Below, in pieces: positions 1 through 64,000 of a stretch of 64,000 bases of DNA. Every line of letters begins with the position of its first letter. Positions within the stretch are counted from its first letter, which is position 1. The position numbers were made by a program, and so were the translations under genes. Under the pieces are notes generated by a model. That model worked only from the letters and a program-made list of their open reading frames with translations, had not been told where the DNA came from and did not search any database. Source of the stretch: Halopiger djelfimassiliensis (GTDB lineage: Archaea > Halobacteriota > Halobacteria > Halobacteriales > Natrialbaceae). The stretch spans positions 124,001 through 188,000 of the forward strand of contig NZ_HG315688.1 in assembly GCF_000455365.1 (NCBI RefSeq), read 5' to 3'.

Positions 1-346
1 CGCCGGTCGTGCCGACCTCGACGGTGGAGGTACCGTCGGTGTTGGCGACGTTGACGTTCACGTTCGCATCACCGGCGATGCCGGTCGCGTTCTGCTGTGC
101 CTCCTGATTGGCGGCCTGCACGCCGACGTTAGTCTGATCGACCTCCTGTGTCTGTGGGACCGTTGCGGTCGAGATCTGCTCGACGGTCGGAGCCACTTCC
201 TCCTCCTCTTCGATAACCACCGGTTCGACCGGTTCGGCCTGTTCTGGCTGATCGTGTGCCGCTGCCGTTCCGGCAAGCCCCATAAACGCGAGGGTGCCGA
301 TCATCGCTACCGTCAGTGTGATTGCGAAGGTGCGTTTCGTAGACAT
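1..346 (-). CDS. Secreted Q/N-containing protein, partial at the left window edge
   Basis: The reading frame starts at an ATG whose first base is 346 and stays open to base 1, so only the first 115 residues are visible. A signal peptide is clear: MSTKRT, a hydrophobic stretch of about 20 residues, then an AAAH-type cleavage region. An acidic linker follows (a run of five Glu near residue 52), then a Gln/Asn-rich segment with VDQTNVGVQ and NVNVNVAN. The VDQxNVxxQ motif resembles the repeat of the divergent neighbour at 974..2551, which suggests a paralogous or partner surface protein. Function is unknown; export by Sec is inferred. Confidence 0.75.
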   Translation of the reverse strand, partial: MSTKRTFAITLTVAMIGTLAFMGLAGTAAAHDQPEQAEPVEPVVIEEEEEVAPTVEQISTATVPQTQEVDQTNVGVQAANQEAQQNATGIAGDANVNVNVANTDGTSTVEVGTTG

Positions 347-925
347 TGTTGTGTTCGTAAGGCACGCATCACGAGCGGGGCGGCGTTACCCGTTCCGTAA
401 CGAACCGCGTGCGTTCGACCGCGTGACCGCTCGTTGCAGTAGGGATCGCCAACTCCCCGATGTGACGCGTTGCCCGGTCGATGCTCCCACCGTGTGCTAC
501 TTGAATCCGAACAACGGTTTCGGGCCGCATACTCGCGTTAGCGGACCTGAAACCGAGAATCAGGTCGGTGAGGAAAACGTTCCACTGACCGTTCCAGTCG
601 GCGTCGGCATGGCCGGACCGGGGCCTCGATCGCCGTGCGGCGTCCGGTGATCGGCACGCCCCGTTCGAGCCGCCACGTAACAGTCGACTTCGGTCACTGA
701 AACAATCTTTCGAGGCGATACGATCGGCTCCCGTCGCGGTACTGCCGCTGGCTCGAGCGCGTCCGAGGCGCTCACGAGGTCACACGCGCCACCTACTCGC
801 ACGGGGCCGAGCCGAAGGAGCCGGTTTCTAGCGGAAAGCGACTCGCTTCGCTCGAGTAGGCGCTTGCATCGGCAGATCAACTGACAGATAACAAAGTCCG
901 TCATCGGGATAGGAAGGTTTGCGCC
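347..925. other. Divergent intergenic region without a supported gene
   Basis: This 579-base stretch separates the two divergent secreted-protein genes and should hold both promoters. Open frames exist on both strands but their translations are Arg/Pro-rich and low in the Asp/Glu typical of haloarchaeal proteins, so I do not call them. A weak AT-rich element (agataacaaa, about 886-895) is a possible TATA box for the rightward gene. Confidence 0.5.
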
Positions 926-973
926 GTGGAGATGCAGAAAGAAAAGACTCTCACGGCTCGAGTCACACGAATC

Positions 974-2551
974 ATGACTACCACGACGACGATACGTTCA
1001 CAGTGTACGACGGTTCTGATGGCGTGTATAGTCGCCCTATCGATGATCGTTGCCGGCGCGGCAGTGCCGGCGGCTGCAGGGAGCGACGAACCGAACTCGG
1101 AGGCCGTCCACGCGCTCGAAGACGGTGAAGAACTGTACCTCGTTTTCGGTGCTGATCTCGGTGAGATGTCGCTCGAGGAGTACATCGAAGCGCACGCGTC
1201 GGGCGAGCAGGTTTCGGACGCCGAGGTCTCCCAGTACCAGGACGTCGACCAGGTCAACATCAACCAGCAGGCGAACGCGACCTCCATTTCGATCGACGGC
1301 GGTGAAGCGACTGCGATCCAGGAGGCGTCGCAACTGAACAGTAACGATCAGTTCGCCGACGCAGCGGCCGAGAACATCCAGGGACAGACGACCCAGTTCG
1401 AGGACGTCGGAAACGTCTACATCATTCTCGGCGACAGCGACGGAAAGCAGTTCGACGGCTGGGGGATCGCCGACAAGAAAGGCGACAAAACGAACGTCGA
1501 CACGGATCAGACGGCCGAAGCCGTCGTCACGCAGGCACAGGCGGTCGGGCAGTTGAACTACAACGAACAGAACGTCGCGTTCGCGCTTGCAGCGAACGGA
1601 AGCGAGGCGACCGCGGTACAGCAATCCTATCAGACAAACCAGAACCTGCAACAGGGGGTCGCTAACGCGACGAACGTCTACGTTGGCGACGGGAAATTTG
1701 CCGACAAGACCGGCGACCACCAGAAGTCGGGCAGCGGTCCCAGCGCGGGACAGGCGACCGTCGCCGAGGTGACACAGGGCCAGGAAAGCGACCAGATGAA
1801 CGTCAACGAACAGGACGGCTCCGTCGCTATCTCCGTCGGCGAGGGAAGTACCGCGACGGCCATCCAGTTCACCGAACAGGCAAACCTCAACGAACAGCTC
1901 GGCAACGCCAGCGCCACGAACGTCTTCACCTCGATGCCCGGCATGAACGTCGCAACCGCCGGAACGGACGGCGGCAACACGGTCGTCGACAGCCAGAAGA
2001 CCCTCGAGAAACTCGAGGGCAAGGAAGGCGACTTCCACCGGAAAGGCGTCGGCGACATCCAGTCGGCGACTTCGGAAGTGACCCAGAGCCAGGAGATCGA
2101 GCAGATGAACGTCAATCTGCAGAGCACTGCGATGGCGATCGCAACCAACGAAAGCACTGCGACCGCAGTGCAACTGGCCCACCAGCAAAACATCAACGCA
2201 CAGATCGGCCACGCCGATGCGTTGAACGTCTACGCGGGGCCCGGCTACAAGCACGATAGCGTTATCCAGTCCGAAACCACGAGCGTGACCCTCGAAGGTG
2301 GCGACGTGGACGAACTCAACGGGATCGCGTACGACTACGACACGACACAGACCAACGACGTCGAACAGCAAGCGAGTGCACAGATCGAGATGGTCCAGTT
2401 CGTTACACAGGAGAACGTCAACGAACAGCAGGCTGCCGTCGCGGTCGCGGAGGACGGCGGAAGCGCCGACTCCGCACAGGTGACGATGCAGGAGAACCAG
2501 AACCTCCAGTTCGGTTCCGTCGCCGCGACGAACGTCTGGGCCGCGGCGTAA
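974..2551 (+). CDS. Secreted QxNxNxQ-repeat protein (predicted beta-solenoid/amyloid-like surface protein)
   Basis: The protein has an N-terminal Sec signal (MTTTTTIRSQ, a hydrophobic core, then AGAAVPAAAG) and an acidic secreted body. From the ATG at 974 it has 525 residues; in-frame starts GTG 926 and ATG 932 would add up to 16. I favour 974 because it gives a typical signal peptide. The body holds ten QxNxNxQ motifs as five pairs; the two motifs of a pair start 27 residues apart (28 once), and between them lies an AxAI...ATAxQ core. Pairs are separated by more variable acidic or lysine-containing spacers. This resembles curlin-type or other beta-solenoid repeats, but I do not recognise a named family. 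It may polymerise or serve as matrix protein next to a polysaccharide locus; that role is inference. It is divergent from the related gene at 1..346. Confidence 0.85.
   Translation: MTTTTTIRSQCTTVLMACIVALSMIVAGAAVPAAAGSDEPNSEAVHALEDGEELYLVFGADLGEMSLEEYIEAHASGEQVSDAEVSQYQDVDQVNINQQANATSISIDGGEATAIQEASQLNSNDQFADAAAENIQGQTTQFEDVGNVYIILGDSDGKQFDGWGIADKKGDKTNVDTDQTAEAVVTQAQAVGQLNYNEQNVAFALAANGSEATAVQQSYQTNQNLQQGVANATNVYVGDGKFADKTGDHQKSGSGPSAGQATVAEVTQGQESDQMNVNEQDGSVAISVGEGSTATAIQFTEQANLNEQLGNASATNVFTSMPGMNVATAGTDGGNTVVDSQKTLEKLEGKEGDFHRKGVGDIQSATSEVTQSQEIEQMNVNLQSTAMAIATNESTATAVQLAHQQNINAQIGHADALNVYAGPGYKHDSVIQSETTSVTLEGGDVDELNGIAYDYDTTQTNDVEQQASAQIEMVQFVTQENVNEQQAAVAVAEDGGSADSAQVTMQENQNLQFGSVAATNVWAAA
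1226..2539 (+). repeat. Five diverged protein-level repeats within the secreted gene
   Basis: Units of about 50 codons lie at roughly 1226-1375, 1523-1675, 1766-1921, 2075-2233 and 2384-2539. Each reads approximately VTQxQxxxQxNxNxQ, an AxAI core, ATAxQxxxQxNxNxQ, then ATNV. The units are conserved in protein rather than in DNA, which points to old duplications kept by selection. Spacers differ in length and sequence. Confidence 0.8.
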
Positions 2552-3150
2552 GTGGACGCTTTGCGGCTACCGTTCGATCGACGTACTCGAATACCTCGTT
2601 TCCACTGTTTCTTCGCGACTCCGGAGGTTTCGGGTCGAAACCGTCCGTATCGTCGTCGGTTCACGGAAAGACCGCCGAGGAACGGCGAAACGATCACTAA
2701 AACGATGATTTCGACGAGCGGAGCGACCGGATCGACGGGACGACGCTTCCGCCGGGTGAGGCTTTTGGTGTGAATTCGGGGTCCAATAGCGGACCCGATC
2801 CCATCAACACGGCGACCGGATCGGTCGATGGAAGAGCGCGTTTATCCGCTAATAGACGGCTTCCCAGCCGAACCGATCGATACCGTCCGAGAACGGCAGC
2901 CGATATTGGATATTTCGTTGACGGAACGATCACAGGAGCAAACGACACCCCACTCGGAACGGGCGGGTATGGATGTCGACACTGCTGGCGTCGTCGTTGG
3001 TTCGGGCCAGCCCCGCCCGTTGGCTCGAGCGTGGTCGCACCCGAGAGTACCCGCGACGATCCCGGTTCACGAGTCTCGGTGTGACCGGATCGCCGGCGTG
3101 ATGGCGGTCGTTCGGACGACGCAGCCGGATCGAACGGAGGTGGGGTCCCC
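2552..3150. other. Intergenic region, no supported gene
   Basis: About 600 bases lie between the repeat protein and glmS. Short open frames occur, the longest about 110 codons at 2828-3163, but it overlaps the glmS start and its translation has no recognisable domain or acidic bias. The glmS promoter should lie in the right half; I could not pick a convincing TATA box. Confidence 0.45.
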
Positions 3151-4947
3151 GTGTGTGGACTGATCGGCTACGTCGGACGGCGGGCCGACCGAAACGTCCA
3201 GGAGGTGCTACTGGACGGGCTGTCGAGCCTCGAGTACCGTGGCTACGACTCAGCGGGCATGGCCGTTTCGAACTCGTCGCTGGCCGTCTACAAGCGGGAA
3301 GGGGACCTCTCCGCACTCGAAGGCGCGCTACCGGACGAGCCACTCGACGGGGTCGCGGGGATCGGCCACACCCGGTGGAGCACGCACGGCAGCCCGTCGG
3401 ACGCGAACGCACATCCACACACCGACTGCACCGGCCGCGTCGCGGTCGCTCACAACGGCATCATCGACAACTACCGGGCGCTGCGGGAATCACTCGAGAC
3501 GGACGGCCACGAGTTCGACAGCGAAACCGACACCGAGGTCATCCCCCACCTGATCGAATCGGCCCTCGAGCGGGGCGACGACGCCGAAACGGCGTTTCGA
3601 TGGGCGATAGACAGACTCGAGGGGAGTTACGCGGTTGCGGCGACCTACGCCGGCCACGAGACGGTCTACGCCGCGCGAAACCGCTCGCCGCTCGTCGTCG
3701 GCATCGACGACGACGGGTACTTCCTCGCCAGCGACGTGCCGGCGTTTCTCGAGTACACGGACGCCGTCACGTATCTCGACGACGGACACGTCGCGTCGAT
3801 ACGGCCGTCCGGCGTCGAGATCACGGACGAACGGGGTGCCTGCGTCGACGTCTCGGTCGAAACCGTCGAGTGGGAGCCGGAAGACGCGGGCAAAAGCGGC
3901 TACGAGCATTACACGCTCAAAGAGATCCACGAACAGCCCCGGGCGATCCGCAACTGTCTCCGCGGTCGGCCGCAGGAACTGACCGGGGACGTCTCGATCG
4001 ACGCGCTCGAGGACGTCGAACGGCCGGACCGGATCCAGTTCGTGGCCTGTGGAACGTCGTATCACGCGTCACTGTACGGCGCGCGGTTGTTCCGGGAGCG
4101 ATCGGTGCCGGCAACGGCGTTTCTTGCCAGCGAGTACGACGCCGACGCGGTTCCCGTCGACGACGGGACGCTGGTCGTCGGGGTGACCCAGAGCGGCGAG
4201 ACTGCCGATACCCTCCGTGCCCTCCGGGACGCGAACAGGGCCGGCGCGACGACGCTTGCGGTGACGAACGTCGTCGGGAGTTCCGCGCCACGGGAGACCG
4301 ACCACGCGATGTACATCCGGGCCGGACCGGAGATCGGCGTCGCAGCGACCAAGACCTTCGTCACACAGCAGGTCGCGTTAGCGATGCTCTCGAGCGGGCT
4401 GACGGGTGAACGGTCCCGGGAAGTCGTCGCCGCACTCAGGGACTTGCCCGACCGGATCCAGTCGGTGCTGGACGAATCACGCGCGCGAACGATCGCATCC
4501 GAGTACGCAGCTGCCGACGCGTATTTCGTCATCGGTCGCGGGTACAGCGCACCGGTGGCGCTCGAGGGCGCGCTCAAGATGAAAGAGATCACCTACAAAC
4601 ACGCCGAGGGGTTCCCCGCCGGCGAGTTGAAACACGGACCGCTGGCGCTCGTGACCGAACGGACGCCGGTCTTCGCCGTGATCTCCCGCGACTCGAACGC
4701 GGAGACGATGCTCGGAAACGTAAACGAAGTCGCGTCTCGAGGGGCACCGGTGATCGCCGTCACGGACGCAAGCGAGGCGGTCGCAGCCGACGTCGATCAC
4801 GTGCTCCGGATCCCGGAAACCCACCGTCGGTTCACCCCGATCCTCGCGAACGTCCAGCTCCAGCTGGTGTCCTACTGGATGGCGAACCAGCTCGATCGGT
4901 CGATCGACAAACCACGAAACCTCGCGAAAAGCGTCACCGTCGAGTAG
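3151..4947 (+). CDS. glmS: Glutamine--fructose-6-phosphate aminotransferase (isomerizing)
   Basis: GlmS converts fructose-6-phosphate and glutamine to glucosamine-6-phosphate, the entry to UDP-GlcNAc synthesis, in the cytosol. The GTG start is fixed because residue 2 is the catalytic Cys of the class II amidotransferase domain (MCGLIGYVGRR), which is exposed after Met removal. The amidotransferase domain covers about residues 2-220, followed by two SIS sugar-isomerase domains: CGTSYHAS near residue 300 and the conserved KHGPLALV near 494. The C-terminus ends in the usual KPRNLAKSVTVE. At 598 residues the length is normal. It heads the glycan locus and would supply amino sugar to the UDP-GlcNAc-using genes downstream. 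Confidence 0.97.
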   Translation: MCGLIGYVGRRADRNVQEVLLDGLSSLEYRGYDSAGMAVSNSSLAVYKREGDLSALEGALPDEPLDGVAGIGHTRWSTHGSPSDANAHPHTDCTGRVAVAHNGIIDNYRALRESLETDGHEFDSETDTEVIPHLIESALERGDDAETAFRWAIDRLEGSYAVAATYAGHETVYAARNRSPLVVGIDDDGYFLASDVPAFLEYTDAVTYLDDGHVASIRPSGVEITDERGACVDVSVETVEWEPEDAGKSGYEHYTLKEIHEQPRAIRNCLRGRPQELTGDVSIDALEDVERPDRIQFVACGTSYHASLYGARLFRERSVPATAFLASEYDADAVPVDDGTLVVGVTQSGETADTLRALRDANRAGATTLAVTNVVGSSAPRETDHAMYIRAGPEIGVAATKTFVTQQVALAMLSSGLTGERSREVVAALRDLPDRIQSVLDESRARTIASEYAAADAYFVIGRGYSAPVALEGALKMKEITYKHAEGFPAGELKHGPLALVTERTPVFAVISRDSNAETMLGNVNEVASRGAPVIAVTDASEAVAADVDHVLRIPETHRRFTPILANVQLQLVSYWMANQLDRSIDKPRNLAKSVTVE

Positions 4948-5264
4948 ATCGGCCCGCTCGACGGGGGACACGTTCCGGAAACGGTACGCAGTCCGTTCCC
5001 GGGACGTAGCGGTCCCGTACCGAGCGAATCGGAAGGCCAGCATCGGGATAGTCATACTCTACCGGTCGATTTCGGTGGTATCAACGCCCTACATGGACGA
5101 AATTATTTACCGGATCACGATGTGGAGTGTGCCATGCGACCCGGTGTGCTACATCGAGACCGCGGATCCGTCAGACGAGAGGACGTACCGGTTCCCGTCC
5201 GTGTGACAGCCGCTCGAGGCGGACACCACGGGTCGGCTCCACTCGGTCGCTCGCTCGGAGAGCC
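4948..5264. promoter_or_regulatory. Intergenic region with candidate promoter for the 5265 gene
   Basis: This 317-base gap contains an AT-rich element, aaattattta at 5100-5109, the best TATA-box candidate for the rightward operon starting at 5265. It would imply a leader of roughly 130 bases. No gene is supported here; an upstream in-frame extension of the next gene (from 5127) is Arg-rich and looks non-coding. Confidence 0.4.
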
Positions 5265-6113
5265 ATGCCACTGATCGACGAAAACGGGAACCTCTTCGGC
5301 CTCGTCAACGTCATCGACGCGCTGGTGGTCGTGCTGGGTCTTGCCGTGCTCGTCGCGGGGATCGCGGTCGTCTCGAGCGTCGGCGACGACCCGGAGACCG
5401 GCGAAACACAGGCGGCTCCCGGCGAGGCGGAGACGAGGTTCGTGACGCTCGACCTCGGCACGCAATACGACTACGTGCTCGATCGACTCGAAGAAGGCGA
5501 CACCGCGGCGATCAGCGGGACCGGCGAGACCGTTACGGTGACCGACGTCTACGTCAGCCCTTCGGCACCGGACCACGCGAACGGCTCCGTGTCACGGGCG
5601 ACGATCCGCGCGGAAGTCGACGGCCTAGCCCGCGAGACGGCGGACCGGGACGTCTTTCAGGTCGCCGGCGATCCCCTCCTGCTGGGTCACGAACTCGCGC
5701 TGGATCTGGGAACCTACGCCATGACTGGAACGATAACGGCGATCGACACCGAAGAGCCGACGCTGTCGATCAACGAAACCACCACCGACGCCGAGATCGA
5801 ACTCGAGAACGTCCCGCCCGCCGTCGCGGCGGCGCTCGAGGAGAACATGTCCGAGACTGCCCGCGGGGAGACGATCGCGACGATCACCGGGATCGAACGG
5901 GACCCCGCGAGCGTCGTCCTCGAGAGCGAGGGTGGCGACATCTACGAACGCGAACACCCGCGAAACGAGGACGTGACGTTGACGGTCGAGTTGCGGACGG
6001 TCGAAACCGATACCGGCCTCGAGTTCCGCGGGGAGCGCCTCGAAGTCGGCACGTCCGTCGCGCTCGATTTCGGGACGGTCACCGTCGACGGCGACGTTAC
6101 CTCGATCGACTAG
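5265..6113 (+). CDS. DUF4330-type membrane-anchored protein
   Basis: The protein has 282 residues from the ATG at 5265 (MPLIDENGNLFG). One N-terminal membrane segment (about residues 15-37, VNVIDALVVVLGLAVLVAG) anchors an outward-facing domain rich in beta-strand-forming, acidic sequence. The MPLIDENGNLFGxxNxxD start and overall layout match haloarchaeal DUF4330 proteins, which often lie beside exopolysaccharide genes. Function is unknown. It is followed after four bases by the next gene and forms a likely operon with 6118..6765 and the glycosyltransferase at 6762. Confidence 0.8.
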   Translation: MPLIDENGNLFGLVNVIDALVVVLGLAVLVAGIAVVSSVGDDPETGETQAAPGEAETRFVTLDLGTQYDYVLDRLEEGDTAAISGTGETVTVTDVYVSPSAPDHANGSVSRATIRAEVDGLARETADRDVFQVAGDPLLLGHELALDLGTYAMTGTITAIDTEEPTLSINETTTDAEIELENVPPAVAAALEENMSETARGETIATITGIERDPASVVLESEGGDIYEREHPRNEDVTLTVELRTVETDTGLEFRGERLEVGTSVALDFGTVTVDGDVTSID

Positions 6114-6117
6114 TCCG

Positions 6118-6765
6118 ATGAGTTGCCTCGACCGCCTCCGAGAGGGCTCGACCGTCCTGAAGAGAGGGCGCGAGATCAGAGCACAACTGGACAGCGCGGC
6201 CGAAGGGTCCGCGTTCGCACGCAGTCGCCCGTTCGTACCGGACCGAGTCGACCTCGAACGGGCGTTCGCCGACTCGAAAGCGAGTTCCGGGTACGCGGCC
6301 GCCGTGGCTGCCGGCAGATGGTTCCGGCGGACAGCGGCGAACGCGCGACTCGCCGACGGCGGAGCGCGGCTCAGGCGGTACGCGACGGCTTCGGCGGGCT
6401 ACCAGTGGCTCACCACGGAGCCGGCGACGAACGTCATCGTCGTCGACCTCACCGAAACGCGAACCGTCGGGCCGGTGATCCTGACGCTCGAGCGAACGGT
6501 TCGACGGCTCGAAGCTGCCGGTTCCGCGTCGAAGGTAGCCGATCTCGTCGGCCGTCTCGCTTCGGCCGTTCGGACGCGATCCGGGTGGAGACGTCGGTTA
6601 CTCGTCTACATCGCCATACTCGGGACCGTCCTGACGGCCGTTCTCGCGATCCCGTCCGCCGACTCGATTCCGGTCGGGTTCGTACTGTCGGGTTCGCTGC
6701 GAACGCCTCCCTATCGACCCCACCGACCGGACCGCAAAGCCGACGACGCGCTCGAACGACTATGA
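6118..6765 (+). CDS. Haloarchaeal membrane protein of unknown function
   Basis: This 215-residue protein has an amphipathic, Arg/Ala-rich N-terminal half and a single predicted membrane segment near residues 161-180 (LLVYIAILGTVLTAVLAIPS). A segment around 100-115 (NVIVVDLTETRTVGP) is hydrophobic and acidic. I recognise no family. It starts four bases after the DUF4330 gene, and its stop overlaps the start of the glycosyltransferase (ATGA at 6762-6765), which indicates translational coupling and a role in the same surface-glycan operon. Confidence 0.75.
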   Translation: MSCLDRLREGSTVLKRGREIRAQLDSAAEGSAFARSRPFVPDRVDLERAFADSKASSGYAAAVAAGRWFRRTAANARLADGGARLRRYATASAGYQWLTTEPATNVIVVDLTETRTVGPVILTLERTVRRLEAAGSASKVADLVGRLASAVRTRSGWRRRLLVYIAILGTVLTAVLAIPSADSIPVGFVLSGSLRTPPYRPHRPDRKADDALERL

Positions 6766-8021
6766 CGTGCTCGGATGATTCACACGCGATCCTGTTTGTT
6801 ACCCAGTATTACCCGCCGGAAACCGGGGCTGCATCGACCCGCGTCGGGGAGTTGACGAAACGGTGGGCACGCGACGGCCACTCCGTGACGGTCCTCACCG
6901 CCGCCCCCGATTACCCCGAAGGAGAGGTGTACGACGGGTACGAAAACGACTGGCTCACCCGGGAAGAACGGGACGGCGTCACCGTCTACACGACGAAAAC
7001 GATCCCCGCCTCCAACGAGGGGTTCCTGTGGCGGTCGGTGAAGTTCGTCTGGTTCATGCTCGTCGGGACGGTCGTCGGCCTACGATACCTCGATCCGGAC
7101 GTCGTCGTCGCGACGTCGCCACAACCGTTTACCGGCGTTATCGGCTGGCTCATCGCCCGGATCCGCCGCGCCCGCTTCGTCTTCGAAGTCCGGGATCTCT
7201 GGCCGGAAAGCATCACCGCGGTAAGCGATTTCGATAACGATCTCGTCGTCACCGGACTCGATCTGCTGGTCGAGTTCCTGTATTCGCGCGCGGACCGGAT
7301 CGCCGTCGTTTCCCGCGGGTTCGTGCCGGCGGTTGCCGCCACGGGAGTCGATACGGACGACATCTGGGTCCATCCGAACGGGGTCGATCCGTCGTTTTTC
7401 GACCGCTCCGACGACGAATGGCAGGTGGCGGACCCCCTCCGCGGGAAACTCGCCGATCGGTTCGTGGTGTCGTACGTCGGCACCGTCGGGCGGGCACACG
7501 GACTCGAGGTCGTTCTCGATGCGGCAGAACGCTTTCGGGGAACCGAGAACGTCCTGTTCGTCGTCGTCGGGTTCGGAGCACACGCGGATCGACTCGAGCG
7601 GGAGGCCAACGAGAGGGGCCTCGAGAACGTCCTGTTCGTCGGCCGACGGCCCAAGACCGAGGTCCCGGACTTCCTCGATCTGACCGACGTTTCGCTCGTT
7701 CACCTGAAGGATCGGGACCTGTTCCGCTCGGCGATCCCCTCCAAACTGTTCGAGGCGCTGGCGAGCGGGACTCCGATCGCGCTCGGCGTTCGCGGGGAGG
7801 CAGCACGCATCGTCGAGGAAAGCGAGACCGGACTCGTGTTCGAACCCGAGGACGACGGAGCGTTGGCCGCCGCGGTCAGACGGTTGCGGGGCGACGACGA
7901 ACTCTACGAGCGGTGTCGGCGAAACGCCCGGCCGTACGTCCGGGCGAACTACTCGTGGGACGTGATCGCAACCGAGTACCGACGCGACATCGAATCGCTC
8001 GTGGGCCATGCGAAAGCGTGA
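6762..8021 (+). CDS. Glycosyltransferase family 4 protein (WbuB-like)
   Basis: This 419-residue GT-B glycosyltransferase opens with the donor-independent N-terminal motif FVTQYYPPETGAAS and a DGHSVTVLTAAPDYP segment typical of WbuB/fucosamine-transferase-like enzymes. The C-terminal domain has HPNGVDPSFF, VSYVGTVGRAHG and FEALASGTPIALG, the usual nucleotide-sugar-binding region. It should transfer a sugar from a nucleotide donor to a lipid-linked glycan on the cytoplasmic side of the membrane; the actual sugar cannot be read from sequence. The ATG at 6762 overlaps the previous stop by four bases. Confidence 0.9.
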   Translation: MTCSDDSHAILFVTQYYPPETGAASTRVGELTKRWARDGHSVTVLTAAPDYPEGEVYDGYENDWLTREERDGVTVYTTKTIPASNEGFLWRSVKFVWFMLVGTVVGLRYLDPDVVVATSPQPFTGVIGWLIARIRRARFVFEVRDLWPESITAVSDFDNDLVVTGLDLLVEFLYSRADRIAVVSRGFVPAVAATGVDTDDIWVHPNGVDPSFFDRSDDEWQVADPLRGKLADRFVVSYVGTVGRAHGLEVVLDAAERFRGTENVLFVVVGFGAHADRLEREANERGLENVLFVGRRPKTEVPDFLDLTDVSLVHLKDRDLFRSAIPSKLFEALASGTPIALGVRGEAARIVEESETGLVFEPEDDGALAAAVRRLRGDDELYERCRRNARPYVRANYSWDVIATEYRRDIESLVGHAKA

Positions 8022-8052
8022 CCGATGGGGCCGGCGACACCCAGCGACGGGA

Positions 8053-9042
8053 CTACCGGTCGAACTCGAGTCCGTCCGGCATCGTCGCTCGCTCCGTTTC
8101 CCGTTCGATCGCCATCGCGACCGAGAGCGCCGCGAGCGCCTCGTCGACCGGCACCGCCGGCGGCTTCTCGGTCGCGACCGTCTCGAGGAACGATTCGAGT
8201 TCCATCCGGAGTGGTTCGCCGCCCGGGACCGCCGGGCGCTCGATGAGCCGTTCGTGTTTGAATCGGACGTCCCCGTCCGTTTCGATGTACTCCGGCACCG
8301 AGTTCCGATGGATTTCGATCGACTGGCCGAGGTAGTCCAGTTCGATGAAACACTCCTCGGCGGTGATCTCGAGCGTTCGAACCTTGCGCTGTGTCTTTCG
8401 GCTCGCGGTCAGCGACGCCATCGTCCCGCCGTCGAACTCGAGCAGCGCCGCGGCGTGTCCGTTCCCGTCGACGCCGGCAGCGGCTACCGAGACCGGATCG
8501 TCCCGGAGCAGCGACAGCACGATGTCGATGTCATGGATCATTAAGTCGCGGACGACACTGTTTCCCACCTCCCTGTCTACCGGAGGCCCCAGCCGTCGGG
8601 CACGAACGCTTGCGATCGCACACTCCTCGAGGATCGTCTCGAGTTCGACGACGGCCGGATTGAACCGCTCGATGTGGCCGACCTGAAACGGAACGTCGGC
8701 GGCTTCGATTCGGGACCGAAACTCATCGGCTCGCTCCAGTGACCCAAGGACCGGCTTCTCGACGAACGTCGCGACGTCGGCGTCCAGACAGGCGGTCGCC
8801 ACCTCGTAGTGGTACTGCGTGGGGACGACGACGGAGACGGCGTCGACGGCGTCCAAAAGCGACTCGCGATCCATCGCCGCGGTACCGTACTCGCTCGCAA
8901 CGGCGGTTGCCCGGTCCGCATCGGTATCGGCGACGCCGACCAGCGTCGCCTCCGGCAACTCGCTGTACACTCGAGCGTGGTGGTGCCCCATCGAACCGAC
9001 GCCGATCACGCCGACGTCGATCCGCTCGCGGTTTCGAGTCAT
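8053..9042 (-). CDS. Gfo/Idh/MocA-family NAD(P)-dependent sugar oxidoreductase
   Basis: The start at 9042 gives 329 residues beginning MTRNRERIDVGVIGVGSMG, with the Rossmann GxGxxG at about residues 12-19. VEKPVLGS supplies the conserved EKP motif with the catalytic-region Lys, and GHIERFNP and the acidic C-terminal beta-sheet domain fit the family. Enzymes of this type beside WecB-type epimerases often act on UDP-GlcNAc derivatives (for example 3-dehydrogenation). That substrate is inference. It is divergent from wecB, and the 239-base gap should hold both promoters. Confidence 0.88.
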   Translation of the reverse strand: MTRNRERIDVGVIGVGSMGHHHARVYSELPEATLVGVADTDADRATAVASEYGTAAMDRESLLDAVDAVSVVVPTQYHYEVATACLDADVATFVEKPVLGSLERADEFRSRIEAADVPFQVGHIERFNPAVVELETILEECAIASVRARRLGPPVDREVGNSVVRDLMIHDIDIVLSLLRDDPVSVAAAGVDGNGHAAALLEFDGGTMASLTASRKTQRKVRTLEITAEECFIELDYLGQSIEIHRNSVPEYIETDGDVRFKHERLIERPAVPGGEPLRMELESFLETVATEKPPAVPVDEALAALSVAMAIERETERATMPDGLEFDR

Positions 9043-9250
9043 GTGTGGTACGAGTCTCGGCGGTCGCCGGAACGGTGCGTTCGGCACCGAAAGTCGCCGC
9101 TCCGGTCGCGGATTCGCCCCGTTCCCGCTGTACGCTTGCCGTCGCCGTCTGGAACCGGAATAAAGACACGAGACGGTCTCCGGTTCAACGGTCCGTTCGA
9201 CGGATGATAGGCAGCGATTACCCGCGTTCACCGCCGAACAACGGGTGAAT

Positions 9251-9258
9251 AGTATACT
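9251..9258 (+). promoter_or_regulatory. Candidate TATA box of wecB
   Basis: The AT-rich octamer agtatact is centred about 27 bases upstream of the wecB ATG at 9282. That spacing is the one expected for a leaderless haloarchaeal transcript starting at or just before the start codon. Confidence 0.55.
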
Positions 9259-9281
9259 GTCCGAAGGTGGCCACCTGCCGT

Positions 9282-10349
9282 ATGCGCATTCTGACCGTCG
9301 TCGGTGCCCGGCCGCAGTTCGTCAAAGCCTTCGCCGTCTCGCGCGAGCTTCGATCGGCACACGAGGAGATCCTCGTCCACACAGGGCAGCATTACGACGA
9401 GGAACTGTCCGACGTGTTTTTCACGGAACTCGGGATTCCGGAGCCGGAGCACAATCTGGGCGTCGGATCGGGGAGCCACGCCCGCCAGACCGCTTCCATG
9501 ATGACGGATCTCGCGGCGCTGGTAGACGAGTACGACCCCGACGTGGTGCTCTGTTACGGGGACACGAATTCGACCCTCGCGGCGAGCCTCGTCGCGTCGA
9601 AACGAGACGTCGAACTGGCACACGTCGAAGCCGGCCTCCGGAGTTACAACCGCGAGATGCCCGAAGAAGTCAACCGCGTTCTCACGGACCACGTCTCGGA
9701 TCTCCTCTTCGCGCCGAGCGAACGAGCCATCGAAAACCTCGCCGACGAAGGCCTCACCGAGGGCGTTCATTTCGTCGGCGACGTGATGTACGACGCCCTG
9801 CTGTGGGCCCGCGAGCACGCGCCGACCCGGTCGACGATTCTGGACGACCTCGAGATCGAGGACGAGTACGTCCTCGCGACCGTACACCGACCCCGGAACA
9901 CGGATTCGATCGATCGTCTCGAGACGATTCTCGCGTGTCTCGCCGACGACCCGCGGCGGGTCGTCTTCTCCGCCCATCCGCGGACGCTCGATCGACTCGA
10001 GGCACACGGCTTGTTGCAAACGGCCGAGCGGAAGCTGACGGTCATCGAACCGGTCGGCTACCTCGATTTCCTGACGCTGCAGACGAACGCGGCGGCCGTC
10101 GTCACCGATTCCGGCGGCGTCCAGAAGGAAGCGTTCTTTCTCGACGTCCCCTGTATCACGCTTCGCGAGGAAACCGAGTGGCCCGAAACCGTCGCAGCCG
10201 GCGGCAACGTCCTCGTCGGCGCGGACGCCGACGCGATCAGGGACGCGCTCGAGGACCCACCCACGGCACCGTCTACCGCCGAGCCCTACGGCGACGGCAC
10301 TGCCGCAGCCGACGTCCGGCGGCTCCTCGCCGAATCAATCAGTCGATGA
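9282..10349 (+). CDS. wecB: UDP-N-acetylglucosamine 2-epimerase (non-hydrolysing)
   Basis: WecB/MnaA interconverts UDP-GlcNAc and UDP-ManNAc in the cytosol. Starting at the ATG at 9282 the protein has 355 residues, the normal size. Visible family motifs are VVGARPQFVKA at the N-terminus, GQHYDEELSD, HVEAGLRSYNREMPEEVNR, HPRT and VTDSGGVQKEAFF, the last with the conserved Asp/Ser and Glu of the UDP-binding pocket. Its product would feed ManNAc-type sugars to the surrounding glycosyltransferases. Its last 11 bases overlap the end of the convergent glycosyltransferase gene. Confidence 0.95.
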   Translation: MRILTVVGARPQFVKAFAVSRELRSAHEEILVHTGQHYDEELSDVFFTELGIPEPEHNLGVGSGSHARQTASMMTDLAALVDEYDPDVVLCYGDTNSTLAASLVASKRDVELAHVEAGLRSYNREMPEEVNRVLTDHVSDLLFAPSERAIENLADEGLTEGVHFVGDVMYDALLWAREHAPTRSTILDDLEIEDEYVLATVHRPRNTDSIDRLETILACLADDPRRVVFSAHPRTLDRLEAHGLLQTAERKLTVIEPVGYLDFLTLQTNAAAVVTDSGGVQKEAFFLDVPCITLREETEWPETVAAGGNVLVGADADAIRDALEDPPTAPSTAEPYGDGTAAADVRRLLAESISR

Positions 10350-11448
10350 GATCCTCGTAGAGCGCGACGAGCGATTCGGCCTCCGCCTCCCAGCTATACT
10401 CGGCTTCGACGAGCGACCGCATCGCCGTCGCGTCGTAGTCGGTGTGTAGCGCCGTTTCGACGGCATCCGCTGCGGCGGCGGTATCCCCTTGCGGGACGAC
10501 GTGGCAGTACCGGTCCGGAACGAATCTGGAGACGGCGTCGACTGGAGTCGTGACGACCGGCAGTCCAGCGTACAGGTACTCGAACAGCTTCGTCGGAACC
10601 CCGTGTCGGTAGTGGGCGGTGTCCAACAGTGCGAGTCCCACGTCAGCCGAACGAAGATACTGGAACATCTCCTCGTACCCCAGGTATCCGGGGAATCGAA
10701 CGCGTGACTCGAGGTTGCGTTCGCGAACGAACCGTCCGGCTCGGGCCCGATCCGCGTCGGATTTCCATGATCCGACCGCCCACAGTTCGACGTCGACGTC
10801 ACGACTGACCAGTGCATCGAGGAGTTCGAGCATCCGGTGGAGGCCTCGAACCTCGACGAGACCGCCAACGTAACAGAGGACGTGGTCAGCGGTCCGTTCT
10901 ATCGAACCTGTCGGGGATGGCAACGAGTTCGTTCGGGGATAGTTGTGGACGACAGAGACCGTCTCGCTTACGCCAACGAACGGCTCCGCGATCCACTCGG
11001 AGACGGCTACGATAGCGTCGAAGCGAGTCGCTGCGAGCCGTTCGACTTTCGGAATGCCGTGTGATAGCAACGGCACGACCGGCTCCGGAATCCACTCCCT
11101 GGTCGTAGCTACGTGGCCGTAATCCTCGTGAACGTCATAGATGACGGCGCTGTCGGTCGTCTCGGAGAGATAGATTCCGACCGGAATCAACTCCGGATCG
11201 TGGAAGTGATAGAGAGCCGCGTCGATGGCCGTTGCGTTTCGAACTACCCGCCGGATGCTGCGCCATCGATCGAGCCGAGTGTCGGCGGCTCCGAGGTCGT
11301 AAAATCGGACCCCGTTTCGGCTCCGGCCGGGGGGTTCGTGGGCCATAATCCCGACATCGAACCCCGATCGCTCGAGACTCAGCGCTTCCTTGTCGAATAT
11401 CCGTGTATCGACCGGGTCGTGAGCCGTCGTCAGGTGAAGTCCGTCCAT
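10339..11448 (-). CDS. Glycosyltransferase family 4 protein
   Basis: This 369-residue GT-B enzyme begins MDGLHLTTAHDPVDTRIFDKEA, a common start of capsule glycosyltransferases, and contains YDVHEDYGH, YVGGLVEVRGLHRM, and FEYLYAGLPVVTTPV in the C-terminal donor-binding domain. The donor sugar is not predictable. It is convergent with wecB (11-base overlap) and divergent from the phosphatase-superfamily gene at 11572. It probably extends a lipid-linked oligosaccharide on the cytoplasmic face. Confidence 0.9.
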   Translation of the reverse strand: MDGLHLTTAHDPVDTRIFDKEALSLERSGFDVGIMAHEPPGRSRNGVRFYDLGAADTRLDRWRSIRRVVRNATAIDAALYHFHDPELIPVGIYLSETTDSAVIYDVHEDYGHVATTREWIPEPVVPLLSHGIPKVERLAATRFDAIVAVSEWIAEPFVGVSETVSVVHNYPRTNSLPSPTGSIERTADHVLCYVGGLVEVRGLHRMLELLDALVSRDVDVELWAVGSWKSDADRARAGRFVRERNLESRVRFPGYLGYEEMFQYLRSADVGLALLDTAHYRHGVPTKLFEYLYAGLPVVTTPVDAVSRFVPDRYCHVVPQGDTAAAADAVETALHTDYDATAMRSLVEAEYSWEAEAESLVALYEDLID

Positions 11449-11571
11449 CTGTTCGGTGTACTGGAGACTCGCTTCTGGTGTCCACGGGCCGTGATATCAG
11501 TCTATCGTCCGGTTGTCAGTCGCTGAAACGGAACCCCTAGTTTTCCTCGATCGCTGGACGAGCAATGGACT

Positions 11572-12957
11572 ATGGCAGACCGGCCGAACGTTTTCGTCCT
11601 CTCTAGCGATTCCCTCCCGTACTCGTGGTTCGAAAATCGGAGTCAACAGCTTGCAGCACGCGTGAACGGGGTGAACTTTACGGACGCGATCGCACCGGCA
11701 TCGTTTACGAGTTCGGCGGTGCCCGCACTGGTTACCGGAACGTACACGGACGAGATCTCGGCGTGGGGGATTCCCGAATCCGGGGGACCGACGCCGGTTT
11801 CGGAGGCGTTCACGGGTGGCGGGTACGACTGCGCCCTGTGGACGGACAACTACCTCTTCGGCGCGGAATACAACTACGACCGGGGATTCGTCACCGGCAA
11901 CCTCGGACGACCGAGTCGGAAAAAACGTCTCGCAAACCACATCAAGGAGAGTCCGCTCGAGCCGGCGTTCGGGCTCTTCGAAACGCTCTATTTCAACGTC
12001 GTACAGCCGATACAGAACGTCGGCGGAGCGAACGAGTCGTTCTACAGGGATGCGAACGAATTGCACTCCCGAGCGCTCGAGTGGCTTCGGGACCGGCGGT
12101 CGGACGCCCCGGTATTCTGTTGGATCCACTACATGGATACGCATCATCCGTATCAACCTCCGAGCGAGTACATCGACGAGCGGCAGTTCAATCGATATCG
12201 GTCGCGAAGCGAGCTAGGGGAGTTCACGCGAAACGCGATCAAATCGAACGGTGAAGGGTTGAGCGAGCCGGAACTGGAAGACGTCGCCACTGCGTACGAG
12301 GCGTGCTGTGAGTATCTCCACACGGAAGTGACCGACTTCGTCTCCACGCTCGAGGAACGAGGACACTACGATCCGGAGTCGGATGTCGTCGTCATCACGG
12401 CCGATCACGGGGAGATCCTGTCCCGCGACGAATACGGAATGCTCGGCCACGTCCCACCCGCGTTCTGGGAGGACATCGTGCGGGTTCCGCTCGTCATCGG
12501 ACGACCGGACTGGCCGGAGTCGTCGAACGATGGCCAGGTAAGCCTCGTCGATCTGAAATCGCTGCTGGTGGATGCCGCCGGACTCGAATCCACCCCGACT
12601 ATGCGACCGTCGGAGCTACACCGCGAACGGGTGTTGATGGTCTCCGAGTGGGAAGAACGCGACGACGGATCGATCACGACGTACCGCGGCATTCGTTCGG
12701 AATCCGGACGGAAGTGCTTCGGAGCACGGCGGGAGGGGTCGGACCAGGTGATCTGTACGGCGGTCCGGGACCACACCGAAAAACTCGTCTGGGCTAAAAG
12801 CCACGCTGTTTCCGCGAACGATATCCCCACGGAGTACGAACCGCTCTATTCGCGACTCGGCGAACGCGGTGGCGTCATCCAGTACGATACCGCCGCTCCG
12901 ACGGTCGATCACGGCGCTACCGAGGATCATCTCCGCGATCTGGGATACCTCGATTAA
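11572..12957 (+). CDS. Alkaline-phosphatase-superfamily enzyme, annotated type 'sulfatase', with Thr at the nucleophile position
   Basis: This 461-residue protein has the sulfatase/alkaline phosphatase fold: a metal-binding Asp at 13 (VLSSDS), WIHYMDTHHPYQPP at 184-197 and VITADHGE at 274-281 (D278, H279), then H293. The nucleophile segment reads ASFTSSAVPALVTG. It lacks the CxPxR or SxPxR formylglycine motif of true sulfatases and instead has a Thr (T46) spaced T-x3-V-P, as in phosphoethanolamine and phosphoglycerol transferases. There is no signal peptide or membrane span, so it should be cytosolic. A phospho-group hydrolase or transferase acting on a glycan or its precursor is more likely than a sulfatase; that is inference. 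It overlaps the next, convergent gene by four bases at TTAA. Confidence 0.85.
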   Translation: MADRPNVFVLSSDSLPYSWFENRSQQLAARVNGVNFTDAIAPASFTSSAVPALVTGTYTDEISAWGIPESGGPTPVSEAFTGGGYDCALWTDNYLFGAEYNYDRGFVTGNLGRPSRKKRLANHIKESPLEPAFGLFETLYFNVVQPIQNVGGANESFYRDANELHSRALEWLRDRRSDAPVFCWIHYMDTHHPYQPPSEYIDERQFNRYRSRSELGEFTRNAIKSNGEGLSEPELEDVATAYEACCEYLHTEVTDFVSTLEERGHYDPESDVVVITADHGEILSRDEYGMLGHVPPAFWEDIVRVPLVIGRPDWPESSNDGQVSLVDLKSLLVDAAGLESTPTMRPSELHRERVLMVSEWEERDDGSITTYRGIRSESGRKCFGARREGSDQVICTAVRDHTEKLVWAKSHAVSANDIPTEYEPLYSRLGERGGVIQYDTAAPTVDHGATEDHLRDLGYLD

Positions 12958-14162
12958 GGTTTCGACCGAAGACGACGGGCCGGTTTTTTACGCGAGCCGT
13001 GCTCTTCGGCCGCGTCTCGGAATATTCGTTCGACGGCTTTCGCGTTCCGCTCCCAGCTAAAGGCGTTTATCGCCGTTCGCTGGCCGCGATCACTGACGCG
13101 CCGTCTGAGGTCGGGGTCGGCCCGGAGTTCCTGCAGGACTTCCGCTATCGCATCCGGCTCGTGGGGCGGGACGAGAAAGCCGGTCTGGCGATCCGTGATG
13201 TAATCCGCGGGTCCCTCCCCTTCGCAGGCGATAACCGGCAGCCCACAGGCCATCGCCTCGAGATAGGCGATCCCGAACGCCTCCTCGTAACTCGGCAGGA
13301 CGAACGCGTCCGCCGACTGCAGATACCCGAAGACGTCCCGGTGTGGGACCGACCCGGTAAACGTTACGTCCGCCCTGATTCCAAGGTCGGTCGCATACTC
13401 TTCCAGTTCCGCTCTGAGCGGTCCGTCACCGACGATCAGGTACTCGAGACGCTCCGGGAGCTTCGCGATCGCCTCGAGCGCGTACCGGTGGCCTTTGGTC
13501 TCCGTGAGGGACCCGACGCTGATGACACTGCAAGACGTTCCGTCCGGTTCTCGAGGAGAGGTCTCGGCTATCAGTTGCACCGGGATACCGTTGTGGACGA
13601 CCTCGATGTCGTGTTTCCTATCGAACTGACTCGTGAAGATCCGACGGAGCTTGTGGCTGTTGAGGATCACCGTCTCGGACGACGCGACTGCGGTTTCGAC
13701 CTGCGGCTCAATGAACGGCCGGTGGATCGAGTGCTGGAGATCGGCCCCGTGGATCGTCGTCACCAGCGGAATCTCGAGCGATCGGGCGAGGGGGGCGGCC
13801 GCGAACCCGTCCGGAACGGCGACGTGTGCATTGACGAGATCCGCGGACTCGAACAGGGGTCGGTGGTTCCGGAGCGTTCGCCGGAACGAGTAGGCGACCA
13901 GCGGGAGGGTTTCGGGCCGAGGGAGGGAGAAATATCGAGGATAGTACACGGTAACGTCACCGTAGCGGTCCCTCTGTGGAATAGTCGCCGACGAAGGTCG
14001 GTTCAGTAGACGGGAAACCGGTCGGGGAACGTACGGGACGGGTGAGATAACCCGGACGTGATGTCCGCGGTCCGAGAGCGCTTCCGCCTGTCGCAGGACG
14101 AAGATACCCTTCGTCGGCTGTTTCGGGGTCGGAAAGAGATGAGAGACGAAGACGAGATCCAT
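12954..14162 (-). CDS. Glycosyltransferase family 4 protein
   Basis: This 402-residue GT-B protein has the N-terminal motif VSHLFPTPKQPTKGIFVLRQ, IHGADLQHS, VHNGIP and the classic GT4 donor-binding signature EAFGIAYLEAMACGLPVIA, whose two Glu residues contact the donor phosphate and sugar. The C-terminal tail is basic (RKKPARRLRSKP), possibly for membrane contact. The stop codon is shared with the convergent upstream gene (TTAA at 12954-12957). The acceptor is unknown, but it is presumably the same lipid-linked glycan. Confidence 0.92.
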   Translation of the reverse strand: MDLVFVSHLFPTPKQPTKGIFVLRQAEALSDRGHHVRVISPVPYVPRPVSRLLNRPSSATIPQRDRYGDVTVYYPRYFSLPRPETLPLVAYSFRRTLRNHRPLFESADLVNAHVAVPDGFAAAPLARSLEIPLVTTIHGADLQHSIHRPFIEPQVETAVASSETVILNSHKLRRIFTSQFDRKHDIEVVHNGIPVQLIAETSPREPDGTSCSVISVGSLTETKGHRYALEAIAKLPERLEYLIVGDGPLRAELEEYATDLGIRADVTFTGSVPHRDVFGYLQSADAFVLPSYEEAFGIAYLEAMACGLPVIACEGEGPADYITDRQTGFLVPPHEPDAIAEVLQELRADPDLRRRVSDRGQRTAINAFSWERNAKAVERIFRDAAEEHGSRKKPARRLRSKP

Positions 14163-14275
14163 ACTGACCGCTGGGCCGCGTTCGCCAAAAGTAAGAACCG
14201 GATACTCGAATTCGAGATCGCAAACGGTAGAAAGATAGTTGTGTTCCCTGGTGGGACGAATGCCACATTGGCGGC

Positions 14276-15592
14276 ATGGCTGTAAAGTTTGATACCCATC
14301 AATGGCTGTCCGGATACGGCATCGGGGCCGTGATCTACGGGCTGGTTGTTGCCGTACTCTGGAGCCCGTACTTTACACCGCCGGCCACGATCGGGCCCGA
14401 AGGCGGGATTTTACGGGCGGATCAAGTTCTGCTCCCGCTCGTGGTTGGTCTCATCGTTTATATCAACTTCGATAGGGTCAATATCCCGATCAATCATCTT
14501 CTGATGGGACTTCTCGCAGTTACGATCACGATCGCAGTGAGCGTTACGGTCAACGCGGTCATCTACGGCGGTCCCGCGGGGATCAGCGAGTTGTATGATC
14601 TCATCATCTGGATCGGATACGTCGGACTCGTCGTAGCAGTCGGTGGAAATCTCCCGACAGAAACCGCGAAACGTGCGCTTTTGCTCATCGTCTTGCTATC
14701 CGGTGGAGTCGCAGTAGTGGCGATATTACAGTCGCTGAACGTCACGTTCGCAGTAGAGAGGATCGCGCCGATATACACTGCTCGCGAACAACGAATCATC
14801 GTACAGGAGCCGACTGCAACGACTACGAACCCGAATACGCTAGCTAAACTCCTGCTCCCGCCGTTGTTCTTCGCGTTCGCCCAGAGCTATCGACATATCG
14901 CAAGGGACGCTCCACTGCAGAAAGAGAGGTTGATCGGTTGGATGGCACTGTCCCTTCTTTTCAGCGCTTCGATCGTAGTAACTGGGTCACGGAGCGGGTT
15001 GATCGCAACCGTAATCGGGTTCTGCGTCGTCGGGGCTGTTATCGCTCTCGGAAGGATCGGTCAACGGAAACGACGACGAGCGACGATACTGGCTACGTCG
15101 CTCAGTGGGATCGTCGGAATCTTCCTCATCGTAGTCGTCTTCGAAGTCGGACGGCTTGCCTATTTACAGAATCCGTTACAGGACAATTCGCTCCAAACAC
15201 GGTTCGAAATCTGGAATACGGCCGTTCCGATAATACTGGAACAACCGCTTATCGGACACGGCCCATCGAAAGCCGTGCAGTTAGATGCAGGAATCGTACA
15301 CATCGAGAGCGGATTTCTCTCGTGGTGGTATCACTACGGGGTAACTGGTATTATCGCGTTTGCCGTGGTACTCGGTGGCGCTCTCAAAATCGGGATCGAA
15401 AAAACAATTGACGGGACACTGTTCGAGTACCAGCCCGTATTCTGGGGTGCAGCAGTTGCGGTCGTCGGATGGTTCAGCGGTTCCGTTGCAGCATGGACGG
15501 TCGCTGGAGTCCCACAGTCTCGCCGCGTCTTTACGCTTAGCCTACTCATCGTCGCATTGTTGATTTCGAGTGTGAGTCAGGAACACGACTAG
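14276..15592 (+). CDS. O-antigen ligase/polymerase-like (Wzy/WaaL) membrane protein
   Basis: The 438-residue protein is almost entirely membrane-embedded, with about ten hydrophobic segments and one larger outside loop before RFEIWNTAVPIILEQPLIGHGPSKA, the pattern of the O-antigen ligase family. TGSRSGLIA near residue 240 matches the conserved 'GSRSG' segment. It should join or transfer oligosaccharide repeat units on the outer face of the membrane. Base composition is visibly lower in GC than the flanking glycosyltransferases, as is common for polysaccharide polymerase genes that are exchanged between strains. It overlaps the convergent gene by four bases at CTAG. Confidence 0.85.
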   Translation: MAVKFDTHQWLSGYGIGAVIYGLVVAVLWSPYFTPPATIGPEGGILRADQVLLPLVVGLIVYINFDRVNIPINHLLMGLLAVTITIAVSVTVNAVIYGGPAGISELYDLIIWIGYVGLVVAVGGNLPTETAKRALLLIVLLSGGVAVVAILQSLNVTFAVERIAPIYTAREQRIIVQEPTATTTNPNTLAKLLLPPLFFAFAQSYRHIARDAPLQKERLIGWMALSLLFSASIVVTGSRSGLIATVIGFCVVGAVIALGRIGQRKRRRATILATSLSGIVGIFLIVVVFEVGRLAYLQNPLQDNSLQTRFEIWNTAVPIILEQPLIGHGPSKAVQLDAGIVHIESGFLSWWYHYGVTGIIAFAVVLGGALKIGIEKTIDGTLFEYQPVFWGAAVAVVGWFSGSVAAWTVAGVPQSRRVFTLSLLIVALLISSVSQEHD

Positions 15593-16740
15593 ATGGTACG
15601 ACGAAAGAGTTCCGCGAGTCGTTCCGCCGATCGCTCTCGCGTGTACTCGTCGTACGGGCCGGGACCGAGCGCTCGAGGCCGAGTCTCGAGAAGCCGACCG
15701 AGAGCCTTCGTGATCTCGTCGGTTCGATTCCGGGCGACGTAGCCGTGCTCGAATCGGGAAACGACGTTCGCCATCGATCCGGTCGGCGGCCCACACGCGA
15801 GGATCGGCGTTTTACAGGCGATGTAATCGAAGATTTTGGTCGTCATCTCCTGAGGAGAGCCGCCGGAAACGGCCAGACCGACGTCAGCGCGTTGAATCCG
15901 CCGTGCAACCTCCGACCGGTCGACGAAACCCGTACACTCGAACCGGTCGGCGAGGCCGAACCGATCGACGGCCGACCGGACGGCCGGCTCCGGCTTTCCG
16001 ACGTGGAGAAACCGAACGTCGCCTTCCGGCTTGACGTTCGACAGCGCACGAACGAACGGCGTGACGTCCCTGTAGTGACCGAACTTTCCAGCGTAGACGA
16101 TCGTAAACCGGCTGGGGCTCTCGACGTCGTGATCCGGGAAGTCAGCCGGATCGTACCCGTTCGCTATCGTTCGGAACTTCGACGACAGCGACGGATACTG
16201 GTCTCGATACGCGTCGGTGATGCCGTCCGTCGCAGTCGTCACGGCCGTGGCCGTTCGCAGAACCCGCGGTTCGGCGAGTGACGAGACCGCGTCGTTCACG
16301 TGCCCGAAAACGGTTCGTTCGGGCGTGTAGGGTTGGAGCGTCCACGCGTCTCGAAAGTCGGCAACGTACGGTATCCGTAACATCGGGCTCACGAACAGCG
16401 CGGCCGTGAGTGGAAGGAACGGGCCGGCAGTGTGCCAGATCACGTCGAAATCGATCTCCCGATGGAGGCGTCGGATCTCCCGGCAAAGCGGCGGCATCCA
16501 CCGTATCTTGTCGAAGTCCTTGGGAGCCGTCGGCCAGACCTCGGAAACGCGGTGTATCGTTGCGTTTCCCCCGTCGTCAACCGCAGCATCGGTCTGTGGC
16601 CCGGCATTACCGGCCGCGGTGAGTACGTGAACATCCCAGGGTTCCGGCAGGTATTTGGCGAATTTCGAGATGCGGATCGAACCGATCCCACCGCCGGGCG
16701 GATAGTTGTACCCGATGAGTAACGGACGGAGTTGTGACAT
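15589..16740 (-). CDS. Glycosyltransferase (GT4-like)
   Basis: This 383-residue protein begins MSQLRPLLIGYNYPPGGGIGSIR, the N-terminal GT-B signature with a Gly-rich acceptor loop. It contains WHTAGPFLPLTAALF, PYVADFRDAW, ANGYDPADFP and FDYIACKTPILACGPP, all typical of GT4-like enzymes. It lies two bases downstream of the glycosyltransferase at 16743..17750 and is co-directional with it and with the ABC exporter, so the three probably form an operon transcribed leftward. Confidence 0.9.
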   Translation of the reverse strand: MSQLRPLLIGYNYPPGGGIGSIRISKFAKYLPEPWDVHVLTAAGNAGPQTDAAVDDGGNATIHRVSEVWPTAPKDFDKIRWMPPLCREIRRLHREIDFDVIWHTAGPFLPLTAALFVSPMLRIPYVADFRDAWTLQPYTPERTVFGHVNDAVSSLAEPRVLRTATAVTTATDGITDAYRDQYPSLSSKFRTIANGYDPADFPDHDVESPSRFTIVYAGKFGHYRDVTPFVRALSNVKPEGDVRFLHVGKPEPAVRSAVDRFGLADRFECTGFVDRSEVARRIQRADVGLAVSGGSPQEMTTKIFDYIACKTPILACGPPTGSMANVVSRFEHGYVARNRTDEITKALGRLLETRPRALGPGPYDEYTRERSAERLAELFRRTI

Positions 16741-16742
16741 CG

Positions 16743-17750
16743 TCAGAGGGACCGATACAACTCGAGCAGCCGTTCGCCGACGGTACGGAGATCGTGGTGT
16801 GAAGTAACGTAGTCACGGCCGTCCAGACCGAGAGTGTGGCGACGCTCCGGATCGGCTGCGAGATCACGAAGCACGTCAGTGACCGTCTCCGGCGTCGCGG
16901 TAACGATCGGGAGCGAATCGGGGTATCGCTCCGCGATGTCGTCACGGAGGAAACAAACGACCGGCGTCGCCGTCGCCATTCCCTCGAGTGCCAGATTGCC
17001 GAAAGTGCCGAGTTTGAGTTGGTCGACGACGAGAGCCGCGCGTTGCAGTTCCGCGATGACGTCGTCGTGTGTCCCCTCGATAACGGCAAGTTCGACGTTT
17101 AGCCCGTCGGCCTGAAGCGCTTCGACGGCAGCCTCGATCGTCGCCGTCCCTTTCATCTCACGGTTACTCGGCGCATGCGCGATTCGAATCGTATCGGTCG
17201 TCTCCTCGGAGTCGGACGGCTGAATCCGGTCACAGTCGACGGCTCGAGGAACGTATTCGACACGGTCGAAGTACTGCTCGACGTACGGTTCGAGTTCGTA
17301 GTAGCGAACGATGGCTACGTCGATCGCCTCGTTCAGCCGTTCCAGATACTCCTCGTCGGGACCCGTTCTCGGCCACGAATCCGCGTCCAGATACGGGCTT
17401 TGTGCCGCTGCGTTTCCCACCGATCGGATTTCGCTCCCGCAAAACGTCATCACGACCGGCTTGCCGAGCGCAGTTGCCGCTCGAAGGTCGAGGCCACCGA
17501 GGATCGTTCGCCCGAACCAGTAGTTGAAGACGTCGAACCGACGCAAGGCGGTCGCCGTATACCTCATCCGGCGGAGTCGTCCGCGCCAGCGGCCGGGGTG
17601 TCCGTTCGGGTAAATCAGTTCGTCGTAGGGGTACCCGTACTGATGTGGGTGGAACACCGCTGCCGTCGCATCGTGACCACACTGCCGGATGGCTTTCGCA
17701 TAATTGTACACTTGGCCGGAAATCTCGACGGGACCGTGGAATACGTTCAT
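16743..17750 (-). CDS. Glycosyltransferase (GT-B fold), short type
   Basis: The 335-residue protein begins MNVFHGPVEISGQVYNYAKAIR, a start shared with haloarchaeal glycosyltransferases, and has RAVDCDRIQP, IAHAPSNREMKGTATIEAAV and LGTFGNLALEGMATATPVVCF, the donor-binding region of GT4-like enzymes. It lies 13 bases after the ABC transporter gene stop and two bases before the next glycosyltransferase, an operon arrangement. Donor and acceptor are unknown. Confidence 0.85.
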   Translation of the reverse strand: MNVFHGPVEISGQVYNYAKAIRQCGHDATAAVFHPHQYGYPYDELIYPNGHPGRWRGRLRRMRYTATALRRFDVFNYWFGRTILGGLDLRAATALGKPVVMTFCGSEIRSVGNAAAQSPYLDADSWPRTGPDEEYLERLNEAIDVAIVRYYELEPYVEQYFDRVEYVPRAVDCDRIQPSDSEETTDTIRIAHAPSNREMKGTATIEAAVEALQADGLNVELAVIEGTHDDVIAELQRAALVVDQLKLGTFGNLALEGMATATPVVCFLRDDIAERYPDSLPIVTATPETVTDVLRDLAADPERRHTLGLDGRDYVTSHHDLRTVGERLLELYRSL

Positions 17751-17763
17751 GGGATGTCACCAG

Positions 17764-19575
17764 TCACGTCGACTGCAACGCGTACAGGCGCGAGTACTTG
17801 CCGTCCCGGTCGACGAGTTCGTCGTGGCGGCCGAACTCGACGATTTCGCCGTTTTCCATCGTGTAGATCCGGTCGGCGTTCGTGACCGTCGACAGGCGGT
17901 GTGCGATCACCAGCATGGCGTAATCCCGATCCATCGACTCGATGCCATCGTGGACCTGCCGCTCGAGGGAGGTGTCCAGATCGCTCGTGGCCTCGTCGAG
18001 GATCAGGATGTCCGCGTCTTTCAGGAGCGCTCGCGCGATCGCGACCCGCTGTCGCTGACCGCCGGACAGTTTCACCCCCTGATCCCCGAGCACCGTCTCG
18101 TACCCGTCGGGCAACTCCCCGATAAATTCGGTCACCTGTGCGATTTCACAGACCCGATCGATCTCGTCCTGCGTCGCCTCGCGGTTGCCGATCGTCAGGT
18201 TCCGTCGGAGCGTGTCGTTGAAGACGTGCGGATCCTGTCTGACGATCGATACTTTCGAGCGCCACGCGTCGATATCGAACGCCGAGATCGACGTTCCGTC
18301 GGCTCGGATCTCGCCGCTATCGGGTTCGTACATGCGGGCGAGCAGGGATGCGATCGTCGATTTGCCGGCTCCGGAGGGACCGACGAACGCCACGAACTCC
18401 CCGCGGTCGACGGAAAACGAAACGTCACGAAGCACCGGCTCCTCGCTCGAGTCGTAGCCGAACCGAACGTCGTGGAACTCGGTTCGATCGATCGGTGACG
18501 GCACCGACCGCGATCCGGCGCTCGGTTCGCGGTTTCGCTCGAGTTCGTCGATGAACGCCTGCGTTCGAACGAGATGTGGGAGTTCCCCCTCGAGTTGATA
18601 GACGGACTTGTTGAGATTGCTCACCTTCGGTCCGAGCCGAAACATCGCAAACAGGAAGACACCCAGCTCCGCGAGCGTCATCGAGGAGAACGTGAGTCCG
18701 AGATAGATGAGCACGAACACCGTCACCGCCGTCGTCAGCTGGTAGAAGTTCCGGATCGCTTCGCTGTTTCGCTGCAGGGTGATGCGATACTGCTCGAACT
18801 GCGACACCGCGTCGGCGAACCCGGAGCGGAGTTCATCGGCCATGCCGAACAGTTTCACCTCCCTGACGCCCTGAGTGCCGGCCTGTGCCCGCGACTGAAT
18901 CCCTTCCTTGGCCGCGGCGACTTCGTCCCCGAGCGTGTAGCCGGCGTCGAGGACGTATCTGAACAGAAGGGTCGTTCCGCCGAGGAAGACGGCGGTAAAG
19001 AGGGTCAACAGCGGCGAAATGAAAAGCGCGAGCGCGACGTACATCAGCGCCAGCAGTCCCTGTTCGATGCAGTTCAGGGTATACTTGATCACTCGACCGG
19101 CGTACTCGGCTTGCGTGACGATCGCGTTCATGATGTCGTCCGACCCCTCCTCGTCGAAGTACGCGATTTCGGCGTCGAGTGCGCGGTCGAACGCCGTTTG
19201 CTGGAGGTGTCTGACGTAGGTCGTCTCGATCGCCGCCTTGAACCAGCCGACCACGAACGAGGTGGTAAACCGCACCGTCATCACCGCCACGACACCGGTT
19301 ACGAGATAGCCCAGCGTGAACGGAATCCCCAGCGTTTGATAGATCCCGAGAAACACCCCTAACAACCCGTCCGCACCCTCGGCCGGGGAATCGGCCTGCG
19401 CGAGTTCGACGATCGGCATAATAAAGCTGAGACCGAACCCCTCGAGCGCGGCGGCGACGACGCTCAGTCCGATGACTGCGACCGCAAACCGCGGTCGAAA
19501 CCGTGCGACACGATAGAGTGCCGTTGCCTTTTTGCGCCAGTCGAGATCAGCGTCAACGTCGGTTGGAGCGGACAT
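17764..19575 (-). CDS. ABC exporter, fused permease-ATPase (MsbA/PglK-like flippase)
   Basis: The 603-residue protein (start at ATG 19575; an ATG at 19605 would add ten residues) has six membrane helices in the first 330 residues. A complete nucleotide-binding domain follows: Walker A GPSGAGKST, signature LSGGQRQR, Walker B ILILDEATS and a switch His in IAHRLST. It is a type IV half-transporter that works as a homodimer. In this locus it most likely flips lipid-linked oligosaccharide to the outer leaflet, like PglK, or exports glycolipid like MsbA; the substrate is inference. Confidence 0.92.
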   Translation of the reverse strand: MSAPTDVDADLDWRKKATALYRVARFRPRFAVAVIGLSVVAAALEGFGLSFIMPIVELAQADSPAEGADGLLGVFLGIYQTLGIPFTLGYLVTGVVAVMTVRFTTSFVVGWFKAAIETTYVRHLQQTAFDRALDAEIAYFDEEGSDDIMNAIVTQAEYAGRVIKYTLNCIEQGLLALMYVALALFISPLLTLFTAVFLGGTTLLFRYVLDAGYTLGDEVAAAKEGIQSRAQAGTQGVREVKLFGMADELRSGFADAVSQFEQYRITLQRNSEAIRNFYQLTTAVTVFVLIYLGLTFSSMTLAELGVFLFAMFRLGPKVSNLNKSVYQLEGELPHLVRTQAFIDELERNREPSAGSRSVPSPIDRTEFHDVRFGYDSSEEPVLRDVSFSVDRGEFVAFVGPSGAGKSTIASLLARMYEPDSGEIRADGTSISAFDIDAWRSKVSIVRQDPHVFNDTLRRNLTIGNREATQDEIDRVCEIAQVTEFIGELPDGYETVLGDQGVKLSGGQRQRVAIARALLKDADILILDEATSDLDTSLERQVHDGIESMDRDYAMLVIAHRLSTVTNADRIYTMENGEIVEFGRHDELVDRDGKYSRLYALQST

Positions 19576-19892
19576 CGTAACGAGTTCTAACCGTTCATCA
19601 GCCACCTCGAACCCTCGAGTCGGGTACCGCGTCGTTGGCCTTCTGGCCGGAGCGTCGGCGAGAACGCACTTAGTAATCGGACCGTTTCAGTCGCTGCACC
19701 CCGTCTCAAACGGCAGTGGGGGAAGCTTACGTTCGAGCAGTATGGCGGCACGCGAGGCGGAAGCGGCCGTATTTCCGGTCCCGAAACGACGGGCCGACGC
19801 CGTCGGAAAACGGCCGGGTTGATCGATGGGTATTCGCGTGTTACCGGTGCAGTAGCGACGTTCATGGTCCCGTGCGGATGGTGGGGAGGTCC
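19576..19892. other. Intergenic region, no gene seen
   Basis: About 317 bases lie between the WbaP-like gene's stop and the ABC exporter start, both leftward. It should hold the exporter operon promoter. Frames crossing it are out-of-phase continuations of the neighbour and look non-coding. Confidence 0.45.
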
Positions 19893-21332
19893 TTAGACGG
19901 TCTCTCGGAGGTCCGTACACACTTCCCAGAGCTGTCGGATCACGATCTTCACGTCGAACCAGAACGACTGTTTGCGGATGTACTCGAGATCGTAGCGTAA
20001 TTTCGCGCCCGGATCGGTGCTCTTGGCTCCGTTTACTTGCGCCAGCCCGGTCAGACCGGGTTTGACGAACCAGCGTTTTCGCCACGCCGGGGTGTCCTCT
20101 TCGAGCAAGACTTCCTCTTCGGTCCAGGCGGCTCGCGGCCCGACGACGCTCATATCGCCGGTCAGGATCGACCAGAGCTGCGGGAGTTCGTCGAAATGCG
20201 TTTTCCGCAGCACACGACCCACCCGCGTGATTCGATCGTTCTCCTCGTCCACCGACGGCGTCGCGGATTCCCCCTCCGGGACCATCGTCCGGAACTTGTA
20301 CACGGGGAAGGTTTCGCCGAACCCGGTCGTCCGGTTCTGGCTGTACAACACCGGCCCGGGGCTGTCGAGTTTGATCGCGACGGCGATTCCGATCATCACC
20401 GGCGCGGCGACGATCAACCCGGCCGCCGCGAACCCGACGTCGAAGAGTCGCTTGAACAGGTGATCGAGCGGATCCCACGGCTCGAGGTCGACGTCGACGA
20501 GTTCCCCGACGTCCCCGTCCGAGACCAGCACGCTGTCGGTGTACTCCCAGTGGACTTTCGCGTTGACGCCGTGCTCGTGACAGGTGTCGAGTGCGCCGAA
20601 GAACTCCGCCCGATCGGCGTGACGAAACGCCAGTACGACGGTATCGATGTCGTACTCCAGAAGAACGTTTTCGAGCCTCGATAAGCCGCCGAGACGGGAA
20701 AGCGAGTCCAGTCGTCCGTTCGGTTCGGTGGCGGTCGCTGGAACGTCGATTTCGGCGATCGTGCCGCCGTCGGTGGCGGTACCGACGGCCCTTGACTCGC
20801 CATCGATGTCGACGACGGACGGACAGAGATACCCGAGAACTGGAACCGGAATCGCCGGGGCGATCCGCTCGATCTGTGCGGGGTCATCGCCGACGATCAG
20901 CATTCGTTCGGGCTCGCTCGTCGGCCGACGGATCAAAACGAACCACGCGGGGACGGCCACCAGCAACGAACCGATCGTCATCGCAAGCGTCGCTCGCGGC
21001 AGCCGGTAGGACCACTTGAAGTAGCCAACCGCCGCGAGAACGAGGCCACCGGCGAGGACGCGTTTTTGGGCGAGAAATATCGTATCGAGGATGCGGCGGG
21101 GCTGTGGTTTGTACAACGGGATGAGGCTCCCCGCAACGGCGAGGACGCTCAACACGAGCGCCCAGTACAGCGACGCGCCGGTCAACACGGTCCCGTCGAG
21201 TCGATCGAACGGTGGCACGTACGTCGTAAGCAACGACTGGAACAGCGGGTGATTCGCGATCAGCACCGACCCGGCGGTCAGCAAGATCACGCCGAGAGCG
21301 CTCACCACGCGGTACTGCCATCCCGTAACCAT
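19893..21332 (-). CDS. Polyprenyl glycosylphosphotransferase (WbaP/exopolysaccharide initiating sugar transferase)
   Basis: This 479-residue protein starts glycan assembly by moving a sugar-1-phosphate to a polyprenyl phosphate carrier in the membrane. The N-terminal half has four or five membrane helices and a Rossmann-like middle domain (MLIVGDDPAQ, DIDTVVLAFRHADR). The C-terminal catalytic bacterial sugar transferase domain starts KRLFDVGFAAAGLIV and contains SPGPVLYSQNRTTGFGETFPVYKFRTM, LRKTHFDELPQLWSILTGDMSVVGPR and WFVKPGLTGLAQVNG, so all hallmark motifs are present. It is leftward, upstream of the ABC exporter and glycosyltransferase genes. Confidence 0.95.
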   Translation of the reverse strand: MVTGWQYRVVSALGVILLTAGSVLIANHPLFQSLLTTYVPPFDRLDGTVLTGASLYWALVLSVLAVAGSLIPLYKPQPRRILDTIFLAQKRVLAGGLVLAAVGYFKWSYRLPRATLAMTIGSLLVAVPAWFVLIRRPTSEPERMLIVGDDPAQIERIAPAIPVPVLGYLCPSVVDIDGESRAVGTATDGGTIAEIDVPATATEPNGRLDSLSRLGGLSRLENVLLEYDIDTVVLAFRHADRAEFFGALDTCHEHGVNAKVHWEYTDSVLVSDGDVGELVDVDLEPWDPLDHLFKRLFDVGFAAAGLIVAAPVMIGIAVAIKLDSPGPVLYSQNRTTGFGETFPVYKFRTMVPEGESATPSVDEENDRITRVGRVLRKTHFDELPQLWSILTGDMSVVGPRAAWTEEEVLLEEDTPAWRKRWFVKPGLTGLAQVNGAKSTDPGAKLRYDLEYIRKQSFWFDVKIVIRQLWEVCTDLRETV

Positions 21333-21356
21333 TCATTCGATGACACACCGGCACAT

Positions 21357-21365
21357 AGTATAACT
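21357..21365 (-). promoter_or_regulatory. Candidate TATA box of the WbaP-like gene
   Basis: The AT-rich stretch around tagtataac lies 25-33 bases upstream of the ATG at 21332 on the minus strand, the spacing expected for a leaderless haloarchaeal promoter. The surrounding 21350-21420 segment is the most AT-rich part of the locus. Confidence 0.55.
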
Positions 21366-21628
21366 TATTTGATATTTTCTCGTGTGCGTTCGCTGCCGAA
21401 AATTAATCCTTTTGACATCAATTACCATCCAGCACGTCTGTATGTTTTCCAGAGAACAAAAACGAACGGTGAAGGAACACTCGAACTATCAGGTGACGTT
21501 ACTAATAGCGGATCCCCACCGACCGATCACGGATTCATTTCGGTAACGTGTAAGGGGTGTGATTCTCCCGGACGGCGGCCGACGGAACCGAGTCCGGCAC
21601 AATCGACTCGGAACCCCGAACGAAGACG

Positions 21629-24079
21629 TTACTCGAGTCGGACGCTCTCGCCGCTTTCGACGGCCGCCGTCGAGACGTCGACGCTCCGCCCGTCGACGGT
21701 GTATTCGCCGGGGTAGGGGACTCGCGCCGTCACTCGACCGTTCTCGTCGGCCGTGACCTCTCGCTCGTACTGGATCGTCTCCCCCGAGACGGTTACGTCG
21801 GTTTCGACCGTTACCGTCTCACCGGGCTCTGCATCCGCCACGATCGTCGCACCGGGGACGACGGCGAACGCCGTCACGTTGTCGTGGAGATAGACCGCCT
21901 GATAGTGGGCGAGCGGTTCCCTCCCGTCCCCGCCGGTGCCGAGTTCGTCGTGAAGTCGTGCCCGTGAACTCTCCACCGCGTAGCCGCCACTCGCGTCGGT
22001 CATGACGACGTATCCGACGTCGCTTTCGTCGAACGTCGCGTACCAGTCGTCCGGATCCTCGTCCGTCCGGAACTCCTCGAACGTGTTGAACGCGTACGTG
22101 TATCGCTCGGCCTCGCCGCTGACGAAATAGTTGTAGAACCGGTTGTCACCCCACTTGCTCAACACGAAGTTCTCGGGATACTCGCGGCCGACGTCCTCGG
22201 CGTGTTCGTCGATAGCCGTCGCGGCCTCGAGTTTCGCGTCGTCGTGGGTCGTCTGGGCGCTCAACGACGGGACGAAAATCAGGCTGAGCCCGCAGATCAA
22301 CAGCCCGATCCAGAGCAGCGCAACGAGTGTTTTTGGGTCGCGCGGAACGACGATACTCGGCTCGTGTTCGCCGCCGTCGGCGACGGTGCCTCGATCCGCC
22401 GTGTGTCCGGCCTGCCGGTCACGGGACGACCGGCGTCGAAACGGTTTCGGAACGCGCGCGAGATCGGCCCACGCCAACAGGTAGACGAGTCCCACGCCGC
22501 CGAATATCGACAGCGGGACCGCCAACTGTGCGGCAAAGCGGCCCTGAATCGTCGCCAGGGCGAGCCAGAAGACCGCGTAGACGGCGAGCAACAACCATCC
22601 CGGTTCGTAGCGTCGAGACGCGACCCAGCACGCCCAGCCAAGCACCAAAAGCGCGACGTAGAACTCGACTCCGAGCTGAATGATCGGCCCGAAAACCACC
22701 GCGTCGTCGATGCTGAACAACGACACCGTCTCCGCGATCCCCGTCCTGAGAAACAGGTCACCGGCCCGTTCGGTGAGTCTCGCCCACTCCGCCGGGCGCA
22801 ACTGACGAACCGCGAGCAACCCGAGGACAGCGAGGCCACCCTCGAGTCCGACCAGTCCGCCGACGGGCCACTCGGTGCGTCGCCACAGTTTCCCGAGCGC
22901 GATCACGACGCCAGCGCCGACCGCCACGAGCAGAGGGACGACGGCGACGAACGGCTGGTGCCACCCCCAGCGAACATGCAGGAACGCCGCGAGGAGCCAG
23001 CCGCCGGCCAGTCCGACGAGAATCGGGACGTTTGCCAAGACGGGCAGTCCCTCGCGCACGTCGACGGCGACCTTCAATCCGGCGTAGACGGCGACGGGAA
23101 CGAGTAACAAAACCGACCCGCCCCACGTGTGCATCGACAGCCCGATCGCAATGGCGAGCGCGATCGCCGCCAGCCACGTCCACGGACGTCGGAGATGTCC
23201 CCGGACCGTCTCCCGCGGCGTCGACTCGCGTTCCCGTCGCCGGAGGTCGACGGCCAACCAGGCGAGGGTCAAAAGCGTCACGCCGATCCAGAAATACTGG
23301 TAGAGCCGATGCTCGAGGAACCCGAGTCCCGTGTAGACGGCGTGGACGGGCGTCAACGCAAAGAGAAGGACCGACGCCACGCCGACGCGAACGTCGTCGG
23401 TGACGACGACAGCGAGCCAGTAGATGACGACCCCGAGACAGACCGTGGCGGCGACCGGCAGCCACGCCGCGACCATGTCCGCCGCCCACTGATCGCCGCC
23501 GAGGAGTTCGGCGAGGAACCAGTTGCCGGCGTGAGTCAGCGGTCGCGTCTCGGCCGCTCCGTCGGGCATCGCCGTGACCACGCTCCAGTCCGTCGGTCCG
23601 TTTGACTCCGCGAGCAGCTGCTCCATCCAGTATCGGTAGTAATACGGGTCGTTCGCCGGAGAGACGACGCGGTCACCGCGAAACACGGCCCGGTAGTTCA
23701 GCGCTCGCATGCCAAACAGAACGACGAGTGCGCCGACCACCGCCACGGCCGTGCGGCCGTCGACCGAGATCGGAACCGCCCGTCCGGTTTCCGCTTCTCG
23801 GTTCGATCCCCCCTCGAGCGACAGTTCCCTGCCCTCGAGTCCTGCCCGGACGCCCTCGCGGCTCACGATCCGGTATTCGCCGTCGGATTTCGTGACGATC
23901 CCGCGGGAAACGAGTTCGCCGAACGTGCCGGAATCGAGCGGGATATCGTCGAACGTCCAGGTTTCGTGTTCGGCATCGACGGCGAGAACCGACTCGAGTG
24001 CGAAGTCGCCGTCGTCGTAGTCGTCACGGAAGGCGGCCGCCGCGTCTGCGATCGCAGCGGGGTCCGGTTCGTCGGCCAT
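21629..24079 (-). CDS. Divergent STT3/AglB-like membrane glycosyltransferase with an N-terminal soluble domain
   Basis: The 816-residue protein begins with about 85 soluble residues (VDAEHETWTFDDIPLDSGTFGELVSRG, REGVRAGLEG) that look like a small winged-helix-type domain. About 12 membrane helices follow (from residue 111), then a C-terminal outside domain ending in beta-rich sequence. A first-loop acidic motif is present (GDRVVSPANDPYYYRYW, residues 135-151), as in STT3/AglB. The expected WWDYG motif of oligosaccharyltransferases is absent; the aligned place near residue 635 reads VLSKWGDNRFYNYF. The fold is clear, but catalytic activity as an N-glycosyltransferase is uncertain. It lies in the glycan locus between WbaP-like and PAP2 genes. 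Confidence 0.85.
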   Translation of the reverse strand: MADEPDPAAIADAAAAFRDDYDDGDFALESVLAVDAEHETWTFDDIPLDSGTFGELVSRGIVTKSDGEYRIVSREGVRAGLEGRELSLEGGSNREAETGRAVPISVDGRTAVAVVGALVVLFGMRALNYRAVFRGDRVVSPANDPYYYRYWMEQLLAESNGPTDWSVVTAMPDGAAETRPLTHAGNWFLAELLGGDQWAADMVAAWLPVAATVCLGVVIYWLAVVVTDDVRVGVASVLLFALTPVHAVYTGLGFLEHRLYQYFWIGVTLLTLAWLAVDLRRRERESTPRETVRGHLRRPWTWLAAIALAIAIGLSMHTWGGSVLLLVPVAVYAGLKVAVDVREGLPVLANVPILVGLAGGWLLAAFLHVRWGWHQPFVAVVPLLVAVGAGVVIALGKLWRRTEWPVGGLVGLEGGLAVLGLLAVRQLRPAEWARLTERAGDLFLRTGIAETVSLFSIDDAVVFGPIIQLGVEFYVALLVLGWACWVASRRYEPGWLLLAVYAVFWLALATIQGRFAAQLAVPLSIFGGVGLVYLLAWADLARVPKPFRRRSSRDRQAGHTADRGTVADGGEHEPSIVVPRDPKTLVALLWIGLLICGLSLIFVPSLSAQTTHDDAKLEAATAIDEHAEDVGREYPENFVLSKWGDNRFYNYFVSGEAERYTYAFNTFEEFRTDEDPDDWYATFDESDVGYVVMTDASGGYAVESSRARLHDELGTGGDGREPLAHYQAVYLHDNVTAFAVVPGATIVADAEPGETVTVETDVTVSGETIQYEREVTADENGRVTARVPYPGEYTVDGRSVDVSTAAVESGESVRLE

Positions 24080-24435
24080 ATACTCTCAGCGGGCGTTTCA
24101 GCCGAACGGGTATTGTTTGCAGCCTCCTACACACTCGCCGCGAGGCGTTCAGTTCCCTGTTATCGCGAAACGGTCAACCTAACGGGACGATGGAGAGCGG
24201 AGTTCGAGGACAACGCGCATCCAGACGGGGACCGCGACTGTGACCGCCGAAACGGTCTGTTCCGAGTGAGCCGTCGCAGTGACCCGGTGTCCTCGGAGAA
24301 ACAAAACCCGGAGCCGCGCCCGTCGAGTCCGGATACCCGTGTCCCGACGATCGGTGAAAGAATTAACTTTCAGGCTGGAATACGGGAACCCGAGACGACG
24401 ACGCCGAACCGTCGCCGCCGTCGTCGGCCCCCGTT
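24080..24435. other. Divergent intergenic region, no gene seen
   Basis: This 356-base gap separates the leftward STT3-like gene and the rightward PAP2 gene and should hold both promoters. A modest AT-rich patch (aagaattaac, 24358-24367) may serve the PAP2 gene. No frame looks coding. Confidence 0.4.
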
Positions 24436-25137
24436 ATGAATCGCAGTCTCGGGATTACCGAACTGATACGCGCCGCCCTCCCGGAGTGGACCGTGGAACT
24501 GTTCGAACTCACCGCGATGCTCGGTGACGAGTTCGTCGTCGGCGGCGTCGTACTGCTGGTCGTCGGCGCGGACGCGTACTGCTCGGTCGAACGCGGCTCC
24601 GACCGACTCGTCTCGGACAGGACGGCGTTTATCGGTGCGGTCGTGCTCGGTGGACTCGCGCTCACGCTCGTCCTGAAAACGACGTTCGGGCTTTCCCGGC
24701 CGCCGGCGTCGATACAGGCGATTCCCCGCGAGAGCGGCGGCTTTCCCAGCGGGCACACGATGGCGGCGACGGTCCTGTGGACGGCACTGGCCCTGTGGGG
24801 CGATCGATGGTCGCTTCGCCGACGGCTTCTCGCCGCGTCGGCTCTGATCGGACTCGTCGGATTCTCACGGCTTGCACTCGGCGTCCACTACCTCGTCGAC
24901 GTCGTGGCTTCGGTCGGGTTCGGCGTGAGCTATCTCCTCCTCGCGGAACGGGTAACCGACCGCGATCCGTCGAAGGCGTTTACCGGGGCGACGCTGCTCG
25001 GCGTTCTGGCGGTCCTCGTGACCGGCGGCACGACAGACGGCTGGCTCGCGTTCGGCGGCTGTCTCGGCGGTGGGGCCGGATGGTGGGCCGTCACACGGTC
25101 GGTCGTCCGGGACGGCTGGCGCTCGACGGGCCGATAG
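24436..25137 (+). CDS. PAP2-family membrane phosphatase
   Basis: The 233-residue integral membrane protein has the three PAP2 catalytic motifs: K81-x6-RP (R88, P89), PSGH at 104-107 and SR-x5-H-x3-D (S144, R145, H151, D155). Family members remove phosphate from lipid phosphates or diphosphates at the membrane surface. Next to a lipid-linked glycan pathway it could recycle polyprenyl diphosphate carrier (UppP/dolichyl-diphosphatase role); this is inference. It ends six bases before the convergent gene at 25144. Confidence 0.93.
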   Translation: MNRSLGITELIRAALPEWTVELFELTAMLGDEFVVGGVVLLVVGADAYCSVERGSDRLVSDRTAFIGAVVLGGLALTLVLKTTFGLSRPPASIQAIPRESGGFPSGHTMAATVLWTALALWGDRWSLRRRLLAASALIGLVGFSRLALGVHYLVDVVASVGFGVSYLLLAERVTDRDPSKAFTGATLLGVLAVLVTGGTTDGWLAFGGCLGGGAGWWAVTRSVVRDGWRSTGR

Positions 25138-25143
25138 CGGGCG

Positions 25144-25932
25144 TTATTCGTCGCCGTCACGGTGCTCGTCGAGCGCTTCGTCGATCGTCAACTCGCCGGC
25201 CGCGACGCGTCGAGCCAGCACTTCGTCGATCGCCCGGTTCGTCTCGCTTCGTTCGCGCGACCGATCCTTGATAACCTGGAGTTCGCCGTCGGTCGGCTCG
25301 ATCTCACGGGCGTCGACGACGTCGCCCTCGAGGCGGGCGATGTTCACCGCGGCGAGGACGTCGTCCATGCCACGGGTCCCGGTTCCGAGATACGGCGTCG
25401 TTCCGGTTTCGTCGACGAGTTCGACCCGTACGTCCTCGAGATCGTTGACGAGTTTCGCGCTCTGGAGCCGGGAGCCGTCGCCGATCCGGACGACCGGATC
25501 GGTCGCCTCGCTGACCTCGCGTTGGATCACGTCGACGGCGTCGGCCAGTGGCACCTGAAACGCGGCGACGACCATCTCCCCTGCGAGGACGGCGATCCCG
25601 GGTTTCCGACCCGGATCGACCCCGACGATCGTCCGGCCACCGTCGCCCCGGACTGCGGTCAGGGCCTGATCGACTGCGCGTCGAGGATCGTCCGGTTCGG
25701 CGACGATCGTGGTGACGTCCTCGAAGTCGTCGGCGTGGCCGTCGTCGGTGACGACGACGGCGGTTCGATCCGGCAGTTCCTCGTCCGGTTCGATAGTCGT
25801 GAATCCGGTCCCGCGGTCGCGCAACTCGTTGACGACGCCGTGGTACACCTCGAAGTCCGCCGTGGCGACGACGATCACGCTCGGCGTTTCGTTCCCGGTC
25901 CGAATAAACGTGTCCGCCTTCCCTCGAGCCAC
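25144..25932 (-). CDS. RuvC-like (RNase H fold) archaeal protein divergent from radB
   Basis: This 262-residue soluble protein has an N-terminal Rossmann-like part (SVIVVATADFEVYHGVV, TAVVVTDDGHADDFED). From about residue 100 an RNase H/RuvC-type beta-hairpin GVDPGRKPGIAVLAG follows, with the first catalytic-type Asp, then ADAVDVIQ and a C-terminal acidic helix bundle (SETNRAIDEVLARRVAAGELTIDEAL). The arrangement recalls Holliday-junction resolvase folds, but I cannot confirm the remaining catalytic acids. It is divergent from radB with 51 bases between, which suggests a shared regulatory region and a possible recombination or repair role (inference). Confidence 0.75.
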   Translation of the reverse strand: MARGKADTFIRTGNETPSVIVVATADFEVYHGVVNELRDRGTGFTTIEPDEELPDRTAVVVTDDGHADDFEDVTTIVAEPDDPRRAVDQALTAVRGDGGRTIVGVDPGRKPGIAVLAGEMVVAAFQVPLADAVDVIQREVSEATDPVVRIGDGSRLQSAKLVNDLEDVRVELVDETGTTPYLGTGTRGMDDVLAAVNIARLEGDVVDAREIEPTDGELQVIKDRSRERSETNRAIDEVLARRVAAGELTIDEALDEHRDGDE

Positions 25933-25983
25933 GATCCCAGCGGGTTTCGGGGACTTTTTGCGCGCCAGTCCCGAACTCGAACC

Positions 25984-26694
25984 GTGAACGACGAGGCGAT
26001 CCCGACCGGCTGTGGGCCGGTCGACGAGCTACTGGGAGGGGGGTTCGAGCGCGGGACCGTAACACAGCTGTACGGGCCGCCGGCCGCGGGAAAGACGAAT
26101 CTCGCGCTGTCGGCCGCGGTCGAGGCGGCCGTCGCCGACGGCACCGTCGTCTACATCGACACCGAAGGCGTCTCGGCCGACCGCTTCGAGCAACTGCTGT
26201 CCGCCCGCGTCGGCGACGCCGCGGACGTCGAAGCCGTCGCCTCGCGGATCGTCATCGAGGACGCCCTCGATTTCGAGGAACAGGCCGAGGCCGTCCGCGA
26301 TGCCGGGGAATTCGCCGAACGAGCTGATCTGATCGTCCTCGACAGTGCGACCGGCTTCTACCGGCTCGAGCGCATCGGCGACAGCGACGAAGGCGACGCG
26401 TTGCGACGCGTCACCCGACAGGTGACACACCTCCTCTCGCTGGCTCGCAAACACGATCTGGCGGTCGTGCTCACGAATCAGGTGTTCGCCGACCCCGACT
26501 CGGATCGCACGCGCGCGCTCGGCGGAAACACGCTCGAGCACTGGACCGGCGTCGTCCTCCGACTCGAGCGCTTTCGCGGCGGGAACCGACGTGCGACCCT
26601 CGAGAAACACCGATCGAAGCCGGCCGGCGAGTCCGCCCAGTTCCGCATCACGGACGAGGGCGTCGAAGGTGGAGAGGGTCGACAGCGACTCTAG
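25984..26694 (+). CDS. radB: DNA repair and recombination protein RadB
   Basis: RadB is the archaeal RadA paralogue that assists RadA in homologous recombination. The GTG start at 25984 gives 236 residues, the usual RadB length without an N-terminal helix-hairpin-helix domain. Walker A GPPAAGKTN is at residues 31-39; LIVLDSATGFYRLER includes Walker B; ARKHDLAVVLTNQVF and ALGGNTLEHWTGVVLRL are conserved in the RecA/RadA family. Longer in-frame starts run antisense through the divergent gene and are rejected. Confidence 0.95.
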   Translation: MNDEAIPTGCGPVDELLGGGFERGTVTQLYGPPAAGKTNLALSAAVEAAVADGTVVYIDTEGVSADRFEQLLSARVGDAADVEAVASRIVIEDALDFEEQAEAVRDAGEFAERADLIVLDSATGFYRLERIGDSDEGDALRRVTRQVTHLLSLARKHDLAVVLTNQVFADPDSDRTRALGGNTLEHWTGVVLRLERFRGGNRRATLEKHRSKPAGESAQFRITDEGVEGGEGRQRL

Positions 26695-26726
26695 AACGGC
26701 CCTCGAAAAAACGGGACTCCGAAGGC

Positions 26727-27884
26727 CTACAGCTCGTTCAGTTTCCGCAGGAGCTGGCCGCGGTACTCCTCGTCGCTCGTGACGCCCTTGAGTTCGAGGA
26801 CGTTGCGCTCGAGTTTATCCAGCGCGACCCGGAAGGCGTTCTCCGCGCCGTAGCCCTCGCCGGTGCCGGCGACCTGCCCCTTGTTCGTCCGGAGACGGAC
26901 CTGACAGTGGACCAGCGGCGTCCCCCGGAGCTTCTCTTTGTGCTCCTTGAAGCGGACGTGCGCGTGAACGACCTGCATGTCGGCGTACTTGTCGGCGACG
27001 TCCTCGATGCTCTCGACGATCGATTCCCGGGTGATCGTATCGAGCATCGAGATGTTCGTGATCTGGACGTCCATGCGTTCCTCCTCGGTGAACGTCAGCG
27101 CACGCAGGACGTCGGTCTTGGTGATGACGCCGATGACGACGCGGTCGTCGTCCTCCGGCGTGACCATCAGGCCGGCGAAATCGTTCTCGAGCATCGTCTC
27201 GACGGCGTCCTTGGCGGTCGCGTCGAGCGTCGTCGTCTCCACGGGACTGGTCATGATGTCGTAGACCGGCACGTCGAGCATCCGCTGGGTATCCCCGACC
27301 CGGTCGCCGGTCGTCGTCGAATTGCTCTTGCGGATGACGAAGTCGGCGATGTCGTGGGTGGTCACGACGCCCGCGAGGAACCCGTTTTCGTTTACCACCG
27401 GCAGCCGGGAGATGCCGTGTTCGCGCAGGTGGTTGATCGCCTTGCCGATCCCCTCATCCTCCTGAATCGTAACCGGATCGGCCGTGTAGATGTCCTCGAC
27501 GGTGAGCGTATCGAGGTTGTCAAGCACCGCCTCGAGAATGGCGTCGTCGGTGATGACCCCCCAGAGTTCGCCGTTTTCGAAGACCGGCGCGACCTTCTCG
27601 TTGCTCTCGACGAGCACGCGTGCGGTCTCCCGGACGTCTTCGTTCCGGGCGACCTTCGGGGCCGGCGAGTTGCGGCTGGGTTTGGTGAGTGCCGCCACCT
27701 TCGCGTCGTCCTCAACGTGGGACTGGAGGACTTCCCGCTCGCTGATGACGCCCTCGTACTCCCCATCGTTGGTGACGATGATGCCCTTGGGGTTGCCGTC
27801 CTCGAAGGTAGAACGGATCTTCCCCATCCGTGTCCCGACGTCGACCTCGATGTAATCCTGGGTGGCGATATCAGCGATATTCAT
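26727..27884 (-). CDS. Four-CBS-domain protein with a C-terminal HPF/S30AE-like domain
   Basis: The ATG at 27884 gives 385 residues. Two tandem CBS pairs cover about residues 1-270 (MNIADIATQDYIEVD, VEDIYTADPVTIQEDEG, VPVYDIMTSPVETTTLDATAKDAVE, HGISRLPVVNENGFLAGVVTTHDIADFV). The last 105 residues (MDVQITNISMLDTITRESIVESIEDV, VVHAHVRFKEHKEK, VHCQVRLRTNKGQVAGTGEGYGAENAF) show the beta-alpha-beta-beta-beta-alpha pattern of hibernation factors. CBS pairs bind adenosine nucleotides, so the protein could link energy state to ribosome inactivation; that role is inference. Longer in-frame starts run into the divergent gene and are not supported. Confidence 0.9.
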   Translation of the reverse strand: MNIADIATQDYIEVDVGTRMGKIRSTFEDGNPKGIIVTNDGEYEGVISEREVLQSHVEDDAKVAALTKPSRNSPAPKVARNEDVRETARVLVESNEKVAPVFENGELWGVITDDAILEAVLDNLDTLTVEDIYTADPVTIQEDEGIGKAINHLREHGISRLPVVNENGFLAGVVTTHDIADFVIRKSNSTTTGDRVGDTQRMLDVPVYDIMTSPVETTTLDATAKDAVETMLENDFAGLMVTPEDDDRVVIGVITKTDVLRALTFTEEERMDVQITNISMLDTITRESIVESIEDVADKYADMQVVHAHVRFKEHKEKLRGTPLVHCQVRLRTNKGQVAGTGEGYGAENAFRVALDKLERNVLELKGVTSDEEYRGQLLRKLNEL

Positions 27885-28001
27885 CCTTCTACCGTGATAT
27901 ACTGGCGCAGGGGTTTTGAAGATACTGCCTGTTCCCACATCCACGCGGCCTTCGTCTGGGCCACGGGAACGCTCTTGGGCCTCACCGGTGAACGGTCCCC
28001 C

Positions 28002-28307
28002 ATGCCGCTCGATATCACTGTCCTCGGCCGATACACGTACCTCGCAACCGAACTGTTCTGGGGTGCCGTCGCGGCCCTGTTGCTTCGTCGCGCGAACGCG
28101 CTTCGGAAGGCAGCGGTAACGATCCTCGCGCTGTACCCGATCGCCTACGTCTGGGACCGCTACACGCTCGCCGTCGGCGTCTTCGATATCAAACTCCGGA
28201 CCGGCATCGACGTCGCCGGCATCCCGCTCGAGGAACACCTGTTTATGGCCGTCGTCCCCGGACTCGTCGTCGGAGTCCACGAGACGATTTTCGGCGGACG
28301 GGAATAG
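28002..28307 (+). CDS. Small lycopene-cyclase-domain membrane protein
   Basis: The 101-residue protein has three membrane helices and the signature IPLEEHLFM, the conserved Glu-Glu motif of heterodimeric (CarR/CrtYcd-type) lycopene cyclase domains, preceded by YVWDRYTLAVGVFD. Haloarchaeal CrtY normally has two such domains (over 200 residues), so this is a single-domain relative. Whether it cyclises lycopene alone, pairs with another subunit, or has another role cannot be told. It is divergent from the CBS gene (117-base gap). Confidence 0.8.
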   Translation: MPLDITVLGRYTYLATELFWGAVAALLLRRANALRKAAVTILALYPIAYVWDRYTLAVGVFDIKLRTGIDVAGIPLEEHLFMAVVPGLVVGVHETIFGGRE

Positions 28308-28393
28308 CCGCCGGTTCGACCGGGACGCGGGACGGTATCAGTTCGTGAGAGCGATCGGGGGCATTTTATTTCATGCCATAGACATTCGACGTA

Positions 28394-29161
28394 ATGGTAG
28401 GACGTCGTCCGGAGCACCGACGGGAGTCCCGCGAGCAACGGAATCGGGGCGTCCTTCGCTCGCTGGTTCGGTTGTGCGTCGCCGCCGCCCTCCTGTGCGG
28501 CCTCGTTTTCGGGACTATGGTTCTTTCCCCGTACGCGCTCGAGAGCCTCGACGATCTCGGAACCGTCGACGACATCCGCTTCGGGGATCGGCCGTCGCCC
28601 AGCTCCGACCCCCCGCCGGCCGGCGAACGCGATCCGGAAGTTACGGACCCCAACGATCCGGGTGAATCGAGCTACGAGACCGACATCGAGGCGGTCTCCT
28701 CCGAAACCGTCGAGGACTTCGTCCACGCCGAGGTCAACGACCGACGAGCCGAACACGGCCTCGGCCCCCTCGAGTGGGACGGAACCGTCGGCTCGGTCGC
28801 CCGCGCCCACAGCTACGACATGGCCGACCGGGAGTACTTCGGCCACACGAACCCCGACGGCGACGGGCCGTACGACCGGTTTACCGCCGTCGACGATTAC
28901 TGTCAGGGCTACGGCGAAAACATCGCCCTGACGTGGGTCGACAGGTCCGTCGAAGAACCCGGCGGCAACGGGATCGTCACGTATCGGACGGCCGAGGCCG
29001 TCGCTACCGGCCTCGTCAACCAGTGGATGAACTCGACCGATCATCGCGACGCGATCCTCGAGAACCACGACACACCCGGGTGGGACCGTGCCGGCGTCGG
29101 CGTCTACATCACCGATGAGGGGCAGGTCTATGCGTCACAGAACTTCTGTCACGAGTGGTGA
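28394..29161 (+). CDS. CAP-domain (SCP/PR-1) extracellular protein
   Basis: The 255-residue protein has a basic N-terminus, one membrane anchor (about residues 25-50), an Asp/Pro-rich linker and a C-terminal CAP domain. The domain starts VEDFVHAEVNDRRAEHGLGPLEWD and carries the family His motifs ARAHSYDMADREYFGHTNPDG and QWMNSTDHRDAILENHDTPGWDRAGVGVYI. It is probably membrane-anchored with the CAP domain outside. The biochemical activity of archaeal CAP proteins is unknown. Confidence 0.9.
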   Translation: MVGRRPEHRRESREQRNRGVLRSLVRLCVAAALLCGLVFGTMVLSPYALESLDDLGTVDDIRFGDRPSPSSDPPPAGERDPEVTDPNDPGESSYETDIEAVSSETVEDFVHAEVNDRRAEHGLGPLEWDGTVGSVARAHSYDMADREYFGHTNPDGDGPYDRFTAVDDYCQGYGENIALTWVDRSVEEPGGNGIVTYRTAEAVATGLVNQWMNSTDHRDAILENHDTPGWDRAGVGVYITDEGQVYASQNFCHEW

Positions 29162-29211
29162 TCGGCCGCGACGACTTGCATATTCTTGGGACTGCCCACC
29201 GTAGCCCCGCT

Positions 29212-29997
29212 ATGGACGTCTCGGAGACGCTCGTCGCGATCTATCGGACAGCAAGCGACCGGGACATCACGTTCCTCGCGGCCGGGTTCGCCTACTACGC
29301 GTTCGTCTCGTTGATTCCGCTGGTCCTGCTGGCGCTGGTCGTCGGGTCGTTACTCGGCGGCGAAGACGCGGCCGAACGGCTGATACTGGTCGCCGGGGAC
29401 TTCCTGCCGGAGGCGGGGAAAACGCTGGTCTCCGACGCGCTGACGACCGAATCCGGGCGAGCGGAGGCGACCGTCGTCGCGCTCGCCGTCGCCGCATGGG
29501 GCGCACTCAAGGTGTTTCGCGGCCTCAGCCTCGCGTTCGACAGGGTTTACGACGAGGTCACGGAGGAGACGCTGCTCGACCAGATCCGGGACGGACTCAC
29601 CGTGATCGTCGCGGGGGCGGGAGCGCTCTCTCTGATGCTCGTGATCGGAGCAGTACTCCGAGTTGCCGCGGATATGGTCCCGTTCTCCGGCGTGTTGAGT
29701 TGGCTGACGCTACTGGTCGGACTCGTGCTCGTCTTCCTGCCGATCTACTACGTGTTACCGCCCGTTCGGGTCGCTCTCGGGGAGATCCTCCCGGGTGCGG
29801 TCTTCGCCGCCGTCGGCTGGACGGTCCTCCAGATCGGGTTTCAGCTATACGCGGCAAACGCCGGTCGCTACCGGGCCTACGGAGCCGTCGGTGCGGTACT
29901 TCTGTTCGTCACCTGGCTGTACTTCGCCGGCATCCTCGTGTTGCTCGGCGCAGTGGTCAACGTCGTCCTCTCGAGACCGGCGCTTGCGGCCGACTGA
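29212..29997 (+). CDS. YihY/BrkB-family membrane protein
   Basis: The ATG at 29212 gives 261 residues (an upstream in-frame GTG at 29155 lies within the previous gene's end). It has six predicted helices and the family pattern: RDITFLAAGFAYYAFVSLIPLVLLAL, AAWGALKVFRGLSLAFDRVYDEV, LPPVRVALGEILPGAVFAAVGWTVLQIGFQLY and YGAVGAVLLFVTWLYFAGILVLLGAVVN. These proteins were once named RNase BN but are not nucleases; their role is unresolved. It follows the CAP gene by 50 bases. Confidence 0.93.
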   Translation: MDVSETLVAIYRTASDRDITFLAAGFAYYAFVSLIPLVLLALVVGSLLGGEDAAERLILVAGDFLPEAGKTLVSDALTTESGRAEATVVALAVAAWGALKVFRGLSLAFDRVYDEVTEETLLDQIRDGLTVIVAGAGALSLMLVIGAVLRVAADMVPFSGVLSWLTLLVGLVLVFLPIYYVLPPVRVALGEILPGAVFAAVGWTVLQIGFQLYAANAGRYRAYGAVGAVLLFVTWLYFAGILVLLGAVVNVVLSRPALAAD

Positions 29998-30133
29998 GTC
30001 CCCGTAGTCCGCGTCATCGACCGACTCGAGCCGAAGGAATCGGATCTTCGGACATCCCCCCGGTCGGCCGGTTCGTTTCTCGGACGGCCGCGGTGGGGAA
30101 AGGTTATGGTCTCGGGACCGACAGCCTCTCACG

Positions 30134-30742
30134 ATGAGCGACGAGCGATCACAGTCTCCGCCCGTCGATGGGAACGGGTCGGCCGACGGCTCCACGGATA
30201 TCGAGCCGGGCGGCGGTCCCCAGCGCGTCGTCTCCGAGGAGAGCGTCGACGACATCCTCGACTCGCTGGCCGAAACCAAATCCGGGGGCGCAGACGGGGC
30301 GACGCCGTCTTCCGACACAGCCGGCGGGACGGCGGCAGGTGCCGGAACGGCCGTCACAACTGCGGCCGACGAGGACGAGACCGAGGGCACGGAAAACGCC
30401 GGAGCGCCGGTCGAGACCGAGTCCGCGGACGACGGCACCGCCTCCGACCCGGACCCGGACGCGCTCGCGGCCCGCGTCGAACGCGGCGACGTCACCGGGG
30501 CGGACGTCCGAGCGGCCGAAGCCGGCGACGGGCGCGATCCGACGCCCGAAGTCGACGAGATCGACCTCTCGATGGACGACCTCGAGACCACGGAATCCGC
30601 GGCCGATCCCGACGGCGTTCCCGACGACGCGGGACCGCTTGCCGGATCGGTCGAGACGGATTCGGAGCCGGACGACTCGAATGCGGACGACGAGGACGAA
30701 ACGGGACTGCTGGGGCGGATCAAACGGTTCTTCTCGCGGTGA
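30134..30742 (+). CDS. Low-complexity acidic haloarchaeal protein
   Basis: The 202-residue protein is dominated by Asp, Glu, Gly, Ala and Thr and looks disordered. Two short ordered-looking pieces are SVDDILDSLAETK (residues 35-47) and a C-terminal basic amphipathic tail, GLLGRIKRFFSR, that could touch membrane or nucleic acid. EIDLSMDDLE near 138 recurs in haloarchaeal acidic proteins. It is haloarchaea-type, function unknown. Coding is supported by the strong acidic bias in this frame alone. Confidence 0.7.
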   Translation: MSDERSQSPPVDGNGSADGSTDIEPGGGPQRVVSEESVDDILDSLAETKSGGADGATPSSDTAGGTAAGAGTAVTTAADEDETEGTENAGAPVETESADDGTASDPDPDALAARVERGDVTGADVRAAEAGDGRDPTPEVDEIDLSMDDLETTESAADPDGVPDDAGPLAGSVETDSEPDDSNADDEDETGLLGRIKRFFSR

Positions 30743-31010
30743 CGGGCCAGTCGATTCGTCCGCTTTTACGGTTCGGTTACGGTCAACGATACCGGAACGT
30801 CCTGACCGTGCTCGAAAACTCGAGTGGCGTTCGCAACCGATCGCGCGAATAGCGCCGACCGACACGGACGACCCGTATTCGAGCGAGCGCTGCTCGAGGA
30901 CACTCGGTTCTTTTGCCGTTGAGTGGCGTGCTCGTCGCTTCTCACATGGAGTTGTTAGCTGAGGACGTACCGGACGTCGATCTTCCTGATTGGACCGCTC
31001 GGTTATCCAT

Positions 31011-31631
31011 CTACTCCGTTTCAATTACAGCGATCCGTTCGATATCGTCCTCAAAGAGAACGATCGAGTCGGTAACACCGTCTTGAAACGGCTGTTCCGT
31101 TTCTTCGTCCACCCAATACACGTCGTCGAGCCACAACTGACGAGGCTTTTCGATCCGACTGTACTCGACTACCCGGCCAATGATACGGGCGTTGCTCGGT
31201 GTTTTGACCCGAACCCGTTTCGCGTTATCCATCGCCCCTTCCCATGGTTGGCGTCTATGTCGCTGCACGTCTTGACGGCTCCAGAAACGATCACGGAGCC
31301 ATCCTCGTGTCTCATAAATCAGTTCTAACGAATAAACAGCGCCGAGTAAAAGCGTAATCACCGCATAAATCAAAACCAGCTGTGGCTGGAACTCCGGATC
31401 GAAAAACACGTTCTCGAGTTGGGAAAGCTCCGTTATCGGCCCATAGAGGACCTGATATAGCCAGATGAATATCGCGTTGGTTACCAGACTGGAGATCAAA
31501 CTAGCGATCAGTATTTTGAAACGCGAGGGGTTCCGCTCGACGACACCGATGCTGATGGCAAGCATCACGGAAACGAACCCCGGTGCGACGAATGCAGCTA
31601 ATGCACCGATGCTAAGGGAATTAAACGGCAT
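31011..31631 (-). CDS. DUF6338-type membrane protein
   Basis: The 206-residue protein starts MPFNSLSIGALAAFVAPGFVSVMLAISIG and has three membrane helices (residues about 5-30, 38-60, 85-105). A cytosolic C-terminal domain follows (GRVVEYSRIEKPRQLWLDDVYWVDEE) that resembles a small beta-barrel. The family is found sporadically in bacteria and archaea with unknown function. GC content is clearly lower than the surroundings and codon use is less GC-skewed, suggesting transfer. It follows a small hydrophilic gene by six bases and lies beside the 3' end of tRNA-Val. Confidence 0.85.
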   Translation of the reverse strand: MPFNSLSIGALAAFVAPGFVSVMLAISIGVVERNPSRFKILIASLISSLVTNAIFIWLYQVLYGPITELSQLENVFFDPEFQPQLVLIYAVITLLLGAVYSLELIYETRGWLRDRFWSRQDVQRHRRQPWEGAMDNAKRVRVKTPSNARIIGRVVEYSRIEKPRQLWLDDVYWVDEETEQPFQDGVTDSIVLFEDDIERIAVIETE

Positions 31632-31637
31632 TCGTCA

Positions 31638-31880
31638 CTATTCGTCCGACGATTTCTGATCGGAGTTCCCCGATGACCGGTTTTTTCCTCCTTCTTCGCT
31701 GGGAATGTATCCAGCGCCGTCGTCCGGCGACCAGCCACTGGTGGTGACTTCCGATGAATCGTCGGTCGTCTTTTTCTTGGACCCCTGTACTTCGTGAGTT
31801 TTCCGTTTACTCTTTGAATATTCGCTAGAAGACGAATCAGACCGGTTTTCGGACGATTCTGAGTCGCTTTTATCACTCAT
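31638..31880 (-). CDS. Small Ser/Lys/Asp-rich hydrophilic protein, partner of the DUF6338 gene
   Basis: From the ATG at 31880 the product is 80 residues (MSDKSDSESSENRSDSSSS), hydrophilic and probably disordered; an ATG at 31940 would add 20 residues. It ends six bases before the DUF6338 start, so the two are likely co-transcribed. No family recognised. The low GC matches its partner rather than the chromosome. Confidence 0.65.
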   Translation of the reverse strand: MSDKSDSESSENRSDSSSSEYSKSKRKTHEVQGSKKKTTDDSSEVTTSGWSPDDGAGYIPSEEGGKNRSSGNSDQKSSDE

Positions 31881-32141
31881 ACATTGATGTTCTTCACAGT
31901 TACCAAAAATCTTAGCCACTGTCTGCATACTCTCTCCCAAACTCTCTCCCGGAGGTGGTAGTCGTATGTTTTTTCGGGATTTTAGCCAGTTACACTTGTG
32001 GCCATAGTAAACTGAACAGTCACGGAAACGCTATCTACGGACGAGTTGGACGCTGAAGCGATCCGTCTCGGACTGTGACTCGTCCGGTTCGAACTGTCGT
32101 AACGATCGCCCCGCTTCGCTCGTCGGTTATTCCGTCAGAAA

Positions 32142-32216
32142 TGGGTTGGGGCAGATTTGAACTGCCGGCCTCCTCCATGTCAAGGAGGTGTCATAACCAG
32201 ACTAGACCACCAACCC
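32142..32216 (-). tRNA. tRNA-Val (anticodon GAC)
   Basis: On the minus strand the sequence folds as a full cloverleaf. The acceptor stem pairs GGGTTGG with CCAACCC plus discriminator A, the anticodon stem CCTCC/GGAGG closes loop TTGACAT (anticodon GAC, plus-strand 32179-32181), and the T-arm GGCAG/CTGCC closes loop TTCAAAT. No intron and no encoded CCA. Its 3' end (32142) faces the low-GC DUF6338 patch. Confidence 0.95.
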
Positions 32217-32332
32217 GCCTGGCTTCGTTTTCCTCTGCACTCGTTCGTTGCCGGCCACCATAATTGAAGGTTTCGAATCGGCCGCCGTACGCGGTTGACC
32301 CACACGGGCACCTCCGACACGCTTAAGTCGAT

Positions 32333-32379
32333 GTACTTATTTGATCATTGTAAGACAACTACGTACATTGGTGATCAGT
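32333..32379 (+). promoter_or_regulatory. trp operon promoter with two TGATCA palindromes
   Basis: A TATA-like element, gtacttattt (32333-32342), lies 38-47 bases before the trpD ATG at 32380. The six-base palindrome TGATCA occurs at 32342-32347 and again at 32372-32377, exactly 30 bases apart, one overlapping the TATA end and one next to the start codon. This is a good position for a repressor dimer or tetramer, but no regulator is known to bind it from this sequence alone. Confidence 0.55.
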
Positions 32380-33402
32380 ATGAAGGAGTACGTCGAACGG
32401 GTGACCGAGGGTCAAGACCTCACGCAGTCGGATGCTCGAGCCGCTTCGGCGGCGGTTTTCGAGGATGCGACCGATGCACAGATCGGCGCGCTGCTGGCGG
32501 GGCTGCGCGCGAAAGGTGAAACGGAGGCGGAGATCGCGGGCTTTGCCGAGGGGATGCGCGAGGCGGCGCGAACGATCACGCCGGACCGGGAGCCACTGGT
32601 CGACACCTGCGGAACGGGTGGCGACGACTACGACACGATCAACGTCTCGACGACGAGCGCGATCGTCGCCGCCGGGGCGGGCGTGCCGATCGCCAAACAC
32701 GGAAACTACTCCGTCTCATCGTCGTCGGGAAGCGCGGACGTCCTCGAGGAGGTCGGCGTCGACGTCGAGGCCGAGCCGCCGGCCGTCGAAGCGGCGATCG
32801 AGGACGACGGTATCGGGTTCATGCTCGCGCCGGTGTTTCACCCAGCGATGAAAGCCGTCATCGGCCCCCGAAAGGAACTCGGGATGCGAACGATCTTCAA
32901 CGTGCTCGGCCCCCTCACGAACCCCGCGGGCGCGGACGCACAGGTCGTCGGCGTCTACGACCCCGATCTCGTTCCCGTGCTCGGCGACTCGCTTGCACGC
33001 ATGGACGTCGAACGCGCGCTGGTCGTCCACGGTTCCGGGACCGACGAGATCGCGATCCACGGCGAAACGATCGCCGCCGAAGTCGACGGCACGTCGGTCG
33101 AGGAGTACACGCTCGAGCCGTCCGATCTGGGCCTCGAGAAGCACGCAATCGACGACATCGCGGGCGGCAGCCCCGCGGAGAACGCGCGCGATCTCCGCGG
33201 GATCGTCACCGGCGACGTGACGGGGGCGAAACGCGACGTGATCCTCGCGAACGCGGGCGCTGCGATCTACGTCGCGGGCGAGGCCGACTCGCTCGCGGAC
33301 GGTGTCGCGGTCGCACGCGAAGCAATCGACGCCGGCGACGCGGCGACGAAGCTCGACCGGCTCCGGTCGGCGGCGGAGCCGAAGCCGGAACGGGGACGAT
33401 GA
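32380..33402 (+). CDS. trpD: Anthranilate phosphoribosyltransferase
   Basis: TrpD couples anthranilate to PRPP, the second step of tryptophan synthesis. The protein has 340 residues from the ATG at 32380. It has the PRPP-binding motif DTCGTGGDDYDTINVST, the KHGNYSVSSSSGSADVLEEVGV substrate loop, FMLAPVFHPAMK, and GPLTNPAGA. This is first in a tight trpDFEG operon; its end overlaps trpF by four bases (ATGA). Confidence 0.97.
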   Translation: MKEYVERVTEGQDLTQSDARAASAAVFEDATDAQIGALLAGLRAKGETEAEIAGFAEGMREAARTITPDREPLVDTCGTGGDDYDTINVSTTSAIVAAGAGVPIAKHGNYSVSSSSGSADVLEEVGVDVEAEPPAVEAAIEDDGIGFMLAPVFHPAMKAVIGPRKELGMRTIFNVLGPLTNPAGADAQVVGVYDPDLVPVLGDSLARMDVERALVVHGSGTDEIAIHGETIAAEVDGTSVEEYTLEPSDLGLEKHAIDDIAGGSPAENARDLRGIVTGDVTGAKRDVILANAGAAIYVAGEADSLADGVAVAREAIDAGDAATKLDRLRSAAEPKPERGR

Positions 33403-34049
33403 CGCGGGTAAAGATCTGCGGCGTAACGAACGCGGCCGACCTCGAGACGGCGGCCGACGCCGGGGCCGATGCGGTGGGGATCATCTGTGACGTCTCAGTC
33501 GACACGCCTCGCGAGGTAGCGCTCGAGCGGGCCGCTTCCCTCGTGGACGCGGCCCCGCCGTTCGTGACGACCGTTCTCGTGACGATGCCGTCGGACCTCG
33601 AGCGCGCGATCGAACTGGTCGAAGCGATCGAACCGGATGCGGTCCAGTTCCACGGCGGTATCCAGCCGGGTGACCTCGCGTACCTGCGTTCGAACGTCGA
33701 CGCCACGCTGTTGCTCGCGGTCGCGGCCGACGACGTGTCGGCCGCCGAAGCCTACGACGATGTCGTCGACGGGCTCGTCGTCGACACGCCGGACGAGGAC
33801 GGCGGTGGCGGAACCGGACGAACGCACGACTGGGAGCGGACCCGGCTGGCCGTTGCCGGCCTCGAGTCGCCGTTGATCCTCGCGGGCGGACTCACGCCCG
33901 CCAACGTCGCGGATGCGGTCCGGACGGTCGACCCCTTCGCCGTCGACGTCGCAAGCGGCGTGGAGTCGGACGGCGGCGTCAAGGATGCGGCCGCCGTGCG
34001 GTCGTTCGTCGAGCGCGCCAAGAACGCCATGCGGAAAGCGGAGCCGTAA
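33399..34049 (+). CDS. trpF: N-(5'-phosphoribosyl)anthranilate isomerase
   Basis: The 216-residue (beta/alpha)8 enzyme rearranges phosphoribosyl-anthranilate in the third step of tryptophan synthesis. It begins MTRVKICGVTN with the catalytic Cys, and contains GADAVGIICDVSVDTPR, PDAVQFHGG, DGLVVDTPDEDGGGGTGRTHDW (catalytic Asp region) and LAGGLTPANV, with ASGVESDGGVKD near the C-terminus. Its ATG overlaps the trpD stop, and it is two bases from trpE. Confidence 0.96.
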   Translation: MTRVKICGVTNAADLETAADAGADAVGIICDVSVDTPREVALERAASLVDAAPPFVTTVLVTMPSDLERAIELVEAIEPDAVQFHGGIQPGDLAYLRSNVDATLLLAVAADDVSAAEAYDDVVDGLVVDTPDEDGGGGTGRTHDWERTRLAVAGLESPLILAGGLTPANVADAVRTVDPFAVDVASGVESDGGVKDAAAVRSFVERAKNAMRKAEP

Positions 34050-34051
34050 CC

Positions 34052-35742
34052 ATGTCCGACTCCGAACCCGATCGGTCGGCTGCCGACCCGGCGGCGCTCG
34101 ACATCGATCGGGAAACGTTCCGCGAGCACGCTGGCGGCCGCGACGACCGGCCGGTCGTCGTCCGTGCGGGCACGACGCTGGACGTCGAGACGACGCCGCT
34201 GGCAGCCTACGCCGCCCTCACCGGTCGCACAGCCGCGAGCGATCGGGACCGTTCGACGTACGCGTTCCTGCTCGAGAGCGCCGAGAAGACGGCCTCGAGC
34301 GATCCGGACGGCGCGTTCCGGCCCAGCTCGGCCGACGCGGAACGCCATGCCCGGTACTCGTACGTCGGCTACGATCCCGAGGCCGTAATCACCGTCGAGT
34401 CCGGCGACGCGGCCGTCGACGCCCTCTCCCCGGACGCCCCGCTCGAGTTCATCGACGCCGATCCCGAAAACGACGGGGACACCATCGACGCCCTCAGGGC
34501 GGCTCTGCCGGACGTTCGACTCGCGAACTTCCCCGATCACGACCGGCAACACCTCGAAGGCGGGTTCGTCGGCTTTCTCGCCTACGACGCCGTCTACGAT
34601 CTCTGGCTCGAGGAGGTCGGCCTCGAGCGGCCGGCGTCCCGGTTTCCGGACGCACAGTTCGTCCTGACGACGAAGACGCTCGCGTTCGACGAACGCGAAG
34701 GGACGGTGTCGATCGTCTTCACGCCGATCCTCGGCCCCGACGACGACCCCGACGTCGTCTACGACGAACTCAGTTCGGAGGCCGCTACGGTCGCGGAGAC
34801 GGTAGCCGAGTCCGGGACTCCAACGACCGGCGGTTTCGTCCGCGAGGACGAGGTGGCTGGCGCGAAAGTCGACTACGAGGAGAGCGTCCGCCGGGCCAAA
34901 GAGCGCGTCCTCGACGGCGATATCTATCAGGGCGTCATCTCCCGGACGCGGGAACTGTACGGCGAGATCGATCCGCTCGGGTTCTACGCGGCGATGCGTG
35001 AGGTCAACCCGTCGCCGTACATGTATCTGCTCGATCACGACGATCTGACGGTCGTCGGTGCGAGTCCGGAGACGCTGGTCTCCGTGCGCGGGCGCGAAGT
35101 ACTGTCGAATCCGATCGCAGGGACCTGCGACCGCGGTTCGAGTCCCGTCGAGGATCGCCGGCTGGCCGGCGAAATGCTGGCTGACGAGAAAGAACGCGCC
35201 GAACATACGATGCTGGTCGACCTCGCCCGAAACGACGTTCGCCGCGTCTCCGAGGCGGGGTCCGTCCGCGTCGAGGAGTTCATGAACGTCCTGAAGTACA
35301 GCCACGTCCAGCACATCGAGTCGACGGTCACGGGCGAACTGGCCGCCGATTCGGACGCGTTCGACGCGACGCGGGCCGCGTTCCCGGCCGGGACGCTCTC
35401 GGGAGCCCCGAAGATCCGCGCGATGGAGATCATCGACGCCCTCGAGTCGGAACCGCGCGGACTTTACGGCGGTGGCGTCGGCTACTTCTCCTGGTGTGGC
35501 GACGCCGACTTCGCGATCGTGATCCGGACGGCGACGGTCGAGGCCGAAGACGACCGCGACCGGATTACGATCCGCGCCGGCGCGGGGCTGGTCGCCGACA
35601 GCGATCCCGAAAACGAGTACGAAGAGACCGAGAAGAAGATGGGCGGCGTGCTCGCGGCGCTCGAGGAGATCACGGAGTCGACCACGGACGCCGATGGCGA
35701 ACGACACGCGGGCGATCTCGAGCCCGGACCGGAGGTGAGCCG

Positions 35743-35746
<4 letters not shown>
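34052..35746 (+). CDS. trpE: Anthranilate synthase component I
   Basis: TrpE makes anthranilate from chorismate with ammonia delivered by TrpG. The 564-residue protein has the tryptophan-binding motif LLES near residues 73-76, which indicates feedback inhibition. The catalytic region contains GGFVGFLAYDAVYD, DIYQGVISRTRELYG, NPSPYMYLLDHDDLTVVGASPETLV, NPIAGTCDRG, LVDLARNDVRRVS and FPAGTLSGAPKIRAMEIID. The first 30 residues are an acidic extension typical of haloarchaea. It overlaps trpG by four bases. Confidence 0.97.
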
Positions 35747-36363
<617 letters not shown>

Positions 36364-36399
36364 GCACAGTCCACAGAAACAGCCGGCGAAAACCGCGGT

Positions 36400-36560
36400 T
36401 CCAAAACCCGTAAACAGCCTCGGGCGCGGTGACCCGAGGCTTTTCTAGTTCCCTCAGCCGTGTGCTAGCACTCCCTGCTCGGCAAGCGAGCGGGATGAGG
36501 TTGGGCGGCTTACGCGCCCCGACCCGGACAGACGCACCAACCTGACCTGTGGTTGGGTTT
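36400..36560 (-). ncRNA. Predicted TnpB-associated guide RNA (reRNA/omegaRNA)
   Basis: In IS200/IS605 elements the RNA that guides TnpB overlaps the 3' end of tnpB and runs to the element end, with the guide taken from flanking DNA. The matching place here is the minus strand from the tnpB 3' end (about 36560) to the left end. It includes the short untranslated piece 36400-36453 and the hairpin at 36417-36440. The boundaries and the RNA itself are inference from family knowledge. Confidence 0.4.
36417..36440. repeat. Left-end subterminal hairpin of the IS element
   Basis: GCCTCGGG and CCCGAGGC form a perfect eight-base stem around an eight-base loop, directly followed by a T-run and CTAG. 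It is a likely TnpA recognition hairpin, and lies at the 3' end of the TnpB guide RNA region. It could also act as a transcription end for trp or tnpB transcripts. Confidence 0.75.
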
Positions 36561-37758
36561 CGTGAGTCCGGTAATTCGATTCGTTGCCGTCGAGTTTCGC
36601 CGTCTCGCGCCACGCGATGTTCACTGACGCATTCCGATCAGCGTGGTCTTGCACCACGTCACACTCGTCGTTCGGACACCGGAACCGCCGTCCCTGCCGA
36701 TCCCCACGCTCACCACAGCACGAACACGTCTTCGAGTTGTGGTAGGCGGCCACCGTGTCCGTGGGAATCTCTCGCCACGTCGCCTTGTACGAGACGAACG
36801 TCTCGAACTTGTGGAACGGGAGTTTGTGCAACCGGCGGTTCATATACGTCCCATACTTGATTTCGTCGCGAATACCGCTCATATCCTCGAACACGATGAC
36901 CGGATTTGAAAACTGCTCTGCAAACTCCACGACAGCACGGAAAAGACGATGCAACACCCACTCGGTGAATCGCTGCTCCTTGTCACCGAGTTTCTGGTGG
37001 ATGCTCGTCTTGCCGTGTTCCTGACAGCGAGTGGTGATCGTGTGGTAGCGTTGGCGTTCCTGTTTGACTCGTCCGTAGTCGAGGACGAGCGTGCCCTTCG
37101 TCCGCATCGTCTCGCGGTCGAGAGCAGTGAGAGCGACGTTGCGCTCGTTGATGTCCACGCCAACTACAGTATCAGCGGTATCGGGTTCGGGCACGTCGAA
37201 CTCGCGTGTGACCGTGACGTGTAGGTAGTACACGCCATCGCGGTACAGGAGTTCGGCCTGCCCAACATCCACCTCATCCGACGTGATGGCGGCTCGGAGT
37301 TCGTCCATCGCGTCCGGTTCGCCGCGCAGGTGACCTTTCACCTTCTTGTAGGGTTTCGGGCTGATGCGGAACTGGACGCGGTTCGTGTCGTCGTCCACGG
37401 TAAGGCGGTAACCTTCCGTGTGTGCCATCACGAGCGGGTACGCACCAGATTTGTCCGTACTCGGCGGCGTCGGCTTGCCGCCATCAGGGTCATCTTGGTC
37501 GCGCCACCAGTCGAGGAGTGACTGATAGGAGTTCCACGTTTGGAGGGCTTTGCCGACGACCGCGCACTTGTTGTTCCGCAAGAAGTCGTCGCGGTCGACC
37601 TCCTGCTGTATCTCAGTGCGAGTGTACCCTTGTTGTTTGAGGCGGATGGTTCGGGTGAATATCTCGCGTGATGCGAGGCGGGCGTCGTGAAGCCACGATC
37701 GTTCACCAGACGCTATGTGGAGGCGCGTCTGGATCGTCTTCGTGGCTTCTTCACCCAT
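36454..37758 (-). CDS. tnpB: TnpB RNA-guided nuclease of IS200/IS605 family
   Basis: The 434-residue protein has a RuvC-like nuclease with all three acidic residues in place: D202 (GVDINERNVAL), E291 (VIVFEDMSGI) and D374 (DHADRNASVNIA). It has a four-Cys zinc ribbon between the last two (C345-x2-C348, C361-x4-C366). The N-terminal part (ARLASREIFTRTIRLKQQGYT) matches the RNA/DNA-binding region of TnpB. It looks intact and potentially active. TnpB proteins cut DNA guided by a transposon-end RNA and help keep the element at its donor site. Confidence 0.93.
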   Translation of the reverse strand: MGEEATKTIQTRLHIASGERSWLHDARLASREIFTRTIRLKQQGYTRTEIQQEVDRDDFLRNNKCAVVGKALQTWNSYQSLLDWWRDQDDPDGGKPTPPSTDKSGAYPLVMAHTEGYRLTVDDDTNRVQFRISPKPYKKVKGHLRGEPDAMDELRAAITSDEVDVGQAELLYRDGVYYLHVTVTREFDVPEPDTADTVVGVDINERNVALTALDRETMRTKGTLVLDYGRVKQERQRYHTITTRCQEHGKTSIHQKLGDKEQRFTEWVLHRLFRAVVEFAEQFSNPVIVFEDMSGIRDEIKYGTYMNRRLHKLPFHKFETFVSYKATWREIPTDTVAAYHNSKTCSCCGERGDRQGRRFRCPNDECDVVQDHADRNASVNIAWRETAKLDGNESNYRTHETQPQVRLVRLSGSGRVSRPTSSRSLAEQGVLAHG

Positions 37759-37802
37759 GCTTTAACAATCGTTCCAAACAGTCATAAATTCTAGGATTAG
37801 AG

Positions 37803-38201
37803 ATGGAAGAACACCGCAGTCATGCACATTCGGTTGGTTCCTGCAAGTATCATTTCGTATGGTGTCCGAAGTATCGACACCCGGTTCTCGGTGTGGTGGA
37901 GGACGACGTTCGAGAGTTGTTTGCGGAGACTGCCGACCACTTCGGACACGAAATTCTGGCGTTGGAAATCGCGGACGACCACGTACACTTGTTCGCCCAG
38001 TGCGACCCGAGACACAGTCCGTCGGATATTGCTCGACAGTTCAAGTCGTACTCGGGCAAGCACTTACTGGAACGGTATCCAGAGATTCGAGAATCGTCTT
38101 TCTGGGGTGGCGGATTTTGGAAGAGTGGGTACTACGTTGGAACGACGGGTGCAGTGTCTGAGGAAGTTGCTGAACCGTATATCGAGAAGACAGAACACTA
38201 G
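37803..38201 (+). CDS. tnpA: IS200-type Y1 transposase TnpA
   Basis: The 132-residue HUH single-strand transposase has the His-hydrophobic-His motif H60-V-H62 (IADDHVHLFAQ) and the catalytic Tyr in SGYYVGTTG (Y110 or Y111). The start MEEHRSHAHSVGSCKYHFVWCPKYR is typical of the family. It is full length, so the element may still move by itself. It is divergent from tnpB. Confidence 0.95.
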   Translation: MEEHRSHAHSVGSCKYHFVWCPKYRHPVLGVVEDDVRELFAETADHFGHEILALEIADDHVHLFAQCDPRHSPSDIARQFKSYSGKHLLERYPEIRESSFWGGGFWKSGYYVGTTGAVSEEVAEPYIEKTEH

Positions 38202-38220
38202 GCCGGGTGTCGGGCTTCAC

Positions 38221-38242
38221 CCTCGACCCCGGTGGGTCGGGG
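38221..38242. repeat. Right-end subterminal hairpin of the IS element
   Basis: CGACCC and GGGTCG pair around a CGGT tetraloop, extended by two or three further pairs (CCT/GGG with one mismatch). It lies 20 bases after the tnpA stop and is the expected right-end recognition structure. Confidence 0.65.
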
Positions 38243-38262
38243 AACTCGCCCTCACAGGTTCT

Positions 38263-38448
38263 TTAGACTCCCGGGAGCAACTCGAGCATGCCGGTCGCAT
38301 AAAGCGCCGCCAGAACGACCGCAGCGACGATCCCGACGCGAACAGCGAGTTTGATCGCAATGCGGACTGCGATGATAACGACCGCAAAGGCAGCAAGCGC
38401 TGCCAGAGCGAGAAGGATCACCGATCCCGAAGTCAATGGTTCGAACAT
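38263..38448 (-). CDS. Small two-helix membrane protein
   Basis: The ATG at 38448 gives 61 residues, MFEPLTSGSVILLALAALAAF and onward, with two closely spaced hydrophobic helices separated by a basic turn (VRIAIKLAVRVG). It is typical of small haloarchaeal membrane proteins with no known function. Its stop lies only about 20 bases from the IS right-end hairpin, so the element may affect its mRNA 3' end. Confidence 0.65.
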   Translation of the reverse strand: MFEPLTSGSVILLALAALAAFAVVIIAVRIAIKLAVRVGIVAAVVLAALYATGMLELLPGV

Positions 38449-38870
38449 ACACGAACCCCAGCACTGCAAGGACGTAATCTTTCTGGAAGTCCTGACAGAC
38501 TCGAGTCGGAACTAGTTACGAAGACGAACAGTCGGCCGTATCGGAACGAAAATCGCCGGACGGCGACGGGAATTTCGTCGTCTCTGGCCACTTTCAGTCC
38601 GGTCTGAAAATCGTTAAGGCCGTCGGCGCTGTAGGTCCGGATACCACCAATCGCGGCCATCTCGAGGACCGTGATTGTCTCGAACCCGAGAGAGTACAGA
38701 GATATCTATACAACTACAGTTGTCCTAATACAAGAAAAGTAGAACAACAACACCCGGTTTTAAGAGGAATGGATGAATACCGAACCTTCGTCACGAACCA
38801 TGAAATTCAGGATCCAGAACCACGCCAGAATCGCCACCCCGCGACGGGATACTGACGAGGTGAGCCGCGC
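38449..38870. other. Intergenic region upstream of nrdJ
   Basis: This 422-base gap holds the promoters of the small leftward membrane gene and of nrdJ. A perfect dyad, ACAACT-AC-AGTTGT, lies at 38711-38724, and a TATA-like ttttaaga at about 38758-38765 could start the nrdJ transcript with a leader of about 80 bases. No protein-coding frame in it is convincing. Confidence 0.5.
38711..38724. promoter_or_regulatory. Inverted repeat upstream of nrdJ, candidate operator
   Basis: ACAACT and AGTTGT form a perfect six-base dyad with a two-base spacer in an AT-rich stretch about 45 bases upstream of the TATA-like element. It differs from the bacterial NrdR box. The position fits an activator or repressor site; the binding protein is unknown. 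Confidence 0.4.
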
Positions 38871-41800
38871 ATGAGCGAGCTCACTGCCGAAGAGTTGACC
38901 CTCCCGATCAAGCGCACCGAAGGCGACACGCTCGAGGAGCGCCTGACAGGGAACGCATACCACAACATCCTCCCCGCCCGCTATCTCCGCAAAGACGCGG
39001 ACGGAGAGCTGATCGAGGATCAGGAGGATCTCTTCGAGCGCGTCGGCAAGAACATCGCGCTCGCGGAGGCCGTCTTCGAGGCGCGAAAGCAGGACGTCGA
39101 AATCACGGTCACGCCCGATCAGCTCAAGCCGGACCATCCACGGCGCGACGAACTCGCCGAAGAAGTGTTCGGAGCCGGCACCACCGCGGACGACGACAGC
39201 GAGGAACGAAGTTCCGCTGGCTCTGCGGCGGAGCCGCAGAACGCCGAGACGACGCTCTCTATCTACAACGTCAACAAGTTTGCCTACGACACCGTCGTCC
39301 CCGAACTCCCCGACGAGATCCGCACACACGTCGAGGACGTCGCCGACGAGTTCCAGAGCATGATGGCGAACCTCGACTTCATGCCGAACTCGCCGACCCT
39401 GATGAACGCGGGCGACGAGCTCCAGCAGCTCTCGGCGTGTTTCGTCGACTCCCCCGAGGACGATATCGACGACATCCACCAGACCGCTAAAGAGGCCGCG
39501 CAGGTCTTCCAGAGCGGCGGCGGCATGGGCTATGCCTTCTGGCGGCTCCGTCCCTACGGCGACGCGGTCGGCTCGACCGGCGGCATCGCGTCGGGACCGA
39601 TCACGTTCATGCGCACGTACGACCAGATGTGCGAGACGATCGCCCAGGGCGGCGCTCGACGAGGCGCGCAGATGGGCGTCATGCGCGTCTCGCACCCGGA
39701 CGTCATCCAGTTCATCCACGCCAAGAACAAGGACGTCTCGCTGGCCGAGACGCTGCGCCTGAACGACCCCGACGACTTCACGCACAACTCCTTCCAGGAA
39801 GCCCTCGAAGAGGCTCGCGAGCTCATCGACGACGAGGGACGCGTCCCCAAACACCTCCGCAACGCCGTCGAGGGCCACCTCTCGAATTTCAACATCTCCG
39901 TCGGCATCACCGACGACTTCATGGAAGCCCTGCAAACCGGCGAGGAGTTTACCTTCACGAACCCGCGCACGGGCGAACCCCACATCGCCACCGAGGAGAC
40001 CAAGGAACTGTACGAGATGTTCGGCCTCGGCGAGCACGTCGAGGTCGGCGAAGAGCTGTCGATCCCGGCCGAGGAACTCTGGGACGACATCGTCGAGGGC
40101 GCCCACGAGAACGGCGAACCCGGCGTGATCTACCTCGAGCGAGTGAACAAGCAACACTCCTTCGACGTCGAGAAACATCCCGACCACCGGATCCTCGCGA
40201 CCAACCCCTGTGGCGAACAGCCACTGGAAGAGTACGAGGCCTGTAACCTCGGACACATCAACCTCTCGACGCTCGCGGATCTCGAGGCCCCCGACTGGCG
40301 CGTCTGGTACGACGAACACGGCGACGAGTACGACTCGCTCGAGGACGCCGTCGACGCCTTCCTCGCCGAGGCCGTCGACTTCGAGGAGTTCGATCGGCGC
40401 ATCGAAATGGGCACGCGGTTCCTCGAGAACGTCGTCACGATGAGCGACTTCCCGGTCGAGAAGATCGAGCAGAAGGTCCGGGAGATGCGCAAGATCGGGC
40501 TGGGCATCATGGGACTGGCACAGCTGTACATCCAACTGGGCATGGAGTACGGCAGCGAGGCCTCCAACGAGGTCGCCCGCCAGCTGATGACTCACATCAA
40601 CCACACCTCGAAGTGGACCTCCCACGAACTCGCCGAGGAGCGGGGGAGCTTCGAGGAGTGGGACGACTCCAAGTACGCGAACCCGACCGAGTACCGCGAG
40701 TGGTTCGAACACCAGACCGGCCTCGACGCCGACGAGTGGGCGGACGGGTTCCCCATCCGGAATCACAACACGACGACCATCGCGCCGACGGGGACGACAT
40801 CGATGGTCGGCAACACCACCGGCGGCTGTGAGCCGATCTACAACGTCGCCTACTACAAGAACGTCTCCGACGACGTTCAGGGCGACGAGATGCTCGTCGA
40901 GTTCGACGACTACTTCCTGCGCACGCTGGAGGCCAACGACATCGACGTCGACGCGGTGAAAGAAGAGGCTCAGGAACAGATGGCGACCAACCAGTTCAAC
41001 GGCGTCGAGGGTCTCACGACGGTTCCCGACGCCATCGGCGAACTGTTCGTCACCACCGGCGATCTCTCGGCGAAAGAACACGCCGGCGTACAGGTCGCCT
41101 GTCAGGAGGGTGTCGACTCCGCCATCTCGAAGACCGTCAACGCGCCCAACGACTCCACGCTCGAGGACGCCAAGGAGGTATTCGAGTACATCTACGAGCA
41201 CGGCGGCAAGGGCGTCACCTACTACCGCGACGGCACCCGGAGCAAGCAGGTGCTGACGACGCGTGCGAAAAACACCGACTTCGCCGACGAGACCGAAGCC
41301 GCCGAGGCGCTGGTCGACCAGATCGACGAGATCTTCGGCGGTCTCGAGGCGTTCCTCGAGAGCGAGGACGTTCAGGAGGTGCTCGGCGAGGACGTCGCCA
41401 CGCTCGGCGGCGACCGCGAGCCTGCGACGATCGACTTCACCGAAAAGCGCGACCGACCGGACGCTCTTCAGGGCGTCAGCCAGCGCATCGATACCGGCTA
41501 CGGCAAGGTCTACGTGACGATCAACGAAGACCCCGAGACCGGCCAGCCGTTCGAGCTGTTCGCGAACATCGGCCACTCCGGTGGCTTCACGAACTCCTTT
41601 ACCGAGGCGCTGGCGAAGGTTATCTCGACGTCGCTTCGCTCCGGCGTCGACCCCGAAGAGATCGTCGACGAACTCTGTGGAACCCGCTCGCCCAAGATCG
41701 CCTGGGACAAGGGCGAACAGATCCAGTCGATCCCGGACGCCATCGGGACCGCGATGCGACGCTATCTCGAGGACGAGATCGACAAGCCGTATCCGAAACA

Positions 41801-42023
41801 GCAGACGCTCGAGGAATCGGCCGATTCGGACGCCGAAGCCGGGTACGACGGCCCACAGACCGACGGCGGCGCGGCCGCCGCGGAAAGCGCTGAGACGAAC
41901 GACGCAACGCAGGACCTCATCGACGCCGGCGAGTCGCCGGAGTGTCCCGACTGTGGCTCGCTGTCGCTGTACTACTCCGAAGGCTGCAAGACCTGCGAGT
42001 CCTGTGGCTGGAGCGAGTGCTGA
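38871..42023 (+). CDS. nrdJ: Adenosylcobalamin-dependent (class II) ribonucleotide reductase
   Basis: NrdJ reduces ribonucleotides to deoxyribonucleotides using B12. The 1050-residue protein has an ATP-cone-like N-terminal region and NLDFMPNSPTLMNAG. SACFVDSPEDDIDD carries the first active-site Cys, ATNPCGEQPLEEYEACNLG the radical-site Cys (C447), and PTGTTSMVGNTTGGCEPIY and IGHSGGFTNSFTEALAK follow. A C-terminal zinc-ribbon-like tail (CPDCGSLSLYYSEGCKTCESCGWSEC) provides redox-active cysteines. Haloarchaeal nrdJ genes often carry inteins; none is present here. Its mRNA probably starts from the TATA-like element at 38758. Confidence 0.97.
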   Translation: MSELTAEELTLPIKRTEGDTLEERLTGNAYHNILPARYLRKDADGELIEDQEDLFERVGKNIALAEAVFEARKQDVEITVTPDQLKPDHPRRDELAEEVFGAGTTADDDSEERSSAGSAAEPQNAETTLSIYNVNKFAYDTVVPELPDEIRTHVEDVADEFQSMMANLDFMPNSPTLMNAGDELQQLSACFVDSPEDDIDDIHQTAKEAAQVFQSGGGMGYAFWRLRPYGDAVGSTGGIASGPITFMRTYDQMCETIAQGGARRGAQMGVMRVSHPDVIQFIHAKNKDVSLAETLRLNDPDDFTHNSFQEALEEARELIDDEGRVPKHLRNAVEGHLSNFNISVGITDDFMEALQTGEEFTFTNPRTGEPHIATEETKELYEMFGLGEHVEVGEELSIPAEELWDDIVEGAHENGEPGVIYLERVNKQHSFDVEKHPDHRILATNPCGEQPLEEYEACNLGHINLSTLADLEAPDWRVWYDEHGDEYDSLEDAVDAFLAEAVDFEEFDRRIEMGTRFLENVVTMSDFPVEKIEQKVREMRKIGLGIMGLAQLYIQLGMEYGSEASNEVARQLMTHINHTSKWTSHELAEERGSFEEWDDSKYANPTEYREWFEHQTGLDADEWADGFPIRNHNTTTIAPTGTTSMVGNTTGGCEPIYNVAYYKNVSDDVQGDEMLVEFDDYFLRTLEANDIDVDAVKEEAQEQMATNQFNGVEGLTTVPDAIGELFVTTGDLSAKEHAGVQVACQEGVDSAISKTVNAPNDSTLEDAKEVFEYIYEHGGKGVTYYRDGTRSKQVLTTRAKNTDFADETEAAEALVDQIDEIFGGLEAFLESEDVQEVLGEDVATLGGDREPATIDFTEKRDRPDALQGVSQRIDTGYGKVYVTINEDPETGQPFELFANIGHSGGFTNSFTEALAKVISTSLRSGVDPEEIVDELCGTRSPKIAWDKGEQIQSIPDAIGTAMRRYLEDEIDKPYPKQQTLEESADSDAEAGYDGPQTDGGAAAAESAETNDATQDLIDAGESPECPDCGSLSLYYSEGCKTCESCGWSEC

Positions 42024-42103
42024 CCCGTCCCGACGAACGCACGCGTCGAGCCGTCGGAGTTCCCCTCGTACGATATTTAGCCGTCCGGACTGAACGGGCC
42101 GGT

Positions 42104-42250
42104 ATGCCCGTCGAAGACGATCCGGGAGGGGAGATCGACGCCGCGGGTCCGTCCTGTCCGTACTGTCACGCGCGGATGTACAAGCGCCACTGCAAGTACG
42201 TCTGTCCGCAACACGGCGTTATCATCGATTGTAGCGATCCCTTCCGGTAG
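42104..42250 (+). CDS. Small CPxC zinc-finger protein
   Basis: The 48-residue protein MPVEDDPGGEIDAAGPSCPYCHARM has two Cys pairs: CPYC near residue 18 and the KYVCPQHG/IDC region, with a nearby His. Such haloarchaeal mini-zinc-finger proteins are widespread, and some affect adaptation or biofilm growth. I cannot assign a target. It lies 80 bases downstream of nrdJ, preceded by an AT-rich tacgatatttag at about 42069-42080 that may be its promoter. Confidence 0.75.
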   Translation: MPVEDDPGGEIDAAGPSCPYCHARMYKRHCKYVCPQHGVIIDCSDPFR

Positions 42251-42298
42251 CGAGTCGGGCCGGGGCGAATTTCGGTCACGTCTCGTTGCCCTCGGCCG

Positions 42299-43018
42299 CT
42301 AGTTATCCGCCGACGAACCGGCTGGTCCGGGTCGTGACGTTCGCACCGCGCGATACGCCGGTCCGGCGAGCAAGAGTACGGCTGCTACTCCGCACGCAAG
42401 CGACAGTCCAAGCCCGACATCGCCGAGTCCGCCGGTCCGGGCCGTCGCCGCGGACGATCCGACGACGACCGCTGCGATCGTCCACGGGAGTTCGCCGATC
42501 GCCGTCCCGACCACGAGGTGTCGCAGTCGGACGCCGCTTACCGCCGCGGCACACGTCGAGATATCCGACGGGATCGGGGCCAATCTCGAGGCGGTAACCC
42601 CCCGAACCGGACCGGTCGTCTCGTAATAGCGGGCGACGACGGTGCCGGTTCGCTCGAGGAGCGACGAACCCGTTCGGTCCCCGGGATCCGATCCTGTCGC
42701 GGCTCCACCTGCGAACCAGCGGGCCGCGAAAAAGACCGGGAGCACGGTCACGACGACACCCGAAAGGGCGATGGGGACGCCGAGGGCGACGCCGTACCCG
42801 TACCCGACGACGGCAGCGATCGGCGTCGGCGGCCAGGCGAACACCGGCCGTACGAGGTAGAGGGCAGCGACGGCGAGGCCGAACCGGTACGGATCGGCCG
42901 CCAGCGATTCGACGGCCGCGACCGTGGCTGACGGCGAAACGAGCGCGCTTGCGACGACGATCGAGCCGATCACGATCGTCCCCGCGAGCGCCCGAGTGGA
43001 TACCGACGCTATCGACAT
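42299..43018 (-). CDS. TVP38/TMEM64 (VTT-domain, DedA-like) membrane protein
   Basis: The ATG at 43018 gives 239 residues with about six membrane helices. The VTT-type core reads FAWPPTPIAAVVGYGYGVALGVPIALSGVVVTVLPVFFAARWF, and TGPVRGVTASRLAPIPSDISTCAAAVSGVRLRHLVVGTAIGELPW carries the conserved Arg and Pro motifs. Relatives are thought to move lipids between membrane leaflets. An upstream in-frame start overlaps the divergent gene and is less likely. Confidence 0.85.
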   Translation of the reverse strand: MSIASVSTRALAGTIVIGSIVVASALVSPSATVAAVESLAADPYRFGLAVAALYLVRPVFAWPPTPIAAVVGYGYGVALGVPIALSGVVVTVLPVFFAARWFAGGAATGSDPGDRTGSSLLERTGTVVARYYETTGPVRGVTASRLAPIPSDISTCAAAVSGVRLRHLVVGTAIGELPWTIAAVVVGSSAATARTGGLGDVGLGLSLACGVAAVLLLAGPAYRAVRTSRPGPAGSSADN

Positions 43019-43113
43019 CGGTCGCAGTTCCGACTCGAGTATTGAATCCTTTCTGTTGTCCGTATCGAGAGCCGACACAACGTTTATCCACGCCGGTGCG
43101 AGAACACTCATCG

Positions 43114-43530
43114 ATGGACTGCGACGACGGGACCGAGGATTACCCTGCCGACCGGGCTCGCAAGCGCCACCACGACGACCGCGTCGAACTCGGACTCGCA
43201 CTCCTCGAGCGACTCGAACACGAGTCGCTCTCGCTTGCCGATGTCGTCGATCGAATCGAGACGGTCACCAGCGATCCGACGGTCACGCGAACGATTCTCG
43301 ACGAGGCCGAACTCCGCGGCATCATCGAACGCGAGGACGGTATCGTACGCCCGAAGAGCCGCCAGTACGTCCGGTTCGAGAGCGACGTCATCACGAAAGA
43401 CGGCGACTTTTCCTGTCGACGCTGTGGCTCTGGTCTTTCGACCGGCTACTTCATCGATCTCGACGCGGGCGAACTCGGGCCGTTCGGGTCGTCGTGTATT
43501 CGAAAAGTGACCGGGCGGGACTCGGAGTAA
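43114..43530 (+). CDS. DUF5830-like winged-helix/zinc-ribbon protein
   Basis: From ATG 43114 the protein has 138 residues. Residues 20-85 look like a winged helix (VELGLALLERLEHESLSLADVVDRIETV, TILDEAELRGIIEREDGIVRP). The C-terminal part has a Cys pair (SCRRCGSGLSTGYFID) and a third Cys (FGSSCIRKVTG) for a zinc ribbon. It matches haloarchaeal DUF5830 as I know it. DNA-binding or regulatory function is likely but unproven. Divergent from the VTT gene. Confidence 0.8.
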   Translation: MDCDDGTEDYPADRARKRHHDDRVELGLALLERLEHESLSLADVVDRIETVTSDPTVTRTILDEAELRGIIEREDGIVRPKSRQYVRFESDVITKDGDFSCRRCGSGLSTGYFIDLDAGELGPFGSSCIRKVTGRDSE

Positions 43531-43568
43531 AACCGGAAGCTGGCCGATGGATCGGCCGGCGGCAGTCG

Positions 43569-44753
43569 CTACCGTCCCTGTCGAAGTTCGGTAATAAGCT
43601 GGTCGATCGTCCGTTGTTGCTCCTCGATGAGATCGTTCTGGCGTTCGACGGCCGCCTCGAGCGTTTCGAGTCGCTCGAGGACTTCGGGCGCGGGTTCGGG
43701 AGTCGCAGTCGACTCGGTTCGAGAGGTCGAGTCGTCGGCATCCCACGCCTCGGAGTCCGCCGTCGACTCCGCGGCTTCCTCGAAGAGGTTTTGCGTTTCG
43801 ACGGTCGCTGCCTTCTGGCCGGACTCGCGTGCTGTGTCGTCGTTCGATGCGGATTCCGACCGGGACGTCGGTTCGGACCGGGAAGCGGGTTCGTCGTGGC
43901 TTTCGCCACGGGGTTCCGGGTCGCCCGCCTCGTGGGCAGCGGAGGTCTCTCCGAGCGGATCGTCGCCTGCCGTCGGATCCGCCGTCCCGGTGGCCGCCGC
44001 GTCATCGACGCGTTCGCGATCCTCCGGTTCGGGCGGATCGGCATCGAGCGGATCGACGCCGTCGCCGAAGTCCATCGAGGCACCGGAGCGCCCGGTATCG
44101 ACGCCCGCGTCGTCCCCGCCGATCGTTTCGTTGAACGTCTCGAGGGAATCGACGTCGTGATAGTCAAACAGCGCCCGCTTGAGACGTTCGCGCAGGTCGT
44201 TTGCCTCCTCGTTTGGCGCTTTGATCCGCTGTGGGCGGCCGTCGACGGTGAGAACGATCTGCGTCGCGACGCTTCCGTCCTCGAACGCGAGGTTCGTGAC
44301 GTCGCCGAAGTGATACTCCTCGTAGTCGTCGTCCCAGACCGCGCTGCCGATGTGTTTGACCAGCCGTTCGCTCGTGATGATCAGCGTGAGTTCGCTGAAC
44401 CGATAGGTCTGGACGACCGTCTCGCCCGGTTCAGTAATGTCGTTGCCGTTGAGGACGCCGGCGAGGACCGGATGGAGAACGTCGTCCGTCTTGCTGGCTG
44501 GAACCGTAAACTCCCGGGTCCCTTCCAAGGGATACTCCAGGGTGAATTTGGTCTTGCGTCTCCCTTCCGAGAGCGTGAGTCGCTCCGCACCATGGGGGTA
44601 TTCGTCGACCGATTCGTCGCTCAGCAGTCCTTCCGCGCGATAGACGAGCGTACTCGAGGGAGTGATGAAGAGTTCGTCTTCGCCGCCGAGAGAAACTCGC
44701 GCCGCGATCTCCTCGCCATCGAGAGTAGACGTGACGATGCCGGGAACGTTCAT
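43569..44753 (-). CDS. Haloarchaeal protein with two PH-like domains and a C-terminal coiled coil (DUF7115-like)
   Basis: The 394-residue protein starts MNVPGIVTSTLDGEEIAARVSLGGEDELFITPSSTLVYRAEGLLSDE. Two beta-rich PH-like modules cover about residues 1-190 (the second from TYRFSELTLIITSERLV). A long acidic, Ser/Thr-rich disordered stretch (about 200-350) follows, then a coiled coil (EVLERLETLEAAVERQNDLIEEQQRTIDQLI). Layout matches a haloarchaea-specific family I know as DUF7115; the function is unknown. It is convergent with the DUF5830-like gene, with 38 bases between. Confidence 0.8.
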   Translation of the reverse strand: MNVPGIVTSTLDGEEIAARVSLGGEDELFITPSSTLVYRAEGLLSDESVDEYPHGAERLTLSEGRRKTKFTLEYPLEGTREFTVPASKTDDVLHPVLAGVLNGNDITEPGETVVQTYRFSELTLIITSERLVKHIGSAVWDDDYEEYHFGDVTNLAFEDGSVATQIVLTVDGRPQRIKAPNEEANDLRERLKRALFDYHDVDSLETFNETIGGDDAGVDTGRSGASMDFGDGVDPLDADPPEPEDRERVDDAAATGTADPTAGDDPLGETSAAHEAGDPEPRGESHDEPASRSEPTSRSESASNDDTARESGQKAATVETQNLFEEAAESTADSEAWDADDSTSRTESTATPEPAPEVLERLETLEAAVERQNDLIEEQQRTIDQLITELRQGR

Positions 44754-44855
44754 GCAACGCAGTTCGTAATACCGTGTGATAAATCCGTGGGTCCCCGTTG
44801 CATGCCGATGTCGAATGGGAAGGTTAAAGAGAGAGACTCCACTACGGAAAAACGA

Positions 44856-45006
44856 GCCCGGGTGGCTTAGCTGGACATAGCGCCGCACTCATAGGGTTCA
44901 GAGATTCGGTGCGGTTTCGCCTTGGAAGCCTCCGTGTCCCGCGAGGACCGCCGAGCCTCGGACCTGGGACATGCGGAGATCGAGGGTTCGGAGCCCTCCC
45001 CGGGCA
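44856..45006 (+). tRNA. Elongator tRNA-Met (CAT) with intron
   Basis: Exon 1 is 44856-44893 and exon 2 is 44971-45006. Acceptor GCCCGGG pairs with CCCGGGC plus discriminator A; the anticodon stem CCGCA/TGCGG closes loop CTCATAA after splicing, giving anticodon CAT; the T-arm GAGGG/CCCTC closes TTCGGAG. The intron lies between tRNA positions 37 and 38, the usual archaeal bulge-helix-bulge site, as known for haloarchaeal elongator tRNA-Met. Confidence 0.95.
44894..44970 (+). other. Intron of tRNA-Met
   Basis: The 77-base intron starts GGGTTCAGAG and ends CTGGGAC. It interrupts the anticodon loop one base 3' of the anticodon. Its size is close to the 75-base tRNA-Met intron known from Haloferax. 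It should be removed by the archaeal splicing endonuclease. I saw no convincing box C/D pair in it. Confidence 0.85.
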
Positions 45007-45713
45007 CTTATCGAATTAGTCATACTTTCCTGTGAGAACTACCGCTCGAGGGAATGGCCGATTCGTTTCCGAGAGTTCGAGTCCGAAGTTGGTGAGTGAT
45101 GTCCCGCAATTCGGCTCGAGCGGGATCGATTCGAACCGCGACCCGCAATGGCAGGTAGCAGCTGACCGGAGCTGTCGAATCCAGCAGTTGAAGTCCGTGA
45201 ATGCGTCACCGGGGTAGCTTATTCCTGACTGGATCGGAAATGGATACTCCCGAACTCGGGAATGATTCATACGGTTCCGAAATTGATACATAGGGCGAAC
45301 GGCGTACGTACTGTTGGGGTGTGTCCCCTGCCCCCGGCGGAATAAAAGGCAGTCCGTAGCGGCCGTCGCTGAAGGCTGCCGGCGATAGGCGGACGACAAA
45401 GCCCACTGCGGCCGAGGGCACGGCTGGAGTGGGCAACGTCCGAGCCAAAGCCCGACGCTGACAGGCGCCGGTCGCCGGACTGTCACCATCAGAAGCCCCC
45501 TGGGGGCCACGCGGGACGGTCGAGGCTCGGCGACGAAGCCACCGTGCTTAAGCCAGTCGAAGAACCCCCGCGGATCCTTCTCGAGAACCAGAACGGGCGA
45601 CTCGCCAGTGTGAACGATGGCCGGTGACTGACGGGCAAGCCGTCAGACGTTCGGCTGACGCGCGTCAGAAAACCATCACTGGTTTTATGTACAATCACCT
45701 GTCACGACGTGGT
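45007..45713. other. Unexplained 0.7-kb intergenic stretch, possible structured RNA or gene remnant
   Basis: No intact protein frame is convincing on either strand. The stretch 45290-45560 is GC-rich, with many short complementary segments. One plus-strand frame (about 45397-45624) gives a protein-like tail (ATVLKPVEEPPRILLENQNG) ending in a stop at 45622-45624, but has no start. Three perfect dyads follow at 45628-45686. I checked for hallmark motifs of archaeal SRP RNA and RNase P RNA and did not find them. It may be an unknown non-coding RNA or a decayed gene. Confidence 0.4.
45628..45686. repeat. Three consecutive perfect dyads
   Basis: CTGACGG/CCGTCAG with a five-base loop lies at 45628-45646, the 14-base palindrome CTGACGCGCGTCAG at 45655-45668, and AAAACCA/TGGTTTT with a four-base loop at 45669-45686. 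The first two share the CTGACG half-site. The last ends in a T-run and could end a transcript from the left. It also covers the TATA-like ttttatgt of the HalOD1 gene. Confidence 0.6.
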
Positions 45714-46004
45714 ATGGGGTCGGGGGAATCACCGAGTCTCAGTATCGTTCACCAGGTCGCAGCGCACGAAGGCGTCGATCCGTCGGAGCTCGAGCCGCCG
45801 CTTCACGAGGTCATCGATCCTGATGCCCTCGATGCACTCGTCCAGTCGACAGCACGGCAGCCGTCCGGTTCGGCCGCAACGATCGAGTTTACGTACCGGC
45901 ACCGCCGGATACGCGTCGATAGTACCGGAAACATCGACGTAACGGCGACGAACCAACTGGCAGAGTCGAGACTGGACTCCGGGGACAACTCGCCGAACGA
46001 TTGA
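45714..46004 (+). CDS. HalOD1 output-domain protein
   Basis: From ATG 45714 (MGSGESPSLSIVHQVAAHEGVDPSELEPPLHEVID) the protein has 96 residues and consists of one HalOD1 domain, ending TIEFTYRHRRIRVDSTGNIDVTA and a short tail. The domain is common in haloarchaeal signalling proteins, alone or after PAS/GAF modules; its activity is unknown. Upstream in-frame starts (45624, 45687) fall within the dyads; a TATA-like ttttatgt at 45683-45690 favours 45714 with a very short leader. Confidence 0.8.
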   Translation: MGSGESPSLSIVHQVAAHEGVDPSELEPPLHEVIDPDALDALVQSTARQPSGSAATIEFTYRHRRIRVDSTGNIDVTATNQLAESRLDSGDNSPND

Positions 46005-46108
46005 GATCTCGACTGGCTCCTCGAGAACGCGTTCGTCGGGCCACGTCACGAGTCGATACCACGGACCCGTGCGATATCGTGATCCGGACCGCCCGTTGTC
46101 TCGACGAA

Positions 46109-47590
46109 TTAGGCCGCTTCGACCCGGATTTCGCCGTCGGCCGAGACGGTCACGACACAGCCGTTGTACTCGAACGTCACCGCACCCGCGGATCGAACGC
46201 CGTTCGCTCGTGGCTCGAACAGTCGCTCGAGCGCGTCGGTATTGATCGCGTAATGAAGCGGGTCGAGCGTCGTTACGTCCCCGTTACGAAACGTCGCAAC
46301 TGCCTCGGCGATAGCGACGCTAATCGGTTCGTCGTCGAACACCGCGTGTTTTCGGGCGACCGCGTCGATCGTGTACGCGATCGTCACCGTCGATCGAGAG
46401 AACGCCGTAGCGGAACCCATCGTACACGAGCGGAACGGCAGACACCGACTGATACCCTTGGAAGAGCGCTTTGGCTCGCCACGCGCCATCGTGGGCCGCC
46501 TCGGCAACGTTTTCGACGTACGTGGGGTCCCTCGTTCGGGCGGCCGTTCCGTCGGTTCGGTGGCGGAGTCGTCGACGACCGTCACCGATATCGTCTCGAG
46601 ATACCCGTCGTTTCGTCCCGCCCGTAAACGAGGCTCGACGGAGGCCCCATCCGGATCGGGTTCGCCGATCCAGACCATCGAACACTCCTCGAGTTCGGCG
46701 ATCCGCTCGCAGCTGCCCCGCTGGATTCCGGGGTGTGAGTCGGCCATGAGGAGGTGGTGTTCGATCTCCTGTCGAACCCGGGTTGCCTCGTCGAGTCGCT
46801 CCAGCCGCGCAGTTCGTGTTTCGAGTTCCCGCTCGTGAGCAATCGTTTCTAGGGCCTGATCGTTGACGGACGTGAACCGCCACTCCGAATCGAGGACGGA
46901 GAACGCGTCCGGTACCCGCTGGAACGACTCGTCCAGTTCGCGCTCGAGGCGGTGGGGGGCTGTCACGTTGCGAATCGACGCGACGATGCCGTCGACGACG
47001 CTGCCGACCCGGTTCGTGAAGGCAGCCTCATGAACGCGCTGGCTCCCGTCGACAGTTCGACGCCGATATTCGACGGTCCTCGTCGTCCCGGGCCCTCGCT
47101 CCGGATCGTCTCGAGGGCATCGCAACGGGTGTTTCGTTCTCGGGATCGAGCACGTCGAACACCGGCTTGCCGAGTGCCGTCCCCGGATCACAACCGAGAT
47201 CGACGCCGGACGACGGACAGACGTCGCTCACGCGGCAGGTATCGCCGATGACAACCTGTAGATCCGATGAGTGTTTGAGCAGCGTGCGGTAGCGCTTCGT
47301 TCGGTGCTCGGCGGTTTGTCGCGCCGAGACGAACTGTACCGTCCACCGGATGTGATGCTCGAGCAACGCCGGATCGGTGCTTGATCGGTGAGCGCGTCCG
47401 TCGTGTCGTCGTCACGGAGTCGTTGCAGGTCCGCGTCGCTTACGTCCGCCCCTTCGGCGTCATAGAGTGTCGGACGCTCTCCATCGACGCTCGAGAGCAC
47501 CGCCCGATCGTTCGTGAGCAGCCAGTCGACCGATTCGGGGGTGTCGTCGTCGAGGACGGACTCGCCGTCACCGACGGCCTCGACGACGAC
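46109..47590 (-). pseudogene. Frameshifted PAS/GAF/HalOD1 sensor gene
   Basis: Pieces of one sensor protein lie in order but in different minus-strand frames: an N-terminal segment (SVDWLLTNDRAVLSSVDGE, about 47560-47375), a first PAS piece (KRYRTLLKHSSDLQVVIGD, about 47365-47130), PAS continuation and second PAS (TVEYRRRTVDGSQ, VPDAFSVLDSEWRFTSVND, about 47115-46840), a GAF domain split over two frames (VENVAEAAHDGAWRAKALFQGYQSVSAVPLVYDGFRYGVLSIDGD, about 46535-46390), and a C-terminal HalOD1 domain (46385-46109). At least four frameshifts are needed, near 47370, 47120, 46535 and 46385, so it is decayed rather than mis-sequenced. No start codon is visible; its 5' end abuts the stop of the methyltransferase gene. 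Confidence 0.85.
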
Positions 47591-47593
47591 GCC

Positions 47594-48652
47594 TCACTCG
47601 ATCGAGAGCGGGCCGTGTTCGATCCGGTAGCCGTCCTCGATCGGTTCGACGGCGGTCGCCTCGCGCAGTCGGAGTCCGCGTTCCATCTTCGTGACGACCG
47701 GCGTGTCGTAGTAGTCGGCCTCGTACTCGAAGCTCTTCCCGTCCTCACGGCGGCGCGTGACGAACTCGCGGTGGCGCTGGAGCCGGGAGCGACCGACCGA
47801 CCGGGACAGCGACGGGACCTCCTCGACGCGTCGCTCGAACACGTCGAGGAACGCGTCCTCGAGTTCGTACCCCAGCGAGTTGCGACCGGCACACATCGCC
47901 GCGAGCGTGGTCGTCCCCGTGCCCCAGAACGGGTCGAGGACGGTATCGCCGTAGGCCGAGTACATACAGATCAACCGGTACGGTATCTCGAGGGGGTACG
48001 CCGCCGACCGATCCCGGAGTTCGCCGGCGTCGTCCTCGAACGCGAGACCCTGAAGTTCGCCGCGAACCTCGGTCCAGACGTCGGAGAACCAGCGGTTTCG
48101 TTCCTCCCAGAAGTAGGCGGCCTCGTAGCGTCGGTCGGCACGGGGTTCGAAGTCGCGACTCTCCCCGCCCTTTCGGAAGAGCAGAATGTACTCGTGTTCC
48201 AGCGTCACGTACGCGTTCGGCGGCACCATGCCGCTTCCCATGAATTTGGCGGCGCTGTTCGCTGGCTTTCGCCAGAGTACGTCCGGCAGCGGATCGAACC
48301 CGCGGGACTCGAAGGCCTCGAGTACGCGCGCGTGGTTGGAAAAGACTCGAAAGCTGCCGTCGACCGAGCGCGTCGCGTCGCCGACGTTGATACAGGCGAT
48401 GCCGCCGTCGACGAGCACGCGCTCGAGTTCGTCCCAGACGCGATCGAGTTGGGCATGCATCGCCTCGAACGCGTCGCGACCGTCACCCGACTCGAGGGCC
48501 TCGCCGATAGCCGGATCGAGATCCGTAAAGAGGTCGTCCCACATCTCGATCATCGGGTACGGCGGGGACGTGACGACGAGTTCGACGGACTCGTCGTCGA
48601 TCTCCGAGAGGGTACGGGAATCACCGACGAAGACGCGGTGGGTCGTCTCCAT
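47594..48652 (-). CDS. zim: DNA methyltransferase, probably the haloarchaeal CTAG modification enzyme Zim
   Basis: The ATG at 48652 gives 352 residues. The beta-class order is seen: catalytic motif TSPPYPM at 28-34, then the AdoMet-binding FWGTGTT at 242-248. The SPPY type is typical of N4-cytosine methylases, although N6-adenine is possible. Size, order and presence without a restriction gene match Zim of Haloferax, a CTAG methyltransferase conserved in haloarchaea; the assignment to CTAG is from family knowledge. It is followed directly by the sensor pseudogene. Confidence 0.8.
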   Translation of the reverse strand: METTHRVFVGDSRTLSEIDDESVELVVTSPPYPMIEMWDDLFTDLDPAIGEALESGDGRDAFEAMHAQLDRVWDELERVLVDGGIACINVGDATRSVDGSFRVFSNHARVLEAFESRGFDPLPDVLWRKPANSAAKFMGSGMVPPNAYVTLEHEYILLFRKGGESRDFEPRADRRYEAAYFWEERNRWFSDVWTEVRGELQGLAFEDDAGELRDRSAAYPLEIPYRLICMYSAYGDTVLDPFWGTGTTTLAAMCAGRNSLGYELEDAFLDVFERRVEEVPSLSRSVGRSRLQRHREFVTRRREDGKSFEYEADYYDTPVVTKMERGLRLREATAVEPIEDGYRIEHGPLSIE

Positions 48653-48813
48653 TGGATTCACCTGTCGGCGTCGCCCCCTTAGCTCCTTCGTCACCGCTGT
48701 GGGTGACGGAGTCGATTCCCGTACGGCGTCCCGCGTTTCCGGGGTGGTCGTGACGGCCGCTTACGGAACGCCGAACCGAGAGAAACGGACTGCAGCCGAC
48801 CCGATGCTCGCCG

Positions 48814-49359
48814 TTACTCTTCCGTCTCCGCCTCCGTTTCGTCTTCGTCCGCCGTCTCTGATTCTTCCGCCTCCGGTTCTTCGTCTTCCGCTTCCTCGTC
48901 GGTTCCGGGTTCGAACTCCTCGATCGGTTCCCACTCCTCGGTTTCCTCGCCGGCGAACCGCCGCCGGAGGTACGCGATTCCGGCAACCACACCCAGTGCG
49001 AGCAGCAGCCGCGGCAGTCGACTCGAGGAGTCGGTCGCCTCGTCGCCCTCCGTCTCCATCATCGTCTCCGCTTTCCCTTCGTCCGTTTCCATGACGTCCT
49101 CGATGATCTCCGGTTCCTCGACGTCCTCGAGCGGCGTCTCCTCGAGCGGCGGCGACTGCCGACCGGCGAGAAAGCCAAGCGCCGCACCCAGACCGAACAC
49201 CGCGCCCACGACCGGCAACCGTCGCCGTCGCCGGGCGGTATCCGCCTCTTCGACGGCTTCGAGAATCGAGTCGCGCATCGGGGACTCGAGTCCCCGTCCG
49301 ACCGCTTCCTTCACGACGATCTCGGACAGCGTTTTGTCCTGTTGTTCCTTCTCGGGCAT
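48814..49359 (-). CDS. Acidic haloarchaeal membrane protein
   Basis: The 181-residue protein MPEKEQQDKTLSEIVVKEAVGRGLESPMRDSILEAVEEAD has a helical N-terminus. Two short membrane segments (LPVVGAVFGLGAALGFLAG near 48-66 and LPRLLLALGVVAGIAYL near 114-130) are separated by an acidic loop, and it ends in a 40-residue Glu/Asp tail. It resembles haloarchaeal proteins of unknown function. Coding is supported by the acidic bias and helix pattern. Confidence 0.75.
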   Translation of the reverse strand: MPEKEQQDKTLSEIVVKEAVGRGLESPMRDSILEAVEEADTARRRRRLPVVGAVFGLGAALGFLAGRQSPPLEETPLEDVEEPEIIEDVMETDEGKAETMMETEGDEATDSSSRLPRLLLALGVVAGIAYLRRRFAGEETEEWEPIEEFEPGTDEEAEDEEPEAEESETADEDETEAETEE

Positions 49360-49764
49360 AATTCGCCACGACTACAGCGCTGTACATAATTCTACCCACC
49401 GTTTCCACGTGTTCGATCTCGAAGTCCCGCGTTACACGTCCGTTACTCGACCTGTCTCGCAGCGGTACCGACCACCGACTGGCGACTACGAGCGCTGTTC
49501 GACGACCGGTTACGAACCGTCGGAATCGAGTGACACGGGTCCGGCGATCGCCTCGGCAAGCACCCCGGAGGCGCGTATCGGGCAGCTACGCGGGACCCGC
49601 CCTCGAGCGATCGGTTCGGACGGCGAGACACGGCCCTGTCCTCTCGCGAACGTTGACACTTGAGCTACAAAACGGAGTGTTTCCGGAGTATAAAGCCCCG
49701 AGCGGGAACCGCCGGAGGACCGAATCCCTCGCATAACGAAACCGAACGGCTGTATGGATCATCC
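49360..49764. other. Intergenic region, no gene seen
   Basis: This 405-base gap separates two divergent genes. An AT-rich ggagtataaag at about 49687-49697 is a good TATA candidate for the rightward frameshifted gene, giving a leader of about 45 bases. For the leftward gene, an acataattct patch just upstream of 49359 (about 49384-49393) could be a promoter. No coding frame is convincing. Confidence 0.45.
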
Positions 49765-50413
49765 ATGAGCGTCATTCGGCAGCCGGGGATCCTCGGTCGG
49801 ACGACCCGACGCCGCATCGTCGGCGTGACAGCGGCGCTCACGGCTGCGACGGTCGAAACGCTCGCCGTCGGTCTCTGGTTCGGACTCGTCGTCGGCTCCC
49901 GGACCACGTCGGCGGCGCTCGCCGGACTCGGGATTCTGTACGGCGGCTCGCTGCTCAGGGTCGGGGTCTTCGGTGTGACGGTCGGGGAGCCCGACGCGTT
50001 CCTGCACCCGCGGCAGCTCGGAGCCGCGGTCGCGCTTACCGCCGGCTGGATCGGCTGGCTGCTGATCGCGGAACGGGTCGGTGGCGGCCCCGGCATCGCG
50101 GTCGCTACCGTCGTTCTCACGGGCGTGCTCACGGGACAGCACTTCGTCGAACGGGGCGCCTTTCGGCTTCGGTCGACACGGCGGTTCGACGGCAGCCCGC
50201 TCGTTCGTCCCGGCCGCGTTGCTCGCCATCGGTGCGGCGACACTGCTCGCGTCGGCCTGGGTCGTCGACTGGACGCTTACGACACCGACGCTGTCGGTCG
50301 CGTCGACCACGTTCGCACTCGAGATCGAGGCCGTACAGATCGGTACGGTGGGCTTCGGTCTCTGTGCCGTTCTCGCCCATCAGCGTCGGTTCCAGCGACA
50401 CCTCGAGCCGTAA
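49765..50413 (+). pseudogene. Membrane protein gene with a +1 frameshift
   Basis: The first frame from ATG 49765 gives MSVIRQPGILGRTTRRRIVGVTAALTAATVETL with four membrane helices up to about FVERGAFRL (50170). The membrane-protein pattern then continues in the next frame (RSFVPAALLAIGAATLLASAWVVDWTL, VQIGTVGFGLCAVLAHQRR) and stops at 50411-50413. The switch falls between about 50165 and 50200. The total would be about 216 residues with six helices. It is either a real frameshift mutation or a sequencing error; the product family is not recognised. Confidence 0.7.
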
Positions 50414-50428
50414 GCCGCCGTCAACCCG

Positions 50429-51016
50429 CTATTTCCCCTCGGCACCGACGTTCTGATCGCTCTCGAACGACGCCGGCTCCGGCTCGATCGTGGCGTACTG
50501 CACCGCTCGCCGACCCAGCGTTGCCACTCGTTCTTCGAGGTCCGGATCGACGAACTCGCCGTCCTCGAACGCCGAGTGGGAGTTCGCGATCGCCGCCTCG
50601 TGGGGCAACACCCACGCGTTCAGCGCTCGACAGACCGACCGCATGTGCTCGAGCGCCGTCACGGGGAACGAACCGCCCGAAACCGCGAGCAAGCCGACGG
50701 TCTTGTCCCTGAACTCGTCGAACCCGCAGTAATCGAGTGCGGTCTTCAGCGGCGACGAGTACGACCCGTGGTACATCGGCGACCCGAGGAGAATAGCGTC
50801 GGCCTCACGAACCCGCGCCGCGAGCAGTGCCGCATCGCCCGCCTCCTCCCGGTCGCGGTCCGCGTCGAAGATCGGGAGGTCGTACTCCCGGAGATCGATC
50901 AGTTCGGTACTCGCTCCGGCATCCGCGGCCGCCTCGAGGGCCCGCTGTAGTGCGATCCGTGTCGTACTCTGCTCGCGGAGGCTGCCCGCGATCGCAACGA
51001 CGTGAATAGCTGCCAT
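50429..51016 (-). CDS. NADPH-dependent FMN reductase-type flavoprotein
   Basis: The ATG at 51016 gives 195 residues with a flavodoxin-like fold: IHVVAIAGSLREQSTTRIALQRAL (phosphate-binding loop), DAILLGSPMYHGSYSSPLKTALDYCGFDEF and VGLLAVSGGSFPVTALEHMRSVCRALNAWVLP are the SsuE/ArsH-like NADPH:FMN reductase motifs. It should reduce flavin or quinone in the cytosol. A TATA-like sequence 28 bases upstream suggests a leaderless transcript. It is convergent with the frameshifted membrane gene. Confidence 0.93.
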   Translation of the reverse strand: MAAIHVVAIAGSLREQSTTRIALQRALEAAADAGASTELIDLREYDLPIFDADRDREEAGDAALLAARVREADAILLGSPMYHGSYSSPLKTALDYCGFDEFRDKTVGLLAVSGGSFPVTALEHMRSVCRALNAWVLPHEAAIANSHSAFEDGEFVDPDLEERVATLGRRAVQYATIEPEPASFESDQNVGAEGK

Positions 51017-51038
51017 ATCGGTGCCGACGACCCCAAGT

Positions 51039-51048
51039 GCTAAATAGG
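51039..51048 (-). promoter_or_regulatory. Candidate TATA box of the FMN reductase gene
   Basis: On the minus strand tgcctattta lies centred 28 bases upstream of the ATG at 51016, consistent with a leaderless haloarchaeal promoter. Confidence 0.5.
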
Positions 51049-51310
51049 CAGTCAAATCAGCATGCTCCAGCACCGACACGGCGATCGGAATCCCGCCGCG
51101 TATCGAGCCGGAACGAATAGCTACTCCCACAGTAGTTGGCGCAGCGACACAACCGTCCGCGATCGCCCCCGGCGTCGTCGGAGGGTTCCGCCACACCACT
51201 GCGAAAGCCGGCAGTTCGCACCACGTTGGTGTGCTTCTCGTCGGGGTCGCCGGATTCTCCCCGAGGGATACGCTCCCCGAGTCGAAATTCTGCGTTTCTT
51301 ACGGCTTCGG

Positions 51311-52237
51311 CTATCTTTTCAGCCGGGCGGTGGTTTCGCCGTTCGGCCCGGTCTCGAGTTCGACTAACCCGTCCGCCGCCAGATCCTCGAGCAGCCCCTC
51401 GAGCCACTCGCGCCCGTATTCGCCGTCGGGGGCGTAGTCGACCCTGATCCGGTGGCCGAGCGTGTCGAGGTCGAGATCGTCGTACTCGCGGAGCGTCCCG
51501 ATCACGCGGCCGCGGAACTGTCGGCGGCTCCCCTCGAAGCTCGGTTGTGTCGGGACGTCTGGAGCCGTAAAATCCCCGGTTTCGTACGCACGACACCACT
51601 CGCGCCACGGACAGCCCGCCTCGTCACAGCGGGGCGTCTGCCCGCAGGCGACGCCGCCGAGCTCCATGATCGCGTTGTTCCAGACCCGCGAACGATCGGC
51701 GGGCATGAGGTCGTTGGCGGCGGTCTCGAAGACCGTATCGTCGTCGGGGACGTCGAAAGCGCGATAGAGGACGCGTTTGACGTTCGTGTCGACGACGGCA
51801 TCGCCGTTGTTGAACGCGAAACTCGCCACCGCGTTCGCGGTGTAGGGGCCGACACCCATCAACTCCTGTAGCTCCGCGGGCGTCGTCGGAAACTCGCCGT
51901 CGTACTCGGATTCGACCTGCTGGGCGGCCTCGTGGAGGTACTTCGCCCGGTTGTTGTACCCGAGGCTGTGATCCGTCCAGAAGCCGACCACGTCGGCCCG
52001 ATCCGTCGCCGCTAGCGCCGCCGTCGTCGGCCAGCGCTCGAGAAACGCTTCCCAGGCCTCGACGACGCGGTCGAGTTGCGTCTGCTGGCTCATCACCTCG
52101 CTGACGAGGATCGCGTACGGATCGTCGGTGCGACGCCACGGGAATTCACGGTGATCGTCCTCGTACCACTCGATCAACGCCTCGCGGACGGCCGCGGGGT
52201 CGTCGGGACGGTCCCAGTCCCGCTCCTCGTCAGTCAT
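51311..52237 (-). CDS. mutY: A/G-specific adenine glycosylase
   Basis: MutY removes adenine mispaired with 8-oxoguanine. The 308-residue protein has FPWRRTDDPYAILVSEVMSQQTQLDRV with the catalytic Glu, and the helix-hairpin-helix LMGVGPYTANAVASFAFNNGDAVVDTNVKRVL with the catalytic Asp. The iron-sulfur cluster region CGQTPRCDEAGCPWREWC has Cys spacings of 5, 4 and 5 instead of the bacterial 6, 2 and 5. The C-terminal winged-helix-like tail replaces the NUDIX-like domain of longer MutY proteins. It is shorter than bacterial MutY, but both catalytic acids are kept. Confidence 0.95.
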   Translation of the reverse strand: MTDEERDWDRPDDPAAVREALIEWYEDDHREFPWRRTDDPYAILVSEVMSQQTQLDRVVEAWEAFLERWPTTAALAATDRADVVGFWTDHSLGYNNRAKYLHEAAQQVESEYDGEFPTTPAELQELMGVGPYTANAVASFAFNNGDAVVDTNVKRVLYRAFDVPDDDTVFETAANDLMPADRSRVWNNAIMELGGVACGQTPRCDEAGCPWREWCRAYETGDFTAPDVPTQPSFEGSRRQFRGRVIGTLREYDDLDLDTLGHRIRVDYAPDGEYGREWLEGLLEDLAADGLVELETGPNGETTARLKR

Positions 52238-52400
52238 CGGCGGCAGTTAGCGGCACGTGCCTTTAGACGTAGTGATCTCGCGGCTTCGATACCGACACGG
52301 AACGACGGCGATGCCGTCCGCGACGAACGCGAGGGTTCCGACGCGCGCGCCGACGGCGAAGCACACTCCTAAACCCCCGCGGAGCCACGTCGAACACACC

Positions 52401-53252
52401 ATGCGAACGCCAGCCCAGAACGCACAACTGGCACTCCTCCTCGAGGTCGCGGGCACTCCCAAACCGGGCAACGTCGACCGCCACCGCGATCTCGAGGCGT
52501 TGCGGTTCGAGCACTTCCTCGCCGGGACGATCGGCGCACAGCGGGGGCTCGAGTTGGCCGCAAACGGAACCGCAGTCGGGCCCGCGTTCGAACGGGCCAT
52601 CGAGGGAATGGCCGGCCAGCAGGGCGGCAACACCCAGTTCGGTGCGCTCCTGTTGCTCGTTCCGCTCGTCCGGGCCGCACGCGAGGACCTTTCACAAGCC
52701 GCCGTCGAATCGGTCGTCGAGGAAACGACCGTCGCCGACGCGGCGGGGTTCTATCGCGCGTTCGATCACGTCGACGTCTACGTCTCCGATCCGCCGGCGG
52801 AGATGGACGACCTCGACGTTCGTCGGGGAAGCGACGCGGTGCCGGCGCTCGAAGACCGCGGGCTGACCCTCTCGGACGTGATGGCGCGGAGCGTCCCCGG
52901 CGACGACGTCGCCCGGGAGTGGGTTCGCGGCTTCGAGCGGTCGTTCACCGCCGCGAACCGACTCGCCGAGGCCGACGGCCCGCTCTCGGACCGGGCCGCA
53001 GCGGTGTTCCTGTCACTGCTCGCCGAGCGGCCCGATACGCTCGTCGCCCGCCGTCGCGGCGAAGACGTTGCGCGGGAAGTCGCCGATCGGGCCGCAACGC
53101 TGTACGAGCGAGGAGCCCTCGAGCGGGAACCGGCCGCCGTCGAGGCGTTCGCGGACGAACTCGTCGACCGCGGTATCAATCCGGGAACGACGGCGGACAT
53201 CACCGCAGCCGGACTGTTCATCGCCCTCGAGCGCGAAGCCCTCGAACTATGA
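52401..53252 (+). CDS. CitG-like (triphosphoribosyl-dephospho-CoA synthase family) protein
   Basis: The ATG at 52401 gives 283 residues. The family motifs TPKPGNVDRHRDLE, GTIGAQRG, AGQQGGNTQFGALLLLVPL and GINPGTTADITAAGLFIAL are clear. The classic enzyme makes a citrate-lyase cofactor precursor, but archaea lack citrate lyase, so another nucleotide transfer is likely. Its ATGA overlap with a DUF447 gene repeats a pairing seen beside methanopterin-type cofactor genes in methanogens and methylotrophs, as far as I know. The actual substrate is unknown. Confidence 0.85.
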   Translation: MRTPAQNAQLALLLEVAGTPKPGNVDRHRDLEALRFEHFLAGTIGAQRGLELAANGTAVGPAFERAIEGMAGQQGGNTQFGALLLLVPLVRAAREDLSQAAVESVVEETTVADAAGFYRAFDHVDVYVSDPPAEMDDLDVRRGSDAVPALEDRGLTLSDVMARSVPGDDVAREWVRGFERSFTAANRLAEADGPLSDRAAAVFLSLLAERPDTLVARRRGEDVAREVADRAATLYERGALEREPAAVEAFADELVDRGINPGTTADITAAGLFIALEREALEL

Positions 53253-53866
53253 CCGACGTACCCGACGGCCCGGACACTGACGAAAGCGACGACGCCGAAG
53301 CCGACACGTGGCCGGTTTCGCTGACCGGCGTCACCGAGTCGGTCGTGACGACGCGTGGGCCGAACGGCCGCTGGAACGCCGCCGCGCTGGGCCTCTTTGC
53401 GGGCGATCCAGTCACCGCGACGACGTGGGGATCGACCCGGACGCGTGGCAATTTCCACCGACAGGCAGAGGGGTACGTCCAGTTCGTCGACGATCCCGTT
53501 GTCTTCGTCGACGCGGCGCTGTCGATCGTCGAAACGGAAACGCCCGTACTCGACGCCGCAGCCGCCTGGACACACGTTGCGGTCGAGCCGATCGACTCGG
53601 GTACCGACGCCGGTACCGAGTGGGAAACGTGGGCGCTCGAGCCGGTCGAGTCCACCGTCGAGCGGCGAACAGTTCCGACGATCGATCGCGGGTTCGCGGC
53701 CGTCGTCGAGGCGACCGTCGCCGCCTCTCGGCTCGAGGTCCCCGACTACGACGAGGGCGCGCTTCGCGACCGACTCGAGTACTGCGCGTCGGTCGTCGAA
53801 CGGGCCGGCGGCCCGCGCGAACGGGCGGCGCTCGAGCGCGTTCGCGACCACTCGGCCTGGGAGTAA
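53249..53866 (+). CDS. DUF447-family protein
   Basis: The ATG at 53249 overlaps the CitG-like stop. The 205-residue protein has an acidic start of about 20 residues. A split-barrel-like domain follows (VSLTGVTESVVTTRGPNGRWNAAALGLF, WGSTRTRGNFHRQAEGYVQFVDDPVVFVDAALS) that resembles FMN-binding folds, and a C-terminal helical part (FAAVVEATVAASRLEVPDYDEGALRDRLEYCASVVERAGG). DUF447 proteins are mostly archaeal and of unknown function; the tight coupling with the CitG-like gene implies a shared pathway. Confidence 0.88.
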   Translation: MTDVPDGPDTDESDDAEADTWPVSLTGVTESVVTTRGPNGRWNAAALGLFAGDPVTATTWGSTRTRGNFHRQAEGYVQFVDDPVVFVDAALSIVETETPVLDAAAAWTHVAVEPIDSGTDAGTEWETWALEPVESTVERRTVPTIDRGFAAVVEATVAASRLEVPDYDEGALRDRLEYCASVVERAGGPRERAALERVRDHSAWE

Positions 53867-53958
53867 CCGATCCCGCGGTCTCGATTCGGGGACGGAAGTG
53901 ATGCGGTCGTGCCGAGTGAAATGGTGTCTATTAAGGCCCTCTAGAAAGGAGCACCAGT

Positions 53959-54150
53959 ATGGCGATCAAACCGGCCTACGTCAAGAAGACCGGGAACCTC
54001 CTGCTGGAGCGGTACCCGGACGCGTTCACGACCGATTTCGAACAGAACAAAGACAGCGTCGAGAAGCTCACGAACGTCGAATCCAAGGGCGTTCGCAACC
54101 GCATCGCAGGCTACGTCACGCGGAAGAAGAGTTCTCAGGTGCCCGCGTAA
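53959..54150 (+). CDS. rps17e: 30S ribosomal protein S17e
   Basis: The 63-residue protein [57 protein letters not shown] matches the archaeal S17e core over its whole length. S17e belongs to the head of the small ribosomal subunit. A Shine-Dalgarno-like aaggag lies at 53946-53951, and an attaagg TATA-like element lies just upstream. Confidence 0.97.
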
Positions 54151-54268
54151 TCCGGCTTTTTCCTCGAGTTCGATCGACGACCGCGAGCGACGGCTTCTGA
54201 GCGTCGAACCGTCCGAGCCGCGTCGGTGCCGAAAATCGATCCGCCGACGCGTGAGTGCGCCCCGAAAC

Positions 54269-54526
54269 TCAGTAATCGAATCCGGGCTCCATGTAGACCG
54301 CAGCGACGAGCGCGACGACACCGATAAACGCGGCGAACATGAAGCCGACCGCGCCCGTGATGATATCCAGTTCCGTGCCGACGACCATCAGTTCCGAGCC
54401 CTGATACCCCGTCCATCCGACGAGGGCGGCGACGATAAAACTGACCGCGGACACGACTGCGGCACCGATGCTAAACGGCGTCTGGAACAGCCCCGTGTCG
54501 CGCGATCGAGTCCCCGTGTTCGTCAT
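54269..54526 (-). CDS. Small haloarchaeal membrane protein
   Basis: The ATG at 54526 gives 85 residues with two hydrophobic helices: FSIGAAVVSAVSFIVAALVGWTG and DIITGAVGFMFAAFIGVVALVAAVYM. The N-terminus is polar (TNTGTRSRDTGLFQTP). No family recognised. It lies on the opposite strand between rps17e and asd. Confidence 0.7.
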   Translation of the reverse strand: MTNTGTRSRDTGLFQTPFSIGAAVVSAVSFIVAALVGWTGYQGSELMVVGTELDIITGAVGFMFAAFIGVVALVAAVYMEPGFDY

Positions 54527-54789
54527 CGCGACCACCCCGATCGGCGTGCGTTCGTGATCGACTCGTCGACGATCGACCCCGAATCGTGCTCGACCGACAT
54601 CGTCCGAGCACGTCCGGCGTGGACGTCGAAGCGACCGTGTCGTAGTTGCATCGATCGCTAGGTTCCGCTCCGTTTTCTTAATTTCTTCTATGAACGTCGA
54701 TCGGTCGACGCCGCGCCGGACTCGTGTCGAGAATGTGAATGCGACTGAAACCCAAACGGTTTTGCGGACCCGTCACTGAATGGCGGAAA

Positions 54790-55824
54790 ATGGCAGTACG
54801 AGTAGGCGTACTCGGTGCAACCGGTGCCGTCGGACAACGACTCATCCAGCTTCTCGACCCGCATCCGGAGTTCGAGATCGCAGCACTGACCGCGAGCGAA
54901 TCCAGTGCCGGCAAAACGTATCGACAGGCGGCCAAGTGGCGCGTCGACAGCCCGATCCCGACCGACGTCGCCGAGATGACCGTCAGGGCGACCGATCCCG
55001 ACGAGGTTCCCGACGACGTCGATCTGTTGTTCTCCTCGCTTCCCTCGAGCGTCGGCGCGCGCGTCGAGCCGTCGTTTTGCGAGGCGGGGTACGTCGTCTC
55101 CTCGAACTCCTCGAACGGACGGATGGACGACGACATCCCTCTCGTGATTCCGGAGGTCAACGCCGAACACCTCGAGTTGCTCGAGGTCCAGCGTGATCGG
55201 CGCGGCTGGGACGGCGCGATGGTCAAAAACCCCAACTGTTCGACGATCACCTTCGTGCCGACGCTTGCGGCCCTCGCGGAGTACGGTCTCGAGAAGGTCC
55301 ACGTTTCGACCCTGCAGGCCGTCTCCGGGGCGGGCTACGACGGCGTCAGCTCTATGGAAATCATCGACAACGCCATCCCCTACATCGGCAGCGAGGAGGA
55401 CAAACTCGAAACCGAGTCGCGCAAACTCCTCGGTGAGTTCGACGGGGCCACGCTCTCGCACAACGGGATGGAGGTCGCAGCGTCCTGTAACCGGATCCCG
55501 ACCATCGACGGCCACCTCGAGAACGTCTGGGTCGAAACCACGGAGGACCCCACCGCGGACGAAGCCGCCGAAGCCATGCGGGCGTACCCCTCGCTCGAAC
55601 TTCGCTCCTCGCCGGACCCGCTCATTCACGTCTTCGACGAACCCGATCGGCCACAGCCACGAATGGACCGAACGCTCGGCGACGGCATGGCCATCGCTGC
55701 CGGCGGCCTTCAGGAGTCGCCGTTCGGTTTGCAGTACAACTGTCTGGCCCACAACACGATCCGCGGCGCCGCCGGAGCCAGCGTCCTGAACGGCGAGCTC
55801 CTGCTCGAGAACGGCTATCTCTAG
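54790..55824 (+). CDS. asd: Aspartate-semialdehyde dehydrogenase
   Basis: Asd reduces aspartyl phosphate to the semialdehyde, the branch point for Lys, Thr and Met. From ATG 54790 it has 344 residues, with the NADP-binding GATGAVG at 9-15, SNSSNGRMDDDIPLVIPEVN, the nucleophile C150 in NPNCSTITF, VSGAGYDGV and the catalytic-region HNGMEVAASCNRIP. Motifs follow the archaeal/fungal type. It stands alone here. Confidence 0.97.
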   Translation: MAVRVGVLGATGAVGQRLIQLLDPHPEFEIAALTASESSAGKTYRQAAKWRVDSPIPTDVAEMTVRATDPDEVPDDVDLLFSSLPSSVGARVEPSFCEAGYVVSSNSSNGRMDDDIPLVIPEVNAEHLELLEVQRDRRGWDGAMVKNPNCSTITFVPTLAALAEYGLEKVHVSTLQAVSGAGYDGVSSMEIIDNAIPYIGSEEDKLETESRKLLGEFDGATLSHNGMEVAASCNRIPTIDGHLENVWVETTEDPTADEAAEAMRAYPSLELRSSPDPLIHVFDEPDRPQPRMDRTLGDGMAIAAGGLQESPFGLQYNCLAHNTIRGAAGASVLNGELLLENGYL

Positions 55825-55881
55825 GGCCGACCCTGCGTGATTTGGCGGCGTGTACAAATACGCTCGCACCCAACGGAAGGT

Positions 55882-56283
55882 ATGCTACCGGTCATCTCCG
55901 ACCCCCAGTCGCTGACGACGGGATCGGCGGACGCTACCGCCGAAACGGACGCGACGCTCGATCTCCTTGCCGACCGCTATCGCCGGGCGATCCTCCAATA
56001 CCTCGACGAGCGTGACAGCCAACAGCCGGTCTCGCTCGAGGACCTCGCGGACCACGTGACGCTCGAGGAAGACGACCGAGAGCGGTCCCCGCTCACGGAG
56101 TGTAGCGACGCATTGCTTGGGACCCGCCGCCGCGTTCGGATCTCGCTTCGTCACGTCCACCTCCCGAAGTTGGCGGCCGCCGGCGTCGTCGATTTCGACG
56201 CCGAGACGAACACCGTCACGCTGTGTGACGACGGGCGAACGCTGCTTGCTCGATCGGACCCCGCTCCCGAGTCGGTCGCGTAA
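55882..56283 (+). CDS. DUF7344-like winged-helix protein
   Basis: The ATG at 55882 gives 133 residues starting MLPVISDPQSLTTGSADA. The core LDLLADRYRRAILQYLDERD, VSLEDLADHVT, RRRVRISLRHVHLPKLAAAGVVDFDAETNTVTL forms a winged helix of the type found in haloarchaeal DUF7344 and ArsR-like regulators. It likely binds DNA and its targets are unknown. A stretch of 44 bases separates it from the TrmB gene. Confidence 0.8.
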   Translation: MLPVISDPQSLTTGSADATAETDATLDLLADRYRRAILQYLDERDSQQPVSLEDLADHVTLEEDDRERSPLTECSDALLGTRRRVRISLRHVHLPKLAAAGVVDFDAETNTVTLCDDGRTLLARSDPAPESVA

Positions 56284-56327
56284 TGCAAGCACCACTCCCA
56301 GCATAGTCGCTCGAGAACTGGGGTGCA

Positions 56328-57116
56328 ATGCCCACCGAGGAACAGGCCGTCCAATTACTACAGGAACTTGGGCTGACGGAGTACGAATCCCGGTGTTTCG
56401 TCGCGCTTACGCGAGTGCCAGTGGCGACTGCGTCCCAGATCGCGGCCCTCTCGGACGTCCCCCGGTCGCGCGTCTACGACGCGGTCGAACGGCTCCACCG
56501 GCGCGGTCTGGTCGACGTTCAACAGTCCGATCCACGGGAGTACCGGGCGATTTCGAAAGACACGGCCATCCAGACGCTCCGGGACCAGTACGAGGCATCG
56601 CTCGAAGCGACCGACGAGGCCCTCTCGAAGCTCCGTCGATCGAAGGGTCTCGAAGAGCAAGGCGCCTGGGCGATCTCGGATCACGAACACGTCACCGAGC
56701 GCGTCGGCACGTTTCTCGAGGACGCGACCGACGAGATCTACGTCCTCCTCGCCGACGACGACGTGCTCGATCAGGAGTTTCTCGAGCCACTCGCCGCAGC
56801 CAGCGACCGCGGAGCCGGCGTGATGGTCGAGGTGACGACTGCGGACGAGCGAGACAGGGTTCTGGCACACGTTCCCGACGCGACGGTGTCGATCACGGAG
56901 CTTGCGGCCGATCCGGCGACGATCGAAGCGAAACGGCTCGGCCGGATCGTGATGATCGATCGACGGCGGGTACTGGTCGGGGCCGTCACCGACGGCCCCC
57001 GCCCGGGTCGGATCGAAGAATCAGCGATCTGGGCCAGCGGCCCGGACCACGGACTGGTGGTCGGGCTTCGACACATCCTCGGGGCGCGGATCGATACACA
57101 GGACGTCTTCGAGTAG
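56328..57116 (+). CDS. TrmB-family transcriptional regulator
   Basis: The 262-residue protein has an N-terminal TrmB winged helix (VQLLQELGLTEYESRCFVALTRVPVATASQIAALSDVPRSRVYDAVERLHRRGLVDVQ) at residues 8-66. An effector part follows with a phospholipase-D-like region (DEIYVLLADDDVLDQEFLEPLAAASDRGAGVMVEVTTA). Members of this family control sugar and central metabolism. It may control the neighbouring UspA or asd region, but nothing in the sequence proves it. Confidence 0.9.
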   Translation: MPTEEQAVQLLQELGLTEYESRCFVALTRVPVATASQIAALSDVPRSRVYDAVERLHRRGLVDVQQSDPREYRAISKDTAIQTLRDQYEASLEATDEALSKLRRSKGLEEQGAWAISDHEHVTERVGTFLEDATDEIYVLLADDDVLDQEFLEPLAAASDRGAGVMVEVTTADERDRVLAHVPDATVSITELAADPATIEAKRLGRIVMIDRRRVLVGAVTDGPRPGRIEESAIWASGPDHGLVVGLRHILGARIDTQDVFE

Positions 57117-57132
57117 CGCAAGCCCCTCCGGA

Positions 57133-57561
57133 TCAATCGCCGCGTGGCAGGGCGACGACCGGCACCGACGCCTCCTTGACGAGCCGCCGGGACACGTCGC
57201 CGGTCAGCAGATCTGTAAACAGCCCGCCCTCTCGAGGCTCGAAGACGACGGCGTCGACGTGGTTGGTCTTCGCTTCCTCGAAAATCCGGTCGACGACGTC
57301 GGTTCCGAAAAGCACCGACGTCTCGACGGCCGCGTCCGTGGACGCGAGCCCTTCGCGGACGCGGTCGAAAATCTCCGCCGCGTACTCCTTTCGTTGTTCT
57401 ACGCCGGCCTTGTCCGGAGCGCCGTCAGCCTTCTCGATCACGTGGACGACCCGTACCGTACTCGTCGCCGTAAGCAGCGGGGCAAGCGCCGCGGCGGTCC
57501 GTGCACCGTCGTCCGGGTCGGCCACGGGGACGAGAACCGTCCCGTCGAACGCAAGCGTCAT
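57133..57561 (-). CDS. Universal stress protein (UspA family)
   Basis: The 142-residue protein has the Usp fold: TVLVPVADPDDGARTAAALAPLL, HVIEKADG, an A-helix region with EYAAEIFDRVREGL, and AKTNHVDAVVFEPREGGLFTDLLTGDVSRRLVKEASVPVVALP. The typical ATP-binding GxxG-x9-G(S/T) is modified (EGGLFTDLLTGDVSR), so nucleotide binding is uncertain. It ends 17 bases from the convergent TrmB gene. Confidence 0.9.
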   Translation of the reverse strand: MTLAFDGTVLVPVADPDDGARTAAALAPLLTATSTVRVVHVIEKADGAPDKAGVEQRKEYAAEIFDRVREGLASTDAAVETSVLFGTDVVDRIFEEAKTNHVDAVVFEPREGGLFTDLLTGDVSRRLVKEASVPVVALPRGD

Positions 57562-57705
57562 CGCGATCGCTCCGTTTGCGGACTCGATCGATCACAGTTG
57601 GTCGTCGACCCGATGCCGGGGACTGCTACCGGTACCATACTCGACGTTCGAACGCCCACGTCAAAAATACACAGTCGATTCGACGCGGTGTCGGTCCGTG
57701 ACTGC

Positions 57706-58719
57706 TCAGGGAAGCACCTGGTTCTCGAGGGCCGCGTCGGGATCGTCGGCGAACCGGCGGGCGTTCTCGGCGACGATATCCGCCAGTCGTTCGTAGTACT
57801 TCGGCGTATGGCCCGCGTTGTGTGGCGTGATCTGGACGTTCTCGAAGGTCCAGAGCGGATGGTCTTCGGGGAGCGGTTCGGGATCGGTGACGTCCAGCGA
57901 GACACCGCGCACCCAGTTCGAGCGCAGCGCCGTCACGAGTGCATCGGTATCGACGACCGCCCCGCGGGCGACGTTGACGAGAACCGCGTCGGGATCCAGC
58001 GTCACGAAGGCCTCGCGGTCGACCAACCCCCGCGTCGTCTCCGTCAGCGGGCACGCGAGCACCAGATAGTCCGTCCGGGCGAGTGCTTTGTGGAACGCGT
58101 CACGGTCGAAGCCGATCACCTCGTCGGTCGGACCGCCCTTCTCGGGGGAGTAGCGGACGCCGATCGTCTCGACGCCGAAGGGGTCGAGCCGCTCGTTTAC
58201 CGCCCGGCCGATCGCGCCGAGTCCGACGATCGTGACGGTCGACCCCTGAAGTTCGTGGGCCTGATAATGTCTCCACTCCCGCCGTCGTTGCCTGCGGGCC
58301 CCGACGTGGAACCGCCGAGTGAAATGAAGGATCGCCCCCAGAACGTGCTCGCCGATGTTGGGCCCGTGAACCCCTGATGCGTTCGTCACGGTGACGCCGC
58401 GATCCGCCAGCCGATCGAGCGGCAGGTGACCGGTCCCGGCGTACGCACACGCAAAGACCTCCATCCGTTCGGCGGCCTCGAGCAGGTCGTCCGCGAGAGT
58501 CATTCCGGTGACGAACCGGGCGTCCCGAATGGCCGTACGCTCCTGAGCGGGCGTCCGGGCCAGCTCGACGCTCAGTTCCGGGTGCCGGTCGCGAATCGCG
58601 TCGGCGTACCGTTCGATCGGCGTCCCGTGTGTTCCGCGCCGGAGTACGAGCACGTCCGGCCGATCGGTGTCGTCGCCACTCCCGGCGTTGCTCTCGACAT
58701 CGGCGTCGCTATCGGACAT
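57706..58719 (-). CDS. D-isomer-specific 2-hydroxyacid dehydrogenase
   Basis: The ATG at 58719 (MSDSDADVESN; an ATG at 58746 would add nine residues) gives 337 residues. Its features are the Rossmann GLGAIGRAV, and the catalytic Arg and Glu in LVNVARGAVVD and LDVTDPEPLPEDHPLW. The His lies in TPHNAGHT. A substrate cannot be named; phosphoglycerate, glyoxylate and hydroxypyruvate are common for the family. It is divergent from the geranylgeranyl reductase gene. Confidence 0.92.
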   Translation of the reverse strand: MSDSDADVESNAGSGDDTDRPDVLVLRRGTHGTPIERYADAIRDRHPELSVELARTPAQERTAIRDARFVTGMTLADDLLEAAERMEVFACAYAGTGHLPLDRLADRGVTVTNASGVHGPNIGEHVLGAILHFTRRFHVGARRQRRREWRHYQAHELQGSTVTIVGLGAIGRAVNERLDPFGVETIGVRYSPEKGGPTDEVIGFDRDAFHKALARTDYLVLACPLTETTRGLVDREAFVTLDPDAVLVNVARGAVVDTDALVTALRSNWVRGVSLDVTDPEPLPEDHPLWTFENVQITPHNAGHTPKYYERLADIVAENARRFADDPDAALENQVLP

Positions 58720-58816
58720 GTGCGTGGCCTCGAGCGGCGCGATCAAAAGCGTTCGTCTCCCGCATCCGGTTCGGCCAGCCGGTTCGAGCGTCGGTTCCAG
58801 ACACGAAATTCAGGCA

Positions 58817-58824
58817 CTTTAATA
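58817..58824 (+). promoter_or_regulatory. Candidate TATA box of the geranylgeranyl reductase gene
   Basis: The element ctttaata lies about 28 bases before the ATG at 58849, suggesting a leaderless transcript. Confidence 0.55.
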
Positions 58825-58848
58825 CGGGTCGCTGACTCCCAACGGAGT

Positions 58849-60231
58849 ATGGAACGCGTTGAGGTCGCGATCGTCGGCGGCGGTCCCGCGGGTGCGTCCG
58901 CGGCCGAACGGGCTGCGGCACACGGTGCCGAGACGGTCCTCTTCGAGCAAGGCGTGCCCCGCGAGGACCGCGACGGACTCGGCCCGGATTCGACGGACGC
59001 CGCCGGCATGCTCGACTACTGGATCGACATCATGGACTTCGATTACCGGGAGATCCCGGACGACGTTATCCTCCGGGAACTCGAGGGAACGGAGTTCATC
59101 GGACCGAACAGCGCCGTCGAGTTGACGACGACCGGCATGGACGCCAGCTATCCCGAGTTCGGCTACACCTTCCACCGCGCTCGCATGGACGACTGGCTCT
59201 ACGAACGCGCCGCCGACGCCGGGGCGGACCTTCGCGTCGGCACGAGCGTCACCGATCTCGAGACCGATCTGCGGACCTCGAGTCCGAACGGACCGACCCA
59301 CACCCTGACGCTCTCGAACGGCGACCAGATCCGTGCCCAGTACGTCGTTCTGGCGGACGGGCCACAGCGTCGGATCACCCTCGACGCGCTCGACCAGTTC
59401 ACGGCTCCCGGACGGAGCGTCTCCGACCACCTCTCGCCGCCGGAGGCGAACCACATCGCCTATCAGGAGTACCGGGAGTTCCCCGAGGAACTCTTCGAGT
59501 CGGACCGGCTCAAGTTCTGGTGGGGGTACATGCCCGGCGAGACCGCATACCCCTGGGTGTTCCCCAACGACGGCACCGTCGCCCGCGTCGGCCTCACGAT
59601 GCCCATCGGCATGCAACTCGAGGCGGTCGACGATCCCGGCTCGTACGCACTGCTCGAGCCGACCGACGACCAGCTGCCGTCGGGCTCGGAATACATCACG
59701 CGGCTGCTCGAACACGAGTACGGCGACGAGTACGACGTCGAGTCGGACATCCCGATCGTCGAAGACCGCGGGAAATCGAAGGGGACCGAAACGTACCCCA
59801 TCTCCTCGACGCGACCGATCGACTCGCCGGTCGGCGCGAACATCGCCGTCGCCGGCGGCGCGATGGGCACCACCTCGGCGTTTCACGAGGGCGGCTACCA
59901 CGTGGCCGTTCGAACCGGAAAGATCGCCGGTCGACTCGCCGCGACGGACTCGCTCGAGAACTACAACGACGTCTGGAAACGCGCGATCGGCGACGAGATC
60001 CGTCGCAACGTCGCGTTCGCAGATATCGTCGCGGACTACGAACCCGACGACTGGGATCGTGCGTTCGACATCGTCTCCGACATGCAGGGGGGCGACGGCG
60101 ACGGCCTGCTCTCGAAGAAGTACTCCGCCGGTCTCGGCGCGACCAAGATCCTCGCGGCCTACAAGAAACGTAAGTACCGCTACCGCGACGGCGGCTACGT
60201 ACAGCTCTCCGAGGACGAGTACTTCTACTGA
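58849..60231 (+). CDS. Geranylgeranyl reductase-family FAD-dependent oxidoreductase
   Basis: The ATG at 58849 gives 460 residues starting MERVEVAIVGGGPAGASAAERAAAHGAETVLFEQ, the FAD dinucleotide-binding motif. FHRARMDDWLYERAADAGADLRVGT, VVLADGPQRR and the C-terminal FAD motif VAGGAMGTTSAFHEGGYHVAVRTGKIAG are typical of digeranylgeranylglycerophospholipid reductase relatives. These saturate isoprenoid chains of archaeal membrane lipids or quinones. The precise substrate is not determined by sequence. Confidence 0.9.
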   Translation: MERVEVAIVGGGPAGASAAERAAAHGAETVLFEQGVPREDRDGLGPDSTDAAGMLDYWIDIMDFDYREIPDDVILRELEGTEFIGPNSAVELTTTGMDASYPEFGYTFHRARMDDWLYERAADAGADLRVGTSVTDLETDLRTSSPNGPTHTLTLSNGDQIRAQYVVLADGPQRRITLDALDQFTAPGRSVSDHLSPPEANHIAYQEYREFPEELFESDRLKFWWGYMPGETAYPWVFPNDGTVARVGLTMPIGMQLEAVDDPGSYALLEPTDDQLPSGSEYITRLLEHEYGDEYDVESDIPIVEDRGKSKGTETYPISSTRPIDSPVGANIAVAGGAMGTTSAFHEGGYHVAVRTGKIAGRLAATDSLENYNDVWKRAIGDEIRRNVAFADIVADYEPDDWDRAFDIVSDMQGGDGDGLLSKKYSAGLGATKILAAYKKRKYRYRDGGYVQLSEDEYFY

Positions 60232-60310
60232 ATCACCAGTCCGGTGCTAACGGGAGCTTACTGCCGTCGAATCGCCGATCCTTTTTCCGGCTCGACGTTG
60301 CACCGGGGGT

Positions 60311-61207
60311 ATGGAAACGCCCACGCGGTCGGACGGTGGGTCGTCCACATCGCCGACCGCGGCCGACGACGTGCCCCGCGGCGACCCGGACGGCACCGGC
60401 ACTGGCGGCGAACACGGCAGTCACGACGCCGGCGACCACCGGAGCCGCTGGCCACTCGTGGCCGCTTTCGGTGCCGCCGGCCTCTACAGCGGCGCTGCCA
60501 TCTCTCTGCTCGGGGCCACAGCCGGCGTCGTGCCGCCGCTTGCCGGGATCGGGATGGCCTGCGTCGGAGCGATCGTCCTGCTTGCCGGTGTCGCCGGCTG
60601 GGTCGACGAGGCGTTTCTCGCCCCCGCTCGAGACCGACAGGGACGGCGAAAGTCACGGCGGTCGTACGTCTCGACGACGCTGCTCTTTCTCGCGACCGAC
60701 GTGTCGACGTTCGGCGCGTTGTTCGTCTACTACTTTTTCGTCCGGATCGGGGCGTGGCCGCCACGGGAACTCCCCCCGTTGTTGACGTCGCTCGTGCTGG
60801 TCAACACGGCGATTCTGATCACGAGCAGCGTCACGCTCCACTACGCACACGAGGCGTTACACGACGGGAACCGACGGCGCTTTCTGTCCCTCCTCGGGAC
60901 GACGCTCGGGCTGGGAGTGATCTTTCTCGCCGGACAGGGCTACGAGTACTACGAGTTCGTCGCTCGAGAAGGATTTACGCTCTCGAGCGGGGTTCTCGGG
61001 AGCGCGTTTTTCGGCTTGACCGGCCTCCACGGACTCCACGTCGCGCTCGGCGTCGGCGGGATCGCGTTGCTCTGGTGGCGAGGACTGCGGGGCCACTACG
61101 GCCCGGATCGGGACACCTCGGTGGCAACCGTCTCGCTGTACTGGCATTTCGTTGACGCCGTCTGGGTCGGGCTCGTGGCCGTCCTCTACGTCGGATCGGG
61201 GATTTGA
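60311..61207 (+). CDS. Heme-copper oxidase subunit III
   Basis: The 298-residue membrane protein starts with a 45-residue hydrophilic, His-containing tail, then has seven predicted helices. Family segments are SYVSTTLLFLATDVSTFGALFVYYFFVRIGAWPP, TLHYAHEALHDGNRRRF, GQGYEYYEFV and FFGLTGLHGLHVALGVGGIALLWWR, and SLYWHFVDAVWVGLVAVLYV at the C-terminus. It belongs to a terminal oxidase in the cell membrane. The matching subunit I is likely the gene cut by the right window edge. Confidence 0.92.
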   Translation: METPTRSDGGSSTSPTAADDVPRGDPDGTGTGGEHGSHDAGDHRSRWPLVAAFGAAGLYSGAAISLLGATAGVVPPLAGIGMACVGAIVLLAGVAGWVDEAFLAPARDRQGRRKSRRSYVSTTLLFLATDVSTFGALFVYYFFVRIGAWPPRELPPLLTSLVLVNTAILITSSVTLHYAHEALHDGNRRRFLSLLGTTLGLGVIFLAGQGYEYYEFVAREGFTLSSGVLGSAFFGLTGLHGLHVALGVGGIALLWWRGLRGHYGPDRDTSVATVSLYWHFVDAVWVGLVAVLYVGSGI

Positions 61208-61252
61208 TTCTCCGAGTCAGCACGGGACGGAACCGCTGTCGCCAGCGACCGC

Positions 61253-61705
61253 TTACCGCGTGTCTGTCGTAGCAGGTTCGACGGCTTCGATGCCGACCGA
61301 AACACAAGCGCGGTCGGTCTCGGGCAACCCCCGGCCGTCCCTCAGGACGAACGACCGCTCCGGCTCCAGAAACGCGTCCGGGCCGGTGAACAAAAGCGCC
61401 CGAAACGACGGTGCGTGGTCGTATCCGATCACGTGCGTCCGGTACTCCGACCCGAGACGTGTGGTGTGGGACTCGAGGCGTCGTTCGACGGTGAAGCGAC
61501 TCCCCGGGACGAACTGATAGGGAAACATTACACCCCGTTCGGCGACGGCCGCCGGCTCCGATCCGGCCTCACGTCCCTGCTCCGGGTCCTCCTCCGCGTC
61601 CGCACTGGTACCCGCGTTCGAGACGCCGACGATCGTTCCGGTCGAAACCAGCCCGCACTTGACGAACGTTCGTCGTGACGTCGACCGTCGATCGTGTCGT
61701 GTCAT
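61253..61705 (-). CDS. Tat-exported protein of unknown function
   Basis: The ATG at 61705 gives 150 residues with a twin-arginine signal (SRRTFVKCGLVSTGTIVGVSNAGTSA), the usual haloarchaeal export route. The mature part has an acidic segment, then VMFPYQFVPGSRFTVERRL and a beta-rich region with FVLRDGRGLPETDRACVSVGIEAV. No copper or heme motif is visible. It lies between the oxidase subunit III and catalase genes, on the opposite strand, so a redox or oxidase-assembly role is possible but unproven. Confidence 0.75.
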   Translation of the reverse strand: MTRHDRRSTSRRTFVKCGLVSTGTIVGVSNAGTSADAEEDPEQGREAGSEPAAVAERGVMFPYQFVPGSRFTVERRLESHTTRLGSEYRTHVIGYDHAPSFRALLFTGPDAFLEPERSFVLRDGRGLPETDRACVSVGIEAVEPATTDTR

Positions 61706-61886
61706 GTCTCGCTCACCCCGACCACCGGCGCCGGTATAATCGTTGGCCCTGCTGACACAGTTCTCGAGAGTGCGGAGGATACGCGTCGAATCCGCCGTAT
61801 TCGGCACCACACTAACAATAGCTATCGAACAGTTTCGGATACGGATTACGGACCGCTCGAGGACACCTTCATCGGTGATCGCAATT

Positions 61887-61896
61887 GGTATTTATC
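61887..61896 (+). promoter_or_regulatory. Candidate TATA box of the manganese catalase gene
   Basis: The element ggtatttatc lies about 32 bases before the ATG at 61924 in an otherwise GC-rich region, a good position for a short-leader transcript. Confidence 0.5.
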
Positions 61897-61923
61897 ACAG
61901 TGGCGCTGGGCAGTGATCAGTGG

Positions 61924-62742
61924 ATGTTCTTTCACGAACCGGAGCTCCAGTACGACGTTACCGTCGAGGAACCGGATCCACACTTCGCAAAGCTCCTCCA
62001 GCAGGCGATCGGCGGACAGGAAGGCGAGATGCGCGTCGCCCTCCAGTATCTGTTCCAGGCCTGGGCGCTCCCCGAGGAGTACGAAGCCTATCGAAACCTG
62101 TTGATGGAGACCGCAACCGAGGAACTCGGCCACATCGAGATGCTCGCGACGGCCGTCACGAAGAACCTCCGTGGCTCGCCAAAGCAGATGCGCGAGGAGA
62201 CGGAAACGACTGCGGCCGCCGCCGCGGCGATGACCGGCCAGAATCCGCGCCAGTTCCTCTCCTCGGGGCTGTCCGCGATGCCCGTCGACAGCAACGGCGT
62301 CCCCTTCACCGGCGGCTACGTCGTCGCCTCCGGCAACCTCGCGGGAGACCTCTACGCCAACGTCATGGCCGAAGCGACCGGACGCACCCTCGCGACACGC
62401 CTCTGGGAGTACACTGACGACCCCGGGATGAAGGACATGCTCTCCTATCTCATCGCCCGCGATACCATGCACCAGAACCAGTGGCTCGAGGCCCTCGAGT
62501 CGCTCGACGATCCGGTTCCGGTCCCCGCAAGCTTCCCACAGGAGGAGGAAAACCAGTCGGTCAACTACGCCTTCATGTCGACCCGGCGCGAGCCACAACC
62601 GGATCCGAACGCGCCGTGGACGCAGGGCGCTGCCCCGGACAGCAACGGCGAGTTCACCTATCTCGCCGAACAGCCGGGTGACGGCGACGGCGTCCCACCT
62701 GCTCCGGACCCGAGCACCTACGACGATCCCGAATCGGAGTAA
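61924..62742 (+). CDS. Manganese catalase
   Basis: Manganese catalase breaks down hydrogen peroxide with a dinuclear Mn centre. The 272-residue protein (MFFHEPELQYDVTVEEPDPHFAKLLQQAIGGQEGEMRVALQYLFQAW) has ferritin-like helices with the metal Glu and His in GGQEGEMR and ETATEELGHIEMLATAV, then GNLAGDLYANVMAEATGRTLATRLWEYTDDPGMKDMLSYLIARDTMHQNQW. The C-terminal acidic, Pro-rich tail is usual. It probably protects the respiratory neighbourhood from peroxide. Confidence 0.95.
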   Translation: MFFHEPELQYDVTVEEPDPHFAKLLQQAIGGQEGEMRVALQYLFQAWALPEEYEAYRNLLMETATEELGHIEMLATAVTKNLRGSPKQMREETETTAAAAAAMTGQNPRQFLSSGLSAMPVDSNGVPFTGGYVVASGNLAGDLYANVMAEATGRTLATRLWEYTDDPGMKDMLSYLIARDTMHQNQWLEALESLDDPVPVPASFPQEEENQSVNYAFMSTRREPQPDPNAPWTQGAAPDSNGEFTYLAEQPGDGDGVPPAPDPSTYDDPESE

Positions 62743-62813
62743 CGCCCCACGTCGAACACACTCGACCTCGAACCGCTAATCACGTTCGCTACCCCACCTA
62801 CCGGACGATTCCG

Positions 62814-63383
62814 TCACTCGCCCCGCTCCCGCTGAATCCGCTCCTCGAACCCGGCCATCTGCCGGTAAATCGGCGGTGTCAGTACGCCAGCGATCCCGAC
62901 GAGGATGGCAACCGCCCCGATCGGGAACAGCAGCGGCTCGACATCGAGACAGGAGTTCAACGACGCGATCCGGACGTAGTACCGGGTTCCATCGACCGCC
63001 ACGACGACACCCGAACGGAGCGCGTCGCGGTTCGCCAGTTCCCCCTCGATCGTCGCCTCTCCGAGCGGACTGTCGATCGCCTCCTCGAGCGCGCGCCGTT
63101 CGGCGGTCGAGAGCTCCTCGTACTCGAGTTCGGTGACGGTTGCAGCCGGCGGCTCGTCCCCCTCGAGAGGCCGTACCTCGAGGGCGGGATCGCTACAGAG
63201 CCCGAACGTGTCCTGCAAAACGACGTACCCGCCGACGATGGCAAGCGGGAGTCCGACGGCGATCAGTACCACGCCGAGAAAGGGAGCGACGTACGTGAGC
63301 ACCAACGACTCCCCCGGGTCGGTCGGCTCGCCGCTTGCCGGCGGATCCTCGGCGGGTTCCCCCGCGGTATCGTCATCGGTCAT
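62814..63383 (-). CDS. Haloarchaeal membrane protein with two anchoring helices
   Basis: The ATG at 63383 gives 189 residues: an acidic cytosolic start, a helix (SLVLTYVAPFLGVVLIAVGLPLAIVGGYVVL), an outside domain and a second helix near the C-terminus. In the outside domain, ELEYEELSTAERRALEEAIDSPLGEATIEGELANRDALRSG recurs in haloarchaeal DUF7979-type proteins. An extracellular Cys pair (GLCSD, NSCLD) might form a disulfide. The function is unknown. Its ATGA overlaps the previous gene by four bases, so it is coupled to it. Confidence 0.8.
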   Translation of the reverse strand: MTDDDTAGEPAEDPPASGEPTDPGESLVLTYVAPFLGVVLIAVGLPLAIVGGYVVLQDTFGLCSDPALEVRPLEGDEPPAATVTELEYEELSTAERRALEEAIDSPLGEATIEGELANRDALRSGVVVAVDGTRYYVRIASLNSCLDVEPLLFPIGAVAILVGIAGVLTPPIYRQMAGFEERIQRERGE

Positions 63384-64000
63384 GACTCCTCCGCTGGGGG
63401 TGCGGGGTGGCGACCACCCAAGAATTCGATCGTCGCCGCGAGTCCGAGACCGTACACCCAGTGTGCCAGCAGGACGAACACGAGATACGCGACGAGTTCG
63501 AGCCCGGTCTGATCGGTCTGAAATGCGATGGCGAACCCCGACGCGATAACGGTCGAATACCACAGCCCCGTGACGAGGGAGAGTTTCCCGGGGAGATACT
63601 CGCCGAGCGCCAGAAAGAGCAACGGCCACGTGACCGTTCCCCCCGCGAGAAACACCGCGTACCCGAGCGGGACGCTCGACGGAAGCCCGACGAGGGTTGC
63701 AAGCCCCGCGAACGAGTCGAGATCGAACGCGCCAAGCGCGGCGGCGGCGGCGAACACCCCGGTCATGAGACCGGTCCCGACGAGTCCGCCGACCGCCCCG
63801 GCCCACGCGTCGTTTGCAACCGTCCGCGCAACCGGTTTGATGCGCCCGTACAGCGACGGCGGTCGTTCCTCCTGAGCCGGCACGTACGATCGACGAACCG
63901 TCTCGGGTTCCGCGGGCGGGACGCCGCGTTCGCGCTCGAGTCTGGTCTCGAACCACTGCCACTCCGGCGTGAACTGGTTGGTCGACTTGAGATCCCACGG
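63380..64000 (-). CDS. C-terminal part of a protein joining a heme-copper oxidase subunit I-type tail to a DUF6789-like membrane domain (partial)
   Basis: The frame is open to the window's right edge. At the edge it reads PWDLKSTNQFTPEWQWFE, which resembles the cytoplasmic tail after the last helix of heme-copper oxidase subunit I. After an acidic link (RGVPPAEPETVRRSYVPAQEE) comes a four-helix domain (AGAVGGLVGTGLMTGVFAAAAAL, GYAVFLAGGTVTWPLLFLALGEYLPGKLSLVTG, VFVLLAHWVYGLGLAATIEFL) like DUF6789. The oxidase identity rests on a short tail and is not certain. The GTG at 63883 is not the real start. Overlaps the downstream gene by four bases. Confidence 0.7.
   Translation of the reverse strand, partial: PWDLKSTNQFTPEWQWFETRLERERGVPPAEPETVRRSYVPAQEERPPSLYGRIKPVARTVANDAWAGAVGGLVGTGLMTGVFAAAAALGAFDLDSFAGLATLVGLPSSVPLGYAVFLAGGTVTWPLLFLALGEYLPGKLSLVTGLWYSTVIASGFAIAFQTDQTGLELVAYLVFVLLAHWVYGLGLAATIEFLGGRHPAPPAEES

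Follow-up and report, generated by a model that had tools for sequence, protein, structure and literature searches.

Near the start of the window, that is, the whole 64,000-nucleotide stretch of Halopiger djelfimassiliensis DNA that was analysed (contig NZ_HG315688.1, positions 124,001 to 188,000), lies a gene for a predicted secreted protein built of five repeated units, with two small genes directly upstream and divergent from it (Table 1). The larger product is rich in Q, A, T, E and D and carries ten QxNxNxQ motifs, which begin at residues 109, 136, 209, 236, 290, 318, 393, 420, 495 and 522 when numbered from the GTG at 926; the positions and letters that the initial annotation gave for them are all exact in the translation of 926-2551. 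Ten motifs is far above chance, the mean in 20,000 shuffles (residue 61 onward) being 0.04 and the maximum 2. The motifs fall into pairs separated, in order, by 27, 27, 28, 27 and 27 residues, so that the earlier description of "five exact pairs" is right as to spacing, while the sequences of the pairs differ. The units are separated by four linkers of 26-47 amino acids, of which 23-29% are charged.

The open reading frame and residue numbers based on the GTG at 926 also hold, but translation probably begins at the in-frame ATG at 974 (residue 17), a choice favoured by the many orthologs that start at this point and by the signal peptide directly after it. That signal peptide, recognised by inspection, bears out the earlier proposal of secretion and suggests export through the Sec pathway. 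The conserved segment that follows is no confidently folded cap in the AlphaFold model. Ortholog alignment shows residues F158, F176, G178 and W179 to be invariant in the conserved N-terminal and first-linker segments. The N-terminal ELYLVFGADLG..LEEYI (1103-1201) also resembles the first linker, NVYIILGDSDG..FDGWGI (1391-1500), and the two are possibly copies of a duplicated short module.

Table 1. Features of the locus (window positions, except where a contig is named)
Feature	Coordinates	Strand	Basis and remarks
Small single-unit secreted partner A	2..346	-	N-terminal 115 of 146 aa inside the window; remainder upstream
Second small partner, about 140 aa	G000:C5:123068-123478		62% identical to partner A
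Divergent intergenic/leader region	347..973	.	DNA blocks about 459-541 and 885-931 adjoin each gene
Five-unit secreted protein	926..2551	+	Translation; 541 aa from GTG 926, 525 aa from ATG 974
Sec-type signal peptide	974..1078	+	Residues 17-51, ...TTVLMACIVALSMIVAGAAVPAAA; sequence inspection; start conserved in ortholog alignment
Conserved N-terminal segment ELYLVFGADLG..LEEYIEAHA	1103..1201	+	Ortholog alignment; AlphaFold confidence low
Unit 1	1193..1393	+	Unit HMM match; AlphaFold strands 45-64+67-72/76-100 (mature chain); two QxNxNxQ
Unit 2	1496..1693	+	Unit HMM; AlphaFold strands 144-172/176-202 (mature chain)
Unit 3	1742..1936	+	Unit HMM; AlphaFold strands 225-253/258-284; 28-residue spacing, one extra turn residue
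Unit 4	2054..2242	+	Unit HMM; AlphaFold strands 328-355/360-386 (mature chain)
Unit 5	2348..2545	+	Unit HMM; AlphaFold strands 431-457/462-488; C-terminus as uncapped edge
glmS	3151-4947		Polysaccharide locus, with DUF4330 protein and glycosyltransferases

Partner A, which the initial annotation overlooked, carries the same motif type as the five-unit protein. Cut by the edge of the window, its gene is complete on the contig (G000:C5:123909-124346), and each of the two small products consists of one segment resembling the first strand of a unit and one resembling the second. Their linkage to the five-unit gene extends well beyond this genome: in a pattern scan of flanking DNA, small secreted partners occur in 38 of 43 loci of the main group of relatives (L052-L093, L107), always upstream on the opposite strand and as many as four to a locus; of the five loci lacking one, three have little upstream sequence. 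The same scan found partners in 3 of 18 loci of a more distant five-unit group. The small proteins are too divergent for their absence to be called reliably in genomes without the large gene. In many relatives the two half-units of the small protein are reversed, with the strand-2-like segment first, as if circularly permuted (L056:7074-7520, L064:6955, L079:7075). In one genome, that of Haladaptatus salinisoli (G346; C1:62121-63906 and contigs C4 and C7), the unit is matched 25 times; several of these matches fall singly in adjacent open frames about 125 amino acids long, which amounts to a local multiplication of small subunits. In one genome (L035:2941-8016) a cluster of one-unit secreted proteins lies apart from the large gene, and one of them contains a long KHADDKKDDDR repeat.

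The intergenic DNA blocks beside both divergent genes are conserved in an alignment of nine relatives, and in many relatives cdc48, larC, small gene(s) and large gene follow one another in this order. Downstream, the polysaccharide locus noted in the initial annotation does adjoin the gene in this window, but most relatives do not share this adjacency. Its use as general functional evidence was accordingly given up: cdc48, larC and the small gene persist in relatives, whereas the glycosyltransferases mostly do not, and the conserved neighbours are the small one-unit genes, larC and cdc48 instead. A DUF4330 gene (5265-6113; PF14221, E 1e-30) sits between glmS and the glycosyltransferase cluster, and in Natrialba, too, such a gene lies downstream of the large one.

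Anatomy of the unit and its predicted fold

Superposition of 215 aligned units, all with the 27-residue spacing and with position 0 at the Q that opens the first motif, reveals a strict alternation of residues along the unit. In-phase positions are 54% Q or N, 33% A, G, S or T, 12% hydrophobic and 1% charged; out-of-phase positions are 8% Q or N, 27% charged and 39% aliphatic or aromatic. In the first arm the in-phase residues read A-12, A-10, V-8, Q-6, Q-4, V-2, Q0, N2, N4, Q6 and, after a slip of two residues, A9, A11 and A13. In the second they are A19, A21, Q23, S25, Q27, N29, N31, Q33, G35, A37, A39 and N41. Between the arms, positions 14-18 form the turn, around D-G-S/G-E, and close to it only small residues are found in phase. 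Residues of the two arms mirror one another about this turn (A13-A19, A11-A21, Q6-Q27, N4-N29, N2-N31 and Q0-Q33), provided that a bulge of one residue is allowed for the pairs from Q6-Q27 to Q0-Q33. From this mirrored pattern it follows that the unit reads strand, turn, strand, with QNNQ opposite QNNQ.

An AlphaFold2 model of the mature five-unit protein, made from an alignment of 52 sequences (the protein itself and 51 relatives from fetched loci), gives much the same picture. Two strands of about 26 residues and a turn are modelled for each unit, with pLDDT of about 80-98 in these blocks; 194 residues reach pLDDT of 90 or above, and the stretches of high confidence map onto the units. In unit 1 a break at 65-66 and a turn at 73-75 match the slip and the turn derived independently from the alternation. 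Most linker residues have pLDDT below 50 and about a third of the chain is disordered; that pTM is 0.63 despite this indicates that the units pack together. A strand-turn-strand stack is therefore, as far as a model can tell, very probably the fold of the five-unit protein. The stacked beta-strand units with Gln/Asn ladders that had been proposed from the motifs alone thus find agreement among the AlphaFold strands, the alternation and the mirror symmetry, the predicted structure showing repeated Gln/Asn-lined strands. For an isolated small partner (12 sequences), AlphaFold returned pLDDT of 56 and pTM of 0.20, and because of this low confidence the model was not used for its fold.

Among 350,542 PDB chains, the top two Foldseek matches to the predicted structure were CsgA of Pontibacter (8c50) and FapC of Pseudomonas (9nqd), with non-significant E-values of 0.025 and 0.23 and TM of about 0.05. 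They are taken as a hint only, because they are not significant and junk matches to viral structures reach similar E-values; the 42 matches in the viral structure library, all with low TM-scores, were set aside as meaningless.

Distribution and searches for known families

By whole-genome search, 99 of the 125 Natrialbaceae genomes have a match, spread over 26 of 29 genera, among them Natrialba, Natrinema, Halobiforma, Halopiger, Natronorubrum, Natronococcus and Haloterrigena; more distant relatives occur in Haladaptatus, Halogranum, Halalkalicoccus and Halocatena. A search with the unit in 394 genomes of the archaeon's phylum matched only members of the Natrialbaceae, and scans of IMG/VR found no viral relatives. 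Each of the 62 full-length proteins scored contains five units, no more and no fewer, and among orthologs the in-phase residues are invariant at 35-70% overall identity.

The protein is conserved and previously unnamed. Pfam and NCBIfam scans gave no family match to it, a Pfam scan of 52 relatives gave nothing beyond PGF-CTERM tails, and sequence and profile searches of all PDB chains brought up no related family; a weak PDB sequence match to PhoQ over a Q/N stretch was judged to be chance. Existing annotation of the relatives goes no further than "hypothetical protein" or "PGF-CTERM sorting domain-containing protein". The emptiness of Pfam, NCBIfam and the PDB fits the earlier remark that no described haloarchaeal fibre with this pattern was known. 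The profile searches pointed to no characterised non-fibrous family and the predicted structure does have its Gln/Asn-lined strands, so that neither of the two outcomes which the initial annotation named as refuting its proposal came about. In the open-access literature searched, no haloarchaeal protein of the five-unit type was found described.

In some orthologs (L043, L047 and L049) a long acidic tail leads up to a C-terminal PGF-CTERM sorting signal. Because of this signal, such orthologs are probably anchored to the cell; the protein of H. djelfimassiliensis is probably released freely. In the second, more distant five-unit group (L094-L111, L113; e.g., L103:7830-9560), many members carry a Tat-type signal, RRGYLKG, and not a Sec signal; several are on plasmids, and most are without an adjacent small partner.

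A candidate fibre subunit and its alternatives

The reading favoured here, by analogy with known systems and at somewhat better than even odds, is a secreted, open-ended beta-arch solenoid similar to curli and FapC that polymerises into extracellular fibres, perhaps with the small partners. The five-unit protein would be a structural subunit that acts as CsgA does in curli and FapC in Pseudomonas. Each unit would be a beta-arch of about 54 residues in which QNNQ of one arm packs on QNNQ of the other, the inner face being Ala-Ala-Val-Gln-Gln-Val-Gln-Asn-Asn-Gln / Ala-Ala-Ala in arm 1 and Ala-Ala-Gln-Ser-Gln-Asn-Asn-Gln-Gly-Ala-Ala-Asn in arm 2. The five units would stack in register into one solenoid through ladders of Gln/Asn side chains and backbone, and the charged linkers would loop outward, giving the solenoid a solvated fringe that suits a high-salt environment. 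Both ends appear open, since the chain terminates with unit 5 and its N-terminal segment is modelled with too little confidence to count as a folded cap, and molecules and small partners could therefore add end to end. Open-ended beta-solenoids polymerise and capped ones do not (PMC10192328). The free ends would then join and so build a fibre outside the cell, in the biofilm matrix or on the cell surface, with the one-unit partners taking part as nucleator, co-subunit or end piece. We infer this partner role, and a function of the system in biofilms. As in functional amyloids, the subunit is secreted (judged from the signal peptide by inspection), conserved and repeat-bearing, and has genetic partners. 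The PGF-CTERM surface anchors of some orthologs count in favour of this reading as well.

Polymerisation itself is rated as reasonably likely, and the principal competitor is a monomeric beta-solenoid, a rigid five-unit rod on the cell, sometimes anchored by PGF-CTERM, whose linkers or LYLVFGAD segment bind a ligand, a polysaccharide or another cell. Most known beta-solenoids do not polymerise (PMC10192328); the fixed number of units in 62 of 62 proteins fits a finite rod; the conserved N-terminal and first-linker segments with their four invariant residues suggest a specific binding surface; and some orthologs do have PGF-CTERM. CsgA of E. coli, however, is likewise fixed at five repeats and yet polymerises, neither end of the AlphaFold model is confidently capped, and divergent one-unit partners make most sense if units add to each other, so that the rod is given perhaps one chance in four in our estimation.

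Considerably less probable is an arrangement of the units as antiparallel beta-hairpins in one wide sheet, whose Gln/Asn face would zip to the sheet of another molecule or small partner and build a sheath, film or S-layer-like lattice, not a fibre. The palindromic QxNxNxQ motifs and arms mirrored about a short turn fit a hairpin as well as a beta-arch, and archaeal amyloid sheaths exist (PMC10593813, PMC6242892); but a single sheet exposes the uncharged in-phase face of both arms, which must be buried, and the nearest, though weak, Foldseek matches are parallel beta-arch amyloids. That the protein is a mostly disordered, compositionally biased surface protein of a halophile, its repeats arising from duplication and salt adaptation with no fold, is very improbable: the residue composition, the four charged linkers and the annotation of relatives only as hypothetical or PGF-CTERM proteins speak for it, whereas the invariance of in-phase residues among orthologs, the strictness of the alternation and the confidently predicted strands speak against it.

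By sequence the protein is not a member of the curlin family, though it would work like curlin and FapC if the predicted structure is right. The curlin kernel, N-x-Psi-x-Psi-x-Q-x-G-x-x (PMC10192328), occurs 0 times in the 62 five-unit proteins, and PF07012 has no match among 52 relatives at E<=1; membership is excluded on both counts. The likeness to CsgA (PF07012; 8c50) is one of plan: both are secreted repeat proteins, with five repeats in the E. coli protein, and, if the prediction holds, their strand-arc-strand units turn alternate residues inward, have Gln/Asn ladders and show a polar or charged face to the outside; CsgA, too, has a partner gene, CsgB, nearby. The CsgA unit has about 22 residues, with 4 inward per arm, whereas the archaeal unit has about 54, with 12-13 inward per arm; the archaeal protein also differs in its long charged linkers and its host. 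Haloarchaeal cells are without an outer membrane, and a CsgG is therefore not expected.

FapC, which provides the nearest working model for the mechanism, is built of imperfect repeats, one layer each, with a conserved internal Asn/Gln network and disordered linkers of variable length (PMC12392863). The archaeal protein likewise places Asn/Gln-rich imperfect units between disordered linkers of 26-47 amino acids, but FapC (9nqd) has three repeats as against five and a Greek-key layer as against a simple strand-turn-strand. No membership in FapC by sequence was found, as the PDB profile search, which included 9nqd, gave only the chance PhoQ match. The HET-s prion domain and other two-winding beta-solenoid amyloids have two pseudo-repeats per unit and Asn ladders; unlike the archaeal protein, HET-s has shorter windings in a triangular solenoid and is a fungal signalling protein. 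The sheath proteins of Methanospirillum and Methanothrix are extracellular, archaeal and amyloid-like (PMC10593813, PMC6242892), but differ in forming rings, and no sequence relation to them was found in PDB or Pfam searches.

The five-unit protein is a candidate amyloid of archaeal biofilms and looks like a counterpart of bacterial curli-type fibres. Dyes have hinted at amyloid in haloarchaeal biofilms since 2014, with staining reported for Haloferax volcanii and the protein unconfirmed (PMC4180959). Haloferax is absent from the distribution found here, and its staining may therefore stem from another protein. The family offers widespread, genetically adjacent candidates in culturable Natrialbaceae that are open to deletion, purification and imaging. 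If the fibre reading is true, it would add, after curlin and FapC, another sequence-unrelated repeat solution to the design of a Gln/Asn-lined stacked beta-arch, one that works in near-saturated salt with charged linkers outside the core, and would be relevant for biomaterials and the evolution of amyloid subunits.

A related unit in Thermincola

Like the small-partner linkage, a bacterial occurrence of the unit is newly found here. A contig of a Thermincola ferriacetica MAG (L114:7992-10304, 37% GC) carries three tandem genes with two units each, several of which score like archaeal units with the unit HMM (up to 72 bits). These genes are without signal peptides and differ in their C-terminal parts; a unit search of 399 genomes of the Thermincola phylum gave no further bacterial case. 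The units may have come by ancient transfer or by convergence. The broadest reading, of a two-component archaeal functional amyloid of five-unit and divergent one-unit subunits, with its own wide, polar beta-arch (an arm of about 26 residues) and a unit common to a clostridial spore-surface system, would make this an amyloid module in both prokaryotic domains, and is offered as speculative and rather unlikely. The neighbours of the Thermincola genes are two YheC/D ATP-grasp genes, of a family known from endospore coats, and a gene for a PGA_cap protein; if the relationship is real, it points to use at the spore surface, possibly as a spore-surface fibre.
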